Assembly: GCA_024694565.1 (NCBI GenBank)
Contig: JAILJR010000211.1
Coordinates: 1-59,579 of the forward strand
Length of the DNA: 59,579 nucleotides
Source of the DNA: Butyrivibrio sp.
Lineage (GTDB): Bacteria > Bacillota > Clostridia > Lachnospirales > Lachnospiraceae
Direction: 5' to 3'
Made by a program: the position numbers and the translations under genes. Below the pieces are notes generated by a model. It searched no databases. It was not told the origin of the DNA and saw nothing but the letters and a program-made list of their open reading frames with translations. Each line of letters starts with the position of its first letter. Position 1 is the stretch's first letter. Positions 1-59,579 of the stretch are shown piece after piece.

Positions 1-176
1 GCTGTGCATATTGTACAATCACTTCGGGCACGCTTTCGCTCCTTTCGCTTCGTAGCGGTACTAAGCTCGAAAATACCTCGCTAAGTACCGACGAGCTCAT
101 AGGGCCTCTCAGCCTCTTGTGCAATATGCACAGCCGGAGCCGGCCTGGCGAGCTTTTGTCGGACAACTCATTACTC
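1..176. repeat. Nested palindromic element, type A arms plus right C module (left end outside window)
   Basis: The outer arms at 1-18 and 117-134 are complementary with one mismatch (GCTGTGCATATTGTACAA against TTGTGCAATATGCACAGC). Inside lies the core 51-93, whose stem CGGTACTAAG pairs with CTAAGTACCG around an AAAATAC loop. On the right the C module (about 134-172, ending GTCGGACAACTCAT) follows; its left partner would lie before position 1. The same architecture recurs at 20186-20510 and 39782-39981. The remaining stretch 177-321 is AT-rich and shows no convincing gene or terminator. Confidence 0.85.
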
Positions 177-321
177 TACAATTTAAATCACTTTACCAAT
201 TTAAATCAATAACATCATAGTACCATCAGTCTGCAATAATTGCAAAAAAACAAATCTTCTGACTTATTGCTGGTGGTATCTGAAAACTGCCATTTGGCTG
301 TCACCTCTTTATTCTCGCGGT

Positions 322-1500
322 TCAGTCTTCATAGCGCGACACCATATCCAGTATTTCCTGTGCATACTCCGGATACTGTCTCGCCATTTCCTCGACTTCC
401 CGCTTTGCATTGCCTGCCACCACATCCCTGTTGTACTCCATGCGCTTTCTTAGGTTCTGTCTGCGCACATTAAGTGCATGCCTTATCTCCACTTCCTCGT
501 TGTGGTTGACAAGTGCCTCAACCTGATGAAGCCATATCTCAGGGTCTCTGATGCGGTAGTGCTTTAACATGTAAATAAGGTCCTGCTGACTTGTATCAAG
601 GGAGCGCTTTGCATCCTCAATCTTAGCCCGCTCACTCTTTTCCTGATTGTAGCGGTTAAGCATGTCGTCCAGCTCCTTTGAGGTTGTCACGCCATACTTA
701 AGACAAAGATAATCGATCAGGTTCGTGTTGTTGACATATCTTATCTTGACCTGATTCTGCAGCATGATAAGTCTTGATATTGACTTTCTGACGCCCTTTA
801 ACTCTCCCTGAGCATTTATGTTCTGAAAGTAAAGCACCGTCATTCCGATAGCCGTCAGAAGAATTATGACCATATATCCATAGGTAACATTGAGCTTGAG
901 TCCGTACTGAAGGATCATAAGAAATATGAGTATTGAAACAAGTGCAATACCTATTGCTATCATCAGTTTCCTGGAATTTTCCATTGTGGTCAGTATGTCA
1001 TCTTCCTGATAGATGTAGGCCTCGTGCTCAGAGTCAAGCCTCCTTAGGTCATTCTTTATCTTTTTCTGATACTCCTCGGCTTCACGCAGCTTTTTAATCC
1101 CCTTGCCGGCACTCTTCTGAAGTCTCTCCATCCGCTCATACTCGGCGTCTGTCATCCTGCTCTTTCTCTTGTTGAACTTCTCCTGCTGGGCCTGTGACTC
1201 AAGTATCCTTTTGGCACAGATGTTTATCTCATCCCTCTGCTGCTTTGGAAGGGCATCGATTTCCTCCATGTCCCGCAGATGACTGGTCACATCATTGTAC
1301 TCATACTCCAGCTCATCAAGCGCAGCAGCTGCCTCCTGCATTTGCTGAAGGCAGCTGTTGACATACTCCCTGCGCTGAACCGGGTCGTTCATCTCGAAGT
1401 CTCTTCTGGTGTAGACAATGTCGTTCCAGTCCTGATTCGCTGTCTGTTCTTCCCAGTCTTCTTCTCTTTTATTAGAACGAAAGAAATCAAAAAACCCCAT
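322..1500 (-). CDS. Membrane-anchored coiled-coil protein, last gene of the Hsp70-like operon
   Basis: I do not recognise a named family. The 392-residue product is highly charged, with long helical, coiled-coil-like stretches (about residues 45-165 and 225-390) around two adjacent hydrophobic segments near residues 180-222 (IAIGIALVSILIFLMILQYG and a second starting at YGYMVIILLTAIGM). This predicts a hairpin membrane anchor with both coiled-coil arms on the same side, most likely cytoplasmic. The start ATG directly abuts the TAA of the upstream gene, so the two are translationally coupled. It is the distal gene of a four-gene minus-strand operon with a helical-repeat protein, an Hsp70-like protein and a 1203-residue protein. 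A role as membrane platform for that complex is inference only. Confidence 0.85.
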   Translation of the reverse strand: MGFFDFFRSNKREEDWEEQTANQDWNDIVYTRRDFEMNDPVQRREYVNSCLQQMQEAAAALDELEYEYNDVTSHLRDMEEIDALPKQQRDEINICAKRILESQAQQEKFNKRKSRMTDAEYERMERLQKSAGKGIKKLREAEEYQKKIKNDLRRLDSEHEAYIYQEDDILTTMENSRKLMIAIGIALVSILIFLMILQYGLKLNVTYGYMVIILLTAIGMTVLYFQNINAQGELKGVRKSISRLIMLQNQVKIRYVNNTNLIDYLCLKYGVTTSKELDDMLNRYNQEKSERAKIEDAKRSLDTSQQDLIYMLKHYRIRDPEIWLHQVEALVNHNEEVEIRHALNVRRQNLRKRMEYNRDVVAGNAKREVEEMARQYPEYAQEILDMVSRYED

Positions 1501-2343
1501 TTACTTTACCTTGTCTTTGACCATCTCGCGATACTCTGCCTTGATGCTCTCAGTAATATCCCCAACTTTGTTGTAATACTCGTGCATCTTGCCTTCGGAC
1601 TTATAGACAGAAAGAGTCCCCAGCACATGATTCTCATCACTTGACAGATAGCGTTCCTCCGCCTCCTTCATTCTGCTCTCAAGCTCAAGTGAAGCCTCAT
1701 AGATATCATCATTGTCGGCAATGAATGACACGTATTCCTTATCAGAAAGACTCATCCTCTTTGCCGACAGAAACTGAAGATATGATTCCTTGTCCTGGCC
1801 GTCATAATACGCCTTCAGGAACATGTCCGCTGCCTTTTCAAAGAGAAACAGCCTTGCAAACATAACGCCCTCATTATGCTCTATCCTGGCGCGAAGCTTC
1901 TTGTCTATGTCGGGAGTATTGGCAAGAAGAAATTCATACTCCTTGAAGGCAATGGCATACTTTCCATTCTTCATCAGAAAATTTGCCCTTGAGAGCTTCT
2001 TCCTGTAAATGTCCATGCCCGCGTTGGCCCTTAGTATCTCCTCGGTCCTGTCCACCTCTTTTTTGGTGTTGTAGCCCACATAATCAAGGATAGTTCCCGC
2101 AAGTGATGCCATTGAGCAGTGCTTAAGTGACATTCCGTAGAGCTCATCCGCAAGCTTTACAAGTGAGCATTCTTTACCTATCCACTCGAAAAGCTCCCTG
2201 TTGAAGCACTCCTCATCGATCAAAAAGGCATTTTCCACTATGCAGTAGCACAGCTCCTCGATGCAGTACACGTTTCTGCCTATCTTTTCTATAAAATATG
2301 GTTTTTCTGCATAGCTTCCTATGCACAGAATAGGTCGTCCCAT
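1501..2343 (-). CDS. Helical-repeat (TPR-like) protein of the Hsp70-like operon
   Basis: This 280-residue soluble protein has no signal peptide or membrane segment. The middle (about residues 95-190) has TPR-like spacing of small and aromatic residues, for example RANFLMKNGKYAIAFKEYEF followed by a second helix pair with FARLFLFEKAADMFLKAYYD. The N-terminal 90 residues are a separate small domain rich in Cys and acidic residues. It starts three bases after the stop of the Hsp70-like gene and its own stop touches the next start, so it is co-transcribed and probably translated at matched levels. Hsp70-type proteins commonly work with TPR co-chaperones, which makes a partner role plausible, but this is inference from gene order and fold only. 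Confidence 0.85.
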   Translation of the reverse strand: MGRPILCIGSYAEKPYFIEKIGRNVYCIEELCYCIVENAFLIDEECFNRELFEWIGKECSLVKLADELYGMSLKHCSMASLAGTILDYVGYNTKKEVDRTEEILRANAGMDIYRKKLSRANFLMKNGKYAIAFKEYEFLLANTPDIDKKLRARIEHNEGVMFARLFLFEKAADMFLKAYYDGQDKESYLQFLSAKRMSLSDKEYVSFIADNDDIYEASLELESRMKEAEERYLSSDENHVLGTLSVYKSEGKMHEYYNKVGDITESIKAEYREMVKDKVK

Positions 2344-2346
2344 ATA

Positions 2347-3648
2347 TCACACTCCAATAGTCTGTTCCCATATCTGCCCGGTTGCGGGAAACAGCTCCCC
2401 AAAACCAAGGTCCGTCACCTTAACATAAACCTCATTGACAGATGACATGTTCATGAATATGCGCAGCCTCGTTGTGCCCCGGGGTCTTTCCTTGAGCCCC
2501 TCGAGACAGAGCTGCACAATCCTTGGCTTTCCGCCGGTCACAGGTGTCACTTCTATGTTCAGGATTCCGCTTTGATCCATTATGATATCAAGACTCTTTT
2601 TGGCCTCAAACCAGTTAACACCCGCGTCAAGAAGTGCCACATACACTTCCGTTCCGCACTTTAGAACCTTCATCCCGATGTTTGTCTTCAGCTTGTCATC
2701 CCCGAGAAAGACAAAGCGCTGCGCCCCGTCGGTGGGTCTTATCCTCTCTCTTGCAGCAATGCTTGCACCCTTGCTGAAGAGATTGTTCCCCTGAAAGACA
2801 CGCCTTGTCCTGCAGAGAAACTCCAACGACCTCTTGGTCCACTTCTCCCTGAAGCCGTCTCCCAAAAGAAATACAGTGGAGATCACCTTGTCTGAGCACA
2901 CCTTCTCGCAGACCTTCAAAAACTCATCATCCAGCTTTTCACAGGTCTTATGGAAAAGAGCTGCATCCTTCGGAAGCCCTTCGCCGTGAAGATCCATATC
3001 GCTGTACCTTTTCACATTTATCGTTGCAACCACAGGTTTAGTCCTGTAGTTGAGATCCATTCCATATACGGAAAGCTCGCCGAAATCGTAATCGCAGGCA
3101 AGCACGCCGTGCCTTGTCAGCTCATCAGGCTGGTAGAGCATATAATTGTAGAAGCTCTCTTCATGACTCTGATAAAAGACATTTTTGGTACGAAGCTCAA
3201 GGGCCTGCGAAACAGCCCCCAGCACCCTCACCATCCGGGAGTCTAAAGACCTTGTGGTAAACATTATCGCATCGACGTAGTCCAGCGACATCTCCATTGA
3301 AAGCAGTGAAAGACTTCTCTTTACAAACAGGGTAAGAAGTGCCACCGGGTCATACTCGGTTTCTCCGACCACGACCGGTTTCCCGTCCTTTGCAGCCGAA
3401 ATAAGGCCCTTCACAGCAATACCGTCATCCTGCTTTATATTGCGGACAGCCTCCTTGCCGTAGAACCACTGATTCACATCCTTCTTCTTGCAAAGGACTG
3501 TAGGTATATTATAAAGCTCTGCTCCTGCCAGGACAGACAATGTCTCCGGCATATCAGCATCAGAAGCAAGGAAACTGATCTGCGAGACCTCCTCTCCCAG
3601 ATCATACCCCAGCACAAAATGCTTTGCTGTAGAATTTCCAAAAAGCAT
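2347..3648 (-). CDS. Hsp70/actin-fold ATPase-like protein (DUF5716-type)
   Basis: This 433-residue protein carries the landmarks of the actin/Hsp70 ATPase fold in order: a phosphate-1-like strand (FVLGYDLGEEVSQISFL, residues ~11-27), a connect region with TTRSLDSRMVRVLGAVSQAL, a phosphate-2-like strand (GVLACDYDFGELSVYGMDL, ~180-200), and an adenosine-type motif (VFLLGDGF) followed by NLFSKGASIAARE, which aligns by eye with the Hsp70 segment ending in KGAAIQA. The threonines and double glycines of true Hsp70 phosphate loops are mostly missing, so nucleotide hydrolysis is uncertain. There is no C-terminal substrate-binding domain of DnaK length. From memory the family is annotated in Lachnospiraceae as DUF5716, next to DUF5717. 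A SD-like GGGGGA precedes the ATG. Confidence 0.8.
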   Translation of the reverse strand: MLFGNSTAKHFVLGYDLGEEVSQISFLASDADMPETLSVLAGAELYNIPTVLCKKKDVNQWFYGKEAVRNIKQDDGIAVKGLISAAKDGKPVVVGETEYDPVALLTLFVKRSLSLLSMEMSLDYVDAIMFTTRSLDSRMVRVLGAVSQALELRTKNVFYQSHEESFYNYMLYQPDELTRHGVLACDYDFGELSVYGMDLNYRTKPVVATINVKRYSDMDLHGEGLPKDAALFHKTCEKLDDEFLKVCEKVCSDKVISTVFLLGDGFREKWTKRSLEFLCRTRRVFQGNNLFSKGASIAARERIRPTDGAQRFVFLGDDKLKTNIGMKVLKCGTEVYVALLDAGVNWFEAKKSLDIIMDQSGILNIEVTPVTGGKPRIVQLCLEGLKERPRGTTRLRIFMNMSSVNEVYVKVTDLGFGELFPATGQIWEQTIGV

Positions 3649-3723
3649 CTATGTCAGTCCCCCTCTATAAACGTCATTTTATATCTGACTTAAGTCCTGT
3701 CGGATACGGATACAGTAAGCGCC

Positions 3724-6700
3724 CTAAGGACGTGCGAAAGCGGTATCCGGCTCCGATTCGGCTCTATCCTCCAGCTCCTTAAAGAGCACATCACAGATAC
3801 ATGACTTCCTGTAGTACTCACCTATGAGGGACAGGGTCGTGTCATAATCCTGAAGCGTCTCGCCTATCATTATGTCATTGATAAGGCTGTACCTGCTGCC
3901 TGACTGCTCGCTTAAGATGTCGCTCTTCTGTATCATGCCGCTCTCAGTGTGACTGCCTGTCTCACTGCTGTCCTCAGTGATGTAGTACTGCATTCTTTCA
4001 CCGAAGAAAAGAATAAACTCAGATACGAATATTCCCTCATACATCTCACGCATTGCGGCAGTCCTGTACTCATTACTGCTGTCATTATCCAGCCTGTAGT
4101 GGACGCTGCACCTCGCACCGGGAGTTGTCCTGTATTCAAGCATGGTCTTGTCTATGAACTGCACCATATCAGGGAACAGGTCCTGATACTCCATATAAAA
4201 CGGGAATACTACATCCTTCGCCAGTAATTCCCTCAAAAACCTCATTGCGAGCGCCTTGTTGATCTCCTCATCAGGCTTTTTGTCATTGGCATAATGACGC
4301 AGATATGCCAGCTTGCAGACCTCCTGCAGAGGCAGATTTTCAAGTGCCAGTTTTTCAATACGTTCAAAGACATATCTGTCAGTAATGCTTCCATGTACAA
4401 AGCAGTCATAGGAGCTCTGGGTTATAAACGCCAGCTCGACATCCGTATTTGCTCCGCCCTGTACGTAGCTCTTGAATATATCTATCTTTTCACCCACGAA
4501 GGAACCGCTGAACATCATCTGTATCAGCATCCTCTCGCAGATATTGTAGGTATCAAGTCCAAAGGATTCGGCAGCCTTCCATATATCCCTCATCTCCTTG
4601 ACGGTTCCAAGGAAGGATGCGGCGAGAAAGCCCAGAAGCTGCTCATCATACTTGCCGTTCCTGAAGGCATAATGAGCTATCTCAAGCTCCTTCTGCCCTG
4701 TCTCCAAAGCACCCCTGTCAAGCATCCTGACACAGAGTCTTAGGATTATCCTTGCATCGATCCCGTAGGTCCCGTAGGTTTTTACCCACTCGATGGCCCG
4801 GTCATAGAGACCTGACAAGACAAGCAGCTCCAGCATCTCATTGCGCTCGCCGCTGCTAAGAGTGCTGGGGTCAATATCAAGCAGGTACTCGGAAAGCTGC
4901 CTGGTAAAATCATTGTCATAATAAAACCTTACAAGGTTGTTCCTAATCTCCTTTTTGCAGCTCTCCCTGACAAGCTCCGATTCTGCAAGATCCCGGTATC
5001 GTTCAACATTGTCCATTGTTATGGTATATGCATTTTTCCCAAGATCGCACAAAAACAAATCCAGATTCTCCATTCCCTTCTGGATATACGGAATTGCATA
5101 GCCCGAGAGCTTGCCCCCGAGCATCAGCTTTGTATTGGTGTATGAAACAGATGCAGCGTACCTGTTGCCCTCCTGATCTGTCAGAAGAACAGCGTAGTCA
5201 CTTCCGTACAGCGGCACATAGGCCATACCGCCATTTACGGGATATCTCATCTCCCGCTCACACTTGTCATAAACCACTATGACGGCATTGATCCTCTTGT
5301 CATTTGTCCTTATCTCAGACGTGTTGAGGACGGCCAGGACCTTTGATGCGTTTGAGGCATCAACCATCTGCTTCGTCAGAAGGTTCTTATAGAGGTAGCC
5401 AAGATCCCTGCTGGTCCTCCCCTTGTCAAGCTGAGCCATGAGGAACTTCTCGATCTGTGGTGCATATGACTCATAGAGCTCAGGATACTGCTGTTTATGC
5501 TCATGTACATATCTGTACAGTATTGCATTTTTATCATACTCAAGGTCACTTTGATATGAGAAATACATAAGGACCATCTTGTTTATCTCACAGGGAAGAA
5601 GTCCGTTCGAATCAACGTAGAAGGACATCATGTAATACTCATAGAGCCTCGTGACACGAAGCTCTCTCTCAACGCCCCTGGCATACCACTCGAAAGCAAA
5701 TCTGTCTGTGATGCCGCCCTTGATGAGAAGAGAAACTATCTGCTCAAGTATCTCGGCGTTTTCCTTCAACTCATAGGCTGCCTTGAGCACCTTGAACAGT
5801 CTCCTGTTAAAACCTCTTATCCTGGACGAGAGATAGATCACCTGATCTGTGAGGTTGAGACTGATTATCTGCCTCTTCGCGCCATACTCGAGAACGTAAA
5901 GCTCAAAATCTCCGAATTTTGTGAGGATTGCAGGAGTATCATTGAGGATATTCATCGCTTCCATATACAGGATAGGGCTTCTGCAGCCGTAAGCAAACTG
6001 CTGCTCAAGCATCATCCATTTGCGCGGTGAGCTTCCGGAATATTCCTCGGAGACAAACTGTATCAGCCAGGCGATGCGCCAGTCATCGGGGGATCGCTTG
6101 AATATCCCCTCAAGGGTTTCCGAGATATCATTGACATAGCTCTCTTCCCTGCTGCATAACGTAGACAGATACAGGAAATAACTGTACAGGGTATCTCCCG
6201 CCGCATCCTGCACCTGACTCTCTATCTGGTCAAGTATTGCCTTACCCTCTGCGGTCCTTCCTGCAGTTATGTAGTAGTGGGCAGTATATAGTCTGACCTC
6301 CAGATTCTTATCATTTATGGCATTCATCTTTGAGATGATCTTGCCCGTCTCAGACAGCCATACCCTGGCTGTTATCTTCTTGCAGCCAAAGCTCTCGTAG
6401 ATCTTTACCAGCTCGACCGTCAGTCTCTTCATCTCACGGTAGTCTTCAGTGATGTGGTTGTCCAAAAGCTTCACTGAAACCTTTACAGGTATCTCAATGC
6501 TCGTAAAGCAGTTGCGAAGAATGATCCTTCCGAAATTGTTGCCCTCGCAAAGCTGCTCTGAGCGAAGATGAAGCTTTATCTTGCAGGCGGCTCCGGAAAA
6601 ATCATCTGCTGCAATCTCATCCCTGTCCACATAGAAGAAATCACCGACAGTCTCCACGCCAAGGTGGATGTACCCCCAGCCGTTCTTTGTAAGAAGCAGA

Positions 6701-7335
6701 GTATGTTCATGTACAATGCCGGTATAATCTATCACCACCTCCTGCTGGTCACAGATGTATTCAACAGGATGCTTTTTATTTATTGAAATAAGGAATTCTT
6801 CAACATTCTGCTCGTTGCCGGGATTGGTGGAAAGCCCTCTGTAGAGACTCTCATAGCGTTCATCATTCCCTTTCAGTATGGAAATAAAGCCCTGAGAATA
6901 ATAAAGTCCCAGTGCCTCATTCCAGCTTGTCTTGGCAAGATTGGCAAAATGAAACAGATTTCTGATATCACCAAGGCTCGACGACATGTGTTCGACCCTT
7001 ACGGTGACAACGAAGGGGAGTACATACTCACCCTGATTAGATATTATCCTGAATTCCCCTTTTAAGACATCCCCCTGGGACATGCCGTTGGAGTTAAACC
7101 TATAGGATATTTCAAAGGGAGAACCGCTGAACTCCCCTGTAAGAACCTCCATCCGGATGTCAGAGGAAGTTACGCTTCCATAAACGGGTGACTTCTCCGA
7201 CCCGTATATGGTAAAAGAGCCCTCTATGGTCTCCATAGGTACCATAGTCAGCTCTATCCTTGCAGTAGAAAAATCAAGATTTCTCTGCGTGTAAGTGTAT
7301 TTACCTTGAAGAAGCTGGTCAACTATTTCTCTCAC
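3724..7335 (-). CDS. Giant beta-domain plus helical-repeat protein (DUF5717-type), first gene of operon
   Basis: This 1203-residue protein opens the four-gene operon. It starts at GTG behind GGGGTG; no in-frame ATG lies nearby. The N-terminal ~105 residues and residues ~195-290 look like beta-sandwich (Ig-like) modules with alternating hydrophobics and small turns. Residues ~300-690 and 800-1180 are almost entirely helical with TPR/HEAT-like periodicity, and a further beta-rich module sits near 690-800. There is no signal peptide or transmembrane segment, so it is probably cytoplasmic. It matches, from memory, the Lachnospiraceae family DUF5717, usually found beside the DUF5716 protein encoded next. 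Size and repeat content suggest a scaffold or client-binding partner of the Hsp70-like protein; the biochemical function is unknown. Confidence 0.8.
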   Translation of the reverse strand: MREIVDQLLQGKYTYTQRNLDFSTARIELTMVPMETIEGSFTIYGSEKSPVYGSVTSSDIRMEVLTGEFSGSPFEISYRFNSNGMSQGDVLKGEFRIISNQGEYVLPFVVTVRVEHMSSSLGDIRNLFHFANLAKTSWNEALGLYYSQGFISILKGNDERYESLYRGLSTNPGNEQNVEEFLISINKKHPVEYICDQQEVVIDYTGIVHEHTLLLTKNGWGYIHLGVETVGDFFYVDRDEIAADDFSGAACKIKLHLRSEQLCEGNNFGRIILRNCFTSIEIPVKVSVKLLDNHITEDYREMKRLTVELVKIYESFGCKKITARVWLSETGKIISKMNAINDKNLEVRLYTAHYYITAGRTAEGKAILDQIESQVQDAAGDTLYSYFLYLSTLCSREESYVNDISETLEGIFKRSPDDWRIAWLIQFVSEEYSGSSPRKWMMLEQQFAYGCRSPILYMEAMNILNDTPAILTKFGDFELYVLEYGAKRQIISLNLTDQVIYLSSRIRGFNRRLFKVLKAAYELKENAEILEQIVSLLIKGGITDRFAFEWYARGVERELRVTRLYEYYMMSFYVDSNGLLPCEINKMVLMYFSYQSDLEYDKNAILYRYVHEHKQQYPELYESYAPQIEKFLMAQLDKGRTSRDLGYLYKNLLTKQMVDASNASKVLAVLNTSEIRTNDKRINAVIVVYDKCEREMRYPVNGGMAYVPLYGSDYAVLLTDQEGNRYAASVSYTNTKLMLGGKLSGYAIPYIQKGMENLDLFLCDLGKNAYTITMDNVERYRDLAESELVRESCKKEIRNNLVRFYYDNDFTRQLSEYLLDIDPSTLSSGERNEMLELLVLSGLYDRAIEWVKTYGTYGIDARIILRLCVRMLDRGALETGQKELEIAHYAFRNGKYDEQLLGFLAASFLGTVKEMRDIWKAAESFGLDTYNICERMLIQMMFSGSFVGEKIDIFKSYVQGGANTDVELAFITQSSYDCFVHGSITDRYVFERIEKLALENLPLQEVCKLAYLRHYANDKKPDEEINKALAMRFLRELLAKDVVFPFYMEYQDLFPDMVQFIDKTMLEYRTTPGARCSVHYRLDNDSSNEYRTAAMREMYEGIFVSEFILFFGERMQYYITEDSSETGSHTESGMIQKSDILSEQSGSRYSLINDIMIGETLQDYDTTLSLIGEYYRKSCICDVLFKELEDRAESEPDTAFARP

Positions 7336-7367
7336 ATTTCACCCCAAACAAATTTTTCCTTCTTCTT

Positions 7368-7373
7368 AGTATA
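7368..7373 (-). promoter_or_regulatory. Candidate extended -10 promoter for the Hsp70-like operon
   Basis: On the minus strand TGGTATACT forms an extended -10 box 32 bases before the GTG start at 7335. No good -35 hexamer is seen 16-18 bases upstream, which is common for extended -10 promoters. The call rests on sequence alone. Confidence 0.4.
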
Positions 7374-7474
7374 CCACATAACGGCAGAAATTATTGCCGC
7401 ATTTCAGTTGCAGGCAGGGCCCGGACAAGACGCATTGTAATTCGGCAACCAGCCATGGCAGCTGAACTTAAGCA

Positions 7475-8692
7475 TCATTCTGTCCTTAAGGCTTCGATAG
7501 GATCAAGATCGGCAGCTCTCTTGGCAGGATATATTCCAAAGAACAGACCTATGGATGTCGAAACTGCAACAACAGCAACTACAAGAAGAGGATTTACCAT
7601 AAAAGGTATCTCTACGATAATTGTTATAAGCTTTGCAATTGAAAGACCCAAAATAAGTCCGATAATGCCGCCCGTGAAGGTAAGTATAGACGCCTCGGCA
7701 AGAAACTGAGTCAGAATCGAGGCGGTTCTTGCCCCAAGTGACTTTCTGATTCCGATTTCCCTGGTCCGTTCTGTGACAGACACTGTCATGATGTTCATAA
7801 CACCGATGCCGCCAACCAGAAGCGAAATAGCTGCTATAAGTGCAACTACCGTGGTAATTATATCCAGAATCTGATTGGTAACTGCATCAAAGCCCATTCC
7901 GGAGCTGATCTTGACAGCTTTCTCTCCCCTCAGTTCGCAGATATTTTCAACTATTGCCCTTGTTTTTGCGAGAACCTTTTCCCTGTTTTCTTTATCCAGG
8001 TAAACATTGAACTCAGTAAACATTCTGTCCAGATTGTACTCATAGCAGGCTGCAAGAGCTGTATAAGGTGCCTCGGCCATAACCGTGGGTTCTTCGGCAA
8101 AGCTGCCATACATAGTATCCATGGTATTGTCATCCCTGACACCAAGCACCGTAAATTCAACAGTCTTGTTATTTGCGGAAGTGATCTCTATCTCCCTGCC
8201 CACGACATTTTCATATCCGAAGATATTTTTTGCAAAGGACTTACTGATAACAAGAACCATCCTTGATTCATCAACATCGTTCTTTGTAAAGTATCTTCCA
8301 TGCAGCATTTTTAAAGAACCGGCATTGGAATAACTCTCACTGACGCCGGTAAGCACAACATCACTTGATCCCTTTCTCCCCATCAATGTGCCATATACGG
8401 TAAATGAGGGCGACAATCCCAGAATATCATCCAGGTTATCCTCTATCTGATCCATCTGGTCCTTTGAAAAATACTTGTCAGTCTTATTTGTATCAAGACT
8501 GACCTTGATAGACGCAGCACCTACCGAATCAATCTCTGTATTGACCTGTGCCTTCATCCCGTCACCTATAGTGAGCACTATCAGCACTGATGATATACCG
8601 ATTATTATGCCAAGCATCGTAAGGAAGGATCTTCCCTTATTATTGCCGATACTTGCCAATGCACTTTTTATATACTCTCCAAAAACACCCAT
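7475..8692 (-). CDS. MacB-type ABC transporter permease (second of pair)
   Basis: This 405-residue permease has the MacB/FtsX layout: an N-terminal transmembrane helix (residues ~20-42, FLTMLGIIIGISSVLIVLTI), a large extracytoplasmic domain (~45-270), and three C-terminal helices, with the conserved VGGIGVMNIM and TERTREIGIRKSLGA motifs that couple to the ATPase. A GAGGATATGT leader gives a fair SD. It is the last gene of an operon of ATPase, membrane-fusion protein, permease and permease. The two permeases are similar and probably form a heterodimer. Substrate is unknown; the family exports peptides, macrolide-like molecules and siderophores or supports immunity. Confidence 0.92.
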   Translation of the reverse strand: MGVFGEYIKSALASIGNNKGRSFLTMLGIIIGISSVLIVLTIGDGMKAQVNTEIDSVGAASIKVSLDTNKTDKYFSKDQMDQIEDNLDDILGLSPSFTVYGTLMGRKGSSDVVLTGVSESYSNAGSLKMLHGRYFTKNDVDESRMVLVISKSFAKNIFGYENVVGREIEITSANNKTVEFTVLGVRDDNTMDTMYGSFAEEPTVMAEAPYTALAACYEYNLDRMFTEFNVYLDKENREKVLAKTRAIVENICELRGEKAVKISSGMGFDAVTNQILDIITTVVALIAAISLLVGGIGVMNIMTVSVTERTREIGIRKSLGARTASILTQFLAEASILTFTGGIIGLILGLSIAKLITIIVEIPFMVNPLLVVAVVAVSTSIGLFFGIYPAKRAADLDPIEALRTE

Positions 8693-8720
8693 ACATATCC
8701 TCTTGCGGAAACCCGGGAAC

Positions 8721-8738
8721 TGCCCGCTTAAGCGGGCA
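8721..8738. promoter_or_regulatory. Perfect 18-bp palindrome between the two permease genes
   Basis: TGCCCGCTTAAGCGGGCA lies in the 71-base gap between permeases. It can form a GC-rich hairpin in the transcript but lacks a following U-run, so it could be an mRNA processing or stability hairpin, an attenuator, or a dyad operator. Confidence 0.45.
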
Positions 8739-8763
8739 CAACGGCAATAAATCCGGCAGCTCC

Positions 8764-9972
8764 TTAAATCCTGAGCGCATCTATCGGCTTCATCTTTGCA
8801 GCCTTTCTGGCCGGATATAAACCGAAGAAAATTCCGATAGCTACAGAAAATGCTGCGGCTCCCATAACAGAACCGGGAGTGATGATCAGATCAAAACCGA
8901 TAGCACCACATATAAAGTATGCAGCGATCACACCCAGAACTATACCTATAAGCCCTCCAATCAGCGTCAGTATCCCTGCCTCAGCCAAAAACTGAGTCAT
9001 AATAGCTCCCGTGCTTGCCCCTATGGACTTTCTTATTCCTATTTCTCTGGTTCTCTCTGTCACAGATACCAGCATGATATTCATAACTCCTATACCGCCA
9101 ACAATCAGGGATATGACCGAAACCAGAAGAAGGAAGTCCTGGGCCACCCCCAGAATCTTATTAAGCTCATCTGATATATCTGCCATACTGTAGGAACTCA
9201 GAGCCTTATCTCCCCGAAGATTGTGGGCATTGGCAATTACATCCTTGGCCCTTTTCATCGATTCCGAAAGGGTCGACTGGTCATCAAACAAAAGGAGTTT
9301 TGTATAATCCTCTATATTGTAGTCGAAATCAGCAGCCATAGATGTGTACGGTATCTCAACCTGGGCGAAATATTCCTCTCCCTGCATAATGAACTCATAC
9401 ATCTCATTCATGTGGTCTCTTAGCCCAATGATCGTATATTCAGCGCTCTTTCCGGCTATATTTATCTCAACGCTTCTTCCGACAGCGTCCTCTGTTCCGA
9501 AGATCTTCTTGGCGTCATCAAGCAGCATCACACATACCCGCTGTTCCGAGCCGACCTGCTGGTCTGTAAAATACTGTCCGCTTACAATCTTATTGCTGAG
9601 TGAATACTGGAATGATGCAGCACCCCCATTCACAAGACAGTCAAATGTGCCGTTCCTCCCGGTTATTTTCCCGCCGCTCTCAAAATTTGGCGATATCCCC
9701 TTTATATTTGGGAGCTGTTCCCGGATATTTTCAATATCATCATTAGTAAGTCTCTCAGAGGTCTTTGCTGTGTTGATGGAAATGTAGCCGTAGTTGCCTG
9801 CAAGGTCATTTAATGAGTTTTTTACATAGGAACTCATTCCATTTCCAAGCGCAACCACCGCAATGACAGCAGCAATTCCCACAACTATGCCAAGCATGGT
9901 CATAAGTGATCTGTATCCGTTATTTAGTATCTGCTTAATTGCACTCTTAAAATATTCTGCAAATCTACCCAT
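8764..9972 (-). CDS. MacB-type ABC transporter permease (first of pair)
   Basis: This 402-residue permease has the same design as the next gene: one N-terminal helix (residues ~22-45), an extracytoplasmic domain to about residue 270, then three helices. The motifs VGGIGVMNIMLVSVTERT and REIGIRKSIGAS are present. It starts two bases after the stop of the membrane-fusion gene with no clear SD of its own, suggesting translational coupling. With the partner permease and the ATPase at 11819-12523 it should form the inner-membrane part of a MacAB-like exporter. A Gram-positive envelope has no outer-membrane channel, so the fusion protein probably acts as an extracytoplasmic adaptor. Confidence 0.92.
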   Translation of the reverse strand: MGRFAEYFKSAIKQILNNGYRSLMTMLGIVVGIAAVIAVVALGNGMSSYVKNSLNDLAGNYGYISINTAKTSERLTNDDIENIREQLPNIKGISPNFESGGKITGRNGTFDCLVNGGAASFQYSLSNKIVSGQYFTDQQVGSEQRVCVMLLDDAKKIFGTEDAVGRSVEINIAGKSAEYTIIGLRDHMNEMYEFIMQGEEYFAQVEIPYTSMAADFDYNIEDYTKLLLFDDQSTLSESMKRAKDVIANAHNLRGDKALSSYSMADISDELNKILGVAQDFLLLVSVISLIVGGIGVMNIMLVSVTERTREIGIRKSIGASTGAIMTQFLAEAGILTLIGGLIGIVLGVIAAYFICGAIGFDLIITPGSVMGAAAFSVAIGIFFGLYPARKAAKMKPIDALRI

Positions 9973-9974
9973 AA

Positions 9975-11756
9975 TTACTGAATCGGTGCCACCTGAACCA
10001 GTGTACCCTCCTGCAAATTGCTGACATCGGAAATAATAACCTTGTCACCCACACTAAGTCCGTCTGTGATCTGAGCCTCTGAGCTGCTGGAAATACCTAT
10101 GGTGACATTCTTTCTTACTGCCACACCGTTGTCCACAACATAGACAAAATCACTCTCACTGTCTGTCTGGACATATTCATAGGGAAGAACGATTGTGTCC
10201 TCCGCCTTCTGTGCATGGATCTTATTATTGGCCTCAACTCCAAGGATTATATCCTTATCGGGGTTTGTCACCCTGATCTTTGTATCTACAACTGCCACGC
10301 CATTAGTATTCTTGGTCGCTGTGCCTGAGATCTTCTGGACCTCTCCTTCATAGCTTTTTCCGTTGATTGTAATATCAACCTTCTGGCCAAGTGAAATCTT
10401 GGAAAGATCAGACTTTGAAACCTGTATCGAAACCTGAACGTCATCCAGATTGGCCAGAGTAAGTATCTGCGTACCATTCTGTACCATCGCACCGGAAACA
10501 ACAGTTGCGGGAATAGCAGTTACTACGCCGTTAAAGTCTGCGACAACGCCATCCTTTGCCCTCTCCAGCTTCCCAAGGGTGTCCTGCTGATTGAGCTGCG
10601 CCGACTCCAACTGGGCCTTGCTTGATGAGGCTGTTCCCGGATTAACCTGAGCAGTCTTAGCCGATGTCAGATGCGACTGCTCCTCCTTGAGAGCTGTTAT
10701 TTCATTGTTCCAGCCCTGAATCTCGGTATCATTCTGAATGGCGTACTGTACCTCCTGTATGGACTGATTTACCGCAAGCAGCATCTGCCTGTTGCTCTCA
10801 GACATCTCCTTGTTTTCATCATCTTCTCTTCTGTTCATATAATCTTCATCACCGAGAGTCCCATCCTTGACACCGTTCTGGTTGATATCCATAGCTGTCT
10901 TGTTAAGGTCGGTCAGGGTCTGGTTCATCCTGTTCTTCTTCTCAGTGATCTTGTTATTAATTGCGTCAATCTCCGCGGTGATGGCATCGAGTCTGTCATT
11001 GATCTGCTGAGCGCTCATACCCTCGGCATATTTCCTGTCCGCCGCGCCGGTGGGTGTGTAGAGCGCGTTGTAATTGCCCTTTGCCTGCTTGATGGCAAGC
11101 TCTGCATTTTTCTGGGCAAGCTCTATAGCCCCGGTGTCAAATGTATAGAGAACATCGCCGGCATTTACCTTATCTCCGACCTTGACATTTAGCTCATCAA
11201 GCGGAGCCTGGATCTCTGAGAAATAGCTCTTGGTCTCGCCGCTCTCAACAGTACCTGATATAGACAGCACGTTCTCTATACTCCCGAGCGCCACATCCAT
11301 TGTCTCAACGGGTACAAATGCATTCTTTGCCGCATTGATCTTTGCAACGACAACACCCGCAATAAGAGCTGCTGCCACTCCAATGACAACATATCTCTTC
11401 TTGAATCTCTTCTTTTTCTTAACCGAATCCGACAGGTCAACACTGTCATCCTCGTCGTAGATCTCCAGATCAACCCCCGTCGTTTCCTTGATAACATTAT
11501 TATCAGCCGCAAGGATTTCCGGCGTCACAGCTTCTTTTTCCTTAACCTCCGAAAGAGAATCACTCGCTTTCGGATCAGCCGGGGCTTTTTTCATCTGTGC
11601 ACTCTCAGCCATTTCAGGATTATTGCCCTTACCCTCAGCCGGGGACTTTTCAGTATTTGTGCCCTCAGCCGGAGTATTATCCGTTTTCTTCAATTCAGCT
11701 GACAAGTTCCCGGTGTTCGTTTCATTAGCATTAACCGGCATATTCTCTTTACTCAT
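9975..11756 (-). CDS. Membrane-fusion (HlyD/MacA-type) protein of ABC exporter
   Basis: The product has 593 residues if started at the second ATG (11756), which sits six bases behind GGGAGGAG; the upstream in-frame ATG at 11762 touches the SD and is unlikely. The N-terminal ~120 residues are low-complexity (Asn, Thr, Lys, Glu, Pro), probably cytoplasmic. A basic KKKKRFKKR stretch then leads into one helix (~132-150, VVIGVAAALIAGVVVA). The rest is an extracytoplasmic adaptor: a lipoyl/barrel-sandwich half (GDKVNAGDVLYTFDTG), a long coiled-coil hairpin (~230-390), the second half (DGVVADFNGVVTAIPA) and a beta-barrel. It lies between ATPase and permease genes of one operon. Confidence 0.9.
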   Translation of the reverse strand: MSKENMPVNANETNTGNLSAELKKTDNTPAEGTNTEKSPAEGKGNNPEMAESAQMKKAPADPKASDSLSEVKEKEAVTPEILAADNNVIKETTGVDLEIYDEDDSVDLSDSVKKKKRFKKRYVVIGVAAALIAGVVVAKINAAKNAFVPVETMDVALGSIENVLSISGTVESGETKSYFSEIQAPLDELNVKVGDKVNAGDVLYTFDTGAIELAQKNAELAIKQAKGNYNALYTPTGAADRKYAEGMSAQQINDRLDAITAEIDAINNKITEKKNRMNQTLTDLNKTAMDINQNGVKDGTLGDEDYMNRREDDENKEMSESNRQMLLAVNQSIQEVQYAIQNDTEIQGWNNEITALKEEQSHLTSAKTAQVNPGTASSSKAQLESAQLNQQDTLGKLERAKDGVVADFNGVVTAIPATVVSGAMVQNGTQILTLANLDDVQVSIQVSKSDLSKISLGQKVDITINGKSYEGEVQKISGTATKNTNGVAVVDTKIRVTNPDKDIILGVEANNKIHAQKAEDTIVLPYEYVQTDSESDFVYVVDNGVAVRKNVTIGISSSSEAQITDGLSVGDKVIISDVSNLQEGTLVQVAPIQ

Positions 11757-11818
11757 TCCCATCTCCTCCCTTGCATGTAATCATACAGAAACAATAATTC
11801 TACAGACGCCCCCATCAT

Positions 11819-12523
11819 TCAAATCTCATCCCGGTAGTCCGGGTTGATAATATCACTCGTAATGCGTCCGTCCGATATCGTAATAATCCTCTTAGCCTGC
11901 GCCGCAATCCCCGGATCATGTGTAATGATGATCACCGTTCTGCCCTCATAGTAGAGCCTCTTGATGATGCGAATGATCTCCTTTGTCGATGCTGTATCCA
12001 GGTTACCTGTCGGCTCATCTGCAAGAAGTATAGGTGGCGCCTGGGCAATAGCACGGGCTATTGCAACCCTCTGCTGCTGTCCGCCACTCATCTCGTTAGG
12101 TCTGTGAGTCTTTCTCTTTTCAAGGCCAACACTGTTCAGCGCCGCATTTGCAAGCCTCGTCCTCTCCTTCTTATTTACGCCCCTGTAAATAAGCGGGAGC
12201 TCAACATTCTCCAGCGCAGTCAGCGATGGAATCAGATTGAATCCCTGAAATATGAACCCAATCTCTCTGTTCCTGACATCCGACTGCTCATCATCCGTCA
12301 TGTGTGATACATCCTGTCCATGCAGAAAGTATTTTCCTTCCGTGGGAGTATCAAGACATCCAAGCATGTTCATCAAAGTAGACTTTCCGGAGCCGGACTG
12401 TCCGATTATTGCCACAAATTCGCCCTCCCCAATAGTAAGCGAAACGTGGTTCAAAGCCCTGACCTCGTTCTCCCCCGGATTGTATATCTTGCTCACATCC
12501 TGGATTTCAACCAGCTTCCTCAT
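11819..12523 (-). CDS. MacB/LolD-type ABC transporter ATPase
   Basis: This 234-residue ATPase has Walker A (GQSGSGKST), Q-loop ([17 protein letters not shown]), signature ([14 protein letters not shown]), Walker B ([12 protein letters not shown]) and the switch His in IIITHD. I chose the ATG at 12523 because GAGGAAG lies six bases upstream and the protein then begins at the usual family position ([12 protein letters not shown]); in-frame ATGs further upstream (12538, 12562) have no SD. It is the first gene of the operon that continues with the fusion protein and two permeases. It powers export by the MacAB-like complex. Confidence 0.93.
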
Positions 12524-12572
12524 ACAAAACTTCCTCATCTGCCAGTGTGCCATCCCAATCATTCCTTAACTT

Positions 12573-12683
12573 TTGTGCAGGATTGTCGTCACATGCAAGG
12601 CGGAAGAAGGAGTCGATGCGGGTGCATCAGCAACTGATGACAACGCGGCATATGACGGCAAGATGGTGCAAGCAAAGAAATGA
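12573..12683 (+). pseudogene. Possible remnant of a coding sequence
   Basis: In the intergenic region one plus-strand frame reads without stops for about 36 codons, with a protein-like composition (CKAEEGVDAGASATDDNAAY then DGKMVQAKK) and a TGA stop at 12681. A TTG at 12573 is the only start-like codon after an upstream TAA, and no SD is visible. It could be the decayed 3' end of a former gene, or chance. Nothing recognisable. Confidence 0.2.
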
Positions 12684-12820
12684 TTGCGCGGTACACCGGG
12701 CTGCTTCAGCTCAAAAATCAGCCCCAAATACTTACGACCAAAAACATATCATATATATTATTTCATTTTTCTAAAATAATAAAGGAAAAAATTTACAAAG
12801 TTTTTATTCTTTTTTTCTAC

Positions 12821-12866
12821 AAAAAACGTGGCATTCGGAAAATCAAACACTTCCAAACGCCACGTT
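12821..12866 (-). terminator. Intrinsic terminator of the NHLM exporter operon
   Basis: A 16-bp near-perfect stem (AACGTGGCATTCGGAA at 12825-12840 with TTCCAAACGCCACGTT at 12851-12866) and a 10-base loop is followed, in minus-strand sense, by a T-rich tract. It lies 100 bases beyond the stop of the 12967-15138 gene. Confidence 0.75.
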
Positions 12867-12872
12867 ATTATG

Positions 12873-12950
12873 CGCCGACCTGCAAAAACTCGCCCGGCCG
12901 GCTCTTACTGCGCATATTGTTCAATCGCTTCGGGCACGCCTTCGCTCTGC
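12873..12950. repeat. Left half of a type A palindromic element
   Basis: The sequence runs from a C-like arm (about 12873-12902) into the A left arm CTGCGCATATTGTTCAATCG and the conserved GGGCACGCCTTCGCTC segment, then stops before the core. It reads directly into the 3' end of the exporter gene at 12967. There is no right arm, so this is a truncated copy. Confidence 0.65.
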
Positions 12951-12966
12951 TATTATGTTTAGCCTC

Positions 12967-15138
12967 TTACAGCTGCTGCCTCTTAACCAGATCTGCGAAA
13001 TAGCCGTTCTGTTTCATCAACGTTTCATAGTTTCCCTCTTCAACTATTTTTCCTGCATCCATCACGAGTATCCTGTCGCAGTTTTTTATAGTTGAAAGTC
13101 TGTGGGCGATAACTATTCTCGTACACTTCAGTTCATCCAGAGACTTTGCGATCTGCTTCTGGGTGATGTTGTCAAGAGCACTCGTCGCCTCATCAAATAT
13201 CAGTATGCGGGGCTTTGATGCCACAGCTCTTGCAATCAGGATCCTTTGCCTCTGTCCTCCGGAAATTCCGCCCTGCCCCTCCGAGATTATTGTATTCATC
13301 CCCATCGGCATGGCCCTTATATCATCTGCAATCCCGGCCATCTCAGCTGCTTCCCAGGCCTCTTCCACAGAAAGCTTCTCAGATGCAATTGCTATGTTTT
13401 GGAAGATATCCCCATAAAACAGCTGTGCATCCTGGATTACCGAGCCGATCTTTCTGCGCAGGGACTTAAGATCGATCCTTGCAATGTCCTTCCCGTCAAA
13501 GAAAACGAGGCCCTTTTCAGGCTTTTCAAATCCCAGGATCAGCCTTACAAGAGTTGACTTTCCGCAGCCCGTCTTTCCGACAACCGCCACATACTCTCCG
13601 GACTTTATCTTAAGAGAAAAGTTTTCCAGAATATATGGCGAGTCCTCATTGTATCTGAAATAGACACCATTTATCTCAATACTTCCGTTTATCCTTGTTG
13701 CAATGTCCTTCTTGAGCGTCTTTTCCGGCTCTGCCTTGAGTATAGGCTCGGCCATTTCCAGTACCGGCTTGATCTTTGCAAGGGAAATTGATGCCTCAGA
13801 CAACTGGGTAAATGCTGCAAATACAGCAGCATATGAAATATTAAATGCATAGTACTCAGATGCCGTTACTCCCGACTTGATCGAAATCTCGTAGAAAATA
13901 ATTGTTCCGATCAGTGAAATCGCTACATTTATGACATTGTTGATCTTAAGAAAGAAAGGCGGGTTATACGTAAGCGCTGCTCCCTCTGCATAAAACTCTG
14001 CCCACTTTGAGAATATTCTCTTCTCCGCACCGGCCAGCTTTATCTTCTGGATTCCGTTCAGGATTGAATACGAAAGGCCTTCCTCTTTTGCGCTGATCTC
14101 CATGATCTTTTTGCTTATCCCTACCTGAATAAGTGTGGCTGCAGTCGAGAGGACAACGGTCAGTACAATGATGGCAACGGAAGGCATCAGCAGTGCCTGC
14201 GCAATTCCTGATATCTGCCGCAGATAAAGAAGCGATATCAAAGACGTGATCCCAAGCGAAAACACATCATCTATTATTATGTCACAGATTGAATTCACGC
14301 TTTCAGCCCTGTTTGAAAGTTCACCTGAACTGAACTGTCTGAAAAACGGCACCGGAAGCGTCAATATCCTCTGCATTACCGCCTGTTCTACCGGGATTGT
14401 CACCTTCCACCTTACCCTTGAGAGTACATATGACTTCAGCGCCTGAAAAAAGCCTCCAAATATGATCGCGCCGATCATCACAAGCATAACACCGGCAAAC
14501 AGCTGATAGTTCTTTTCAGCCACTACTCTTCCTGTCATTATCACGGACGCCCACGGAAGAACCATGGAAAAGATCACCACAGCCAGGGCTGCCAGAGCAA
14601 AATAGGCGTAATCATACGCTGACAGTCTGCTTCTCATATACCCGACAAGATCCGGGATCCCAAGCTTTTTCAAAGGCAATGGCTGATAGAATGCAACCGC
14701 ATCCTCTTCAAAGATATCTGCAGATTTTTTTGTCGCAATAGTCTTTTTATTTGTGACGGGATCATAGTAATAATACCCGGCAAACCCAAGAGGATATAGG
14801 GTGATCGGCGAGTGATCCTCCTTCAGAAAGCATATGACGGGGCCAAAGCAGTCGGTAAACCAGCTTCCCTTTATCTTGATGCCGGCCTTCATGATTCCCA
14901 CAGCACCGGCTGCATACTCTATCTGGTCAAGAGGATTCTCAATGCCTGAAGGAATCTCCACCTTAGGCAGATTGTAGTATGAAAAGACATCATCCACCGT
15001 GCTCTTTATACTTCTTTTTACAGCCCCCTTGCGGACGCTTTCTCCAAGGACCTTCCTGGAAATATTGTCATAGGAGCGCTCGAACATCTCCTCATCTTTT
15101 CTTTTTCTCAGTCTAATCTGTTCATCAAACCAGCCCAA
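12967..15138 (-). CDS. NHLM-type bacteriocin exporter, permease/ATP-binding protein without peptidase
   Basis: This 723-residue half-transporter has a ~160-residue N-terminal extension, transmembrane helices (~175-430), and a C-terminal ATPase with Walker A (GKTGCGKSTLVRLI), signature (ISGGQRQRILIARA) and Walker B (ILIFDEATSALD). The N-terminal domain lacks peptidase residues, as in the second ABC protein of NHLM export systems. The start is TTG at 15138, seven bases behind AAGGAG. It follows the peptidase-bearing transporter by 11 bases, and the two probably make a heterodimeric exporter for a leader-peptide-containing natural product. No precursor or maturase was found nearby. Confidence 0.88.
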   Translation of the reverse strand: MGWFDEQIRLRKRKDEEMFERSYDNISRKVLGESVRKGAVKRSIKSTVDDVFSYYNLPKVEIPSGIENPLDQIEYAAGAVGIMKAGIKIKGSWFTDCFGPVICFLKEDHSPITLYPLGFAGYYYYDPVTNKKTIATKKSADIFEEDAVAFYQPLPLKKLGIPDLVGYMRSRLSAYDYAYFALAALAVVIFSMVLPWASVIMTGRVVAEKNYQLFAGVMLVMIGAIIFGGFFQALKSYVLSRVRWKVTIPVEQAVMQRILTLPVPFFRQFSSGELSNRAESVNSICDIIIDDVFSLGITSLISLLYLRQISGIAQALLMPSVAIIVLTVVLSTAATLIQVGISKKIMEISAKEEGLSYSILNGIQKIKLAGAEKRIFSKWAEFYAEGAALTYNPPFFLKINNVINVAISLIGTIIFYEISIKSGVTASEYYAFNISYAAVFAAFTQLSEASISLAKIKPVLEMAEPILKAEPEKTLKKDIATRINGSIEINGVYFRYNEDSPYILENFSLKIKSGEYVAVVGKTGCGKSTLVRLILGFEKPEKGLVFFDGKDIARIDLKSLRRKIGSVIQDAQLFYGDIFQNIAIASEKLSVEEAWEAAEMAGIADDIRAMPMGMNTIISEGQGGISGGQRQRILIARAVASKPRILIFDEATSALDNITQKQIAKSLDELKCTRIVIAHRLSTIKNCDRILVMDAGKIVEEGNYETLMKQNGYFADLVKRQQL

Positions 15139-15149
15139 TTTACTGCTCC

Positions 15150-17318
15150 TTAATCATTATTTACAAGCCCGCTGTAATAGCCGCCCTTCTCAAGCAGCTC
15201 CTCGTGGGTTCCCCTCTCTACGATCACGCCCTTATCAAGGACTATGATCTCATCGCAGTCTCTGATGGTTGACAGTCTGTGCGCTATGATCACAAGAGTG
15301 ATGCCTCTGTCCTTTATGGCCTTGACCACGTCATATTCTGTCTTCGCATCAAGAGCACTGGTCGCCTCATCAAGTATTACAATTGAAGGGTCCATCGCCA
15401 GCACCCTGGCAATTTCAAGGCGCTGTCTCTGCCCTCCGGACAAATCCTTGCCGCCCTCTGTCAGTCTGTACTGATAGCCGCCCGGCTTCTTGATAATGTC
15501 ATCATGTATCTGTGCATCTCTGGCAGCCATTATCATCTCGAAGTTCTCAATGGACTCATCCCACATCTTGATATTGTTCTCAATGGTATCCTCAAAAAGA
15601 ATGATATCCTGATCCACAACTGCAACTGATCCGGTAAAAGAGCTTCTGTCAATCTCCAAAATAGACTTGCCGTCAAAGAGTATCTCTCCGCTCCAGGGCT
15701 TATACAGTCCTGAAATAAGCTTTGACATGGTTGACTTTCCACAGCCGCTTCCACCCACTATTGCCACTCTTTTGCCCTGGGTGAGTGTCATCGAAAAGTC
15801 CTTGATGAACGGCTCATCAAGTCTTGAATAGCCAAAGGTCACATTCCTGATCTCAATATTTCCGGTGAGCTTTTCAAAAACATGGCTGTCGTCATCCTCC
15901 CTGTCCGCATACTCATCAGTCCTGTACTGCATGACATCCTCAACCCTCTCAATGTCGGTTCTCATCTCAAGAAGATTCTGCCCTGATGAAATTATCGTTG
16001 TAGCCGGTCCCATAAAGGCTGTAAGTATTGACTGAAAGGCCATGATCAAACCGATCGTAAAACTTCCCTGTATAGTCAGGTAGACGCCGGCAAAAAGGAT
16101 CGCGTAGTTGGCAGCAATCGACAGTGTCGATGGAATGGCAGTCAGAAAGGTGTTCTTTTTTACAAATTCAACCTCCTTCTCATCCACTGATGCCTTCAGT
16201 CCTATCCAGTTCTCGTAGAAGCCGTTTTCTGCACCGCTCGCCTTGATAGTCTCGATCATGCTTATCCCGGAGAGGGTGGATGTTGCAAGCTTTCCCCTTG
16301 CAACCAGCATTGCACGCGTCATGTTTATCCTCTGACTGCTTATGATGGATGACATAAAGAGATTGAGGATTACCGTTCCCACGCCGAGTATTGTCAGCGG
16401 TACTGATATTCTTACCAGGACAACAAGATAAAACAGCATCATTCCAGTGTTAAGACAAAGAGGCGCAAGTGTATTGACGATGGTACTCGCGATCTGCTGA
16501 TTTGTCTCATGCCTCATCAGAAGATCACCTGACATTCTCTGGGAAAAGAATTCCATGGGCAGCCGAAGCATCTTCCACATAAAGGAAGTACTTCCGTTCA
16601 TGGCAAGCTTTCCATCAACCCTCAGGGAATAGACCGCTGACACCCAGGATACTGCAATCTGCAGCACCGCCAGCCCCGACATAACAACGAGAAAAAGCTC
16701 TGCTTTTCCGGAAGCGGAATGTCCCAGGAGATTGTCCATAAAGTATTTAGACATAAACGGGTTTACCAGGGTAAAAAGATAGGAAAAAATGAGCATGACA
16801 GCAGTAAATATAACCGCAGATTTAGCATCCTGAAGCCGTTTTTTGGCAAATTCAGCTACACTCTTTCTCCTGCCATCAGCGACAAAGTTCTCAGTGGGCT
16901 CAAACATCAGGGCAACCCCTGTGAAGCTCTTTTCGAATTCCTCTAACGGGATCGAGACATTTCCCCTTGAAGGATCATTGATATAAGCCCTGTTCCCCTT
17001 GAATCCGCACAGTACCACAAAGTGGTTATAATCCCAGTGGATTATGCATGGGTAAGTAGCTTTCTGCTTTATAGCCACGTTGTCGACCCTGAAGCCATTG
17101 GCCACAAGGCCGTAATTTCTCGCAGCTCGCAAAATATTTCTTGCATTGGAGCCGTCTCTCGACACACCGCAGTCAAGTCTGACCTGCTCCAAAGCCACCC
17201 ACTTACCATAGTATGCAAGGATCATGTCAAGACAGGCTGCTCCGCATTCAAGAGCCTCCATCTGCATAACAACGGGCACTTTCGTAACGCCCTTAGAAAC
17301 CGGCTGTTTTTTAACCAT
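15150..17318 (-). CDS. NHLM-type bacteriocin exporter with C39 leader peptidase
   Basis: This 722-residue protein carries an N-terminal C39 peptidase with the catalytic set Gln19, Cys25 (in MEALECGAACL), His99 (NHFVVL) and Asp115 (INDPSRG), then a transmembrane domain (~165-440) and an ATPase with Walker A (GGSGCGKSTMSKLI), signature (LSGGQRQRLEIARV) and Walker B (IVILDEATSALD). I chose the ATG at 17318 (AAAGGACC eight bases upstream) because the peptidase motif then falls at the family-typical position; an in-frame ATG at 17393 would add 25 residues. The enzyme cleaves double-glycine-type leaders during export. The partner ABC gene lies directly downstream. Confidence 0.92.
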   Translation of the reverse strand: MVKKQPVSKGVTKVPVVMQMEALECGAACLDMILAYYGKWVALEQVRLDCGVSRDGSNARNILRAARNYGLVANGFRVDNVAIKQKATYPCIIHWDYNHFVVLCGFKGNRAYINDPSRGNVSIPLEEFEKSFTGVALMFEPTENFVADGRRKSVAEFAKKRLQDAKSAVIFTAVMLIFSYLFTLVNPFMSKYFMDNLLGHSASGKAELFLVVMSGLAVLQIAVSWVSAVYSLRVDGKLAMNGSTSFMWKMLRLPMEFFSQRMSGDLLMRHETNQQIASTIVNTLAPLCLNTGMMLFYLVVLVRISVPLTILGVGTVILNLFMSSIISSQRINMTRAMLVARGKLATSTLSGISMIETIKASGAENGFYENWIGLKASVDEKEVEFVKKNTFLTAIPSTLSIAANYAILFAGVYLTIQGSFTIGLIMAFQSILTAFMGPATTIISSGQNLLEMRTDIERVEDVMQYRTDEYADREDDDSHVFEKLTGNIEIRNVTFGYSRLDEPFIKDFSMTLTQGKRVAIVGGSGCGKSTMSKLISGLYKPWSGEILFDGKSILEIDRSSFTGSVAVVDQDIILFEDTIENNIKMWDESIENFEMIMAARDAQIHDDIIKKPGGYQYRLTEGGKDLSGGQRQRLEIARVLAMDPSIVILDEATSALDAKTEYDVVKAIKDRGITLVIIAHRLSTIRDCDEIIVLDKGVIVERGTHEELLEKGGYYSGLVNND

Positions 17319-17418
17319 AGTGAAACGGTCCTTTTCGATAAACTGATTTTTGTCAGGCAGTAGCCTCCTGCTCCGACATGTAAATTTGCACAAACGCCCA
17401 AAAAGGCAACTACCACTA

Positions 17419-17447
17419 ATTATAACACGGTAAAACCCACATTTTAA
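17419..17447 (-). promoter_or_regulatory. Candidate promoter of NHLM exporter operon
   Basis: On the minus strand TATAAT (17419-17424) lies 17 bases downstream of TTAAAA (17442-17447). The -10 is perfect and the -35 is weak. It is about 100 bases from the chosen start at 17318 and 26 bases from the alternative start at 17393. Confidence 0.5.
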
Positions 17448-17493
17448 TGTCCATTATGCGGCAATTCAGTTTGCCAAGTTACAAGTCAGTAAC

Positions 17494-17580
17494 AATTCAG
17501 TGGGATAGCCATCCGGAGCAGGCCGGACCAAAGCGAATGTATGGCGGCCCGGCCTGTTCCGGATGGCTGACCACTGAATT
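17494..17580. repeat. Mini type B palindrome
   Basis: The outer arms AATTCAGTGG...GCCATCCGGAGCAGGCCGG (17494-17526) and CCGGCCTGTTCCGGATGGCTGACCACTGAATT (17549-17580, given here by its ends) are complementary over about 32 bp with a few mismatches around a 22-base loop. The arms match type B (48149-48362, 54072-54266), but the core hairpin is absent. It may be a deletion derivative. It sits between the divergent NHLM exporter and formate channel genes. Confidence 0.75.
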
Positions 17581-17659
17581 TCAAAGAATTATGACCTTGT
17601 ATTCTCGCTCTGCAAAACTATATCTTGTATTTTAGAGCATTTTGTAATACCATATAATG

Positions 17660-17683
17660 TATCAGCAATGTACTTCGCTGATA
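17660..17683 (+). promoter_or_regulatory. Small dyad just downstream of a TATAAT box, upstream of the formate/nitrite channel
   Basis: A perfect -10 (TATAAT, 17653-17658) with no clear -35 is followed at once by the inverted repeat TATCAGC-N10-GCTGATA. This placement suits an operator or a leader hairpin. No regulator can be named. Confidence 0.35.
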
Positions 17684-17727
17684 TGTAGTGAGTTGCCACA
17701 GATTCCGTAAATCAAAGGAGGCTTTCT

Positions 17728-18519
17728 ATGAAATCACCTGCTGCGATTTCAACCTGCTATGAAACTGCCGGAACAGCCAAGACCAAAATGTCGTTTGGAA
17801 AGACATTTCTCCTTGGTATACTTGCCGGTGCATTTATTGCGCTTGGCGGCCTTGGCAGTCAGATTGCTTCGGTTTATGCTGCCAATCCCTCTTCCGCCAG
17901 ACTTGTAAGTTCTATAGTCTTTCCAATAGGACTGTTTATGGTGCTTATCGGAGGTGCTGAGCTCTTTACAGGGAACTGTCTTATAATCATTCCCGTTTTA
18001 TCCGGCAAGGCTTCGGTTGGCGGAATGCTAAGGAACTGGGCAATAGTTTATTTGGGTAATATGGTGGGCGGATTTATTATCGCTTTGCTTGCAACTTTTT
18101 CGCACACCTATGGTTTTGACGACGGAAAGCTTGTGGATGCAGTCATCCACACCGCCGTTGTCAAATCAAATATCTCTTTTACTGATGGACTCCTCAGGGG
18201 AATTCTTTGCAATATTCTTGTATGCATGGCTGTCTGGTGTTCCTTTGCAGCGGATGAGATCGCGGGAAAAGTGCTTGCTCTCTGGTTTCCGGTTATGCTC
18301 TTTATCATCTGCGGCTTTGAACACAGTGTAGCTAATATGTACTTCATCCCGGCAGGACTACTGACCTCTTTTGTCTACGGAGTTCCCACCGGGGAGCTAT
18401 CCCTCTTTGGTTTCTTTGTGACAAATCTTATTCCCGTCACAATCGGCAATATAATAGGAGGAAGCGTTTTCGTCGGTGCCACGTATTACACCGTCTATCT
18501 TAAAAAGGCTTCAAGATAA
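17728..18519 (+). CDS. Formate/nitrite (FNT) family channel
   Basis: This 263-residue membrane protein has six hydrophobic helices and the FNT signatures GAFIALGG near the first helix and GAELFTGNCL in the second, followed by the conserved NxxGG-type loop (YLGNMVGGFI). FNT proteins are pentameric channels for small monovalent anions such as formate, nitrite or hydrosulfide; in fermenting Lachnospiraceae formate efflux is a likely role. The SD AAAGGAGG precedes the ATG. It is transcribed alone, with a terminator at 18535. The final specificity cannot be read from sequence. Confidence 0.93.
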   Translation: MKSPAAISTCYETAGTAKTKMSFGKTFLLGILAGAFIALGGLGSQIASVYAANPSSARLVSSIVFPIGLFMVLIGGAELFTGNCLIIIPVLSGKASVGGMLRNWAIVYLGNMVGGFIIALLATFSHTYGFDDGKLVDAVIHTAVVKSNISFTDGLLRGILCNILVCMAVWCSFAADEIAGKVLALWFPVMLFIICGFEHSVANMYFIPAGLLTSFVYGVPTGELSLFGFFVTNLIPVTIGNIIGGSVFVGATYYTVYLKKASR

Positions 18520-18534
18520 CCCTTCATTATAAAA

Positions 18535-18580
18535 AAGAATCGATGTCTCATCTTTGATGGCACCGATTCTTTTTTTCATT
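18535..18580 (+). terminator. Terminator after the FNT gene
   Basis: The stem AAAGAATCG / CGATTCTTT with a 20-base loop is followed by TTTTTTCATTTTTT. It begins 15 bases after the stop codon. Confidence 0.75.
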
Positions 18581-18630
18581 TTTTTATAGAAATATAATAC
18601 TTTTTTACAACTGAGTTTATAATCATCCCT

Positions 18631-18636
18631 TATAAT
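18631..18636 (+). promoter_or_regulatory. Candidate -10 box for the secreted-protein gene
   Basis: TATAAT stands 42 bases before the ATG; a second TATAAT occurs at 18618. Neither has a good -35, so the exact promoter is uncertain. Confidence 0.35.
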
Positions 18637-18678
18637 AGCACTACAAGCTGTTAATGTATCTTCAGGAAGGGGGTTCAA

Positions 18679-19260
18679 ATGATGAAGGCGATCAATATCA
18701 GTAACCGTAAAACAAGAGGAATTATCAAAGCAATTCTGGCATTTGCACTGTTCGTCACAATAGCTGTATTTATGAGCAGCAATGCTCTCGCTGCATCTTT
18801 ACCTGACAGGGACGGTTTCAAGGACAGCACCGTCATCAAGAAACAGGGTTATACAATTTCAATCCCCACATACTGGGAATCAGATATCGATGAAGCAAGT
18901 GAATACCGCGCTTATTGTAATGATGATGCTTTCGCTATGATCATTATTGATATATATGATGAAATGACCGGTGTATCCTTCAAGGATGATAAGCAGCGTG
19001 ATCTTTTCGTCAACTCCGTTATAACTGAGATCGACAGCAGCGGCAAGCTGCAGGAGTCAAGCTACAAGAAGTTCGGCAATCTCGAAGGCGCATATTCTGT
19101 ATTTAATTTCTCCATGGAGGGAATAGACTTCAAGGGCACAATGTTTGCAGCAATTGATGGCGACTATTGCTACTGCTTCATGCTCGCCGAGGATGAAAAG
19201 GACAACAAATACGACTATCAGCCCGACTTCTTCAAGGTTATCAAATCCGCCAAGAAGTGA
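18679..19260 (+). CDS. Small secreted protein of unknown function
   Basis: This 193-residue protein has a clear signal peptide: basic N-region, hydrophobic core (IKAILAFALFVTIAVFMSS) and the cleavage site ALA-A near residue 37. The mature part (~155 residues) alternates beta strands with acidic, aromatic-rich turns (YTISIPTYWESDIDEASEY) and resembles by eye the small secreted beta-rich domains that read a short polypeptide on the cell surface, but I do not recognise a family. GGAAGGGGG precedes two consecutive ATGs, either of which could be used. It is monocistronic, flanked by terminators at 18535 and 19291. Confidence 0.85.
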   Translation: MMKAINISNRKTRGIIKAILAFALFVTIAVFMSSNALAASLPDRDGFKDSTVIKKQGYTISIPTYWESDIDEASEYRAYCNDDAFAMIIIDIYDEMTGVSFKDDKQRDLFVNSVITEIDSSGKLQESSYKKFGNLEGAYSVFNFSMEGIDFKGTMFAAIDGDYCYCFMLAEDEKDNKYDYQPDFFKVIKSAKK

Positions 19261-19290
19261 TCTTTAGGAGAATTTCATACAGACGCTTAT

Positions 19291-19340
19291 AAGGGGCCGT
19301 AGCACTTAAAAAAGTGCGCGGCCCCTTTTGAATGTATTTT
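19291..19340 (+). terminator. Terminator after the secreted-protein gene
   Basis: A GC-rich stem AAGGGGCCGTAGCACTT (19291-19307) pairs with AAGTGCGCGGCCCCTT (19312-19327), followed by a T-rich tail. It starts 31 bases after the stop. Confidence 0.8.
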
Positions 19341-19350
19341 TTGGTACGAA

Positions 19351-19389
19351 GTTTGTTGTACTATATGCACAGCCACAGCTGACCGGGCG
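19351..19389. repeat. Right-arm remnant of a type A element
   Basis: TTGTACTATATGCACAGCC matches the A right arm (TTGTGCAATATGCACAGCC), followed by a degenerate C-like tail ending GGGCGAC. There is no core or left arm. Confidence 0.5.
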
Positions 19390-19394
19390 ACTTA

Positions 19395-20165
19395 TCAATG
19401 CGAATATGACTTTGCCTTCTGCTGCTCAAAAAAATCATCAATATTTGCAATGAGCTGCGCCGGCGGCATTGTTTTTAAGAGGTATTTTTCCGGTTTAAGC
19501 GAAAGTACCTGCATGACACTCTCTCTGTCACTCTTGACCGTCAGAAACATTACCGGAATACTGCTGGTCTCCGGTTCACTTCTAAGCATGGACAGCACCT
19601 GCGGACCTGTTGTCACAGGCATCTCATAATCCAGAAGAATCAGGTCCACCTTGTTTTTTGCAAGAAATGTGATTGCAGACATTCCGGAATTGACCATAAA
19701 TACCTGATATTTTTCAGAAAGCCAGTTCTTTATGGTACGAAGCATGGTGCCATCATCATCCACCACAAGTATCCTCTTTTTCTGAAGCCTTAATACCTCA
19801 TTTTCTACCACTGCCCCCATCTGACTTCCCAGCTCCTTCACATTGACAGGTCTTACAAAGGTCGCAGCCACCCGATCCCTGGAGATCATGGAAAAGATCT
19901 TTGAGGTCTCTTCAGCAGAACCGATTATGCTGATAGAAATATCATCCTCCACGGACTTATCCTTAAGGTAGACAAAAAAGTCCAGCATCTTATCAAGGTC
20001 ATCGATATAAATAAGATAGACGGATGGTCTGTTCTCAATCCGTTCAATCTGTGTCACATCAGGAGCTGCCTGAACAACCTCAAAACCCTCCTCCCTTAGT
20101 TCTTTTGCAATTGAAGTAACCATGAAGCTTTTTCCACCACCCACAAGTAGCACACGTTTTTCCAT
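19395..20165 (-). CDS. Dual receiver-domain protein without output domain
   Basis: This 256-residue protein is made of two receiver folds. The C-terminal one (~130-250) is canonical: acidic pair in ILVVDDDGTM, phospho-acceptor Asp in DLILLDYEMP, Thr in MFLTVK and Lys in YLLK. The N-terminal one (~1-118) keeps the fold (VLLVGGGKSF, YLIYIDDLDK, FVRPVN) but lacks the acidic pair and is probably a pseudo-receiver. There is no DNA-binding or enzymatic output, so it may act by protein-protein contact, as CheY- or DivK-like proteins do. The RBS AAAGG lies directly after the palindromic element's C module. No cognate kinase is adjacent. Confidence 0.88.
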   Translation of the reverse strand: MEKRVLLVGGGKSFMVTSIAKELREEGFEVVQAAPDVTQIERIENRPSVYLIYIDDLDKMLDFFVYLKDKSVEDDISISIIGSAEETSKIFSMISRDRVAATFVRPVNVKELGSQMGAVVENEVLRLQKKRILVVDDDGTMLRTIKNWLSEKYQVFMVNSGMSAITFLAKNKVDLILLDYEMPVTTGPQVLSMLRSEPETSSIPVMFLTVKSDRESVMQVLSLKPEKYLLKTMPPAQLIANIDDFFEQQKAKSYSH

Positions 20166-20185
20166 ATCTTTATGCCTTTCATCCT

Positions 20186-20510
20186 ATGAGTCGCCCGACA
20201 AAAGCTCACCAGTCCGGCCCCGACTGTGCATATTGTACAATCACTTCGGGCACGTTTTCGCTCCTTTCGCTTCGTAGCGGTACTAAGGCACCAAAATACG
20301 GTGCCTTAGTACCGACGAGCTCATAGGGCTTCTCAGCCTCCTGTGCATATTGTACAATCACTTCGGGTACGCATTCGCCCCTTTCGCTTCGTAGCGGTAC
20401 TAAGCTCGAAAATACCTCGCCAAGTACCGACGAGCTCATAGGACCTCTCAGCCTCTTGTGCAATATGCACAGCCGGAGCCTGTCTTGCGAGCTTTTGTCG
20501 GCCAACTCAT
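20186..20510. repeat. Tandem double copy of the type A element flanked by inverted C modules
   Basis: Left C module (ATGAGTCGCCCGACAAAAGC..., from 20186) and right C module (ending GCCAACTCAT at 20510) are inverted copies that can pair. Between them are two head-to-tail A units (about 20222-20341 and 20342-20475), each with the GGGCACG/GGGTACG segment and the core. In the first unit the core is a perfect hairpin, CGGTACTAAGGCACC / GGTGCCTTAGTACCG (20278-20292, 20300-20314) with an AAAATAC loop. The first unit lacks its own right arm. The element fills the 364-base gap between divergent genes and ends 20 bases from each start codon. Confidence 0.85.
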
Positions 20511-20529
20511 CATATATGGGGGAAATCAT

Positions 20530-22605
20530 ATGAAAAAGAAATGGTTTATTAATGTATCAGTTACAGTTCTGGCGGCATCCATAATGCTCGCTGCGCCCGG
20601 GTGTGGGAACAGCGGCACAACAGATGGAGCCTCGAATGGTCAGTCACAACAGGTTGGAAGAAACCGGGATGACAAGAAAAAAGCTTCTGATGTAAAGCCG
20701 GATGAGACAGGGACAGAAGCAGAGTCAGAAGCGGTAGCAGAAGCAGAAGGTTCAGGATCGGCTAACGGATCAGATACCGAATCGGCTAACGGATCAGGTT
20801 CAGGATCGGCTAACAGATCAGATACCGGATCAGATGGAGATCTTTCTGAGAATAAGGCAGGAACCGGGGGGACAGATACTTCATCAAATACGGCAGGTGC
20901 TCAGGATTCATCTGCCTCCGGGGAAAAGGATGGAAATCAGGACTCATCGGCAGCTTCAGGAGATGGCCCAGGCTCGTCATCCGGTGGTAATTCGGTAAAG
21001 TCAGGCTCGTCATCCGGTGATAATTCGATAAAGTCAGGCTCGTCATCCGGCGGCAATCCGGCAAAGAAAAAAAGCAGCGGTGAAATCCCATCCGGTTCAG
21101 GAACTGATGCTGAAGATGCAAGGTCAGAGATGACGGATTATTTTTTATTCACCCTGTCAAAGGCTGCAAAGGCAGACTACGGGGACATCAGATATTATCT
21201 GGTTGACGATTTCGACAGGGATGGAAAGTATGAGGGCTTTTTCTATATCGGTAAGGATGTGGACCGGGATTTTGGTTCCTGTGATGGTGAGATCTGGTTT
21301 GTAAATGACAACGGATCGAAGAAGATACATGATGAGTTCAGCTTCGCGCTTAATAAGGACGGCAGTGTCTTCGGAATTATAGAGGGTGCGGACAAAAATT
21401 TCGTCACCTCTGTCGAGAGCTATGCAACGGATAACGTCACAAGGCTTTATTACACGGATGGCAGCGAATGCGTAGAATCGGCTGTTTCCGGGATTGGGAG
21501 TGCATTTGTTGATGATAGTACAGGGGACCTTATCATCACAGTCAGCGCTTATGATCAGTTCTGCGATTATTCGGCAGGTTCAGATGAGCCGATGTGGACA
21601 GGACATACCTGGAAACCCTACTATTTTTATTACAGCAGGAACACCGGTGACTTTGCGGAATACGGTGCTGAGTCTATTTCTGCAAAAGAGCTGAAGCAGT
21701 TCACGGGTGAAAACATACAGGGTGAATTGGAAAAAAGCGGCTATACACTGGGCGAGATCATAAAGAGGGACAACTGGATAGTCAACGTCAATTATTCAAA
21801 AACCACCAAAAACAAAGACGGGTCTAAATCCATAGAGTACGGCAACATAAATTACGACAGGCGAAGCAATGATTATCTGGAAGCAACAAGCGAGCCCGGT
21901 CCGGATATTTTTGCCTCAGATTTTGGAGGAACATATAAGCTGCAGATACTTGGAGGTGGGGATAAAAAGAGCTCATCTCTCCCTGACAAGGGCGGCGATG
22001 TATACGGCGTCTTTGTGATGTCAGCAAAAAAGCCAGAGCAGTGCATAGAGACAGAATCAAAGCTTTTTGATGCAGGCTTTGAAGACAATCTCCTGATATA
22101 TACGCCTGATTTTTCAGGGCTGAATCAGGAACCGTATTACAGCGTGTCAGTAGGACTTTTCAAAACGAAGAGCGAGGCTGAAAAAGTCCTTAAGGAAGTA
22201 AAAGCAAAGGGATTTTCGGATGCCTACGTCAAGCTGGCGGGAAAATATACAGGTGACAAGTACCTGTATACCATGACCGGTACAGAAGGAATTGAGATTC
22301 TGAAGGACTGCGTGATTCTGCATGATGTCGATGTTTCTCTGCAGTATCCCGTGGGCAGTGAAAATAGCAGGATGGATCTTTACGTCTACAAGGACGCGGT
22401 ATTTAACAAGGATGCAGATCTTGACTCCTTCGCCAATTATGAAAAGGGTGACACACCCTACAAATGGATTGTAAAGAACTACAATCTGGAAAAGAACGAC
22501 ACGGATAAGTACCTCGCAAATGGTCCCGCTCTTTCAGGAGTATTTAAAGTGAGCATCGAGGAAGATAAGATTACCGACTACTACGGCAGCTACTGGTGGG
22601 ACTGA
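20530..22605 (+). CDS. Lipoprotein with Ser/Gly/Asp-rich linker and SPOR-like domain
   Basis: This 691-residue lipoprotein starts at the ATG at 20530, behind GGGGGAAATCAT; an upstream in-frame ATG lies inside the repeat element. The signal ends in a lipobox LAAPGC, so it is lipid-anchored outside the membrane. Residues ~30-195 are a low-complexity linker with imperfect repeats (SGSANGSDTESANGSG; KSGSSSGDNSIKSGSSSGGN). The C-terminal half is folded, and residues ~510-580 (EPYYSVSVGLFKTKSEAEKV...AKGFSDAYVKLAG) resemble a SPOR domain, which in other proteins binds denuded septal peptidoglycan. The function of the rest is unknown. The linker length suggests reach across the wall. Confidence 0.85.
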   Translation: MKKKWFINVSVTVLAASIMLAAPGCGNSGTTDGASNGQSQQVGRNRDDKKKASDVKPDETGTEAESEAVAEAEGSGSANGSDTESANGSGSGSANRSDTGSDGDLSENKAGTGGTDTSSNTAGAQDSSASGEKDGNQDSSAASGDGPGSSSGGNSVKSGSSSGDNSIKSGSSSGGNPAKKKSSGEIPSGSGTDAEDARSEMTDYFLFTLSKAAKADYGDIRYYLVDDFDRDGKYEGFFYIGKDVDRDFGSCDGEIWFVNDNGSKKIHDEFSFALNKDGSVFGIIEGADKNFVTSVESYATDNVTRLYYTDGSECVESAVSGIGSAFVDDSTGDLIITVSAYDQFCDYSAGSDEPMWTGHTWKPYYFYYSRNTGDFAEYGAESISAKELKQFTGENIQGELEKSGYTLGEIIKRDNWIVNVNYSKTTKNKDGSKSIEYGNINYDRRSNDYLEATSEPGPDIFASDFGGTYKLQILGGGDKKSSSLPDKGGDVYGVFVMSAKKPEQCIETESKLFDAGFEDNLLIYTPDFSGLNQEPYYSVSVGLFKTKSEAEKVLKEVKAKGFSDAYVKLAGKYTGDKYLYTMTGTEGIEILKDCVILHDVDVSLQYPVGSENSRMDLYVYKDAVFNKDADLDSFANYEKGDTPYKWIVKNYNLEKNDTDKYLANGPALSGVFKVSIEEDKITDYYGSYWWD

Positions 22606-22685
22606 TTACCTGAGGCTGCGGAACGGACCTGTGGCTGATTTTCTCCGCTTTCCATCACTTTTTTATGCAAAAATGCCGCAATACA

Positions 22686-22727
22686 TTGACATTCAGCCAT
22701 ATATATAATACGCTAGTGTCCTAGCGT
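22686..22727 (+). promoter_or_regulatory. Promoter and overlapping dyad of the HU gene
   Basis: TTGACA (22686-22691) is 17 bases from TACGCT (22709-22714). The inverted repeat ACGCTAG-N4-CTAGCGT (22710-22727) overlaps the -10, an operator-like position. The regulator is unknown. Confidence 0.55.
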
Positions 22728-22758
22728 TTAAAAAACTTATGAGGAGGTGTAATTTAGG

Positions 22759-23034
22759 ATGAACAAAGTAGAACTTATTGATGCAGTTGCAAAAGAGAGC
22801 GGTCTTTCCAAGAAGGATGCCGGCAAGGCAGTTGATGCCATCGTATCTGCAGTGTCAAATGAGCTCAAGGAGAACGGCAAGGTTCAGCTTGTAGGCTTTG
22901 GAACATTTGAGGTAGGTAAGAGAGCAGCCAGAAAGGGCAAGAACCCTCAGACCGGTGAAGAAATCGAGATCCCTGCTTCCGTAGTTCCCAAGTTCAAACC
23001 AGGCAAGGCACTTAAGGATATCGTTAATAAGTAA
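22759..23034 (+). CDS. hup: HU family DNA-binding protein
   Basis: This 91-residue protein has the full HU fold: helical dimerisation part ([20 protein letters not shown]), beta arm with the conserved GFGTFEV and [13 protein letters not shown] segment, and the closing [11 protein letters not shown]. It bends and compacts DNA non-specifically as a homodimer in the nucleoid. The SD GAGGAGGTG precedes the ATG, fitting high expression. It is monocistronic with a strong terminator. Confidence 0.97.
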
Positions 23035-23066
23035 TAATAAGCGAACACTATAGTGGTTACAGGATT

Positions 23067-23099
23067 AAAGAGACGGACACAACGACCGTCTCTTTTTAT
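23067..23099 (+). terminator. Terminator of the HU gene
   Basis: A 10-bp perfect stem AAAGAGACGG / CCGTCTCTTT is followed by TTAT. Immediately after it a second small hairpin GTGCGCC-CGAC-GGCGCAC (23100-23117) occurs. Confidence 0.85.
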
Positions 23100-23245
23100 G
23101 TGCGCCCGACGGCGCACGTTTCCCTACTCTTGTTACTATTAACAGTTCATTCGGCCACCTGACTTTACTCCGCTGCACATACGCCCGCTATATCCTGCAT
23201 CTCTCAGGCTTTTTGCAGAGAGAATTGTAACCACAACATTATTTC

Positions 23246-23285
23246 ATGAGTTGCCGGACTGGTGAGCTTTTGTCGGGCGACTCAT
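23246..23285. repeat. Solo C module
   Basis: ATGAGTTGCCGGAC at the left and GAGCTTTTGTCGGGCGACTCAT at the right form a short palindrome whose ends pair. This is the C module seen at the edges of type A elements, here without core. The rest of 23118-23300 shows no gene. Confidence 0.65.
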
Positions 23286-23314
23286 ACTTATTATGGTCGG
23301 TCCTTTTGCTGCAC

Positions 23315-23367
23315 TGGACAAAAAACGTTTTCCAAATTATACTGAAATGTATGGAAAACGATTTCCA
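23315..23367 (+). promoter_or_regulatory. Promoter and two operators of the LacI-family gene
   Basis: TGGACA (23315-23320) and TATACT (23338-23343) are separated by 17 bases. Operator O1 (AAAACGTTTTCC, centred 23326/27) lies in the spacer. Operator O2 (TGGAAAACGATTTCCA, 23352-23367) lies just past the -10. Both fit the CG-centred palindromes bound by LacI-family repressors, so autoregulation is likely. Confidence 0.75.
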
Positions 23368-23384
23368 TAGAACCGGAGGATAAA

Positions 23385-24374
23385 ATGGTTTCAATAAAGG
23401 ATGTGGCAAGAGAGGCCGGAGTTGCAATTTCCACGGTTTCCAAGGTCCTGAATAACTACCCGAATGTAAGTGAGGCGACGCGAAGCAAGGTCATGGATGT
23501 TGTTGATCGTCTGGGTTTTGTTCCGAATGCTGTGGCAGCCAGTCTTTCGTCGAAGAGAACAGGAAGGGTGGCGCTTCTTCTAAAGCTTAACCTAAGGACC
23601 CAGGCGGGTGACGAGATCAACATGCAGTACATAGCAGGCGCCGTACACCGGGCCAAAGAGCTGTCGCTGGACGTCATAACCGTGTTCACCTCTATGCTTG
23701 AGGACATGACGGCGGATGAGGTGACGAGCTATTTCGAGTCGCAGGGTATAAAGGGAATAATAGTATATGGTCTTACCAAAAAGGACAGCGTCATCCACGA
23801 GATCATAGAATCAGGCGCCTTCAAGATGGTGGTGATTGATGCTCCCATGGTAAACTGCACGACATCATCAGTGGGAATAGACCACAGACAGGCTCAGATA
23901 GATGTCGCCCAAAAGACCATAGCGGAGAATAAAAGCAAAAAAGTTCTTTACATTTCAGGAGAAAAAATCGGCTATGTGACCGATGAACGTCTTGATGGAA
24001 TTGAGGAGCTGTGCGCAGAGAAGAAGATCAAGCTCTCCGTAAAGTGCGGGGACTTCTCGGAGCTAAAGGCCAGGGAGATAACGCAGAAGTTTGCAAAGAG
24101 GTATGACTGCGTTGTCTGTGCATCGGACCTTATGGCAATCGGCGCGATGAAGGCACTTATCGACATGGATATCTTCCGCCCTGTATGCGGATTTGACGGC
24201 ATAATCCTGATGGGCTATGTAGGGAAGCAGATGAACACGGTCAAGCAGGACTTTGTGAAGATCTCAGAGGAAGCTCTCGATGAGCTAAGCCGCCTGATGC
24301 AGGGAGAAGAGGGAAGAACTGTGACGGTTCCACATTCCATCGTGCGTATGGAATATGAGGATATCATAGTGTAA
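23385..24374 (+). CDS. LacI-family transcriptional regulator of glycogen phosphorylase
   Basis: This 329-residue regulator has the N-terminal helix-turn-helix and hinge typical of LacI (IKDVAREAGVAISTVSKVLN, residues 4-23; hinge helix near PNAVAASLSSKR) and a periplasmic-binding-protein-like sensor domain (~60-329). The SD CCGGAGGA lies before the ATG. Two CG-centred operators overlap its own promoter and two identical-type operators overlap the promoter of the downstream phosphorylase. The expected role is repression of alpha-glucan breakdown until a sugar ligand binds. The effector cannot be deduced; maltose-type sugars are a reasonable guess from the neighbour. Confidence 0.93.
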   Translation: MVSIKDVAREAGVAISTVSKVLNNYPNVSEATRSKVMDVVDRLGFVPNAVAASLSSKRTGRVALLLKLNLRTQAGDEINMQYIAGAVHRAKELSLDVITVFTSMLEDMTADEVTSYFESQGIKGIIVYGLTKKDSVIHEIIESGAFKMVVIDAPMVNCTTSSVGIDHRQAQIDVAQKTIAENKSKKVLYISGEKIGYVTDERLDGIEELCAEKKIKLSVKCGDFSELKAREITQKFAKRYDCVVCASDLMAIGAMKALIDMDIFRPVCGFDGIILMGYVGKQMNTVKQDFVKISEEALDELSRLMQGEEGRTVTVPHSIVRMEYEDIIV

Positions 24375-24409
24375 ATGCGGGTAATACTAAAAAAATGTAA
24401 AAATAATAC

Positions 24410-24467
24410 TTGCAGAAAACGTTTTCCTGTGTTAATGTAATTACATCAAATAAAAGAAAACGTTTTC
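24410..24467 (+). promoter_or_regulatory. Promoter and two operators of glycogen phosphorylase
   Basis: TTGCAG (24410-24415) and TAATGT (24433-24438) are 17 bases apart. Perfect 12-bp dyads GAAAACGTTTTC occur at 24415-24426 (in the spacer) and 24456-24467 (about 41 bp further, past the start site). The geometry copies that of the LacI gene promoter. Confidence 0.75.
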
Positions 24468-24517
24468 CGAAAAAATCGGAAGTGAATAGTATTTAATGTT
24501 CAGAGAGGAGTAATACA

Positions 24518-26827
24518 ATGTCAAAGCACACTAACATGCAACGCGACGTACTTGTTCTTAATCTGGAGGAACAGCTTGAGGAGCTGGCCAATGACAAGTT
24601 TGGCAAGTCCTTCAAGGAGCTTACCAATCAGGAGACCTACTATGTTCTTCTTGAGATGACAACCAGGCTTATGGATGTTGCAGAAGTTTACAACGGAGAG
24701 AAGAAGGTCTATTACATTTCAATGGAATTTCTGATCGGCAAGCTTCTTTCAAATAATCTCATCAACTTAAGGGTCTACGACAACGTGAAGGCCATTCTTG
24801 ACAAGAACGGCAAGAGCCTTGCACAGATCGAGGAGTGTGAGCCGGAGCCGTCTCTTGGCAACGGAGGCCTTGGCAGACTTGCCGCATGCTTCCTTGATTC
24901 AATTGCCACCCTTGGAATGGCCGGCGAGGGCATCGGTCTTAATTATCACTTCGGTCTTTTTAAGCAGGTTTTCAAGGATCATCTCCAGACTGCTGAAAAG
25001 AACGACTGGATCGAGTCACAGTCATGGCTTGAGAAGACAGACACGACCTTCGATGTTTCTTTTGGCAAAAAGAAGGTGGTTTCACGTCTGTATAATATGA
25101 ATGTTGTGGGCTATGACACAGGCGTCAACAAACTGCGTCTCTTTGATATTGAATCGGTTGATGAGAGTCTTGTAAAGAAGGGCATCAGCTTTGACAAGAA
25201 AGAGATAGAAAAGAACCTGACTCTTTTCCTCTATCCCGATGATTCGGACAAGGATGGAAACCTTTTGCGTATTTACCAGGAGTACTTCCTTGTTGCAAAT
25301 GCAGCGCAGCTGATCCTCAGGGAGCAGAAGGAGCGCCAGTACGATCTGCGCGAGCTCTACAAGCACGCAGTTATTCAGATCAATGACACACATCCTACAA
25401 TGATAATTCCTGAGCTCATCAGGATCCTTGTGGAGGAAAAAGCTTTTTCTATGGATGAGGCAATCGATGTTGTGAGCAAGACCTGTGCCTACACCAACCA
25501 CACAATCCTCGCGGAGGCTCTTGAGAAGTGGCCTCTTGAGTACCTTGAGCAGGTTGTTCCGCAGCTTGTTCCTTACATCAGGGAGCTTGACAAGAGGATC
25601 AGGGCAAAGTACAAGAACCCTGCTGTTCAGATCATCGACAAGGATAAGAAGGTCCATATGGCCTACATTGACATCCACTACGGATTTTCAATCAACGGCG
25701 TTGCGGCCATTCACACTGAGATCTTAAAGAACAGCGAGCTGAACGATTTCTACAAGCTCTATCCTGAGAAGTTCAACAACAAGACAAACGGCATCACCTT
25801 CCGCAGATGGCTTCTTTCCTGCAATCATCCGCTCTCTGATTTCCTTTCAAGGACAATTGGCGACGGATTCAAGAAGGATGCACTTAAGCTTGAGAAGCTT
25901 CTTGACCACATCGATGACCCGGCGGCACTGGATGAGATTGAAGTCATCAAGATGACCAAGAAAAAAGAGCTCTGCGAGTACCTGAAGAAGCATGAGAATG
26001 TGGATATCGATCCCAATTCCATTTTTGATATCCAGGTAAAGAGGCTTCATGAGTACAAGAGACAGCAGATGAATGCTCTTTACATAATACACAAGTACCT
26101 TGAGATAAAGGGCGGTAAAAAGCCTGCAAGACCCCTTACCTTCATCTTTGGTGCAAAGGCAGCACCTGCTTATGTTACAGCAAAGGATATAATCCACCTG
26201 CTTCTTGTTCTCGAGGAGATAATCAACAACGATCCTGATGTAAATAAGTACATGAAGGTCGTAATGGTTGAGAACTACAATGTGAGCTATGCAGAGAGAC
26301 TCATTCCTGCATGTGATGTTTCTGAGCAGATCTCCCTTGCATCCAAGGAGGCATCAGGAACCGGCAACATGAAGTTCATGCTCAACGGAGCTGTGACCCT
26401 TGGAACAGATGATGGTGCAAATGTTGAGATACATGAGCTTGTGGGTGATGACAACATTTACATCTTTGGTGCCAGCGCCGAAGAGGTTATCGGACATTAC
26501 AAGAAGGCTGACTATGTGGCAAAGGACTACTACAAGAAGAGTCCGGTGATCAAGGCAGCAGTTGACTTTATTACCGGCAAGGAGTGCCTGAAGGTCGGTC
26601 ACAAGGAGAATCTTGAAAGGCTTCACAAGGAGCTCATAAACAAGGACTGGTTCATGACACTCATGGATCTTGAAGACTATATTGAGAAGAAGGATCAGAT
26701 CTTTGCAGACTATGAGGATCGCGACAAGTGGAAGAGGATGATGCTCACCAATATTGCAAAGGCGGGGTATTTCTCATCCGACAGGACCATCAACGAGTAC
26801 AATAAGGATATCTGGCATCTAAACTAA
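24518..26827 (+). CDS. glgP: Glycogen/starch/alpha-glucan phosphorylase
   Basis: This 769-residue enzyme releases glucose-1-phosphate from alpha-1,4-glucan using phosphate and pyridoxal phosphate. The PLP-binding lysine is Lys619 in [15 protein letters not shown], and the active-site [16 protein letters not shown] and [12 protein letters not shown] motifs are present. It is a little shorter than many bacterial homologues (about 800). The SD GAGAGGAG precedes the ATG. It lies directly after a LacI-family regulator and has matching operators in its promoter, so it belongs to that regulon. In Lachnospiraceae it would mobilise stored glycogen or cytoplasmic maltodextrins. Confidence 0.96.
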
Positions 26828-26872
26828 GGGGCAATTTTATTTTTGCCCGCAGTGAGTCATAATTTTGGGTTT

Positions 26873-26919
26873 AAGGTCAAAACGCTTGAAATCAAAGCGT
26901 TTTGACCTTATCATTTTTT
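26873..26919 (+). terminator. Terminator after glgP
   Basis: A 15-bp perfect stem AAGGTCAAAACGCTT (26873-26887) / AAGCGTTTTGACCTT (26895-26909) is followed by ATCATTTTTTA. A weaker hairpin GGGCAA/TTGCCC sits just after the stop (26829-26848). Confidence 0.8.
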
Positions 26920-26934
26920 ATGGATAACGATGAA

Positions 26935-26990
26935 ATGAGTCGCCGGACAACAGCTCGCCCGGACAGATGAGCTTTTGCCGGACGACTCAT
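26935..26990. repeat. Solo C palindrome upstream of the EAL protein
   Basis: ATGAGTCGCCGGACAACAGCTC (left) and GAGCTTTTGCCGGACGACTCAT (right) pair with a few mismatches. It has no A or B core. It ends six bases before the GGAGG SD of the next gene and so forms a hairpin in the 5' leader. Confidence 0.75.
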
Positions 26991-27008
26991 GAAATGGAGG
27001 TTGGATTC

Positions 27009-28760
27009 ATGGAAAAGAGGTTTTTTGATGCCGGTATAAGCGGCATCATCCCAGTGGGGCTGCCGGGTGGATTCTTTATTTATGAGGCTAATGGACATGA
27101 GAGTGTTCTTTATGCTGGGCCGAATGTTCTTGCGCTGTATGGGTGCGAGAATATGGGTGAGTTTATTGAGCTGACGGGCGGAACCTTTCAGGGAATGGTT
27201 CACCCCGATGACTATAATCGGATACAGAATCAGATTCAGGCACAGACTATTTTTGGTGAAAAGAAGCATGACTATGTCCGCTACCGCATTATGACAAGGC
27301 AGGGAACCGAGAGGTATGTGGAGGACTTTGGGCATCTGCTTCACAGAGGTGACGGCAAGAGCTACTACTATGTGTACATAGTTGATGTCGACCAGAACGA
27401 GTATTACAACAAGAACAGGAACTCTTTTGCGGAAGCGGAGATACTATCTGCGAATCAGGAGAATGATGAACTGACGGGACTTCTCAATATGACATTCTTT
27501 TACCAGAAAACAACAATGTTTCTTGGTTCATATGAGAGCAGGCGCCAGGACATTTCTTTTATCCACTTTGATATTCCGAACTTCAAGTTCTTCAATGAAA
27601 GGAACGGCTTCAAGCTTGGAGATGAGCTGCTGTGCGACATGGCGAAGGCGATAAGAAAAGAATTTGCTATCGGGGGAATCGTGTCGAGGTTTTCCGATGA
27701 CCACTTCGTCGTATGTGCAACAGGAGACCGGGACAGCGTCATCAGGCGTGTCGAGTCGGTCTATAGGCAGATGCTGCTGACTGATGATGTCAACAAGAAG
27801 GTCAGGGTCAAGGCAGGAATCTACTTTATGGACGACAGGAGGTCAGAGATAGGCCTTGCCTGTGATCACGCCCGTCTTGCCTGCAACAGCATAAAGAACC
27901 GCCACGACATTAATTACTGCATCTATGATGAGCTTCTCCGTGAGAATCTTCGAAAGCAGCAGTATGTGATCGATCATATCGACGAGGCCATTGAGAACGA
28001 GTACATAAAGGTTTACTATCAGCCCGTGATAAGGGTAAAGACGGGAGAGATATGCGGCTATGAGGCACTCGTGCGGTGGGTGGATCCCAAGATGGGATTT
28101 CTTTCACCGGGGGACTTTATCAGCACACTTGAGCAGTATCACCTGATCCATCTGTTAGATACATTTATGGTTAAAAAAGTCTGTGAGGACTATAATCAGC
28201 TGAAAAATGAGGGAAAGGAGCTGGTGCCTGTTTCCATCAACATTTCAAGACTGGATTTTGAGCTCTGCGACATATTCGGGATCGTCGAGGAAACGAGGGC
28301 AAAGTATGATGTGCCGCGCAAAATGCTTGATCTTGAGATCACAGAGAGTGCCCTTGACCAGAACGGCGGCTATATCAAACAAGAATGTGACAGGATGAGG
28401 GAGCTTGGCTACAGCATATGGATCGATGACTTCGGCTCGGGGTATTCATCGCTTAATACTGTGGCAGAGTACAACTTTGATGTGCTTAAGCTGGACATGG
28501 TATTTATGAGGAGCTTCAGCAACAACTCCAAGACTGCAAAGCTGCTCTCCTTCATCATGAAGGGAGCAAGAGCTATGGATGTGGCTCCGCTCTGTGAAGG
28601 CGTTGAGACAAAAGAGCAGTACGAATTCTTAAAAGGCATATGCTGCGAGAGGGTACAGGGATATTTCTTCGGAAAGCCCATGCCAATGGAGGAGACCCGT
28701 GCAATAACAATGGCAAAAGGAATGAAGTGGGAAACACCGGAGTACCGGGACATCAGATAA
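27009..28760 (+). CDS. PAS, degenerate GGDEF, EAL phosphodiesterase
   Basis: This 583-residue protein starts at the ATG at 27009 (GGAGG eight bases upstream) rather than an upstream in-frame ATG within the leader hairpin. It has a PAS-like domain (~20-115), a GGDEF fold (~154-310) whose signature is RFSDDHF instead of GGDEF and thus is likely catalytically dead but may bind GTP or act as regulator, and an intact EAL domain (~325-570) with YEALVRW, LEITES, DDFGSGYSSL and EGVET. It should hydrolyse c-di-GMP, controlled by the sensor. No transmembrane segment is seen, so it is cytoplasmic. The next gene starts nine bases later. Confidence 0.9.
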   Translation: MEKRFFDAGISGIIPVGLPGGFFIYEANGHESVLYAGPNVLALYGCENMGEFIELTGGTFQGMVHPDDYNRIQNQIQAQTIFGEKKHDYVRYRIMTRQGTERYVEDFGHLLHRGDGKSYYYVYIVDVDQNEYYNKNRNSFAEAEILSANQENDELTGLLNMTFFYQKTTMFLGSYESRRQDISFIHFDIPNFKFFNERNGFKLGDELLCDMAKAIRKEFAIGGIVSRFSDDHFVVCATGDRDSVIRRVESVYRQMLLTDDVNKKVRVKAGIYFMDDRRSEIGLACDHARLACNSIKNRHDINYCIYDELLRENLRKQQYVIDHIDEAIENEYIKVYYQPVIRVKTGEICGYEALVRWVDPKMGFLSPGDFISTLEQYHLIHLLDTFMVKKVCEDYNQLKNEGKELVPVSINISRLDFELCDIFGIVEETRAKYDVPRKMLDLEITESALDQNGGYIKQECDRMRELGYSIWIDDFGSGYSSLNTVAEYNFDVLKLDMVFMRSFSNNSKTAKLLSFIMKGARAMDVAPLCEGVETKEQYEFLKGICCERVQGYFFGKPMPMEETRAITMAKGMKWETPEYRDIR

Positions 28761-28769
28761 GGATAAGTT

Positions 28770-29342
28770 ATGAACGAGTTTTTTATAAGAAGTGCTACCC
28801 CAAATGACGCAGGGGAGCTTTTGCAGATTTATGATTATTATGTCAGGGAGACGGCAGTTACTTATGAGTATGTGACTCCTTCTCCGGAGGAATTCAGGGA
28901 AAGGATCGAAAAGACTCTTAAAAAATACCCGTACCTTGTAGTTGAAGAAAAAAGGCCGGATGGAAAGAAGGGGCGGCTTCTTGGCTATGCATATGCCTCT
29001 GCTTTTCATGAGCGGGAGGCCTATAAGTGGTGCGTTGAGCTGTCTGTTTATCTTGATAAGGACAGCCGGAGGCAGGGAATCGGAAGAAAGCTGTATGATG
29101 AGCTTGAGAGGATGCTTGGGAATATGGGCTTCCTCAATCTCAATGCCTGCATAGCCATGCCTGACAGCGAGGATGAGCACCTCACTCTCGCCAGCATAAG
29201 ATTCCACGAGAAGATGGGCTTTTCCATGGTAGGAGAATTCCACAAGTGCGGCTTCAAATTTGACAGGTGGTACAACATGGTCTGGATGGAAAAGCTCATT
29301 GGTGAGCACAATTCCACCCCGCCTCAGATTAAAACGATTTAG
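28770..29342 (+). CDS. GNAT-family N-acetyltransferase (phosphinothricin-acetyltransferase-like)
   Basis: This 190-residue enzyme has the GNAT acetyl-CoA pyrophosphate loop (VYLDKDSRRQGIGRKLYDEL) and the C-terminal FHEKMGF and FKFDRWYNMVWME pattern typical of the Pat/Bar-type subgroup, which acetylates small amine substrates. The SD AAGGATAAG precedes the ATG. It starts nine bases after the EAL gene and may be co-transcribed. The true substrate is unknown. Confidence 0.9.
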   Translation: MNEFFIRSATPNDAGELLQIYDYYVRETAVTYEYVTPSPEEFRERIEKTLKKYPYLVVEEKRPDGKKGRLLGYAYASAFHEREAYKWCVELSVYLDKDSRRQGIGRKLYDELERMLGNMGFLNLNACIAMPDSEDEHLTLASIRFHEKMGFSMVGEFHKCGFKFDRWYNMVWMEKLIGEHNSTPPQIKTI

Positions 29343-29348
29343 GGGATG

Positions 29349-29410
29349 TTACAATGCAGTTGCCAGCCAGCCGGAGCAGGCCGGAACAAGTGAAAGACTG
29401 AGCAGGGGAG
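29349..29410. repeat. Left half of a type B palindromic element
   Basis: TTACAATGCAGTTGCCAGCC begins an arm matching the left side of the full B element at 54072 (through GAAAGACTGAGC) and stops at about 29410. It has no core or right arm; a second short TATAATTCAG motif follows at 29419. Confidence 0.65.
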
Positions 29411-29551
29411 CTTTTAGTTATAATTCAGCAGGCGGAAGCATAAGTTTTTAGTTACTTCTTTGCTTTGACGTGATAAAATGGTTTGGGGGTCATTGGATTC
29501 CCGCATCAGTTTTTTTGGAATGATAAAAGATTACTATGGAGGGAGACAAAA

Positions 29552-30919
29552 ATGAGCACAATACCATACAAGATCTATCTTGAGGAGTCGGAGATGCCTA
29601 AGCAGTGGTACAACGTCAGGGGCGATATGAAGAAGAAGCCTGCGCCGCTGCTTAATCCCGGAACTTTGCAGCCCATGACAATTGATGAGCTGTCGGGAGT
29701 TTTCTGCAGGGAGCTGGCAGAGCAGGAGCTTGACGACACTTCAAGGTTTATCGATATACCGGAGGAAATCAGAAATTTCTACCGCATGTATCGTCCTTCA
29801 CCTCTTGTGAGGGCCTACTGCCTTGAGGAGAAGCTGGGAACTCCGGCACATATCTACTACAAATTTGAAGGAAACAATACTTCAGGAAGCCACAAGCTCA
29901 ATTCAGCTATTGCACAGGCTTATTATGCCAAAAAGCAGGGGCTTAAAGGTGTTACCACCGAGACCGGAGCCGGCCAGTGGGGAACTGCTCTTTCCATGGC
30001 ATGTTCATACTTTGACCTCGACTGCCAGGTATACATGGTAAAGGTTTCCTATGAGCAGAAGCCCTTCAGGCGCGAAGTCATGAGGACCTACGGAGCAAAG
30101 GTCACACCTTCTCCTTCCATGGAGACGCAGATCGGAAGAAAGATAAACGAGGAGTTCCCGGGAACCACAGGAAGTCTTGGCTGTGCCATCTCAGAGGCTG
30201 TTGAGGCAGCGACAACCCAGGAAGGATACCGCTATGTTCTTGGTTCAGTTCTTTCTCAGGTACTTCTTCATCAGTCTGTTATCGGTCTTGAGACAAAGGC
30301 TGCACTTGATAAATACGGAATAAAGCCCGACATGATCATTGGCTGTGCAGGCGGCGGATCAAACCTCGGAGGACTCATATCTCCGTTTGCAGGCGAGATG
30401 CTCCGCGGTGAGAATCAGTATGAGATCATCGCAGTTGAGCCTGCTTCATGTCCAAGTCTTACAAGAGGTGTCTACGCCTACGACTTCTGTGATACAGGAA
30501 AGGTATGTCCTCTTGCCAAGATGTACACACTTGGAAGCGGCTTCATTCCTTCAGCAAACCATGCAGGCGGACTTCGCTATCACGGCATGAGCAGCGTTGT
30601 ATCAGAGCTCTATGATCAGGGACTTATAAAGGCGAGAAGTGTAGAGCAGACCAGCGTATTCGAGGCTGCTGAGACATTCGCAAGGGTTGAGGGAATTCTT
30701 CCCGCACCTGAGTCAAGTCATGCAATCCGCGTGGCCATCGACGAGGCACTTAAGTGCAAGGAGACAGGTGAGGAAAAGAACATTGTCTTTGGACTTACAG
30801 GCACAGGCTATTTCGACATGGTTGCCTATCAGAAGTACAACGACAGAGAGATGAACGACTATATTCCTACAGATGAGGAGCTGCAGAAATCAATTTCAAA
30901 GCTTCCAAAGGTAGAGTAA
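29552..30919 (+). CDS. TrpB-like pyridoxal-phosphate enzyme (TrpB2 type)
   Basis: This 455-residue enzyme resembles the TrpB2 subgroup of tryptophan synthase beta chains. The PLP lysine is Lys115 in SGSHKLNSA, the phosphate-binding loop is GCAGGGSNLGG, and ETGAGQWGTALS is conserved. TrpB2 proteins condense indole (or a related nucleophile) with serine, often without a TrpA partner. No other trp gene is nearby. The start at 29552 is supported by GGAGGGAG; an upstream in-frame ATG at 29483 lies in the leader and has no SD. Confidence 0.93.
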   Translation: MSTIPYKIYLEESEMPKQWYNVRGDMKKKPAPLLNPGTLQPMTIDELSGVFCRELAEQELDDTSRFIDIPEEIRNFYRMYRPSPLVRAYCLEEKLGTPAHIYYKFEGNNTSGSHKLNSAIAQAYYAKKQGLKGVTTETGAGQWGTALSMACSYFDLDCQVYMVKVSYEQKPFRREVMRTYGAKVTPSPSMETQIGRKINEEFPGTTGSLGCAISEAVEAATTQEGYRYVLGSVLSQVLLHQSVIGLETKAALDKYGIKPDMIIGCAGGGSNLGGLISPFAGEMLRGENQYEIIAVEPASCPSLTRGVYAYDFCDTGKVCPLAKMYTLGSGFIPSANHAGGLRYHGMSSVVSELYDQGLIKARSVEQTSVFEAAETFARVEGILPAPESSHAIRVAIDEALKCKETGEEKNIVFGLTGTGYFDMVAYQKYNDREMNDYIPTDEELQKSISKLPKVE

Positions 30920-30946
30920 AGATACCAAAGAGAAATATCACTAAAC

Positions 30947-30972
30947 TGCCCGGCATGCTCCTATGCCGGGCA
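30947..30972 (+). terminator. Likely terminator hairpin after the TrpB-like gene
   Basis: TGCCCGGCAT / ATGCCGGGCA is a perfect 10-bp stem with a six-base loop. The following sequence (ATTCTTGAAATT) is only weakly T-rich. Confidence 0.55.
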
Positions 30973-31076
30973 ATTCTTGAAATTATAGGTTTTTGAGCAG
31001 CATTTCAATGTTGGCCAACGTGAGCCGGAGCCGGTCAGTTGGCCCTTTGATGGTCGGCCCTTATGGATAAAAATAT

Positions 31077-32849
31077 ATGAAGAATAAAAAGAATATTGGA
31101 TTTATTGTTGTTTTTTCTGTTGCAGCCGTGTTATATATTCTTGCCCTTGAGCTATCAAAGAATACACTCTGGGGCTGGGCACTTGCAATTGCGGCTCTCA
31201 CAATCATGTACATTCTGTATACAAAGTTTTTTTCAGAGAAAAAATGGTACATTAAGGTCCTTTCCTTTATCTGTATGTTCGTAGTACTTTTCGGGATTTA
31301 CAGGATAAGCTATCCGCCGTACAGACTGATGCCGGCGGTGAGCGTTAAAAATCCCGGGGCTACGGAAGTGATAAGAGTTGCCCAGGGAGAGCTTACCGGT
31401 GTCTACAATGCTGACAATACTGTTGAGGTCTTTACCGGGATCCCATATGCAAAGCCTCCTGTAGGAGAGCTGCGGTGGAAGGAACCGCAGGAGCCCGAAA
31501 GCTGGGAAGGAGTGCGCGTCTGCGATCACTTTGCACCCAGGTTCATGCAGCCACAGAGACAGCCGATGGCGGATTCTGTTGTGGGGCTGGTCGTCTATAA
31601 CAACTTTGCCTGGTTTGATCCTACCGACAATTATCAGGAAGCAATGAGCGAGGATGCGCTGTACCTCAATGTCTGGAAGCCTGAGGGGGATGTCAGTAAG
31701 TGTCCTGTTCTTTTCTACATTCACGGAGGCTCACTTCAGACCGGATCGCCTTCCTTTAGTCATTACAACGGCGAAGCTTATGCAAAGCGCGGAATAGTGT
31801 TTGTTGACTTTGGGTACAGGCTCAATATTTTTGGATATTTCGCAGATGAGGAGCTTGCCGAAGAATCTGCCAATAATACTACCGGAAACTATGGGCTTCT
31901 CGACCAGATTCAGGCACTGAAGTGGGTTCACGAGAATATCTCTGCCTTCGGTGGAGATCCCGACAATATAACTATCGCGGGTGAGTCAGCAGGGTCTTCA
32001 AGTGTGAATGCAATCTGCGTGTCACCTCTTGCAAAAGGTCTTTTCAGAAGGGCAATCGGAGAGAGCAGCGGCATTTGCACCAATAAGCCTTTCCATACCT
32101 TCCGCCCCTATGATGAAGCGCTTGAGATGAAAAAGAAGGTGTATGATACCTTTGGTGCCGGGAGCATTGAAGAGCTTCGCAGCATCGATGCAAAAGAGCT
32201 AGTGAAAGCAGCCGGCGAATACAATTCCATGACTGTGGATGGCTATGCTATACCAAGGCAGCCTGCAGAAATCTACAGATCCGGAGAAAACAACGAGGAG
32301 GCACTTCTTAACGGGTATAATGCCGCTGAGGCTGATGTGTTCACTCTTTTCGGAAAGGTCACCGGGGACAACTACGCGGAGTTATTGAAGGATGAGCTTG
32401 GGGACTGTGCTGAGCAGCTTGTTAAGCTTTATCCTCCGGGGGATGATCCCAAGGCACAGTATGACGACATCATGAGTGCAGCCTGGTTTTCCTACAGCCA
32501 TTACACCTGGTCACGGTATATGGCAAAAGAGGGACGACCTGTTTTTGAATATTACTTCACTAAGGATAATAAGGGACTTGGAACCAATCATGCAGGTGAG
32601 CTTCCATACTTTTACGGAAACCTCGCTTCGATGCCGCAGAACTTTACGGAATCAGACTATGAGCTGTCAGAAACGATCATGGATTATATCGAGAATTATG
32701 TGCGGACAGGCAATCCAAACAAAGAGGGGCTTCCAAAGTGGGACGACTTTTCCGAGGATGAGACAAGAATTCTTGAGCTTGGAAGCGACATAAGAATGGT
32801 GACAGACGTAAACCTCGATATCTATCAGATTTTGGATACAATAGAGTAA
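31077..32849 (+). CDS. Membrane-anchored type B carboxylesterase
   Basis: This 590-residue alpha/beta hydrolase has the classic carboxylesterase B motifs: EDALYLNVW, nucleophile Ser304 in GESAGSSSVN, and His505 in NHAGELPYF. Unlike secreted or soluble family members it begins with about three transmembrane helices (~5-25, 30-50, 58-76), so the catalytic domain should face outward from the membrane. No strong SD lies before the ATG. Ester bonds of plant cell-wall or lipid origin are possible substrates, and the family is broad. Confidence 0.88.
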   Translation: MKNKKNIGFIVVFSVAAVLYILALELSKNTLWGWALAIAALTIMYILYTKFFSEKKWYIKVLSFICMFVVLFGIYRISYPPYRLMPAVSVKNPGATEVIRVAQGELTGVYNADNTVEVFTGIPYAKPPVGELRWKEPQEPESWEGVRVCDHFAPRFMQPQRQPMADSVVGLVVYNNFAWFDPTDNYQEAMSEDALYLNVWKPEGDVSKCPVLFYIHGGSLQTGSPSFSHYNGEAYAKRGIVFVDFGYRLNIFGYFADEELAEESANNTTGNYGLLDQIQALKWVHENISAFGGDPDNITIAGESAGSSSVNAICVSPLAKGLFRRAIGESSGICTNKPFHTFRPYDEALEMKKKVYDTFGAGSIEELRSIDAKELVKAAGEYNSMTVDGYAIPRQPAEIYRSGENNEEALLNGYNAAEADVFTLFGKVTGDNYAELLKDELGDCAEQLVKLYPPGDDPKAQYDDIMSAAWFSYSHYTWSRYMAKEGRPVFEYYFTKDNKGLGTNHAGELPYFYGNLASMPQNFTESDYELSETIMDYIENYVRTGNPNKEGLPKWDDFSEDETRILELGSDIRMVTDVNLDIYQILDTIE

Positions 32850-32900
32850 AAACTTTGAATCAGATCATTGGGCAGTCAGGGCGGAATGCATGGCTGCCTA

Positions 32901-33392
32901 TTAATCTGTCCGGATTCTTGCGGCAATCAGCCCCCCTATGAAACCTACCAGCATACCGCTGAATATACCCGTTATCCAGAGAACGGGGAGGTACAGAGCA
33001 ATTGCTTTGGTGTTCATTACAAGCATTGCTACGATTATCTGACCGATATTGTGCGTAACCCCTCCTGCGATGCTGACACCGACCATTCCAAAGCGGTCAC
33101 TTTTTTTCAAAAGTATCATAACTGCAGTTGAAAGGCATCCGCCGACCAGGGAAAAGACAAATGAGAGTGGACTGCCGAACAGCATGGCAAGGACAATGAT
33201 CCGGACTATGTTGATGATTATGGCAGCCCTTTCTGAAACGGCGTAAAGGGAAAAGAGAACTACAATATTTGTAAGACCGATCTTCATGCCGGGAATCGCC
33301 ACAAATGCCGGGATCAGTGTTTCAATATATCCAAGTATGAGTGCGAGAGCAGTCAGAACTCCGTAGAGAGCTGTTTTCTTTGCCTTATTCAT
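32901..33392 (-). CDS. Gx-type membrane transporter (HepT-like family)
   Basis: This 163-residue integral membrane protein has about five hydrophobic segments and the pattern FVAIPGMKIGLTNIVVLFSL typical of the Gx_transp family. I chose the ATG at 33392 because GGAGAG lies seven bases upstream. It follows the NusG-domain-II gene in the same minus-strand operon, a pairing often seen in Firmicutes and, from memory, present as EetA/EetB-like partners in Gram-positive extracellular electron transfer loci. The substrate is not established; quinone or flavin-linked roles have been discussed. Confidence 0.85.
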   Translation of the reverse strand: MNKAKKTALYGVLTALALILGYIETLIPAFVAIPGMKIGLTNIVVLFSLYAVSERAAIIINIVRIIVLAMLFGSPLSFVFSLVGGCLSTAVMILLKKSDRFGMVGVSIAGGVTHNIGQIIVAMLVMNTKAIALYLPVLWITGIFSGMLVGFIGGLIAARIRTD

Positions 33393-33454
33393 AGAATTCT
33401 CTCCAAAAAGCATTTTTCTCCTGTTCTTTTCATTGCAATCTTCCACAAGTGTTG

Positions 33455-33586
33455 GATCGCTATTATTTCATTCTCACGAAAAGTGCCGGATCATTATTAT
33501 CTCATTCTCAAGAAAATTGCCGAATCACTATTATTTCATTCTCAAGAAAATTGCCGGATCACTATTATTTCTCACGAAAAGTGCGC
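33455..33586. repeat. 34-bp tandem repeat starting in the NusG-II gene 3' end
   Basis: Three units of exactly 34 bp (33455-33488, 33489-33522, 33523-33556) and a fourth of 30 bp (33557-33586, missing CATT) lie head to tail. The consensus is GATCACTATTATTTCATTCTCAAGAAAATTGCCG. The fourth and third units encode the last residues and the stop codon of the NusG-II protein, so the array is an amplification of the gene's own tail. Confidence 0.9.
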
Positions 33587-33965
33587 CAACAATCGTATCA
33601 TATTCATTTTCGCCATCATCCTTCGTGATCTCGATTACGACCCTGTTTGGCAGGCATATCACCGACTGGCCGGTTTTCGATATCCTGCCCATGTTCTCAC
33701 AGAGATGATCAGGACATGAGGAGTCTTTTAAATAAGCATATCCGTCTCTGATCACAAGAGTATTTACTCCACCATTATACCCATTGATAACATATTCGGT
33801 GTCATCTGACAGAGAAAAGGAACCGGAATACTCCCCGTCAATGGATATCTTTACATAAGCTCCATTATCCTGCACCATAAAATAATATGCAGCTATGGCA
33901 GAAAAAATTAAAAGAAGAGCTGCTATGAGATAAAAGTCATTTTTTCTTAACAATCTTTTTTCCAA
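33531..33965 (-). CDS. NusG-domain-II extracytoplasmic protein
   Basis: This 144-residue protein starts with TTG, 5-6 bases behind AAGGAGAG. An N-terminal anchor (~11-30, FYLIAALLLIFSAIAAYYF) leads to a beta-rich NusG_II-type domain with the family's Cys pair (SSCPDHLCENMG) and PNRVVIEI. It lies on the outer side of the membrane. It precedes the Gx transporter gene and is probably functionally linked to it. Its last ~18 residues are encoded by two units of a 34-bp tandem repeat, an odd C-terminal tail. Confidence 0.88.
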   Translation of the reverse strand: MEKRLLRKNDFYLIAALLLIFSAIAAYYFMVQDNGAYVKISIDGEYSGSFSLSDDTEYVINGYNGGVNTLVIRDGYAYLKDSSCPDHLCENMGRISKTGQSVICLPNRVVIEITKDDGENEYDTIVGALFVRNNSDPAIFLRMK

Positions 33966-34000
33966 GCCGGCTCTCCTTCAAATTAAACAATCTATAGAAC

Positions 34001-34029
34001 ATCATAACATATTATGAGTTGCCCGACAA
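34001..34029 (-). promoter_or_regulatory. Promoter of the NusG-II/Gx operon whose -35 lies in a repeat module
   Basis: On the minus strand TTGTCG (34024-34029, inside the C module) is 17 bases from TATGAT (34001-34006). The start codon is 36 bases further. The mobile-looking repeat may thus provide the -35 element. Confidence 0.5.
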
Positions 34030-34069
34030 AAGCTCGCCAGTCCGGCTGGCTGACCACTGGATTGCAACC
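34014..34069. repeat. Hybrid C-left / B-right arm element
   Basis: ATGAGTTGCCCGACAAAAGC and the rest of the left C module run straight into GGCTGGCTGACCACTGGATTG, the right arm of a type B element. No core is left. This looks like the product of recombination between different elements. Confidence 0.65.
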
Positions 34070-34074
34070 GGTAC

Positions 34075-34106
34075 GATTATTGTTATCAAGAAGAAAAACA
34101 ATAATC
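34075..34106. promoter_or_regulatory. Perfect 10-bp inverted repeat upstream of the YfhO gene
   Basis: GATTATTGTT and AACAATAATC are separated by 12 bases, 41 bases before the gene start. There is no T-run, so an operator for the YfhO-CotH-VTC operon is more likely than a terminator. The regulator is unknown. Confidence 0.45.
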
Positions 34107-34146
34107 TATACATGATTGTTGGCTTCGTGTTAAAATATGTACTGAT

Positions 34147-36846
34147 ATGTTGGGAGATAAGATAAACAGAAACAAATTTAATCTATGCCACGCATGTATC
34201 TCGAGCCTCTTCATCCTGATCATGTATCTGGCCGTTCTTGTGATATGCAGGATCACGCCCTTTGGGGATAAGACCTTTCTGATGTATGACCTTAAGCGTC
34301 AGTATGTGGATTACTATGCATATCTGCGGACAATCTATTCAGACGAGAACAGCGCGTTTTACTCATTTAATGCAGCCTTGGGTTCCGGTACCCTGGGCTT
34401 TTTTGCGTACTACCTTACAAGCCCGTTCCTCTTTATCCTGAATCTTTTTGACAGGAGCAATATTCCTCTCGGGATTACGATCGTGATTGGATTTAAGCTA
34501 ATGCTGGCCGGGTTTGCGATGAATTTGTTTCTTCAGAGGTATATTCCGGAGAGCAATCCGGAGTATACACGCTCAGATGATAAACCTGCAGATAAGGGAG
34601 CCGAAGGCTGGAATATTTCGTCAATTCTTCCGTTGGGTAACAGAAAGAGTCTGGCAGCCTGCTTTGGTGCAGTTTCATGGGCTCTCTCCGGGTTTCTTTT
34701 TGCTCACAGCATGAACATGATGTGGATGGACGTGGTTATGCTTCTGCCGCTTTATATCTGGAGTCTTGATATTCTCCTTAAGACCGGGCAAAAGCATTCC
34801 TACATCTCAATGCTCCTTCTGATGCTGTTATTGAATTATTACATAACCTATCAGGTACTTTTGTTCACTGCGTTCTGGACCATTTCTGATCTTGCGGTCA
34901 GAAAGGAAAAACACCCGGTTGGCCGGATTCTGACACTTGCATATTCAGCGCTCATATCGGTGCTTATTTCTGCTGTTATCATGGTGCCGACATTTTTTGA
35001 GCTTATGAACAGTCCAAAGGATGTGACACTTCTCGGACTTAAGCTCACAGGCAGCAATCTGTCGCTTCTGGATATTTTTTCGAAGCTCCCGACGCTGTCC
35101 TACGATTACATAGAGGCGAGATTTGGCTATCCCCAGATTTTCTGCGGGGTTCTGATGCTATTCATGATAGTCTTTTTCTTTGCCTCAAAAGAGATACCGC
35201 TGCGGGTAAAGCTTGGCTATCTGGCTCTGTTTGCAGTCTTTGCCATATCATTTGAGAGGGACCTGTTAAACGTCATCTGGCATGCGGGAATGGAGCCGTC
35301 AGGCCATCCTTACAGGCAGGCTTTTATGTGCGTCTTTCTCATGATCATTTGTGGGTGCAGGGCTTTTGCATTGATGGAAAAAGAGCTTTCGATTCCCAAG
35401 GTGGCAGCAGCTGCCGTAGTTTTCCTGATAGTTCTTTTCCTCATAAAAAGAGGTATGTATGATCATTTCTCGGACTACACCTGGTTTGCAAACCTATTGC
35501 TGATCGCTCTTTATGCGATTCTTCTGACCGCTCTTGTCGTATGGCAGAAAAAGGGCAGGGCGGCGCTTGTTCTTGGCGCAATGCTTATTTTAGTGAATAT
35601 GGCAGACCTGACGGCTAATGCAGCTTATACCTATCAGTGGCAGTCGCTTAAGTGTGAATCGGAGAGTGAATACAGGGATGTAGTCTCAGGTACCTGGGAT
35701 GCGGTCTGCAGGGTTAAGCAGGATGAGGATGAAAGCGTTCTTTACAGAATGGAGAACTTAAATCCAAGGCAGCAGAACGACGCCTTCCAATATGACTACA
35801 ACGGTATCACCCAGTACAGCTCTGCCGGGCTTATCTATGTCAGATATTTCCTGCAGAGGCTCGGGCTGAATGACGACGGCCTTTACACTCACTATGGTCA
35901 CGACAGCACCGAGACCTTGGACAGTCTGCTGGGGATAAAGTATGTACTTACAGACGGCACCTTCCCTGCGCACAGAGACTACAGTCTTGTCGAAGACGGC
36001 AGGGAGAAGGTCTACCGTAATCCTTACGCTCTTTCGCCCGGAATTCTGACAGATAAATTCGACCTAGAAGGCATCAGCGACATCGAGGAAAATTTACCCC
36101 TGGTTACCATGGAGCATGTTCCCTCAAAGGATGCATTTGCTCTTCAGGAGGACATCTACGGAAGGCTGCTTGGAAGGGAAGTAACTTTTTTTACACCTGC
36201 AGATGCAGATCAGAGCGAAATGTATATGTCAGATGACAAGCCGCGCTACGATTATAAAGTAAAGACTGCTATCGACGGAGAACTCTATTTATATCTGGAC
36301 GGGCTGATAAATGCAGGCGAGAGTCTTTCAGTATTTGTTGAAGACGAGTTTTTGACAACCTACGGCAACGCAGCCTGTGTCAGGATATTGAACCTTGGAT
36401 ATCACGTGGCGGGTGAAGAGGTCAATGTGTCGGTTCAGGGAGAGAGCACAGATGACAACTTCGGAAGAGCAATTTTTGTGACGGAGGATACGAAGGCACT
36501 TAAAAAAGCTTATGATGAGCTTTGGCAAAAATGCGTGCCTGTAAAGGTAAGCCCCTCTGTTTGCGAGATGGAAATAACTGTCCCTGAAGGCAGCGACGGA
36601 GTATTTCTCACTATACCCTATGAGGATTCCTGGAAGGTCACGGCTGGTGGACACAAGCTGAGTCCGCTTGCAGTGTATGACTCGCTGACCTACATTCCGC
36701 TGGAGGATCTGGCCTCGGAAGGCGAACTAAGGATACGGATGAAGTATGTAACAAAAGGTATTCTTCCCGGACTATTGCTCAGTATTATCGGAATAGCTCT
36801 TTATATCTTTGTGGCAATATCCGAGAGAGCGGGGAGGCACCTATGA
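34147..36846 (+). CDS. YfhO-family polytopic membrane protein
   Basis: This 899-residue protein has about a dozen transmembrane helices in the first ~490 residues, followed by a large extracytoplasmic region (~500-865) and a final helix (~870-890). The start FGDKTFLMYDLKRQYVDYYA is characteristic of YfhO proteins, GT-C-fold transferases which in Bacillus take part in sugar decoration of lipoteichoic acid. It is the first gene of a four-gene operon (CotH, VTC, DUF4956), with the CotH start inside its stop (ATGA). No SD is seen before the ATG. The sugar and acceptor are unknown. Confidence 0.88.
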   Translation: MLGDKINRNKFNLCHACISSLFILIMYLAVLVICRITPFGDKTFLMYDLKRQYVDYYAYLRTIYSDENSAFYSFNAALGSGTLGFFAYYLTSPFLFILNLFDRSNIPLGITIVIGFKLMLAGFAMNLFLQRYIPESNPEYTRSDDKPADKGAEGWNISSILPLGNRKSLAACFGAVSWALSGFLFAHSMNMMWMDVVMLLPLYIWSLDILLKTGQKHSYISMLLLMLLLNYYITYQVLLFTAFWTISDLAVRKEKHPVGRILTLAYSALISVLISAVIMVPTFFELMNSPKDVTLLGLKLTGSNLSLLDIFSKLPTLSYDYIEARFGYPQIFCGVLMLFMIVFFFASKEIPLRVKLGYLALFAVFAISFERDLLNVIWHAGMEPSGHPYRQAFMCVFLMIICGCRAFALMEKELSIPKVAAAAVVFLIVLFLIKRGMYDHFSDYTWFANLLLIALYAILLTALVVWQKKGRAALVLGAMLILVNMADLTANAAYTYQWQSLKCESESEYRDVVSGTWDAVCRVKQDEDESVLYRMENLNPRQQNDAFQYDYNGITQYSSAGLIYVRYFLQRLGLNDDGLYTHYGHDSTETLDSLLGIKYVLTDGTFPAHRDYSLVEDGREKVYRNPYALSPGILTDKFDLEGISDIEENLPLVTMEHVPSKDAFALQEDIYGRLLGREVTFFTPADADQSEMYMSDDKPRYDYKVKTAIDGELYLYLDGLINAGESLSVFVEDEFLTTYGNAACVRILNLGYHVAGEEVNVSVQGESTDDNFGRAIFVTEDTKALKKAYDELWQKCVPVKVSPSVCEMEITVPEGSDGVFLTIPYEDSWKVTAGGHKLSPLAVYDSLTYIPLEDLASEGELRIRMKYVTKGILPGLLLSIIGIALYIFVAISERAGRHL

Positions 36847-38372
36847 GGTTTGACAGGGGCAGCATCATCAGGCTTTTGGTTATTGCAGCAGTTCTTTTAA
36901 CCCTTGCCGTCATGACAGGTATTGATGTCAGTCAGAAGGGCATAACAGAGACGGATTTCATGTATGCAAAAGTTGACGGCCAGAGGATAAACGTTTTTGA
37001 GGGAAAGAACGGACGGTATCTTTTTCTGCCCGGATATACTTCGGAAGAGGCTGTCGTACTCTCAGCTGAAGCCAAAAAGGCGGAACTTAAGATCATGAAG
37101 TCCTCTGGGATTGCCACAATTTATATCACAACGAACTCCGAAAGCATCGACGGGATCTTAGCTGACAAGGATCACAGGGAGAGAGGAAATATCCGGGTCA
37201 TCGATGAGAGCGGCAATGAGGACGTAAGTCTTGGCCTTGATTATATAAAGGGAAGGGGTAACTATTCCTGGAACAACTGGGAGAAGAAGCCCTTTAAGAT
37301 AAAGCTGTCCAAAAACGCATCGGTGCTTGGCCTTGGCATGGGAAAAGACTATGCACTTATCGCCAATTCATCCGATGCCACTCTTATACGAAATGACATT
37401 GCAAGGAAGCTGGAGATGACTCTGGGGATAAAGTATTCCGGTGCAGGGAAGTTTGCAGACCTTTACATCAACGGAGATTATATGGGGAATTACTACCTGT
37501 GTGCCAGCATAGAGGTGGGAAAAGAACGCATAGATATCACCGACATGGATGTGACCCAGAAAAAGGTCTTTTCAAGACTCAATCAGGGCGCCTTCAAGGT
37601 CTATGAGACTCCGAGGATGAAGGGATGGAATCTCCCTGAGTGCACTGAGGATATTTCCGGAGGATATCTGGTAGAGAGGGAGTTCGGAGACAGATATGAT
37701 CTTGAGTATGGCAGCATTAATAATGGGTTTGTGACGGAAGGCAATGAACACTTTATCGTGCATTCACCTGATTATTGTACCGTTAATGAAATTAACTATA
37801 TTTCGGATTTTTTTGACAGAGCAGAAAAAGAGATACTGAGCTCTGAGCAGTACGGCAGATATATAGATGTTCCCTCTTTTGCAAAGAGATATCTTGTGGA
37901 GGAGCTTATCAAGAATTACGACGGAGGGGTCAGCAGCGCCTTTTATTATAAGGACAGGGATGATATTGATCCAAAGCTTTACGCAGGCCCCGGCTGGGAC
38001 TTTGACATGATCCTGGGAAATTATCTGGACTGGATGGAGTATTCAATCGAGGATTCAGACGGAATAACACAGCTTTATCTGTCGGAGCATAACAGCATAT
38101 ATTACAGGAGCATGCTGTCCCACAGAGAGTTTACGGATCTTGTGCATGAGTATTACAGGGACTGTGCGCTGGGCTTTATGAATGATCTTGTCGATGGCGG
38201 GATTGAGGACTATCGTAAGCTCCTTAGTGCTTCGGCACAGATGGACAGCATCAGATGGGAAGAGATGTATGAAAGGTGCGGCTACAGCACCGGGGATAAG
38301 AAAAGCTATGAAGAGCTCTCGGATTTTATCAGAAGGAGACTTGGCTTTTTAAGCGGAGAATGGCTTGACTAA
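36843..38372 (+). CDS. CotH-type protein kinase
   Basis: This 509-residue protein has an N-terminal membrane anchor/signal (~9-24) and an extracytoplasmic CotH kinase fold: GRGNYSWNNWEKKPFKIKL, NSSDATLIRNDIA, LYINGDYMGNYYLC, and the metal-binding WDFDMILGN. CotH of Bacillus phosphorylates spore-coat proteins on serine, and related proteins occur with polyphosphate-linked genes. It overlaps the YfhO gene by four bases and the VTC gene by one, so all are translationally coupled. A surface phosphorylation role is likely and its target is unknown. Confidence 0.9.
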   Translation: MRFDRGSIIRLLVIAAVLLTLAVMTGIDVSQKGITETDFMYAKVDGQRINVFEGKNGRYLFLPGYTSEEAVVLSAEAKKAELKIMKSSGIATIYITTNSESIDGILADKDHRERGNIRVIDESGNEDVSLGLDYIKGRGNYSWNNWEKKPFKIKLSKNASVLGLGMGKDYALIANSSDATLIRNDIARKLEMTLGIKYSGAGKFADLYINGDYMGNYYLCASIEVGKERIDITDMDVTQKKVFSRLNQGAFKVYETPRMKGWNLPECTEDISGGYLVEREFGDRYDLEYGSINNGFVTEGNEHFIVHSPDYCTVNEINYISDFFDRAEKEILSSEQYGRYIDVPSFAKRYLVEELIKNYDGGVSSAFYYKDRDDIDPKLYAGPGWDFDMILGNYLDWMEYSIEDSDGITQLYLSEHNSIYYRSMLSHREFTDLVHEYYRDCALGFMNDLVDGGIEDYRKLLSASAQMDSIRWEEMYERCGYSTGDKKSYEELSDFIRRRLGFLSGEWLD

Positions 38373-39091
38373 TGTTTTACAGGGTTGAAGACAAATACAT
38401 TGTCTACGAGGATCAAATTGCATATATCAGACACCGCCTTAAGAACCTCATGCAGATGGACTCACACAGCAGTCAGGGGAGCTATCTTATCCGGAGCATA
38501 TATTTTGATGATATGGATGACAGCTTTTTGGAAGAGAATGAGGCCGGAGTGGACAACAAGACCAAGATAAGGATCAGGAACTACAACGGCGACGATTCCT
38601 TTATCCGGCTTGAGGAAAAGAGCAAGAAGGGCGGCTACACCCACAAGGAAACGGCAGTTATTTCCAGGAACACAGTGTCGGAGCTTATTGCAGGAGCTTC
38701 TTTGGAAAATGCACCGACAGCTTCGGGATGTCTTCTGAGGGAGGATGGGTTTCTTTTTAAAAAGCTCTTTTGTCTGATGAATACAAGACTGCTCCATCCT
38801 GTTACAATAATTGAGTACGAGAGGGAAGCATTCGTGGAAAAATCCGGAAATGTTCGTATTTCGATTGACAGGAACATTGGTGGCTCAGAGCATGTGGAGA
38901 GGTTTTTTGAAAAAGACATCTTTGCAGTCCCTGTCATGGAGCGGGGTGTGCATTTGCTGGAGGTGAAATACGACGAATTCCTTCCGGATTATATAGAAAA
39001 GGTTATTGATATCGGCTCTCTTCAGAGAACTGCATTTTCAAAGTTTTACTATGCAAGACAGATAAATGAGAGAAACGGAGTTTTTTTATGA
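38372..39091 (+). CDS. VTC-domain (polyphosphate polymerase-like) protein
   Basis: This 239-residue protein is a soluble VTC domain, the tunnel-fold catalytic module of yeast polyphosphate polymerase. It has the Arg/Lys-rich strands RYRVEDKYI-like start (FYRVEDKYIVYEDQI), KTKIRIRNYNG, RLEEKSKKGGYTHKE and the closing LLEVKYDEFLPDYI, whose basic residues would line the tunnel. It overlaps both neighbours (TAATG and ATGA). In bacteria VTC domains commonly sit with DUF4956 and CotH, as here. Whether it makes polyphosphate or binds it is not shown. Confidence 0.9.
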   Translation: MFYRVEDKYIVYEDQIAYIRHRLKNLMQMDSHSSQGSYLIRSIYFDDMDDSFLEENEAGVDNKTKIRIRNYNGDDSFIRLEEKSKKGGYTHKETAVISRNTVSELIAGASLENAPTASGCLLREDGFLFKKLFCLMNTRLLHPVTIIEYEREAFVEKSGNVRISIDRNIGGSEHVERFFEKDIFAVPVMERGVHLLEVKYDEFLPDYIEKVIDIGSLQRTAFSKFYYARQINERNGVFL

Positions 39092-39762
39092 GCTTTCATG
39101 ATGCAATCAAAAAATCGGTTTTAGAAGGATTTACCGCTAATGAGATGCCGGTCAGCAGGATAGTGGCTGTCCTTGCGATCACCTTTGCAATCGGTGTGTA
39201 CATCTATCTTATCTACAGGCTGGTTAACAGGACATCGCTGTACAACAAGAACTTTCATATAGCAATGGCCATGATCTCTGTCATAACGGCAGGCATCATC
39301 ATCGCGATGCAGTCCAGCATTGTCATTTCCCTCGGTATGGTGGGCGCGCTTTCCATTGTCCGCTTCAGGACAGCCATCAAGGATCCGATGGATCTGCTGT
39401 TTTTGTTCTGGTCAATCGGAGAGGGAATAATCTGCGGCTCCGGTCTCTTTGAGCTGGCTGTTGTTGTAGCCCTGATGGTTACTGCAGGCATACTGATCCT
39501 GGAGTTTGCGCCTCAGGGGAAAAAGCCCTACGTGCTCATTGTAAACTGCCATGACACAGAGTCTGAGGACCAAATCGTAGGAAAGGTATCGGAGCATTCC
39601 AAAAACTATAAGATCAAGTCCAGAAATCTCAAGAAGACCGGCCTTGACATGATAATTGAGGTACGGACCTCAGAAGAAAAAGAGCTTCTGAAGAGCCTTA
39701 GCGACATCAGCAGCGTCGACAATGTTGCCCTGCTCACCCATGAAGGTGAAGTCAGGATCTGA
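39088..39762 (+). CDS. DUF4956 membrane protein
   Basis: This 224-residue protein has four helices in the first ~140 residues (including VIFTFAIGVYIYLI-like segment VLAITFAIGVYIYLIYRLV and SLGMVGALSIVRFRTAIKDP) followed by a small cytoplasmic alpha/beta domain (~145-224). The SIVRFRTAIKDPMD segment is characteristic of DUF4956. It is last in the YfhO-CotH-VTC operon, overlapping the VTC gene by four bases. It may be the membrane partner of the VTC domain, possibly a channel or anchor; the function is unestablished. Confidence 0.9.
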   Translation: MSFHDAIKKSVLEGFTANEMPVSRIVAVLAITFAIGVYIYLIYRLVNRTSLYNKNFHIAMAMISVITAGIIIAMQSSIVISLGMVGALSIVRFRTAIKDPMDLLFLFWSIGEGIICGSGLFELAVVVALMVTAGILILEFAPQGKKPYVLIVNCHDTESEDQIVGKVSEHSKNYKIKSRNLKKTGLDMIIEVRTSEEKELLKSLSDISSVDNVALLTHEGEVRI

Positions 39763-39781
39763 ACGCCATGAATCTTAGGAT

Positions 39782-39981
39782 GTTGAGGTCAAAAATCACC
39801 TTGTGTCTCCATGGCTGTGCATATAGTACAATCATTTCGGGCACGCTTTTGCTCCTTTCGCTTCGTAGCGGTACTAAGAGGCCTAGGTACGGCATCCAAG
39901 TAACGACCGCTCACAAGGGCCTCTCAGCCTCTTGTGCAATATGCACAGCCACGGAGCCGCCAGGTGACTTTTGACCTCAAC
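39782..39981. repeat. Type A element with unique outermost arms, plus C fragment downstream
   Basis: The outermost arms GTTGAGGTCAAAAATCACCT (39782-39801) and AGGTGACTTTTGACCTCAAC (39962-39981) pair with one mismatch and are unlike the C module of other A copies. Within lie A arms (39813-39834; 39932-39950) and a degenerate core (CGTAGCGGTACTAAGAGGCC...). A C-like fragment follows at about 39992-40010, and a looser AT-rich dyad AGTTACAATTTTG/CAAATTATAACT at 40020-40071. No gene lies in 39763-40330. Confidence 0.8.
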
Positions 39982-40093
39982 AGCATCTTAAGCGGCCCGA
40001 CAAAAGCTCATCTTTTTATAGTTACAATTTTGTTGTGGGCTGTCTCCAACGGCGGGCAGCAAATTATAACTTTTCAATATCGAAATTTTCCTC

Positions 40094-40270
40094 TTGCATT
40101 TTCTTTTCAAATATGTATAATACATTCTTGTCGGTATTCAACCGGCTGGTATCACAGGAAATTCTTCCTGATGATTTTCCGTTTTTAATTTATATGGCAT
40201 GACGCCGTCTCTTTTTGCCCGTTTATGCCATGTTGATAATGACAGCGGGATTTGCGCTGCAAAAAAGCAG
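40094..40270 (+). promoter_or_regulatory. Promoter and long structured leader of the coiled-coil surface protein gene
   Basis: TTGCAT (40094-40099) is 16 bases from TATAAT (40116-40121). The ~200-base leader has hairpins CAGGAA-attc-TTCCTG (40155-40170), ATGGCAT/ATGCCAT (40194-40231) and CTGC-AAAAAA-GCAG (40257-40270). No known riboswitch was recognised. It may be a regulated leader. Confidence 0.5.
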
Positions 40271-40330
40271 ATCATCTCAGGACTATTTATCAATAAAGTG
40301 CAGCCTGGGATAAACAGAAAGGGAGAGGTT

Positions 40331-43300
40331 ATGAAATTTAAAGGAAAATGGACAAAACAGAACAATTCAGTAAAGCAGCTTCTGAAAAAACTGCGAAGGC
40401 ACGATACGTTTGTTGTGGCGATTGCGGTTGTACTTGCACTGTCGCTTTGTGGGGGACTCATATATCTGAGCACCCCTGTTATTACTGCGGATGCAAGGGA
40501 GGAGCTGGAGCAGGCAGAGCGCGAGAACAGCGACAAGACCATGGAGAAGCTCGACGAGCTGAACAGCTATCTCGATGGGCTGGATAAGTCAGTCACAGAG
40601 AGTAAAAACAGCATCAGCTCTTTTAACGAAAAGAACGAGGAGTCAAAGCTTCTTAGCGAGAAGAATACTGAGAAGATCACAAATACTGTAAATGACAGGG
40701 TTTCGTACCTTGAAAAGGATCTTGATAATCTTCACGGAACTATAGCTGAGACCCGGTCAAACATTGAGAAGCTGAAAGAAACTGTAAGTGAGGGAGACAA
40801 GAAGTCAGCTGAAAAGATAACAGAGAGCTTTGTAGGCATAACCACGGAGCTCGACAGTATACAGAAACAGTACGAGGAGGCTCAGAAGAATTTAAAGGAT
40901 CTCATTGGTGACGTTCAGTCTCTTGTAAAGAGTGAGAACAAGGACCTTTCAAAAGAGATGACAGACCAGAACAGGAATCTCACCGACAAGATGACAGACC
41001 AGAACAGGAATCTCACAGACAAGATGACGGATCAGAACAAGAATCTCACCGACAGGATGACGGATCAGAACAAGAATCTCACTGACAGGATTACTGACCA
41101 GAATAACAGTCTTACAGAGAAGATGACAGATCAGAATAAGAATCTTTCTGACAAGGTGACAGAGAAGAGTAATGACCTGATACAGGAGCTGGCTGATACG
41201 AAGGATGAGCTCGATAAAAAGCTTTCTGGGAATAAGGATGAGCTGTCGCAGCAGGCTAAAGACAATGCGGATAAGGCTTCAAAAGAGCTTTCAGAGACGA
41301 AGGATGCATTGTCAAAGGAGGCTGCTGAAAACACCGACAAGCTGTCCGCTGATCTTAAGGACACAAAGGATTCTCTTTCAAAAGAGCTCACAGACAATAC
41401 CGACAAGCTCTCAGGTGAACTTTCGGATACGAAGGAAGCTCTTTCCAAAGAGCTCACGGACAGCACCGACAAGCTTTCAGGTGAGCTGTCAGATACGAAG
41501 GAAGCTCTTTCCAAAGAGCTCACAGACAATACCGACAAGCTCTCGGGTGAGATGTCGGATACGAAGGAAGCTCTTTCCAAGGAGCTCACAGACAGTACAG
41601 ACAAGCTCTCGGGTGAGCTGTCAGATACGAAGGATGCTCTTTCAAAGGAACTTTCGGACAACAGGGAAGCACTTTCCGAGCAGATGTCTGCTGAACATGG
41701 TGAGCTGTCTCAGGATATGCTTGGATATTACGAGTCACTTCTTTCAGTTCTTAAGGATTCCCAGAAAGCTCTTTCTGACCAGAACAAAGAGATGCTCGAG
41801 CAGTTCAAGACAGATCTTGGGGCATTGAATGCTGAGCTTACAAGGATTTATCAGGAGCTTCATTCAGATATCGATGCAGTCAATAACAGCATCGGAGAGG
41901 TGAACAGCAGCATTGACGGGGTTAACACCAGCATTGACGGAGTGAACAGCAATATTGACGGTGTGAACGACAATATCAATAAAAATATGGATACAGTCAA
42001 TTCCGGCCTCAGCGGAGTAAATGACAACATTTCAGGAGTAAACAACTCTATCCTTGGAGTAAACGACAGCATTTCTGGCGTGAACTCAAGCATCAACGGA
42101 GTCAACAACAGCATCAACGGGGTTAACAGCAGTATCAATGGAGTGAACAGCAGCATCAACGGAGTTAACAACAGCATCAATGGTGTGAACGGCAATATCA
42201 AAAACGTCAATAACAGCATATCAACTGTCAACACAAATATAAACGGTGTGAATAAGAAGATTGACAGTATGAGCAGCAGCATCACTTCCATGAATGGCAG
42301 TGTCAAGGGAGACATCAACGGGCTGAAGACCTTTATCAGTTCAGAGATTGCAGGCGTAAACAAAAAGTTTGATCAGGTTTTTCAGCGTGTGAGTAACGGA
42401 AAGCAGCTTTTGGCATCCGCGTTGCTCACTAAGGGTGTTAACATACGAAAGGATGCCACATTTGAAGAGTTCAGAAAAGCTATCTTAAGCATTCCGGTTC
42501 AGTACAATCTTGATTCCGGCGAAGTGTCCGGAGATATCCAGTACGAATATCATTACCATAAGGACGGAAGGAACACCACCTGCGGATACCTCACAGTAAG
42601 CACAGACAGGAGGGGCGGGTGCTACAACAAGGCTGTAACACATGTACATACGGATTCATGCTATAAAACTGTGACCGAGCATGTGTATTTCACTTATAAA
42701 GATGTTGTGGATACCGAGGAGCGGTATACATCTGATGACGGTATACAGTACACATGGTTCTACTGTCCGCATTGCAATACCCGTTTTCTGGCAACTGACG
42801 GAATTCATATTGAGACGACTGATGATGATACTGTTTATTACAAAAGGGTAACTACAGATATTTCAAGTTCAAGCACCAGAAAGCTCGTGTGCGGCAAGAC
42901 AGAAGGAACTGTAGAAGGGTATGCGCCGTCCTGCGGTTATTCACACGGCCAGGTGATAGCAGCAAAGATTACCTTTGGAGGAACAGGTGTATCTAACAGA
43001 ATGCTGATGGAATCCAAGGCGGCAGTTTCAAGAAAGAGCCTGTCTCTGGACATGCTTATGGCTGACTTTGGGGATGAGAACATCGCTGAATCAAAACTGA
43101 AAGCAAATGATAAAGAAACCGTATCAAAGATCAAATTCGGAGGAACAGGTACAGAAGCGGATTTCCTTACATCGGCTGATGGTATGTCAAAGACTGATGC
43201 ACTAAAGCAAACCGGTTCAGCAGGCAAAAACAGCCTGACACTGACAACAGATTTGTCAGCCGCCGGAAGCTCAGGTGCAGCGGCAGGCTCATCGGCAAAG

Positions 43301-44074
43301 GGCAATTCGAGCACTGTCTCAGGTTCGGTAACTGCAAACATAGGAGCAGCAACCGGAAATACAGGCGCATCTTCAGGCTCATCAGCAGGCGGAAATATGA
43401 GCGGAGCAGCAGGTGCGGCGGCTAATGCAGGAGCAGCAGCCGGAAATACAGGCGTATCGTCAGGCTTATCAGCAGGCGGAAATATGAGCGGAGCAACAGG
43501 TGCGGCGGCTAATGCAGGAGCAGCAGCCGGAAATACAAGCGTATCGTCAGGCTCAACAGCAACCGGAAATATGAGCACAGCCTCAGGTTCGTCAGCCGCA
43601 AATTCAGTTGCACCTTCAGGTTCCTCCAAAACAGAATATTCATCTGCAAATGCAGAGTCATTTACAAATGGAAAACAGTCAGAAGGAAATCTGTCAGATG
43701 CACCTCAAAGCAAGCCCCAGGCAGGAACAGAGTCATTGAAGACATCAATTTCGGATAATGCCGGCTCAACTACTGATAATAAAGATACTCAAAATCAGGA
43801 AGACAAAAACAACAATACAACAGCTGTGAGTCAAAAGAATGCAGAGCTGAATGAAATATCTGACGAGGCAAATATTCCTTCCGAAAATAAAAACATTTCT
43901 GAGACTTCTGCAAATGAGAATGCATTAGAGTACCGGATCATTAATGAATCGGTCGGTGAAAATCAAAGCGTTAGCGATGAACTGTCTTTCGGACAAACAG
44001 AAGGAAATTTTATATCTGTTAATGTTGAAGACCTGTTTGATTTCAATTCTTTCGCACCCGGATCTGATGAATGA
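40331..44074 (+). CDS. Giant membrane-anchored coiled-coil protein with repeat arrays and His/Cys module
   Basis: This 1247-residue protein starts at 40331 (GGGAGAGG SD). An N-terminal anchor (~27-47) precedes ~650 residues of extended coiled coil. Within it six 11-residue units (MTDQNKNLTDK, residues 210-275) and four 22-residue units (starting at residue 352: ELTDNTDKLSG plus ELSDTKEALSK) form hendecads, followed by 7-residue units (GVNSSIN, ~515-645). Next come a possible Zn-binding His/Cys module (THVHTDSC, CPHC, ~730-880) and Gly/Ala/Ser-rich repeats of 29 residues (from residue 1005), ending acidic. Probably it is a long surface stalk or filament. No family is recognised. Unit sizes of 33, 66, 21 and 87 bp keep frame. 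Confidence 0.85.
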   Translation: MKFKGKWTKQNNSVKQLLKKLRRHDTFVVAIAVVLALSLCGGLIYLSTPVITADAREELEQAERENSDKTMEKLDELNSYLDGLDKSVTESKNSISSFNEKNEESKLLSEKNTEKITNTVNDRVSYLEKDLDNLHGTIAETRSNIEKLKETVSEGDKKSAEKITESFVGITTELDSIQKQYEEAQKNLKDLIGDVQSLVKSENKDLSKEMTDQNRNLTDKMTDQNRNLTDKMTDQNKNLTDRMTDQNKNLTDRITDQNNSLTEKMTDQNKNLSDKVTEKSNDLIQELADTKDELDKKLSGNKDELSQQAKDNADKASKELSETKDALSKEAAENTDKLSADLKDTKDSLSKELTDNTDKLSGELSDTKEALSKELTDSTDKLSGELSDTKEALSKELTDNTDKLSGEMSDTKEALSKELTDSTDKLSGELSDTKDALSKELSDNREALSEQMSAEHGELSQDMLGYYESLLSVLKDSQKALSDQNKEMLEQFKTDLGALNAELTRIYQELHSDIDAVNNSIGEVNSSIDGVNTSIDGVNSNIDGVNDNINKNMDTVNSGLSGVNDNISGVNNSILGVNDSISGVNSSINGVNNSINGVNSSINGVNSSINGVNNSINGVNGNIKNVNNSISTVNTNINGVNKKIDSMSSSITSMNGSVKGDINGLKTFISSEIAGVNKKFDQVFQRVSNGKQLLASALLTKGVNIRKDATFEEFRKAILSIPVQYNLDSGEVSGDIQYEYHYHKDGRNTTCGYLTVSTDRRGGCYNKAVTHVHTDSCYKTVTEHVYFTYKDVVDTEERYTSDDGIQYTWFYCPHCNTRFLATDGIHIETTDDDTVYYKRVTTDISSSSTRKLVCGKTEGTVEGYAPSCGYSHGQVIAAKITFGGTGVSNRMLMESKAAVSRKSLSLDMLMADFGDENIAESKLKANDKETVSKIKFGGTGTEADFLTSADGMSKTDALKQTGSAGKNSLTLTTDLSAAGSSGAAAGSSAKGNSSTVSGSVTANIGAATGNTGASSGSSAGGNMSGAAGAAANAGAAAGNTGVSSGLSAGGNMSGATGAAANAGAAAGNTSVSSGSTATGNMSTASGSSAANSVAPSGSSKTEYSSANAESFTNGKQSEGNLSDAPQSKPQAGTESLKTSISDNAGSTTDNKDTQNQEDKNNNTTAVSQKNAELNEISDEANIPSENKNISETSANENALEYRIINESVGENQSVSDELSFGQTEGNFISVNVEDLFDFNSFAPGSDE

Positions 44075-44149
44075 TTTCAGCCTGTATTTGCATCGCAATG
44101 CCATCAGCAAAGTTACAATTCATTGCATAAAACCGAAGATAGTCTTTTC

Positions 44150-44185
44150 TTGACATTGATATCACATCTGAATAGAATAGATGTG
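44150..44185 (+). promoter_or_regulatory. Promoter with overlapping inverted repeat before the His-rich CobW gene
   Basis: TTGACA (44150-44155) is 17 bases from TAGAAT (44173-44178). The dyad CACATCT-N9-AGATGTG (44163-44169, 44179-44185) brackets the -10. This is an operator position that suits a metal-responsive repressor, though the sequence does not equal a Zur box that I know. Confidence 0.65.
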
Positions 44186-44229
44186 TTGTAGTAGCGATAT
44201 AGCACGGATATGTGCAGATTGGAGTGGAT

Positions 44230-45489
44230 ATGACAAAGATAGATATAATTTCCGGCTTTTTGGGAGCTGGTAAAACTACTCTTATAAAGAAGCTTTTAAA
44301 AGAAGCTCTCGCCGGAACAAAGGTTGTTCTTATCGAGAATGAATTTGGTGAGATCGGAATTGACGGTGGTTTTCTTAAGGAGTCAGGTATTGAGATTACC
44401 GAGATGAATTCGGGATGTATCTGCTGCTCGCTTGTAGGTGATTTTGAGACATCACTCAAGCAGGTTATGGAGCAGTATGCACCTGAGAGGATCCTCATTG
44501 AGCCATCTGGTGTTGGTAAGCTTTCAGATGTCATGAGAGCTATCCAGAACATTGCTGACACTGATGACAACATGGAGCTTAACAGTGCAGTTACAGTAGT
44601 TGATGTTTCTAAGGCAAAGGTGTATATCAAGAACTTTGGAGAGTTCTTTATCAACCAGATTGAGAACGCCGGGACAATCATACTTACAAGAACTGATAAG
44701 GCTGACCAGAAAAAGATTGAGACTGCAGTGGAGCTCATCCGCGAGCATAACAGCAAGGCTACCATAATAACTACACCTCTTGACCAGATAACAGGAAAAG
44801 AGATACTTGATACCTTTGAGGGGAATAACGACCTTGAGGCTGAGCTTTTGAAGCTCGTTATGGAGGCTAAAGAAGAGCATCATCACCATCATCATGATCA
44901 CGGCAGTCACAAGACTGTAGCAGAGGACGGTTCCGTAGTTTACAGTGCACACCACGACCATGATCACGACGAAGATCATGAACACGAGCATGAACACGAC
45001 CATGATGAACATGATCATGACCACGATCACGAGCACCATCACGACCACGATGACCACGATCACGAGCACCATCACGACCACGATCACGAGCACCATCACG
45101 ACCACGAAGATCACGACCACGAGCATCACCACGACCACGATGACCACGACCATGATCATCACCATCATCACGATGATCACGACCATGAGCACCATCATCA
45201 CCACGATGCTGACGACATATTCATGAGCTGGGGTATGGAGACACCTCTTAAGTACACAGCTTCTGAAATCGGGGACATGCTCTCAAAGCTTGAGGACGAA
45301 GAGGAGTATGGTATTGTTCTTCGTACTAAGGGAGTGGTTCCTTCTGAAGACGGCTCCTGGATTGAGTTCGACTATGTTCCCGGAGAATCGGATGTCAGAA
45401 AGGGAGCTCCTGATGTGACCGGTAAATTCTGTGTAATAGGTTCCGGGCTTAAGGAAAAGAATCTTGAAAAGCTTTTTAGGAGACTGTGA
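44230..45489 (+). CDS. CobW/G3E-family GTPase with very long His-rich metal-binding region
   Basis: This 419-residue protein starts at 44230 (GGAG, five bases upstream). The GTPase core has P-loop GFLGAGKTTL, ENEFGEIGID, the metal-binding GCICC, and a TRTD guanine motif. Residues ~215-326 are an insertion almost entirely of His, Asp and Glu (HDHDHDEDHEHEHEHD-like); it is far longer than usual and should bind many zinc or nickel/cobalt ions. The C-terminal CobW_C domain (~335-419) is intact. Family members insert metals into proteins (ZNG1-like). The partner gene follows 59 bases on. Confidence 0.92.
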   Translation: MTKIDIISGFLGAGKTTLIKKLLKEALAGTKVVLIENEFGEIGIDGGFLKESGIEITEMNSGCICCSLVGDFETSLKQVMEQYAPERILIEPSGVGKLSDVMRAIQNIADTDDNMELNSAVTVVDVSKAKVYIKNFGEFFINQIENAGTIILTRTDKADQKKIETAVELIREHNSKATIITTPLDQITGKEILDTFEGNNDLEAELLKLVMEAKEEHHHHHHDHGSHKTVAEDGSVVYSAHHDHDHDEDHEHEHEHDHDEHDHDHDHEHHHDHDDHDHEHHHDHDHEHHHDHEDHDHEHHHDHDDHDHDHHHHHDDHDHEHHHHHDADDIFMSWGMETPLKYTASEIGDMLSKLEDEEEYGIVLRTKGVVPSEDGSWIEFDYVPGESDVRKGAPDVTGKFCVIGSGLKEKNLEKLFRRL

Positions 45490-45548
45490 TAAACAGTAAA
45501 CGTTTTTTGAAACAGCTTCACTATATTGGTGTAACCATGGAGTAATAA

Positions 45549-46508
45549 ATGATAAAGAGAGAAAATTTGAAACCGGTATATATTATCAATGGATTTCTTG
45601 ATGCCGGTAAGACTGATTTCTTCAGATATACAATGGCTCAGCCCTACTTTCGCACTAAGGGAAAGACTCTTTTGATAGTCTGCGAAGAGGGTGAGAATGA
45701 GTATGAGGACAAGCTTTTAGAGAGCACCAACACCGTCATAGAGTTCATCGAAGATGAAGAGGACTTCAACCCCGATGCACTGGCAGCTCTTGATGAGAAG
45801 CACAATCCTGAGAGAGTACTTGTTGAATACAACGGCATGTGGAATTTTAAAAACATGCGTCTTCCGGCAATGTGGAGGCTGGAACAACAGCTGACAGCCA
45901 TTGATGCATCAAGCTTTGAACTGTATTTCAGCAATATGAAATCTCTTTTGGCGGAGCAGATCAGAAATTCGGATCTCATACTCTTCAACAGATGTGATGG
46001 GATTGAGGATCTTGCCTCATATAAGAGAAATGTTAAGGCAATCAACCAGAAGGCCGATATTATATTTGAGGATCAGAACGGAGAGGTCGATGTGACACTT
46101 GACGAGGATCTTCCCTTCGACCTCAATCAGGATCCTATTGAGCTGAATAATTACGGGTATGGAATGTTTTATCTTGATGCACTCGATCATGTTGAGAGAT
46201 ATGAGGGCAAGAATGTGAGATTCACAGGAATGGTTCTAAAGCCTCAGGAGTTTCCTGAAAACCGGTTTGTTCCGGGCATGATGGCCATGACCTGCTGCGC
46301 TCAGGATATGCAGTTTCTGGGATTTGCCTGTGATTATGAAGGCTCAAAGGAGCTGAAGGAAAAAGACTGGGTAACAGTAACTGCCAGGGTAGTAAAGCAG
46401 TTTGTGCCTGAGTATAAGGGTGAGGGCCCTGTTCTTGAAGCGATAAGCGTTGAAAAAGCCAAAGAGCCTGAGAACAAGGTGATAGATTTTTCAAATCCTC
46501 AGCAGTGA
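45549..46508 (+). CDS. CobW-like P-loop protein fused to a YcgQ-type (DUF1980/TIGR03943) domain
   Basis: This 319-residue protein has an N-terminal CobW-like GTPase (P-loop NGFLDAGKTDF, guanine motif NRCD at ~142-145) that lacks the CxCC metal motif. The C-terminal ~120 residues (FTGMVLKPQEF, then MMAMTCCAQDMQFLGFACDY) match the extracytoplasmic-type domain of YcgQ/TIGR03943 proteins, which are linked to zinc uptake with YcgR and YciC. In this protein the two are joined in one soluble chain. The SD ATGGAG is seen before ATG. It is co-transcribed with the His-rich CobW and probably is its working partner. Confidence 0.85.
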   Translation: MIKRENLKPVYIINGFLDAGKTDFFRYTMAQPYFRTKGKTLLIVCEEGENEYEDKLLESTNTVIEFIEDEEDFNPDALAALDEKHNPERVLVEYNGMWNFKNMRLPAMWRLEQQLTAIDASSFELYFSNMKSLLAEQIRNSDLILFNRCDGIEDLASYKRNVKAINQKADIIFEDQNGEVDVTLDEDLPFDLNQDPIELNNYGYGMFYLDALDHVERYEGKNVRFTGMVLKPQEFPENRFVPGMMAMTCCAQDMQFLGFACDYEGSKELKEKDWVTVTARVVKQFVPEYKGEGPVLEAISVEKAKEPENKVIDFSNPQQ

Positions 46509-46655
46509 GTTATAAGATGTGCCGGACAGACTTCCTGTCTCCAGACTCATAGGATTAAGAAGTACAAAAAAGGCTTTTGCCAATAAAAAATAATGAATCG
46601 TCCTTTTGAGACTGCCGCAAGCTTTACTACTTTGGGACGGGCCGGGGGATACAAT

Positions 46656-47579
46656 ATGTTTAATTACCTTCCAATACAATGGCTGTTTCTGTTTTTTTTC
46701 TACAGTTTTTTTGGTTGGTGCTTTGAATCGACATATGTCTCCATAATGGAGAAACATCTGGTAAACAGAGGGTTCATTCGTGGACCCTTTTTGCCGTTAT
46801 ATGGGTGCGGGGGCATAATGATGCTCATTGCTTCAAAACCATTCTACGACAATGTTCTGCTCGTATTTATAGCGGGGTGCATCGGAGCTACAGCGCTCGA
46901 GTATATAACCGGCGTTGTGATGGAGAAGCTTTTTGGAGTCAGATATTGGGATTACTCGCACAAAAAATTCAATTTTCAGGGACAGATCTGTTTAGAATCT
47001 ACAATAGTGTGGGGAGTGTGTACCGTAGTTTTTACCCATTATATGCAGATTCCCATTGAAATGATAATAATGTCGATCCCATACAATATCATGACGGTTG
47101 TAGTGGTGATCGAGACGATCATATTCAGCGCAGATTTTGCCATTGCATTCAGAACGGCGCTGGATATCAGGGATGTGCTGATGTATATGGAAAGAGCCAA
47201 GTCAGAGATGGCGAGAATGCAGAAACGCCTCGACGTGCTTATCGCATTTAAGGGCGAGGATGTAAAGGAAGGTATCGGATCCAGAATGGGAGGGATCAAC
47301 AACAGGATTGATGCTCTCAGCAATTCTCTGGAGTCCTCTTTTAACATTATCAAGCAAAAGATGGCAGTTGATCCCGGAGCATATGTGAGCAGGGCGAGAG
47401 ATGAAGTAACAGAGCTTTACGCAAGGTATCGTGTCGTTATGTCCAGGTTCACTCCCGCACCGGTGAAGAGCATCTATACATGGTACAGAAACAGGACCAT
47501 TGCCGGAAATCCCACAATGTCATCAACAATGTACAAAGCCAGCCTTGAAGAACTCAAGGAACGCACAAAGGAAAGCTGA
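46656..47579 (+). CDS. Putative ABC transporter permease (CmpB-like, PF06541 type)
   Basis: This 307-residue protein has six predicted transmembrane helices in the first ~190 residues and a helical cytoplasmic tail. The motifs FFGWCFESTYVS, NRGFIRGPFLPLYG and WDYSHKKFNFQGQICLEST are hallmarks of the family annotated as putative ABC transporter permease, whose transport role is unproven. I chose 46656 because GGGGGAT lies upstream; an in-frame ATG at 46593 has no SD. Its stop codon starts a 12-bp tandem repeat. Confidence 0.88.
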   Translation: MFNYLPIQWLFLFFFYSFFGWCFESTYVSIMEKHLVNRGFIRGPFLPLYGCGGIMMLIASKPFYDNVLLVFIAGCIGATALEYITGVVMEKLFGVRYWDYSHKKFNFQGQICLESTIVWGVCTVVFTHYMQIPIEMIIMSIPYNIMTVVVVIETIIFSADFAIAFRTALDIRDVLMYMERAKSEMARMQKRLDVLIAFKGEDVKEGIGSRMGGINNRIDALSNSLESSFNIIKQKMAVDPGAYVSRARDEVTELYARYRVVMSRFTPAPVKSIYTWYRNRTIAGNPTMSSTMYKASLEELKERTKES

Positions 47580-47667
47580 AAAAGCTGGAATAAAAGCTGA
47601 AATAGAAGCTGGAATAGAAGCTGGAATAAAAGCTGAAATATAACCTGAAATAAAAACTGAAATAAAA
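47575..47667. repeat. 12-bp tandem repeats starting at the stop codon
   Basis: Seven exact-length 12-bp units (consensus GCTGAAATAAAA, 47584-47667) follow a 9-base partial copy that contains the last codons and TGA of the CmpB-like gene (47575-47583). Most copies repeat the TGA-like CTGA. The units are not open in any useful frame. Confidence 0.85.
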
Positions 47668-47674
47668 GCAAATT

Positions 47675-47711
47675 AAAAGACCTCATGCCGGTGAGAGACA
47701 TGAGGTCTTTT
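47675..47711. terminator. Bidirectional terminator between convergent genes
   Basis: The stem AAAAGACCTCATG / CATGAGGTCTTTT (13 bp) with an 11-base loop has T-rich sequence on both sides, so it can stop transcription from the CmpB-like gene and from rpsT. Confidence 0.85.
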
Positions 47712-47736
47712 TATGTTTTATAATTATTATTCGGGC

Positions 47737-48000
47737 TTATGCCATCTTGTTAACGGCAAGAGCAAGTCTTGAAACCTTTCTTGAAGCGGTGTTCTTCTTG
47801 AATATACCCTTTGACTCAGCCTTGTCAATTGTTGATGTAGCTGAAAGAAGTGCCTTTGCAGCCTCTTCCTTGTTGCCTGCCTCGATAGCAGCTCTTACCT
47901 TCTTGATCTCTGTCTTGACAGAAGACTTGATCATCTGATTCTGCATAGCCTTTTTCTTGTTTACTAAAACTCTCTTCTTGGCGGATTTGATATTAGCCAT
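47737..48000 (-). CDS. rpsT: 30S ribosomal protein S20
   Basis: This 87-residue basic protein starts MANIKSAKKRVLVNKKKAMQ and has the S20 three-helix pattern. It binds 16S rRNA early in 30S assembly. GGAGGT precedes the ATG at 48000; an in-frame ATG upstream would add 21 residues not found in the family. It is transcribed alone from the promoter at 48091-48119. Confidence 0.97.
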   Translation of the reverse strand: MANIKSAKKRVLVNKKKAMQNQMIKSSVKTEIKKVRAAIEAGNKEEAAKALLSATSTIDKAESKGIFKKNTASRKVSRLALAVNKMA

Positions 48001-48090
48001 AATTACCTCCGAAATGATCTGATTATTTATTTTATACGCTCGTGTGCGCATTAAGCCGGACACGGACAGTTAATGCCACATACGCTAGAT

Positions 48091-48119
48091 ATTTTAGATT
48101 AAATTGTGGAAACTGTCAA
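48091..48119 (-). promoter_or_regulatory. Promoter of rpsT
   Basis: On the minus strand TTGACA (48114-48119) and TAAAAT (48091-48096) are separated by 17 bases, about 90 bases upstream of the start. Confidence 0.75.
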
Positions 48120-48148
48120 TAGATTTTGCTATTATGATATAAGCGCCG

Positions 48149-48405
48149 TTACAATTCAGGTTACCATTCAGTGGTCAGCCAGGTCAGGACAGCCCGCCGC
48201 AAATGTAAGTCTGCCCAGGGTGACGCTCTCGCTCTGTGAAAAACGTAGCGGTACTAAGCGACCAAAGTACGGCCGCTAAGTACCGACGTTTTTCAAAGCA
48301 CCCTGGCTCAGCCTTTCATTTGCTCTGGTCTATCCTGACCTGGCTGACCACTGAATGGTAACAAATTCGGGGTACAATTCAGCCTGCAGCCAGCCCGGGA
48401 CTGGC
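48149..48405. repeat. Full type B palindromic element plus extra left arm
   Basis: The outer arms 48160-48185 and 48337-48362 (GTTACCATTCAGTGGTCAGCC...) are perfectly complementary over 26 bp. The core (CGTAGCGGTACTAAGCGACC, loop AAAGTAC, GGCCGCTAAGTACCGACG) and the flanking segments GACGCTCTCGCTC and CTCAGCCTTT match type A elements. An additional B left arm (TACAATTCAGCCTGCAGCC) follows at 48372-48405. It lies in the 441-base gap between rpsT and lepA, which holds no gene. Confidence 0.85.
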
Positions 48406-48441
48406 CGTATATCATAATTTGCTTTTGACGGAGGTTTTAGC

Positions 48442-50250
48442 GTGGAACAGAGTAGGATAAGAAATTTTTGTATTGTTGCCCATATTGATCATGGCAAGTC
48501 AACACTGGCTGACAGGATGATTGAGAAGACAGGAGTGCTGACGCTTCGTGAGATGCAGAATCAGGTTCTGGACAACATGGATATAGAGAGGGAGAGAGGG
48601 ATCACCATCAAGTCACAGGCAGTAAGGATGATCTACAAGGCAAGTGACGGCAATGAGTATACCTTCAATATGATAGATACTCCCGGTCATGTGGATTTTG
48701 GATATGAGGTATCAAGAAGTCTTGCTGCCTGCGATGGCGCTATACTGGTGGTAGATGCCACTCAGGGTGTTGAGGCGCAGACCCTGGCAAACGTGTATAT
48801 GGCACTTGACCATGACCTTGATGTCTTTCCGGTCATCAACAAGATTGATCTTCCAAGCGCCATGCCTCAGGAGGCCAAGGATGAGATAGAGGATGTGATA
48901 GGGATTGAGGCTCAGGATGCGCCTCTTATTTCAGCCAAGAACGGTATAGGCATTGAGGATGTGCTTGAGGCGGTGGTTAAAAAGATTCCTGCACCAAACG
49001 GAGATCCTAAGGAGCCATTAAAAGCACTTATTTTTGACAGCATATATGACTCTTACCGCGGTGTTATAGTATTTGTCCGGGTTTTTGACGGCGAAGTAAA
49101 AAAGGGAATGAAGGTCCGCTTTATGGCAACGTCTGCTGAGGCTGAGGTGGTTGAGGTTGGATATTTTGGCCCCGGAAGGTTCATACCAAGTGATGAACTG
49201 TCTGCAGGAGATGTCGGCTACTTCACAGCCGCCATCAAGAATATCCAGGACACAAGAGTAGGCGATACCGTGACAGATTCAGAGAAGCCCTGTAAAGAGG
49301 CCCTTCCCGGTTACAAGAAGGTAATGCCTATGGTTTACTGCGGGCTTTATCCGGCTGACTCGGCCCATTATTCAGATCTTCGTGATGCTCTCGAAAAGCT
49401 GCAGCTCAATGACGCTTCTTTATTCTACGAGCCGGAGACCTCACAGGCTCTTGGCTTTGGCTTCAGGGCAGGCTTCCTTGGCCTTCTTCATCTGGAGGTC
49501 GTCCAGGAGAGACTTGAGAGAGAGTATGACCTTAACCTTGTCACCACCGCTCCTTCTGTAGTCTACAAGGTGCACAAGACGGACGGAGAAGTCTTTGATC
49601 TGACCAATCCGACCAACCTTCCGGACCCTTCTGAGATTGAATATATGGAGGAGCCCATCGTAAATGGCGAGATCATGGTCACTACCGACTATGTCGGAGC
49701 CATCATGCAGCTGTGTCAGGAGAGGAGGGGCAAGTATCTCTCCACTGACTACATCGAGCAGACAAGGGCAATACTGAAATATGAGCTGCCCTTAAATGAG
49801 ATAATCTATGACTTCTTTGATGCTCTTAAGTCCAGATCAAGGGGCTATGCTTCCTTTGACTACGAGCTCAAGGGATATGAAAAGTCTGATCTTGTTAAGC
49901 TTGACATACTGATCAACAGGGAGGAGGTCGACGCTCTTTCCTTCATTGTCCACAAGGATGGGGCATATGAGCGCGGCCGCAAGATGTGTGAGAAGCTGAA
50001 GGAGGAGATCCCAAGGCATCTGTTTGAAATACCGATCCAGGCTTCTGTCGGAGGCAAGGTTATCGCCCGCGAGACAGTAAAGGCCTACAGAAAGGATGTG
50101 CTTGCCAAGTGCTACGGCGGTGACATCACGCGTAAGAAAAAGCTCCTGGAGAAGCAGAAAGAGGGCAAAAAGAAAATGCGTCAGATCGGTAACGTAGAGG
50201 TGCCCCAGTCCGCCTTTTTAAGTGTCCTGAAGCTTGATAACACAGACTGA
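48442..50250 (+). CDS. lepA: Elongation factor 4 (LepA) GTPase
   Basis: This 602-residue translational GTPase has G1 [10 protein letters not shown]3 DTPGH and G4 NKID, the EF-G-like domains II, III and V, and the family-specific C-terminal domain ending [19 protein letters not shown]. It acts on ribosomes (back-translocation or assembly under stress). The start is GTG with GGAGG seven bases upstream. The hemW gene follows 15 bases later, a common linkage in Firmicutes. Confidence 0.97.
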
Positions 50251-50265
50251 AGCGGACAGAGATCT

Positions 50266-51468
50266 ATGAAGGATAATTTATCTGTCTATGTACATATACC
50301 CTTCTGTAAGAGAAAATGTCTTTACTGCGATTTTCTTTCCTATTGTCCCGGGGAAGGTGAGGTGAACCGCTACTTTGATGCTTTGGAAAAAGAAATCAGG
50401 CTCTCCTGCAAAAGCTTTAGTGATTACAGTGTAAAGACGATTTTCTTCGGAGGTGGAACACCATCTTTTCCGGACGAAAGATATGTCTGCAGGATTCTGG
50501 ATGTTCTGAGAAGTTGTTTTGAGGTTGATGAGGAAGCGGAGATAAGCATTGAGGTCAATCCGGCGTCTGCGATCAGGGAAAAGCTGAAGGCATACCGTGA
50601 GGCCGGATTTAACAGGATCAGCATTGGAGTTCAGTCCTTCAATGATAAAGAGCTGAAGGCCATCGGAAGACTTCATGATTCCGAAGCTGCAGTAACAACC
50701 TTTTACGAGGCAAGAGACATTGGATTCAAGAATATAAATATAGATCTTATGAGCGCACTTCCGGGGCAAAGTGCGGACTCTTATCTTTCAACACTAAAAA
50801 GAGCAGCTGAGCTTAAACCCGAGCATATTTCCGCTTACAGCCTTATCATTGAAGAGGGGACGCCTTTTTATGATATGAAGCTGAACCTTCCTGATGAAGA
50901 AGATGACAGACTGATGTACCATGAGACCGGGCGCTTTCTCGCCGCACATGGCTACAACAGGTACGAGATATCAAATTATGCTCTTCCGGGATTTGAGTGC
51001 CGTCACAATAAGGTTTACTGGCAGAGAGGTAACTACGTGGGCTTTGGCCCCGGCGCCGCCTCAATGACTGAAAATATCCGCCGAAGCAATACAGGTGACG
51101 TCAACAGGTACCTTGAAGAGCTTTCAGCTATTTCCGTCTCTTCAATATCCGAACTTAAGGAGGAAGCTTCTCCTGACATCGGACTGCCTGTATGGGAAAA
51201 CACAGAGCACCTGAATACCGCATCTCAGATGGAAGAGTTCATGTTCCTGGGGCTTCGCCTTACTGAAGGCATCAGCACCGCAGAATTTGAAAGACAGTTT
51301 GGAAAGTCCGTATTCGAGGTGTACGGACCTGTGATAAAAAAATACGAGTCAATGGGACTGTTATACCAATACGTCAAAAGCACCACTTCCGGAAAGGAGC
51401 GCTACCTTTCCCTGACCGAGAGGGGCCTTGACGTCAGCAACACGGTAATGGCCGATTTCCTGTTCTGA
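50266..51468 (+). CDS. hemW: Radical SAM heme chaperone HemW
   Basis: This 400-residue radical SAM protein has the 4Fe-4S site CxxxCxxC at Cys14, Cys18 and Cys21 (FCKRKCLYC), GGGTPS, and a HemW C-terminal domain. It was formerly annotated as coproporphyrinogen III oxidase HemN-like, but HemW proteins lack the second SAM features and bind heme. It lies directly after lepA and is likely co-transcribed. The SD is weak (GCGGA). Confidence 0.94.
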   Translation: MKDNLSVYVHIPFCKRKCLYCDFLSYCPGEGEVNRYFDALEKEIRLSCKSFSDYSVKTIFFGGGTPSFPDERYVCRILDVLRSCFEVDEEAEISIEVNPASAIREKLKAYREAGFNRISIGVQSFNDKELKAIGRLHDSEAAVTTFYEARDIGFKNINIDLMSALPGQSADSYLSTLKRAAELKPEHISAYSLIIEEGTPFYDMKLNLPDEEDDRLMYHETGRFLAAHGYNRYEISNYALPGFECRHNKVYWQRGNYVGFGPGAASMTENIRRSNTGDVNRYLEELSAISVSSISELKEEASPDIGLPVWENTEHLNTASQMEEFMFLGLRLTEGISTAEFERQFGKSVFEVYGPVIKKYESMGLLYQYVKSTTSGKERYLSLTERGLDVSNTVMADFLF

Positions 51469-51485
51469 CCATAGACTTCTTTTGC

Positions 51486-51535
51486 AAATTGCACAGCCTG
51501 AGCTGGCCCGGCGAGCTTTTGTCGGGCAGATCATT
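51486..51535. repeat. Right half of a type A element with C module
   Basis: GCAAATTGCACAGCC (degenerate A right arm) continues into GGCGAGCTTTTGTCGGGCAGATCATT (C module). There is no left half. It ends eight bases before the AGGAGG SD of the next gene. Confidence 0.65.
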
Positions 51536-51552
51536 AATATATAGGAGGATTC

Positions 51553-52149
51553 ATGATGAACTACAATTTTTTTGCGCTGATTTCGAGAATGAAGTATATC
51601 GAGCGATGGGCCCTGATGAGAAATACAAGACCGGAAAATCTCTGTGAGCACTCAATGGAGGTTGCCATGATCGCCCATGCCCTGTGCACGATCGGCAATG
51701 TGCGATACGGTAAAATTCTGGATGCCAATAAGGCTGCGCTCATAGGTCTTTATCATGATGCCTCTGAGATCATTACAGGAGATATGCCCACTCCGGTAAA
51801 GTATTTCAACAAAGACCTGAAGCATGCCTACAAAGAGGTGGAGGCAATCGCAGATGACAAGCTTCTTGACAAGCTTCCCGAGGATCTTCGCCCGTCCTTT
51901 GAAGAAATCTTTAAGGCAACAGATGATGAGAATGAGGTTTACATGAGAAAGCTCGTAAAAGCAGCAGACAAGCTCTCGGCACTTATCAAATGTATAGGTG
52001 AGATCAACGCCGGCAATTCCGAATTCAGGACCGCAAAGGAGAGCACCGGCAAGTCGATCCGCAGCATGTACCAGGAACTCCCCGAGGTTCTCGACTTTGT
52101 AAACGAATTCCTCTCATCCTACGGGAGCACCCTCGACGAACTGACCTGA
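51553..52149 (+). CDS. HD-domain 5'-deoxynucleotidase (YfbR-like)
   Basis: This 198-residue phosphohydrolase has the metal-binding His of NLCEHSMEVA and the HD pair in LYHDASEI, plus KAADKLSALIKC with the final Asp. It fits YfbR, which removes the phosphate of deoxyribonucleoside 5'-monophosphates. AGGAGG stands four bases before the first ATG and seven before the second (51556); the second may be the real start. Confidence 0.92.
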   Translation: MMNYNFFALISRMKYIERWALMRNTRPENLCEHSMEVAMIAHALCTIGNVRYGKILDANKAALIGLYHDASEIITGDMPTPVKYFNKDLKHAYKEVEAIADDKLLDKLPEDLRPSFEEIFKATDDENEVYMRKLVKAADKLSALIKCIGEINAGNSEFRTAKESTGKSIRSMYQELPEVLDFVNEFLSSYGSTLDELT

Positions 52150-52169
52150 TTCCAAAAAGGTGGCGGCAG

Positions 52170-52320
52170 TCCGCCATGTAAGGCTGTCGCTGCCGGAATT
52201 ATGGCAGTATTCCACAATGTAATGATGCCGCTTCCGGAAACTGCGGTGGTATTCTGCGATAAAATGATGTCGCTGCCCAAAGCTTTTCCGTCCGGATCCG
52301 GCTTGTGGCGGGCAACTCAT
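52170..52320. repeat. Degenerate tandem repeats and a C-like tail after the nucleotidase gene
   Basis: Two loose ~42-bp units (TGTCGCTGCCGGAATTATGG and GCCGCTTCCGGAAACTGCGG, each followed by an AT-rich AATGAT) and a partial third (GTCGCTGCC) lie after the stop. A C-like module (GGCGGGCAACTCAT) closes the stretch at 52320. Confidence 0.4.
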
Positions 52321-52340
52321 TTGATGCAGCAAACAAAAAT

Positions 52341-52395
52341 ACGGTGTGACTGATAACCAAATCCCGGTTACCGGACACACCGTTTTATTTTTTTG
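52341..52395 (+). terminator. Terminator of the hemW/yfbR transcript
   Basis: ACGGTGTG and CACACCGT close a two-part stem with an inner GATAACC/GGTTACC pair, followed by TTTATTTTTTT. Confidence 0.75.
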
Positions 52396-52426
52396 CAATG
52401 CCCGGTCAGGTTATTGAGCCAAATAT

Positions 52427-52462
52427 AAAAGCGCAGGATGCTCAGGTGCATCTTGCGCTTTT
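52427..52462 (-). terminator. Terminator of the diguanylate cyclase gene
   Basis: AAAAGCGCAGGATGC pairs with GCATCTTGCGCTTTT (one mismatch) around a short loop, followed on the minus strand by TATATTT. It begins 10 bases after the stop. Confidence 0.7.
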
Positions 52463-52471
52463 ACTGGTTAC

Positions 52472-53962
52472 TTAGTTCACAGTTATCAGCGTGGATATTG
52501 AATCCTTCAGTGAAGCCTCATCGCTGTCCATCGGTACCACGAGGATGGCGGTATCGGAGGATTGTGCGGAAGCAGCTTCGCTTCCTGATGAGACAGCCAT
52601 TATCTTTACATTTTTGAAGTTTGGTCTAAGACTCAGATATTGGAGAGTATTCTCTGCTGTCATTTTCTGGATATCGAGATCAAGTATGACCACTTTGACA
52701 GACTCGCCGTACTGGCTTATCATGTTCAGCACAGCCCGGCCGGATTTGGCTCTCACCAGATTGTAGTCCTTTTTAAGGAAATCAAGCCTGTCCATAAAAC
52801 CTAGATGCGAGTCGGTTACACCTACTATAATGGCCGGTCTTTCATCCGGAAGCGCTTCATAGGTCTTCCATTCTGCAAAACAGTTTCTTCCTCTTATCTT
52901 GCATTCATACAGAGCATCGTCTGCCATGGAAAAGAGCTTGTCAAAACCGGTACCGAAGTTGTCGACCACAATGCCGATACTGCAGGTGAATTCCCAACCT
53001 CCGGGAACCTTGATCGATGAGATGTTCTTCTGTATTCTGCGGCAGGTGGCATCAAGCTTGTTGGCGGAATTGATTCCCTTCATGACAACCAGGAATTCGT
53101 CGCCGCCGTTTCTTGCAATAATGTCATCAACTCTGAAGGAATCACGAAGAGCAAGTCCAATGCCGGCAAGAACAACGTCGCCCGCCTTGTGTCCAAGCAG
53201 GTCATTGACGTTTTTGAATTTATCGGCATCGATTGAAAGAACCGCACAGGACTCGCTTGGATTTTTCTGTGCAAAGTATTCAGCGACAGCCTTCTGTGCA
53301 GCTCCCTTATTGAGAAGGCCCGTAAGCTTGTCGTGTGAGCTCTCGGTTGTCAGGGCGAAATTGTTGAGTGCCTGTGCACATCTGATCTGACAAACAAACA
53401 GAGCACAGAGAAGAACTATCGGGTATGATATGAAAAGATTGATAAGATCATTTGCAAGGTGCACCCTTGACTTAAAGGAGAGCAGCAGTATCAGATTCAG
53501 AGTATACAGTATGGAAATTATGGTGATATATTCCGTAAACCTATCTGTGTAAAAGAAAACAAGCAGAATGATCAGCAGCAGAAACCACCTTGACGGCGAA
53601 TTCGAAAATGCAATGGTGTCATTCAGGATCAGCTGCATATAGAAAATAAAATAGAAAATGATACATTCGCCGTTGAGCGAACGTTCCTCTATATGGACTT
53701 TTTTCTGAGAATTTCTGAAGAGAATATAGATGACAAGCAGTGGTATAAAGACCAGCGGAATCACAAAATTATCAAAACGCATGCCAAAAAGAAAAGATAC
53801 CAGCACCGTAAAAACATAGAGAATCGGCAGCGCAAAGATAACGATATCAAGTACACTCTGATTGTTGGATGCGATATTATCTCCGAATTTGCTAAAGAAA
53901 ATCCCCTGATTACTATCTAAAGTCCGAATATTTGTCTCAATAGATTTTCGAATTTTATTCAT
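52472..53962 (-). CDS. Membrane diguanylate cyclase with C-terminal receiver-like domain
   Basis: This 496-residue protein starts at 53962 (GGGTGGG upstream). About six transmembrane helices (~25-210) precede a GGDEF domain with an intact RNGGDEF and an I-site RVDD exactly five residues before it, so it should synthesise c-di-GMP and be product-inhibited. Residues ~375-496 resemble a receiver: an Asp in VVILDLDIQ and the fold pattern are kept, but the acidic pair is replaced (GVTDSH), so phosphorylation is doubtful. REC after GGDEF is an unusual order. Confidence 0.88.
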   Translation of the reverse strand: MNKIRKSIETNIRTLDSNQGIFFSKFGDNIASNNQSVLDIVIFALPILYVFTVLVSFLFGMRFDNFVIPLVFIPLLVIYILFRNSQKKVHIEERSLNGECIIFYFIFYMQLILNDTIAFSNSPSRWFLLLIILLVFFYTDRFTEYITIISILYTLNLILLLSFKSRVHLANDLINLFISYPIVLLCALFVCQIRCAQALNNFALTTESSHDKLTGLLNKGAAQKAVAEYFAQKNPSESCAVLSIDADKFKNVNDLLGHKAGDVVLAGIGLALRDSFRVDDIIARNGGDEFLVVMKGINSANKLDATCRRIQKNISSIKVPGGWEFTCSIGIVVDNFGTGFDKLFSMADDALYECKIRGRNCFAEWKTYEALPDERPAIIVGVTDSHLGFMDRLDFLKKDYNLVRAKSGRAVLNMISQYGESVKVVILDLDIQKMTAENTLQYLSLRPNFKNVKIMAVSSGSEAASAQSSDTAILVVPMDSDEASLKDSISTLITVN

Positions 53963-54000
53963 AAACCCACCCGCTTCGATAATTAAATGATTACATTCTA

Positions 54001-54006
54001 ATAATA
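54001..54006 (-). promoter_or_regulatory. Candidate extended -10 of the diguanylate cyclase gene
   Basis: On the minus strand TGGTATTAT forms an extended -10, 38 bases before the start codon. No good -35 is seen. Confidence 0.4.
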
Positions 54007-54071
54007 CCATTTTTATGTGCCGACGTGGTAACATAAAATAGAAAAAGTTACAATTAAGCGATAATCCTGCT

Positions 54072-54266
54072 ACAATTCAGCTGACAGCCAGCCGGGGCAG
54101 GCCAGAGCAAGTGAAAGGCTGAGCCGGGGTGCCTTGAAAAACGTCGGCACTTAGCGCACGTACTTTGGGCGCTTAGTACCGCTACGTTTTTCACGGAGCG
54201 AAAGCGTCACCCCGGGCAGACTTACACTTGCGGCGGCCTGCTCCGGCTGGCTGGCAACTGAATTGT
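54072..54266. repeat. Full type B palindromic element, inverted orientation
   Basis: The arms ACAATTCAGCTGACAGCC... (54072-54103) and GGCCTGCTCCGGCTGGCTGG... (54235-54266) are complementary over 32 bp with a few mismatches. The core on the minus strand reads CGGTACTAAGCGC-CCAAAGTACG-TGCGCTAAGTGCCG. It is oriented opposite to the 48149 copy and lies between the divergent GGDEF and HD genes. Confidence 0.85.
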
Positions 54267-54336
54267 TAACTATCCGATTGATTTTTTGTCGGTTTAGCAT
54301 AATAATGGTAATAGTGTTGTGTTTGAGGAGAATTGT

Positions 54337-55458
54337 ATGCTGTTTATTAAAAGCGAAGAGCTAAAACCGGGAATGCGTCTGGCAAAGCCAATATATAACA
54401 AAAAGGGAGTTCTCCTCTATGACCGTGCTGCGGTGCTTAGGGATGAAAAGTCAATTGAAAATATAAAGAGCTTTGGCCTGATCGGACTTTTTATACTTGA
54501 ACCTGCTGAGCCGGTTCCGCCGATGACTCAGGATGATCTTGATTTCGAACAGTTTCAGACTGTGGTGTACAATGAGATAATGGAAGAGCTGCAAAAGATC
54601 ATCGACAAGAGAAAGCAGGACAAGTTTCCTTTTATCTGTGCAAAAATCATCAAGAAATACGGAAACCTCCGGAAAAAGATAACATTCCAGCAGTCCCTCA
54701 GAAGTACTGAGGACTACATATACAAGCACTCACTTAATGTTGCAATTCTTTCTGCAATGATCACCCACACAATGAATGTCCCGCTCTCCGATCAGAATGA
54801 GGTGGTAATGGCATCGGTGATACATGACATCGGAAAGCTGACCCTTCCGCCTGAGTATCAGTCAAGGAAGCTTAAACAGTCCTATGACAGGGCGCTGGTG
54901 GACGAGCATGAGCAGGAAGGCTACAAGATCATAGAATATGCCTTTGCTTCTCTGCCTAATTTAAGGAGGGTCTGCAACCAGGCCAGGAAGATATTGCTTG
55001 ACTTTGATGAAGGTATTATTTCGCAGAATCGCAAGATGTTCATGGCGGCCAGGGTGCTGACGGTTGCCGGGTATTATGACAGAGAAACTGCTGTGAGACT
55101 TGATGAGTCGCCGGTCTCTGAAATTGTTGTGATAAAGACGATGATGGAGCACAGCGAAGTCTTTGACCCGAAGGTTGTAAAGGCGCTTATAGATTCACTG
55201 AATATCCTGGTTCCGGGCATCAGTGTTGTGTTAAACAACGGGGAAAAGGCGCTTGTACTAAGGATAAATGAGTATGATTTCTTAAGACCCACGGTCCTTA
55301 GCTTTACGGACAATTCGATCATAGATCTTTCAAACCGCCGCACTTATGGCAAGCTGGAGATTGTTGATATAATGAAGACTATGGACAACCGCTACGTGAT
55401 GGATGTCTCCAGGGTCAAGGCCATGGGCATAAACGTAGAGGAACCGGAATATATATAA
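54337..55458 (+). CDS. HD-domain (HD-GYP-like) signalling protein
   Basis: This 373-residue protein starts at 54337 (GAGGAGA upstream). An N-terminal DUF3391-like segment (SEELKPGMRLAKPIYNKKG) precedes an HD phosphohydrolase domain with YIYKHSLNVA, VIHDIGKL and DEHEQEGYKIIEYAF. The GYP signature region of HD-GYP phosphodiesterases is absent (NQARKILLDFDEG in its place), so c-di-GMP hydrolysis is uncertain. pilT follows 17 bases on. The pair, divergent from a diguanylate cyclase, suggests c-di-GMP-linked control of pilus motility. Confidence 0.88.
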   Translation: MLFIKSEELKPGMRLAKPIYNKKGVLLYDRAAVLRDEKSIENIKSFGLIGLFILEPAEPVPPMTQDDLDFEQFQTVVYNEIMEELQKIIDKRKQDKFPFICAKIIKKYGNLRKKITFQQSLRSTEDYIYKHSLNVAILSAMITHTMNVPLSDQNEVVMASVIHDIGKLTLPPEYQSRKLKQSYDRALVDEHEQEGYKIIEYAFASLPNLRRVCNQARKILLDFDEGIISQNRKMFMAARVLTVAGYYDRETAVRLDESPVSEIVVIKTMMEHSEVFDPKVVKALIDSLNILVPGISVVLNNGEKALVLRINEYDFLRPTVLSFTDNSIIDLSNRRTYGKLEIVDIMKTMDNRYVMDVSRVKAMGINVEEPEYI

Positions 55459-55475
55459 AAAGAGGTTTAATAGAT

Positions 55476-56537
55476 ATGTCGCGGATAGAAGATATTCTTA
55501 AGGAAGCAAAGGAGAGGGGAGCGTCAGATGTTCACATCACAGTCGGACTTCCTCCCAAGGTAAGAGTTCATGGCAAGCTTGTTCCGCTTGAGAGCTACGG
55601 CAAGCTCCTGCCGCCGGACACCAGGGAAATTGCATCAGAGATCATGAGCGAAAGACAACAGCAGCTTCTTGAGCAGAACGGGCAGCACGATATGTCTTTT
55701 TCAATCCGCGGTGTAGGAAGATACAGGGTAAATGTATTCAGGCAGAGGGGCTCGATCGCAATGGCTTTCCGTATTGTGGCAACTGAGATACCAAGCTCTC
55801 AGGAGCTGGGCATCCCTGACACTGTCATGGATCTTTATCAGAAAAAGAGAGGTCTTGTTCTTGTAACAGGACCGACCGGTTCAGGAAAATCAACCACGCT
55901 GGCGTCCATTATCGACAAGATAAACAACAACCGGGATGCTCATGTAATCACTCTTGAGGACCCAATTGAGTTTACATATCAGCACAGGCTTTCGATAGTT
56001 AACCAGAGGGAGATAGGAACAGACTCCAACAGCTATGCAAGCGCGCTCAGAGCTGCTCTTCGTGAGGACCCTGACGTAATCCTCGTGGGAGAGATGAGGG
56101 ACCTTGAGACAATAAGTACAGCCATCACAGCAGCTGAGACCGGCCATCTTGTTCTTTCCACTGTTCATACTATCGGAGCTTCCAACACGGTGGACAGGCT
56201 TATCGATGTATTTCCGTCACATCAGCAGCAGCAGATCAGGATACAGCTTGCAGGTGTTCTTGAGGCAGTAATCTGTCAGCAGCTGATCCCGGCAGTTGAT
56301 GGTATATCCAGACTGGCAGCATTTGAGGTACTTCATATCAACTCCGCGGTCAGAAATCTGATCAGAGAGGGAAAGTCACATCAGCTCATCACCTACATGC
56401 AGACCTACAGAAAGCAGGGCATGATAACAATGGATGAGGCAATCCTCGAGCTGTACAGGGCACAGAAGATCACAAGAGAGGCGGCACTTCAATTTGCGCA
56501 GGATCCTGATATTATGCAGAACAAGATGCTGAGGTGA
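55476..56537 (+). CDS. pilT: Type IV pilus retraction ATPase PilT
   Basis: This 353-residue ATPase has the PilT N-terminal PAS-like domain (DVHITVGLPPKVRVHG), Walker A GPTGSGKSTTLASI, the Asp and His boxes (ITLEDPIEF, LSTVHTIGAS) and AIRNLIREGKSHQ-type segment (AVRNLIREGKSHQLIT). It drives pilus retraction and twitching. No pilus assembly genes are in the window. The last codons NKMLR-stop start a 31-bp tandem repeat. Confidence 0.95.
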   Translation: MSRIEDILKEAKERGASDVHITVGLPPKVRVHGKLVPLESYGKLLPPDTREIASEIMSERQQQLLEQNGQHDMSFSIRGVGRYRVNVFRQRGSIAMAFRIVATEIPSSQELGIPDTVMDLYQKKRGLVLVTGPTGSGKSTTLASIIDKINNNRDAHVITLEDPIEFTYQHRLSIVNQREIGTDSNSYASALRAALREDPDVILVGEMRDLETISTAITAAETGHLVLSTVHTIGASNTVDRLIDVFPSHQQQQIRIQLAGVLEAVICQQLIPAVDGISRLAAFEVLHINSAVRNLIREGKSHQLITYMQTYRKQGMITMDEAILELYRAQKITREAALQFAQDPDIMQNKMLR

Positions 56538-56671
56538 GCAGGTTATTTTGAATAAGATGCTGAGGTGAGCGGGGGATTCGGAATAAGATACTTAGGTGAG
56601 CAGGTTATTTTGAATAAGATGCTGAAGTGAGCGGGGTATGCAGAATAAGAAGCTGAGATATGTAAGATAAG
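56519..56671. repeat. 31-bp tandem repeat starting at the pilT stop codon
   Basis: Five units lie end to end (56519-56549, 56550-56580, 56581-56611, 56612-56642, 56643-56671), with consensus GAATAAGATGCTGAGGTGAGC plus ten variable bases. The first contains the last pilT codons and TGA. Units one and three share GGTTATTTT ends, units two and four GGGG ends, which suggests duplication of a two-unit block. No terminator is evident in 56672-56771. Confidence 0.88.
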
Positions 56672-56771
56672 GAGCCGGTTACCGGTGTTGTTCGGTCTTT
56701 GGGTGCCTGCGTAAGCTGCATCTGACCGGAATAAGTCAGATTTAAACTGATGTTAACTAAGGAGTGACAAT

Positions 56772-58031
56772 ATGAGCCTGTATGATCTGCCAATTGATAA
56801 GAGACTACTTGAGAGGATAAATCCTGTTTTTAATACGGCCAAGATGACTTTGTTTCATTTGGCATCAGCGGGAGATAAGGATGCGATAGCTATTTCTGAC
56901 AAGCTTGGGCTCACACTGGAAAGCACCCAGGATGAGACCTCCATGGAAGAGCTTCTGAACAATGCTGTCTCGCTTGAGATCCGTTTTCGTACCATGGGAG
57001 AGATGGCATTAAAGTCAGGCTTTCCGACTATTGTTGATCTGCCCTGTGGGTACACCCCGCGAGCAATTGAGTTTTCACGCCTCGGTAAAAGCTTTGTCGG
57101 GCTTGATCTTCCGGCAGCTGTTTCTGAGGGAACTCCCATAATCACCTCGATGATTGATGAGGACAAACGGGGGCTGGTCCGCTTTGACGAAGTTGATGCC
57201 ACCAACTACGAATCTCTCAAAAAAGTATTTGATGAGATTCCGGGTGAAGTCTGCATCACTACAGAGGGGCTTCTGATGTATTTCACTGATTCAGAGACCG
57301 GTGAGCTTTGTGACAACATGAGGCGCATCCTTCTTGATCATGGCGGATGCTGGCTTCTTGCCGACGTTGAGACAGTATTTCAGACAATCCTGAATGCACA
57401 GGCAATGTTAGGTGACAGGTTTATGGAGGTTCTGGTCAAGGGAAAAGAGAGGGCGCAGAACAGATCAGATGTTGTTGTGAGTGCCAGGACCCTTGTAGTT
57501 AATCCCGACAAGCCTGAAGAGAATATGAAAAAAGCAATGGAGTTTCTTGCAGAGCATGGACTTAAGGCTGAGAGGCTAATAGTCGCTGATTACGCTCCGG
57601 AGCTTTTAAGTTTTGGGCAGATTACGCCGCAGCAGGCCGGGGCAATCAGGCAGGCAATGAAAAAATATGCCTATTGGAAGATCACGCCGATAGAAGCGAC
57701 CGAGCTTGACACAAAGGCGGCGCGGGCAGACAACTTTGACCTTAAGGCGGAGTTTTCAACGGACAGGCTTGTGCTTCATCTCCAGGGAAGGCTTGATACC
57801 CTCTCATCACCAGGATTTCTTGCCTTCTACGAAAAGACAGTCGGATATTATCCGATAGTGGAGGTCTATGTGGACTGCTCCGACCTTGAGTATATTTCTT
57901 CGGCAGGACTTAGAGTACTTCTTATTATGCAGAAGCAGTGCAAGCGCGGCGTGACACTTCAGAACATAAACAATGGTGTCAGAGAAATTCTGGAACAGAC
58001 AGGTTTTGACACCATCCTCGGTATAGAGTAA
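56772..58031 (+). CDS. O-methyltransferase (leucine carboxyl methyltransferase-like) fused to a STAS domain
   Basis: This 419-residue protein has an N-terminal SAM-dependent methyltransferase of the Ppm1/Tcmp type (IVDLPCGYTPRAIEFSRLGK with the SAM loop, FVGLDLPAA, TTEGLLMYF) to about residue 310, then a STAS domain (~325-419) with the conserved DCSDLEYISSAGLRVLL. Ser376/Ser377 sit where anti-sigma antagonists are phosphorylated. The fusion suggests control of methylation, or of a partner, by a serine kinase of the SpoIIAB/RsbW type. AAGGAG precedes the ATG. No kinase is adjacent. Confidence 0.88.
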   Translation: MSLYDLPIDKRLLERINPVFNTAKMTLFHLASAGDKDAIAISDKLGLTLESTQDETSMEELLNNAVSLEIRFRTMGEMALKSGFPTIVDLPCGYTPRAIEFSRLGKSFVGLDLPAAVSEGTPIITSMIDEDKRGLVRFDEVDATNYESLKKVFDEIPGEVCITTEGLLMYFTDSETGELCDNMRRILLDHGGCWLLADVETVFQTILNAQAMLGDRFMEVLVKGKERAQNRSDVVVSARTLVVNPDKPEENMKKAMEFLAEHGLKAERLIVADYAPELLSFGQITPQQAGAIRQAMKKYAYWKITPIEATELDTKAARADNFDLKAEFSTDRLVLHLQGRLDTLSSPGFLAFYEKTVGYYPIVEVYVDCSDLEYISSAGLRVLLIMQKQCKRGVTLQNINNGVREILEQTGFDTILGIE

Positions 58032-58136
58032 AAGAGTGGCGCCGCCGGCAAATGTTTTTTAGGTGTTAGTTGGAAAATGGGTCGGTATCAATATCTTAAG
58101 TAATGCAGTTCTCTATGGCAAAGTGAGGTGATTGAT

Positions 58137-59552
58137 TTGATATCATTGTTGATTTCTTTTGCGGTTTTGATTGCTGGATTTTTTACCTATGGTAAACTTG
58201 TGGATAATGTCTTTGGACCGGATGACAGACAGACACCTGCTTTCAGGCTAAATGACGGGGTGGATTTTGTTCCGCTGAAGACCGGAAAAGCCTTTTTGGT
58301 ACAGCTTTTGAACATAGCGGGAACCGGACCGATTTTTGGTGCACTGATGGGAGCGTGCTTTGGCCCGATAGTCTTTCTCTGGATCGTCTTTGGCTCGATT
58401 CTCGGGGGCGCCGTTCATGATTATATGGTTGGCATGATCTCTGAGAGAAATGATGGAAAGTCAATTGCCGAGCTGTCGGGAATTTATCTTGGCAGCGGAG
58501 CAAAGTGGGGGATGAGAGTCTTTTCCGTTGTGCTCCTTTTGCTGACGGGAACCGTGTTTGTAACAAGCCCTGCTGCATTGCTGGCAAGACTGACAGGTGA
58601 CAGCCTTGGAGTAACCTTCTGGGTAGTTGTGATACTTGTCTATTATATTATGGCAACGCTGCTTCCTATAGATAAGATCATCGGAAAACTGTATCCGATC
58701 TTTGGATTCGTTCTTCTGGCTATGGCGGTCGGTATCTACGTGGGAATCGTCAAGGGCGGATATCAGATTCCGGAGATAAGGCTTGAGAACCTTCATCCGG
58801 ACGGACTTCCGGTCTGGCCATATATGTTTGTTACGGTTGCATGCGGTGCTATATCGGGCTTTCATGCCACACAGTCACCAATGATCTCCAAGTGCATCAG
58901 CTCCGAACGCGAGGGCAGAAAGATTTTTTACGGGGCAATGCTTACTGAATCTGTGATTGCACTTATCTGGGCAGCAGGCGGTGTCGCCTATTACGGCACC
59001 ACAAAGGAGCTGGGAAGCGCCCTGACCGACATGGGACAGTCCGGGGTCGTATATGACATATCGACAGGAATGCTTGGAACTATCGGAGCGATGCTTGCGC
59101 TCATTGGAGTTATTGCCTGTCCCATAACATCCGGGGATACGGCTTTCAGGAGTGCAAGGCTTATACTCAGCGAGATTACAGGGCTGGATCAGAAGCCAAT
59201 AAAGAACCGCCTGATAATAACGCTTCCGCTTCTCGGAGCAGGAGCCCTGCTTACACAGCTTGACTTCAATGTTCTCTGGCGATACTTTTCCTGGAGCAAC
59301 CAGACACTGGCCATGATAAGCCTGTTCGTTGCAACAGCCTATCTTATAAAACATGCAGGGAACAAGCTTTACAGCCTGATCACGGCACTTCCGCGAACCT
59401 TTATGTCCGCAGTTTCCATGACTTATATCCTCATGGCAAAAGAGGGACTGAGGATCAGCTCAGCTATCGCATATCCTGTTGGCATATGCTTTGCGGGTTT
59501 ATGCTTCGGAATATACCTGAGGGCACTTATGAAAGCAATGAAGAAACAGTAA
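58137..59552 (+). CDS. CstA-family carbon starvation protein (short form)
   Basis: This 471-residue protein has about 13-14 transmembrane helices with the CstA pattern LLNIAGTGPIFGALMGACFG, GAVHDYMVGMISERN and SGFHATQSPMISKCI. The family takes up peptides or pyruvate in starvation. GAGGTG precedes TTG at 58137 by six bases; the GTG at 58128 is part of that SD, so TTG is the likely start (3 residues shorter). Window ends 27 bases after the stop. Confidence 0.9.
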   Translation: MISLLISFAVLIAGFFTYGKLVDNVFGPDDRQTPAFRLNDGVDFVPLKTGKAFLVQLLNIAGTGPIFGALMGACFGPIVFLWIVFGSILGGAVHDYMVGMISERNDGKSIAELSGIYLGSGAKWGMRVFSVVLLLLTGTVFVTSPAALLARLTGDSLGVTFWVVVILVYYIMATLLPIDKIIGKLYPIFGFVLLAMAVGIYVGIVKGGYQIPEIRLENLHPDGLPVWPYMFVTVACGAISGFHATQSPMISKCISSEREGRKIFYGAMLTESVIALIWAAGGVAYYGTTKELGSALTDMGQSGVVYDISTGMLGTIGAMLALIGVIACPITSGDTAFRSARLILSEITGLDQKPIKNRLIITLPLLGAGALLTQLDFNVLWRYFSWSNQTLAMISLFVATAYLIKHAGNKLYSLITALPRTFMSAVSMTYILMAKEGLRISSAIAYPVGICFAGLCFGIYLRALMKAMKKQ

Positions 59553-59579
59553 GAAGTGTTTTTATGCTGACAATAAGGG

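Follow-up and report, generated by a model that had tools for sequence, protein, structure and literature searches.

The DNA analysed here (the window) is a stretch of 59,579 nt from Butyrivibrio sp. (assembly GCA_024694565.1, contig JAILJR010000211.1, forward strand). A sequence-only reading had described nested palindromes with a common core at five places within it. A repeat search for direct and inverted families, followed by cmsearch with a covariance model (R1), found such palindromes at all five, together with remnants:

1-171, plus strand: type A element, cut by the left window edge; core at 22-111, followed by the right inner and outer arms up to 171 (71.9 bits)
12864-12947, plus strand: type A left-arm remnant extending into the first core bases (direct repeats, 90% and 67%)
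17558-17595, plus strand: possible type B remnant, weak (direct repeat, 66%)
19356-19390, plus strand: probable type A right-arm remnant, weak (direct repeat, 80%)
20186-20510, plus strand: type A element with tandem cores at 20244-20335 (81.7 bits) and 20361-20450 (55.7 bits)
23245-23285, no strand assigned: type A palindrome without a core, which probably arose by deletion (inverted-repeat search)
26930-26995, no strand assigned: 52-bp palindrome without a core (26937-26988), ends of type A, 7-bp direct repeat ATGAAAT on both sides
29351-29407, minus strand: type B half-element remnant (inverted repeat, 84% complementary)
34013-34078, plus strand: remnant, type A left end fused to type B right end (direct-repeat search)
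39781-39982, plus strand: type C element; core 39835-39926 (48.5 bits), outer arms TGTTGAGGTCAAAA
48149-48362, plus strand: type B element; core 48215-48306 (99.9 bits)
51480-51534, plus strand: type A right-arm remnant (direct-repeat families)
54071-54266, minus strand: type B element; core 54124-54215, minus strand (96.1 bits)

All five had been counted as full elements, but the one at 1-171 is not, because the window edge cuts it, and what had been called a double copy at 20186-20510 is two tandem cores within a single outer-arm pair. The elements are about 150-210 bp long and have no coding capacity, containing chance frames only. The host genome has three outer-arm types: A, B (TTACAATTCAG...) and C (TGTTGAGGTCAAAA...). 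The core and inner arms of the type C element are akin to those of type A (83% over 93 nt) and its outer arms are different, so that types A and C have related inner arms and cores inside differing outer arms; it is possible that a core-plus-inner-arm unit became nested into other palindromes. Elsewhere in the window, 40199-44074 is a 1291-aa open reading frame that contains long coding repeats of 21 bp and 33 bp and probably specifies a repetitive protein of coiled-coil or surface type, and the open reading frame at 44212-45489 contains a His/Asp/Glu-rich 12-15-bp coding repeat (44867-45204) whose predicted product could bind metal. Three non-palindromic tandem arrays lie at 33437-33605 (34-bp period), 47570-47677 (12 bp) and 56514-56668 (31 bp).

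The sequence-only reading advised a search of the host genome and its relatives, and many further copies were found. The host bin (G000; 3.47 Mb in 249 contigs, 82% complete) has at least 61 core copies, given by 61 exact matches to TAGCGGTACTA-N12-28-AAGTACCGACG, and 153 matches to the type A end GAGTYGCCCGACAAAAGCTC (up to two mismatches), with none for either reversed control; these numbers indicate recent expansions that include the arms. Many contigs of the bin end inside copies. Among 200 Lachnospiraceae genomes, one per genus, model R1 matched 88 (E ≤0.001), leaving 112 genera without a match at this sensitivity; 14-40 candidates were scored per genome, so that copy numbers, which differ widely between genomes, are lower bounds. 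A class-wide draw of 291 genomes gave seven matches, all Lachnospiraceae; the draw includes at least 10 Lachnospiraceae, and 264 of its non-matching genomes were not itemised by name. A GTDB contig scan returned at least 103 matching stretches, and among the 80 titles listed, 77 name Lachnospiraceae, Butyrivibrio, Lachnoclostridium or Agathobacter, one an uncultured Eubacterium and two just a bacterium. Carriers include the isolates Butyrivibrio hungatei DSM 14810 and Butyrivibrio sp. M55. As far as tested, then, the element is limited to Lachnospiraceae. A phage or plasmid origin was rejected, as two patterns had no match in the viral contigs scanned, the plasmids scanned had none either, and two phage-labelled records with the element are chromosomal by gene content. 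Tandem triplets of elements occur in genome G150, with periods of 187 bp (L232, 1463-1884) and 164 bp (L234, 1156-1531).

The core is an asymmetric structure of ~85 nt with a single conserved fold and conserved unpaired motifs. In the orientation of the sequence-only reading it runs from GACGCTYNCGCTC through a lower stem, the bulge AG, the stem CGGTACT, an A-A mismatch and P4, a hypervariable stem of 6-7 bp, to the apical loop AAARNAC and the return strands. Covariation was assessed on an alignment (A1) of 31 of the 33 located copies, in which the side hairpin is in correct register; in model R1 the side-hairpin pairs are off by one column, at positions that are nearly invariant. Double changes were present at 21 of the 30 core pairs. 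They amount to 143 double-change cells, compared with a mean of 42.6 (sd 5.2) in shuffled alignments, none of 500 being as high, and with 23-51 when the partners were slid out of register. The paired changes that had been reported beside the loop are therefore real, and covariation is far beyond both controls. With many further copies found as well, neither of the outcomes named as refuting by the sequence-only reading occurred. The unpaired motifs were counted in 54 aligned copies, the remainder of 60 R1 matches after removal of six that were antisense or weak. The bulge is AG in 45 of these, AA in six and TG in three, the A-A mismatch is kept in 50 and the loop fits AAARNAC in 49. The statement that the loop is always CAAAATAC or CAAAGTAC-like thus applies to most copies but not to the core at 39835, the most degenerate one (48.5 bits), whose loop is TAGGTAC. 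On folding as single-stranded DNA, both strands of three copies were far stronger than shuffles (z -7.3 to -14.0).

The arms around this core pair without sharing sequence. Left and right arm pair (score ≥14) in 121 of the 131 distinct copies with enough flank; the left arm of one copy and the right arm of another reached that score in 3 of 130 tests, and the arms of non-redundant copies have weak composition trends at most. The inner arm often ends at a fixed length of about 30 bp: of 75 non-redundant copies, 39 have an inner arm that stops 46-54 nt left and 37-46 nt right of the core marks. Outer arms continue beyond it in some lineages, for example the GCGAAACTC type in several genera; terminal inverted repeats are common within types A, B and C and some lineages, not family-wide. 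Arm mismatches comprise 123 G-T and 141 A-C (p 0.30) alongside 4214 Watson-Crick pairs, and the consensus arms of seven multi-copy families hold 235 Watson-Crick, 4 G-T, 0 A-C and 16 other pairs, with 141 low-support pairs set aside. RNA under selection for pairing is expected to hold more G-U on its own strand; the similar numbers of G-T and A-C and the paucity of wobbles look like pairing at the level of DNA, not of a one-strand RNA. As a separate observation, genome G146 contains a duplicated pair of inverted elements (L230 and L231) whose members share core and P4 and have very different arms.

Target-site duplications were established for one arm type, A, in one genome. Duplications of 7-8 bp (one mismatch allowed) flank 14 of 22 type A elements, among which are four without a core (52-62 bp); shuffles gave a mean of 1.9 and at most 7. 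Exact duplications of at least 6 bp flank 10 of the 22 (mean of 1.0 and at most 5 in shuffles). In a mixed set of 121 copies, direct repeats of at least 6 were found in 16, hardly above the shuffled value of about 8. The perfect fold-back flank of L005 is probably an artefact of a contig end and was disregarded. The type A flanks of L003 and L017 in the host bin look reciprocal, with ATTGCAT and ATATTTAT swapped, which suggests inter-copy recombination or an assembly join. B. hungatei (G265) has an element at two sites, L271 and L272, that are empty in G001 and G457. The empty sites corresponding to L271 are without any arm. At L272 a 17-nt palindrome is kept in G001 and absent from G457, an ambiguous situation that may reflect insertion into, or deletion from, a palindrome. 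Comparison of G008 with G012 gave two further sites, with both arms missing when empty; filled sites thus differ from the empty sites of relatives by a whole element with its two arms. We rejected the idea that the arms are copied from the target site, since neither arm is seen at three empty sites; in this respect L272 is ambiguous. Taken together, target-site duplications and empty orthologous sites favour a mobile element. Across L272, G265 goes from 91% to 99% identity with contig C15 of G001, a step that suggests a recent recombination event whose breakpoint lies at the element site.

Ten orthologous elements are common to B. hungatei (G265) and G001. Summed over these, identity is 91.5% in the flanks, 95.8% in the cores and 84.9% in the 30-nt arms. 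At two or three of the sites the two arms have diverged in concert. At L275/L283 the flanks are 94% and the core 95% identical and the arms 48% and 55%, and at L266/L281 the flanks are 91%, the core 100% and the arms 65% and 71%; in both cases the arms pair within each species. L277/L287 has a core identity of 75% and arm identities of 84% and 74%. At L269/L284 the arms are 74% identical and those of one partner pair poorly, a difference that looks like decay, and the other six pairs have arms that are 90-100% identical. Decay is apparent also in the G265 ortholog of L286, where half of the core is lost, and as 20-bp end remnants. Among copies that are 75-98% identical, pairing-preserving double changes in the arms are about tenfold above independence, a figure drawn from copies that are not themselves independent; the 60-75% identity bin of this comparison is unreliable. 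Because template switching, in its known form, rewrites one arm per event, it does not fully explain this two-sided turnover.

The elements are intergenic, at a median distance of 62 nt from the neighbour's stop codon, and no orientation bias to genes was detected: in other genomes 44 and 32 copies are co-directional (p 0.21), 11 are in divergent and 10 in convergent regions and 14 are unplaced, and in the host bin 3 and 6 are co-directional, 4 divergent, 1 convergent and 6 unplaced. Recurrent neighbour genes were not found, the largest protein cluster touching 3 of 53 loci (one locus entered twice). No autonomous transposon was noticed among the first 100 of the 153 type A end matches or beside close copies. 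A gene carried between neighbouring copies was considered and is not favoured: at L060 the arms of the two copies around a gene differ, and other close copies are tandem or inverted. Of 88 carriers and 112 non-carriers, the Y1 transposase family was found in 47 and 69 (p 0.25) and reverse transcriptases in 46 and 69 (p 0.20), neither being associated with the element; a reverse-transcriptase partner is not supported by this distribution, and no reverse transcriptase was found in the host bin (82% complete). RAYT-like genes of about 256-264 aa, at L078 (contig C41) in the host bin and L077 (contig C18) in G001, adjoin short repeats of their own, around GGGACGGTTCTTTTGACT and ATGAGCCCTAGGGACGG, respectively, which form a separate palindrome system. 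No core was found in 30.7 kb of RAYT regions of the two genomes. A RAYT/REP partner was rejected on these grounds, on the Y1 distribution and on the state of the GTAG foot, which is not unpaired: its T position pairs as T-A in 48, C-G in 5 and A-T in 1 of 54 copies.

Our preferred reading, to which we assign a probability of about one half, is that these repeats are a new family of non-autonomous, MITE-like mobile DNA hairpins recognised through their folded core. The sequence-only reading had offered a MITE-like element or a structured RNA; duplications and empty sites support the former, and the latter is kept as a rival. It had also taken changes that keep pairing to imply selection on a folded DNA or RNA. 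Covariation and the conserved unpaired motifs agree with that conclusion, although pairing changes alone are no proof, because template switching between inverted-repeat arms is a known process, outlined in portions of PMC8604942 and PMC7202029, that also homogenises such arms; the conserved unpaired motifs are the better sign of selection on the folded strand. We propose that a transposase or recombinase encoded elsewhere would recognise the core as a folded single strand, presented as a cruciform or a replication-fork hairpin and hence more likely DNA. The arms would then serve as structure and not as sequence signals. Hairpin-templated copying would account, at least in part, for their continued complementarity and would allow the two arms to change around an unchanged core and between unchanged flanks. 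We also consider, tentatively, a more specific proposal in which the folded core, with its GNRA-type loop, bulge, mismatch and apical loop, is the sole shared signal, the arms can consist of any palindromic sequence, both being rewritten at once, and the unit is moved by a Lachnospiraceae enzyme on an attC-like principle. A point against the mobile-hairpin reading is that no transposase or recombinase going with the element was found among Y1 transposases, reverse transcriptases, RAYTs or neighbour genes. Further points against it are the lack of a family-wide arm sequence, the restriction of demonstrated duplications to one arm type in one genome, the GNRA rule discussed below, the two-sided turnover of the arms and the palindrome at L272.

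A structured RNA would be read from the strand opposite to that of the sequence-only reading, as a long hairpin with a GNRA-capped side hairpin, and could be a non-coding RNA gene or an RNA-mobilised (SINE-like) element; we regard this as unlikely, yet deserving serious weight. On the reverse strand GACGCTYNCGCTC becomes a mini-hairpin GC-GNRA-GC. All 75 non-redundant copies have a GNRA loop there, as do 129 of the full 131, and none has GNYA. The 131 copies were picked with two patterns, one for the core and one for an AAARNAC-like loop, which makes loop counts in this set partly circular. Tetraloop counts escape this circularity, apart from a preference of the tetraloop caller for G first and A last. 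A fixed-register check found a purine as the third tetraloop base in 74 of 74 copies found, one copy not being found. A rule of purine, never pyrimidine, at this base suits an RNA tetraloop better than DNA loops. The two closing pairs of the side hairpin have double changes in 8 of 131 copies, and in the 31-copy set the side-hairpin pairs vary on one side only. Conservation of unpaired positions while stems vary would likewise fit an RNA. On the other hand, arm G-T and A-C mismatches are equally frequent, P4 has 335 Watson-Crick pairs and just 8 G-T or A-C cells, and the G-T excess of the core would put the wobbles on the strand other than that of the GNRA loop. In the orientation of the sequence-only reading, the core helices have 21 G-T, eight of them from one pair, versus 9 A-C, an excess of which part may stem from misregistered rows carrying extra T, and the side hairpin has 18 versus 4. 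The evidence on strand chemistry thus conflicts, with the GNRA rule pointing to reverse-strand RNA, the core G-T excess to the other strand and the scarcity of wobbles to DNA. The absence of orientation bias and the reverse-transcriptase distribution also speak against an RNA, as does Rfam 15, which gave no window match at gathering score and a single match, at chance level, in five other loci (17.3 bits, the cut-off being 100).

A host DNA site of REP/BIME-like or chromosome-organising type, with a core bound by a host protein and copies that are spread and retained for their function, seems improbable to us. Conservation of the core across many genera, and its retention at the 10 sites in two species with cores more alike than flanks, would be expected of such a site; its absence, at this sensitivity, from 112 of 200 genera, the widely differing copy numbers, the duplications and species-specific insertions, and the ortholog that lost half its core would not. 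Intergenic hairpins close to stop codons could also act as transcription terminators or mRNA-stabilising hairpins, which we judge very improbable: copies are as frequent in divergent as in convergent regions, both orientations occur, and one copy (in a phage-labelled record with chromosomal gene content) separates two ABC-transporter ATPase genes of what appears to be one operon.

If the mobile-hairpin reading is correct, a dominant gut and rumen family holds a widespread repeat, present in 88 of the 200 genera sampled, and the enzyme that moves it would be worth finding. Since orthologous copies have both arms diverging around a kept core, the repeat would offer natural tests of the origin and persistence of long palindromes, of folded-DNA recognition and of template-switch evolution. 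It also breaks short-read assemblies, as seen from the host-bin contigs that end inside copies.

In the titles and abstract openings of one open-access library, no description of this repeat family was found. Bacterial MITEs, including the Correia elements of Neisseria, are short, non-coding elements with inverted ends and target-site duplications, and the present elements resemble them in these features and in being dispersed intergenically. They differ from MITEs in having a conserved centre between ends of unlimited variation, the arms (the would-be terminal repeats) having no common sequence family-wide, and in that no parent transposon was noticed among the type A end matches listed or beside close copies. 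The REP/REPIN sequences of RAYT transposases, as covered in parts of PMC3733652, are imperfect palindromes with GTAG by the main hairpin, present in many copies and in some cases nested in longer palindromes, all of which is similar here. However, the T of GTAG is base-paired in the present family and changes together with its partner in 6 of 54 copies, the RAYT genes of the host and G001 adjoin other repeats with no core near, and the element is about 150-210 bp long. CGTC-tagged REPs and palindromic repeats without a known transposase, in the same parts of that source, are likewise mobile-looking palindromes with no known enzyme, but are 20-40 bp long and from other phyla. Integron attC sites belong to gene cassettes, whereas the elements here have no cassette and have target duplications; the likeness is one of principle, in that, according to sections of PMC3053210, the shape of the folded strand and its extrahelical bases are recognised while the stems vary.
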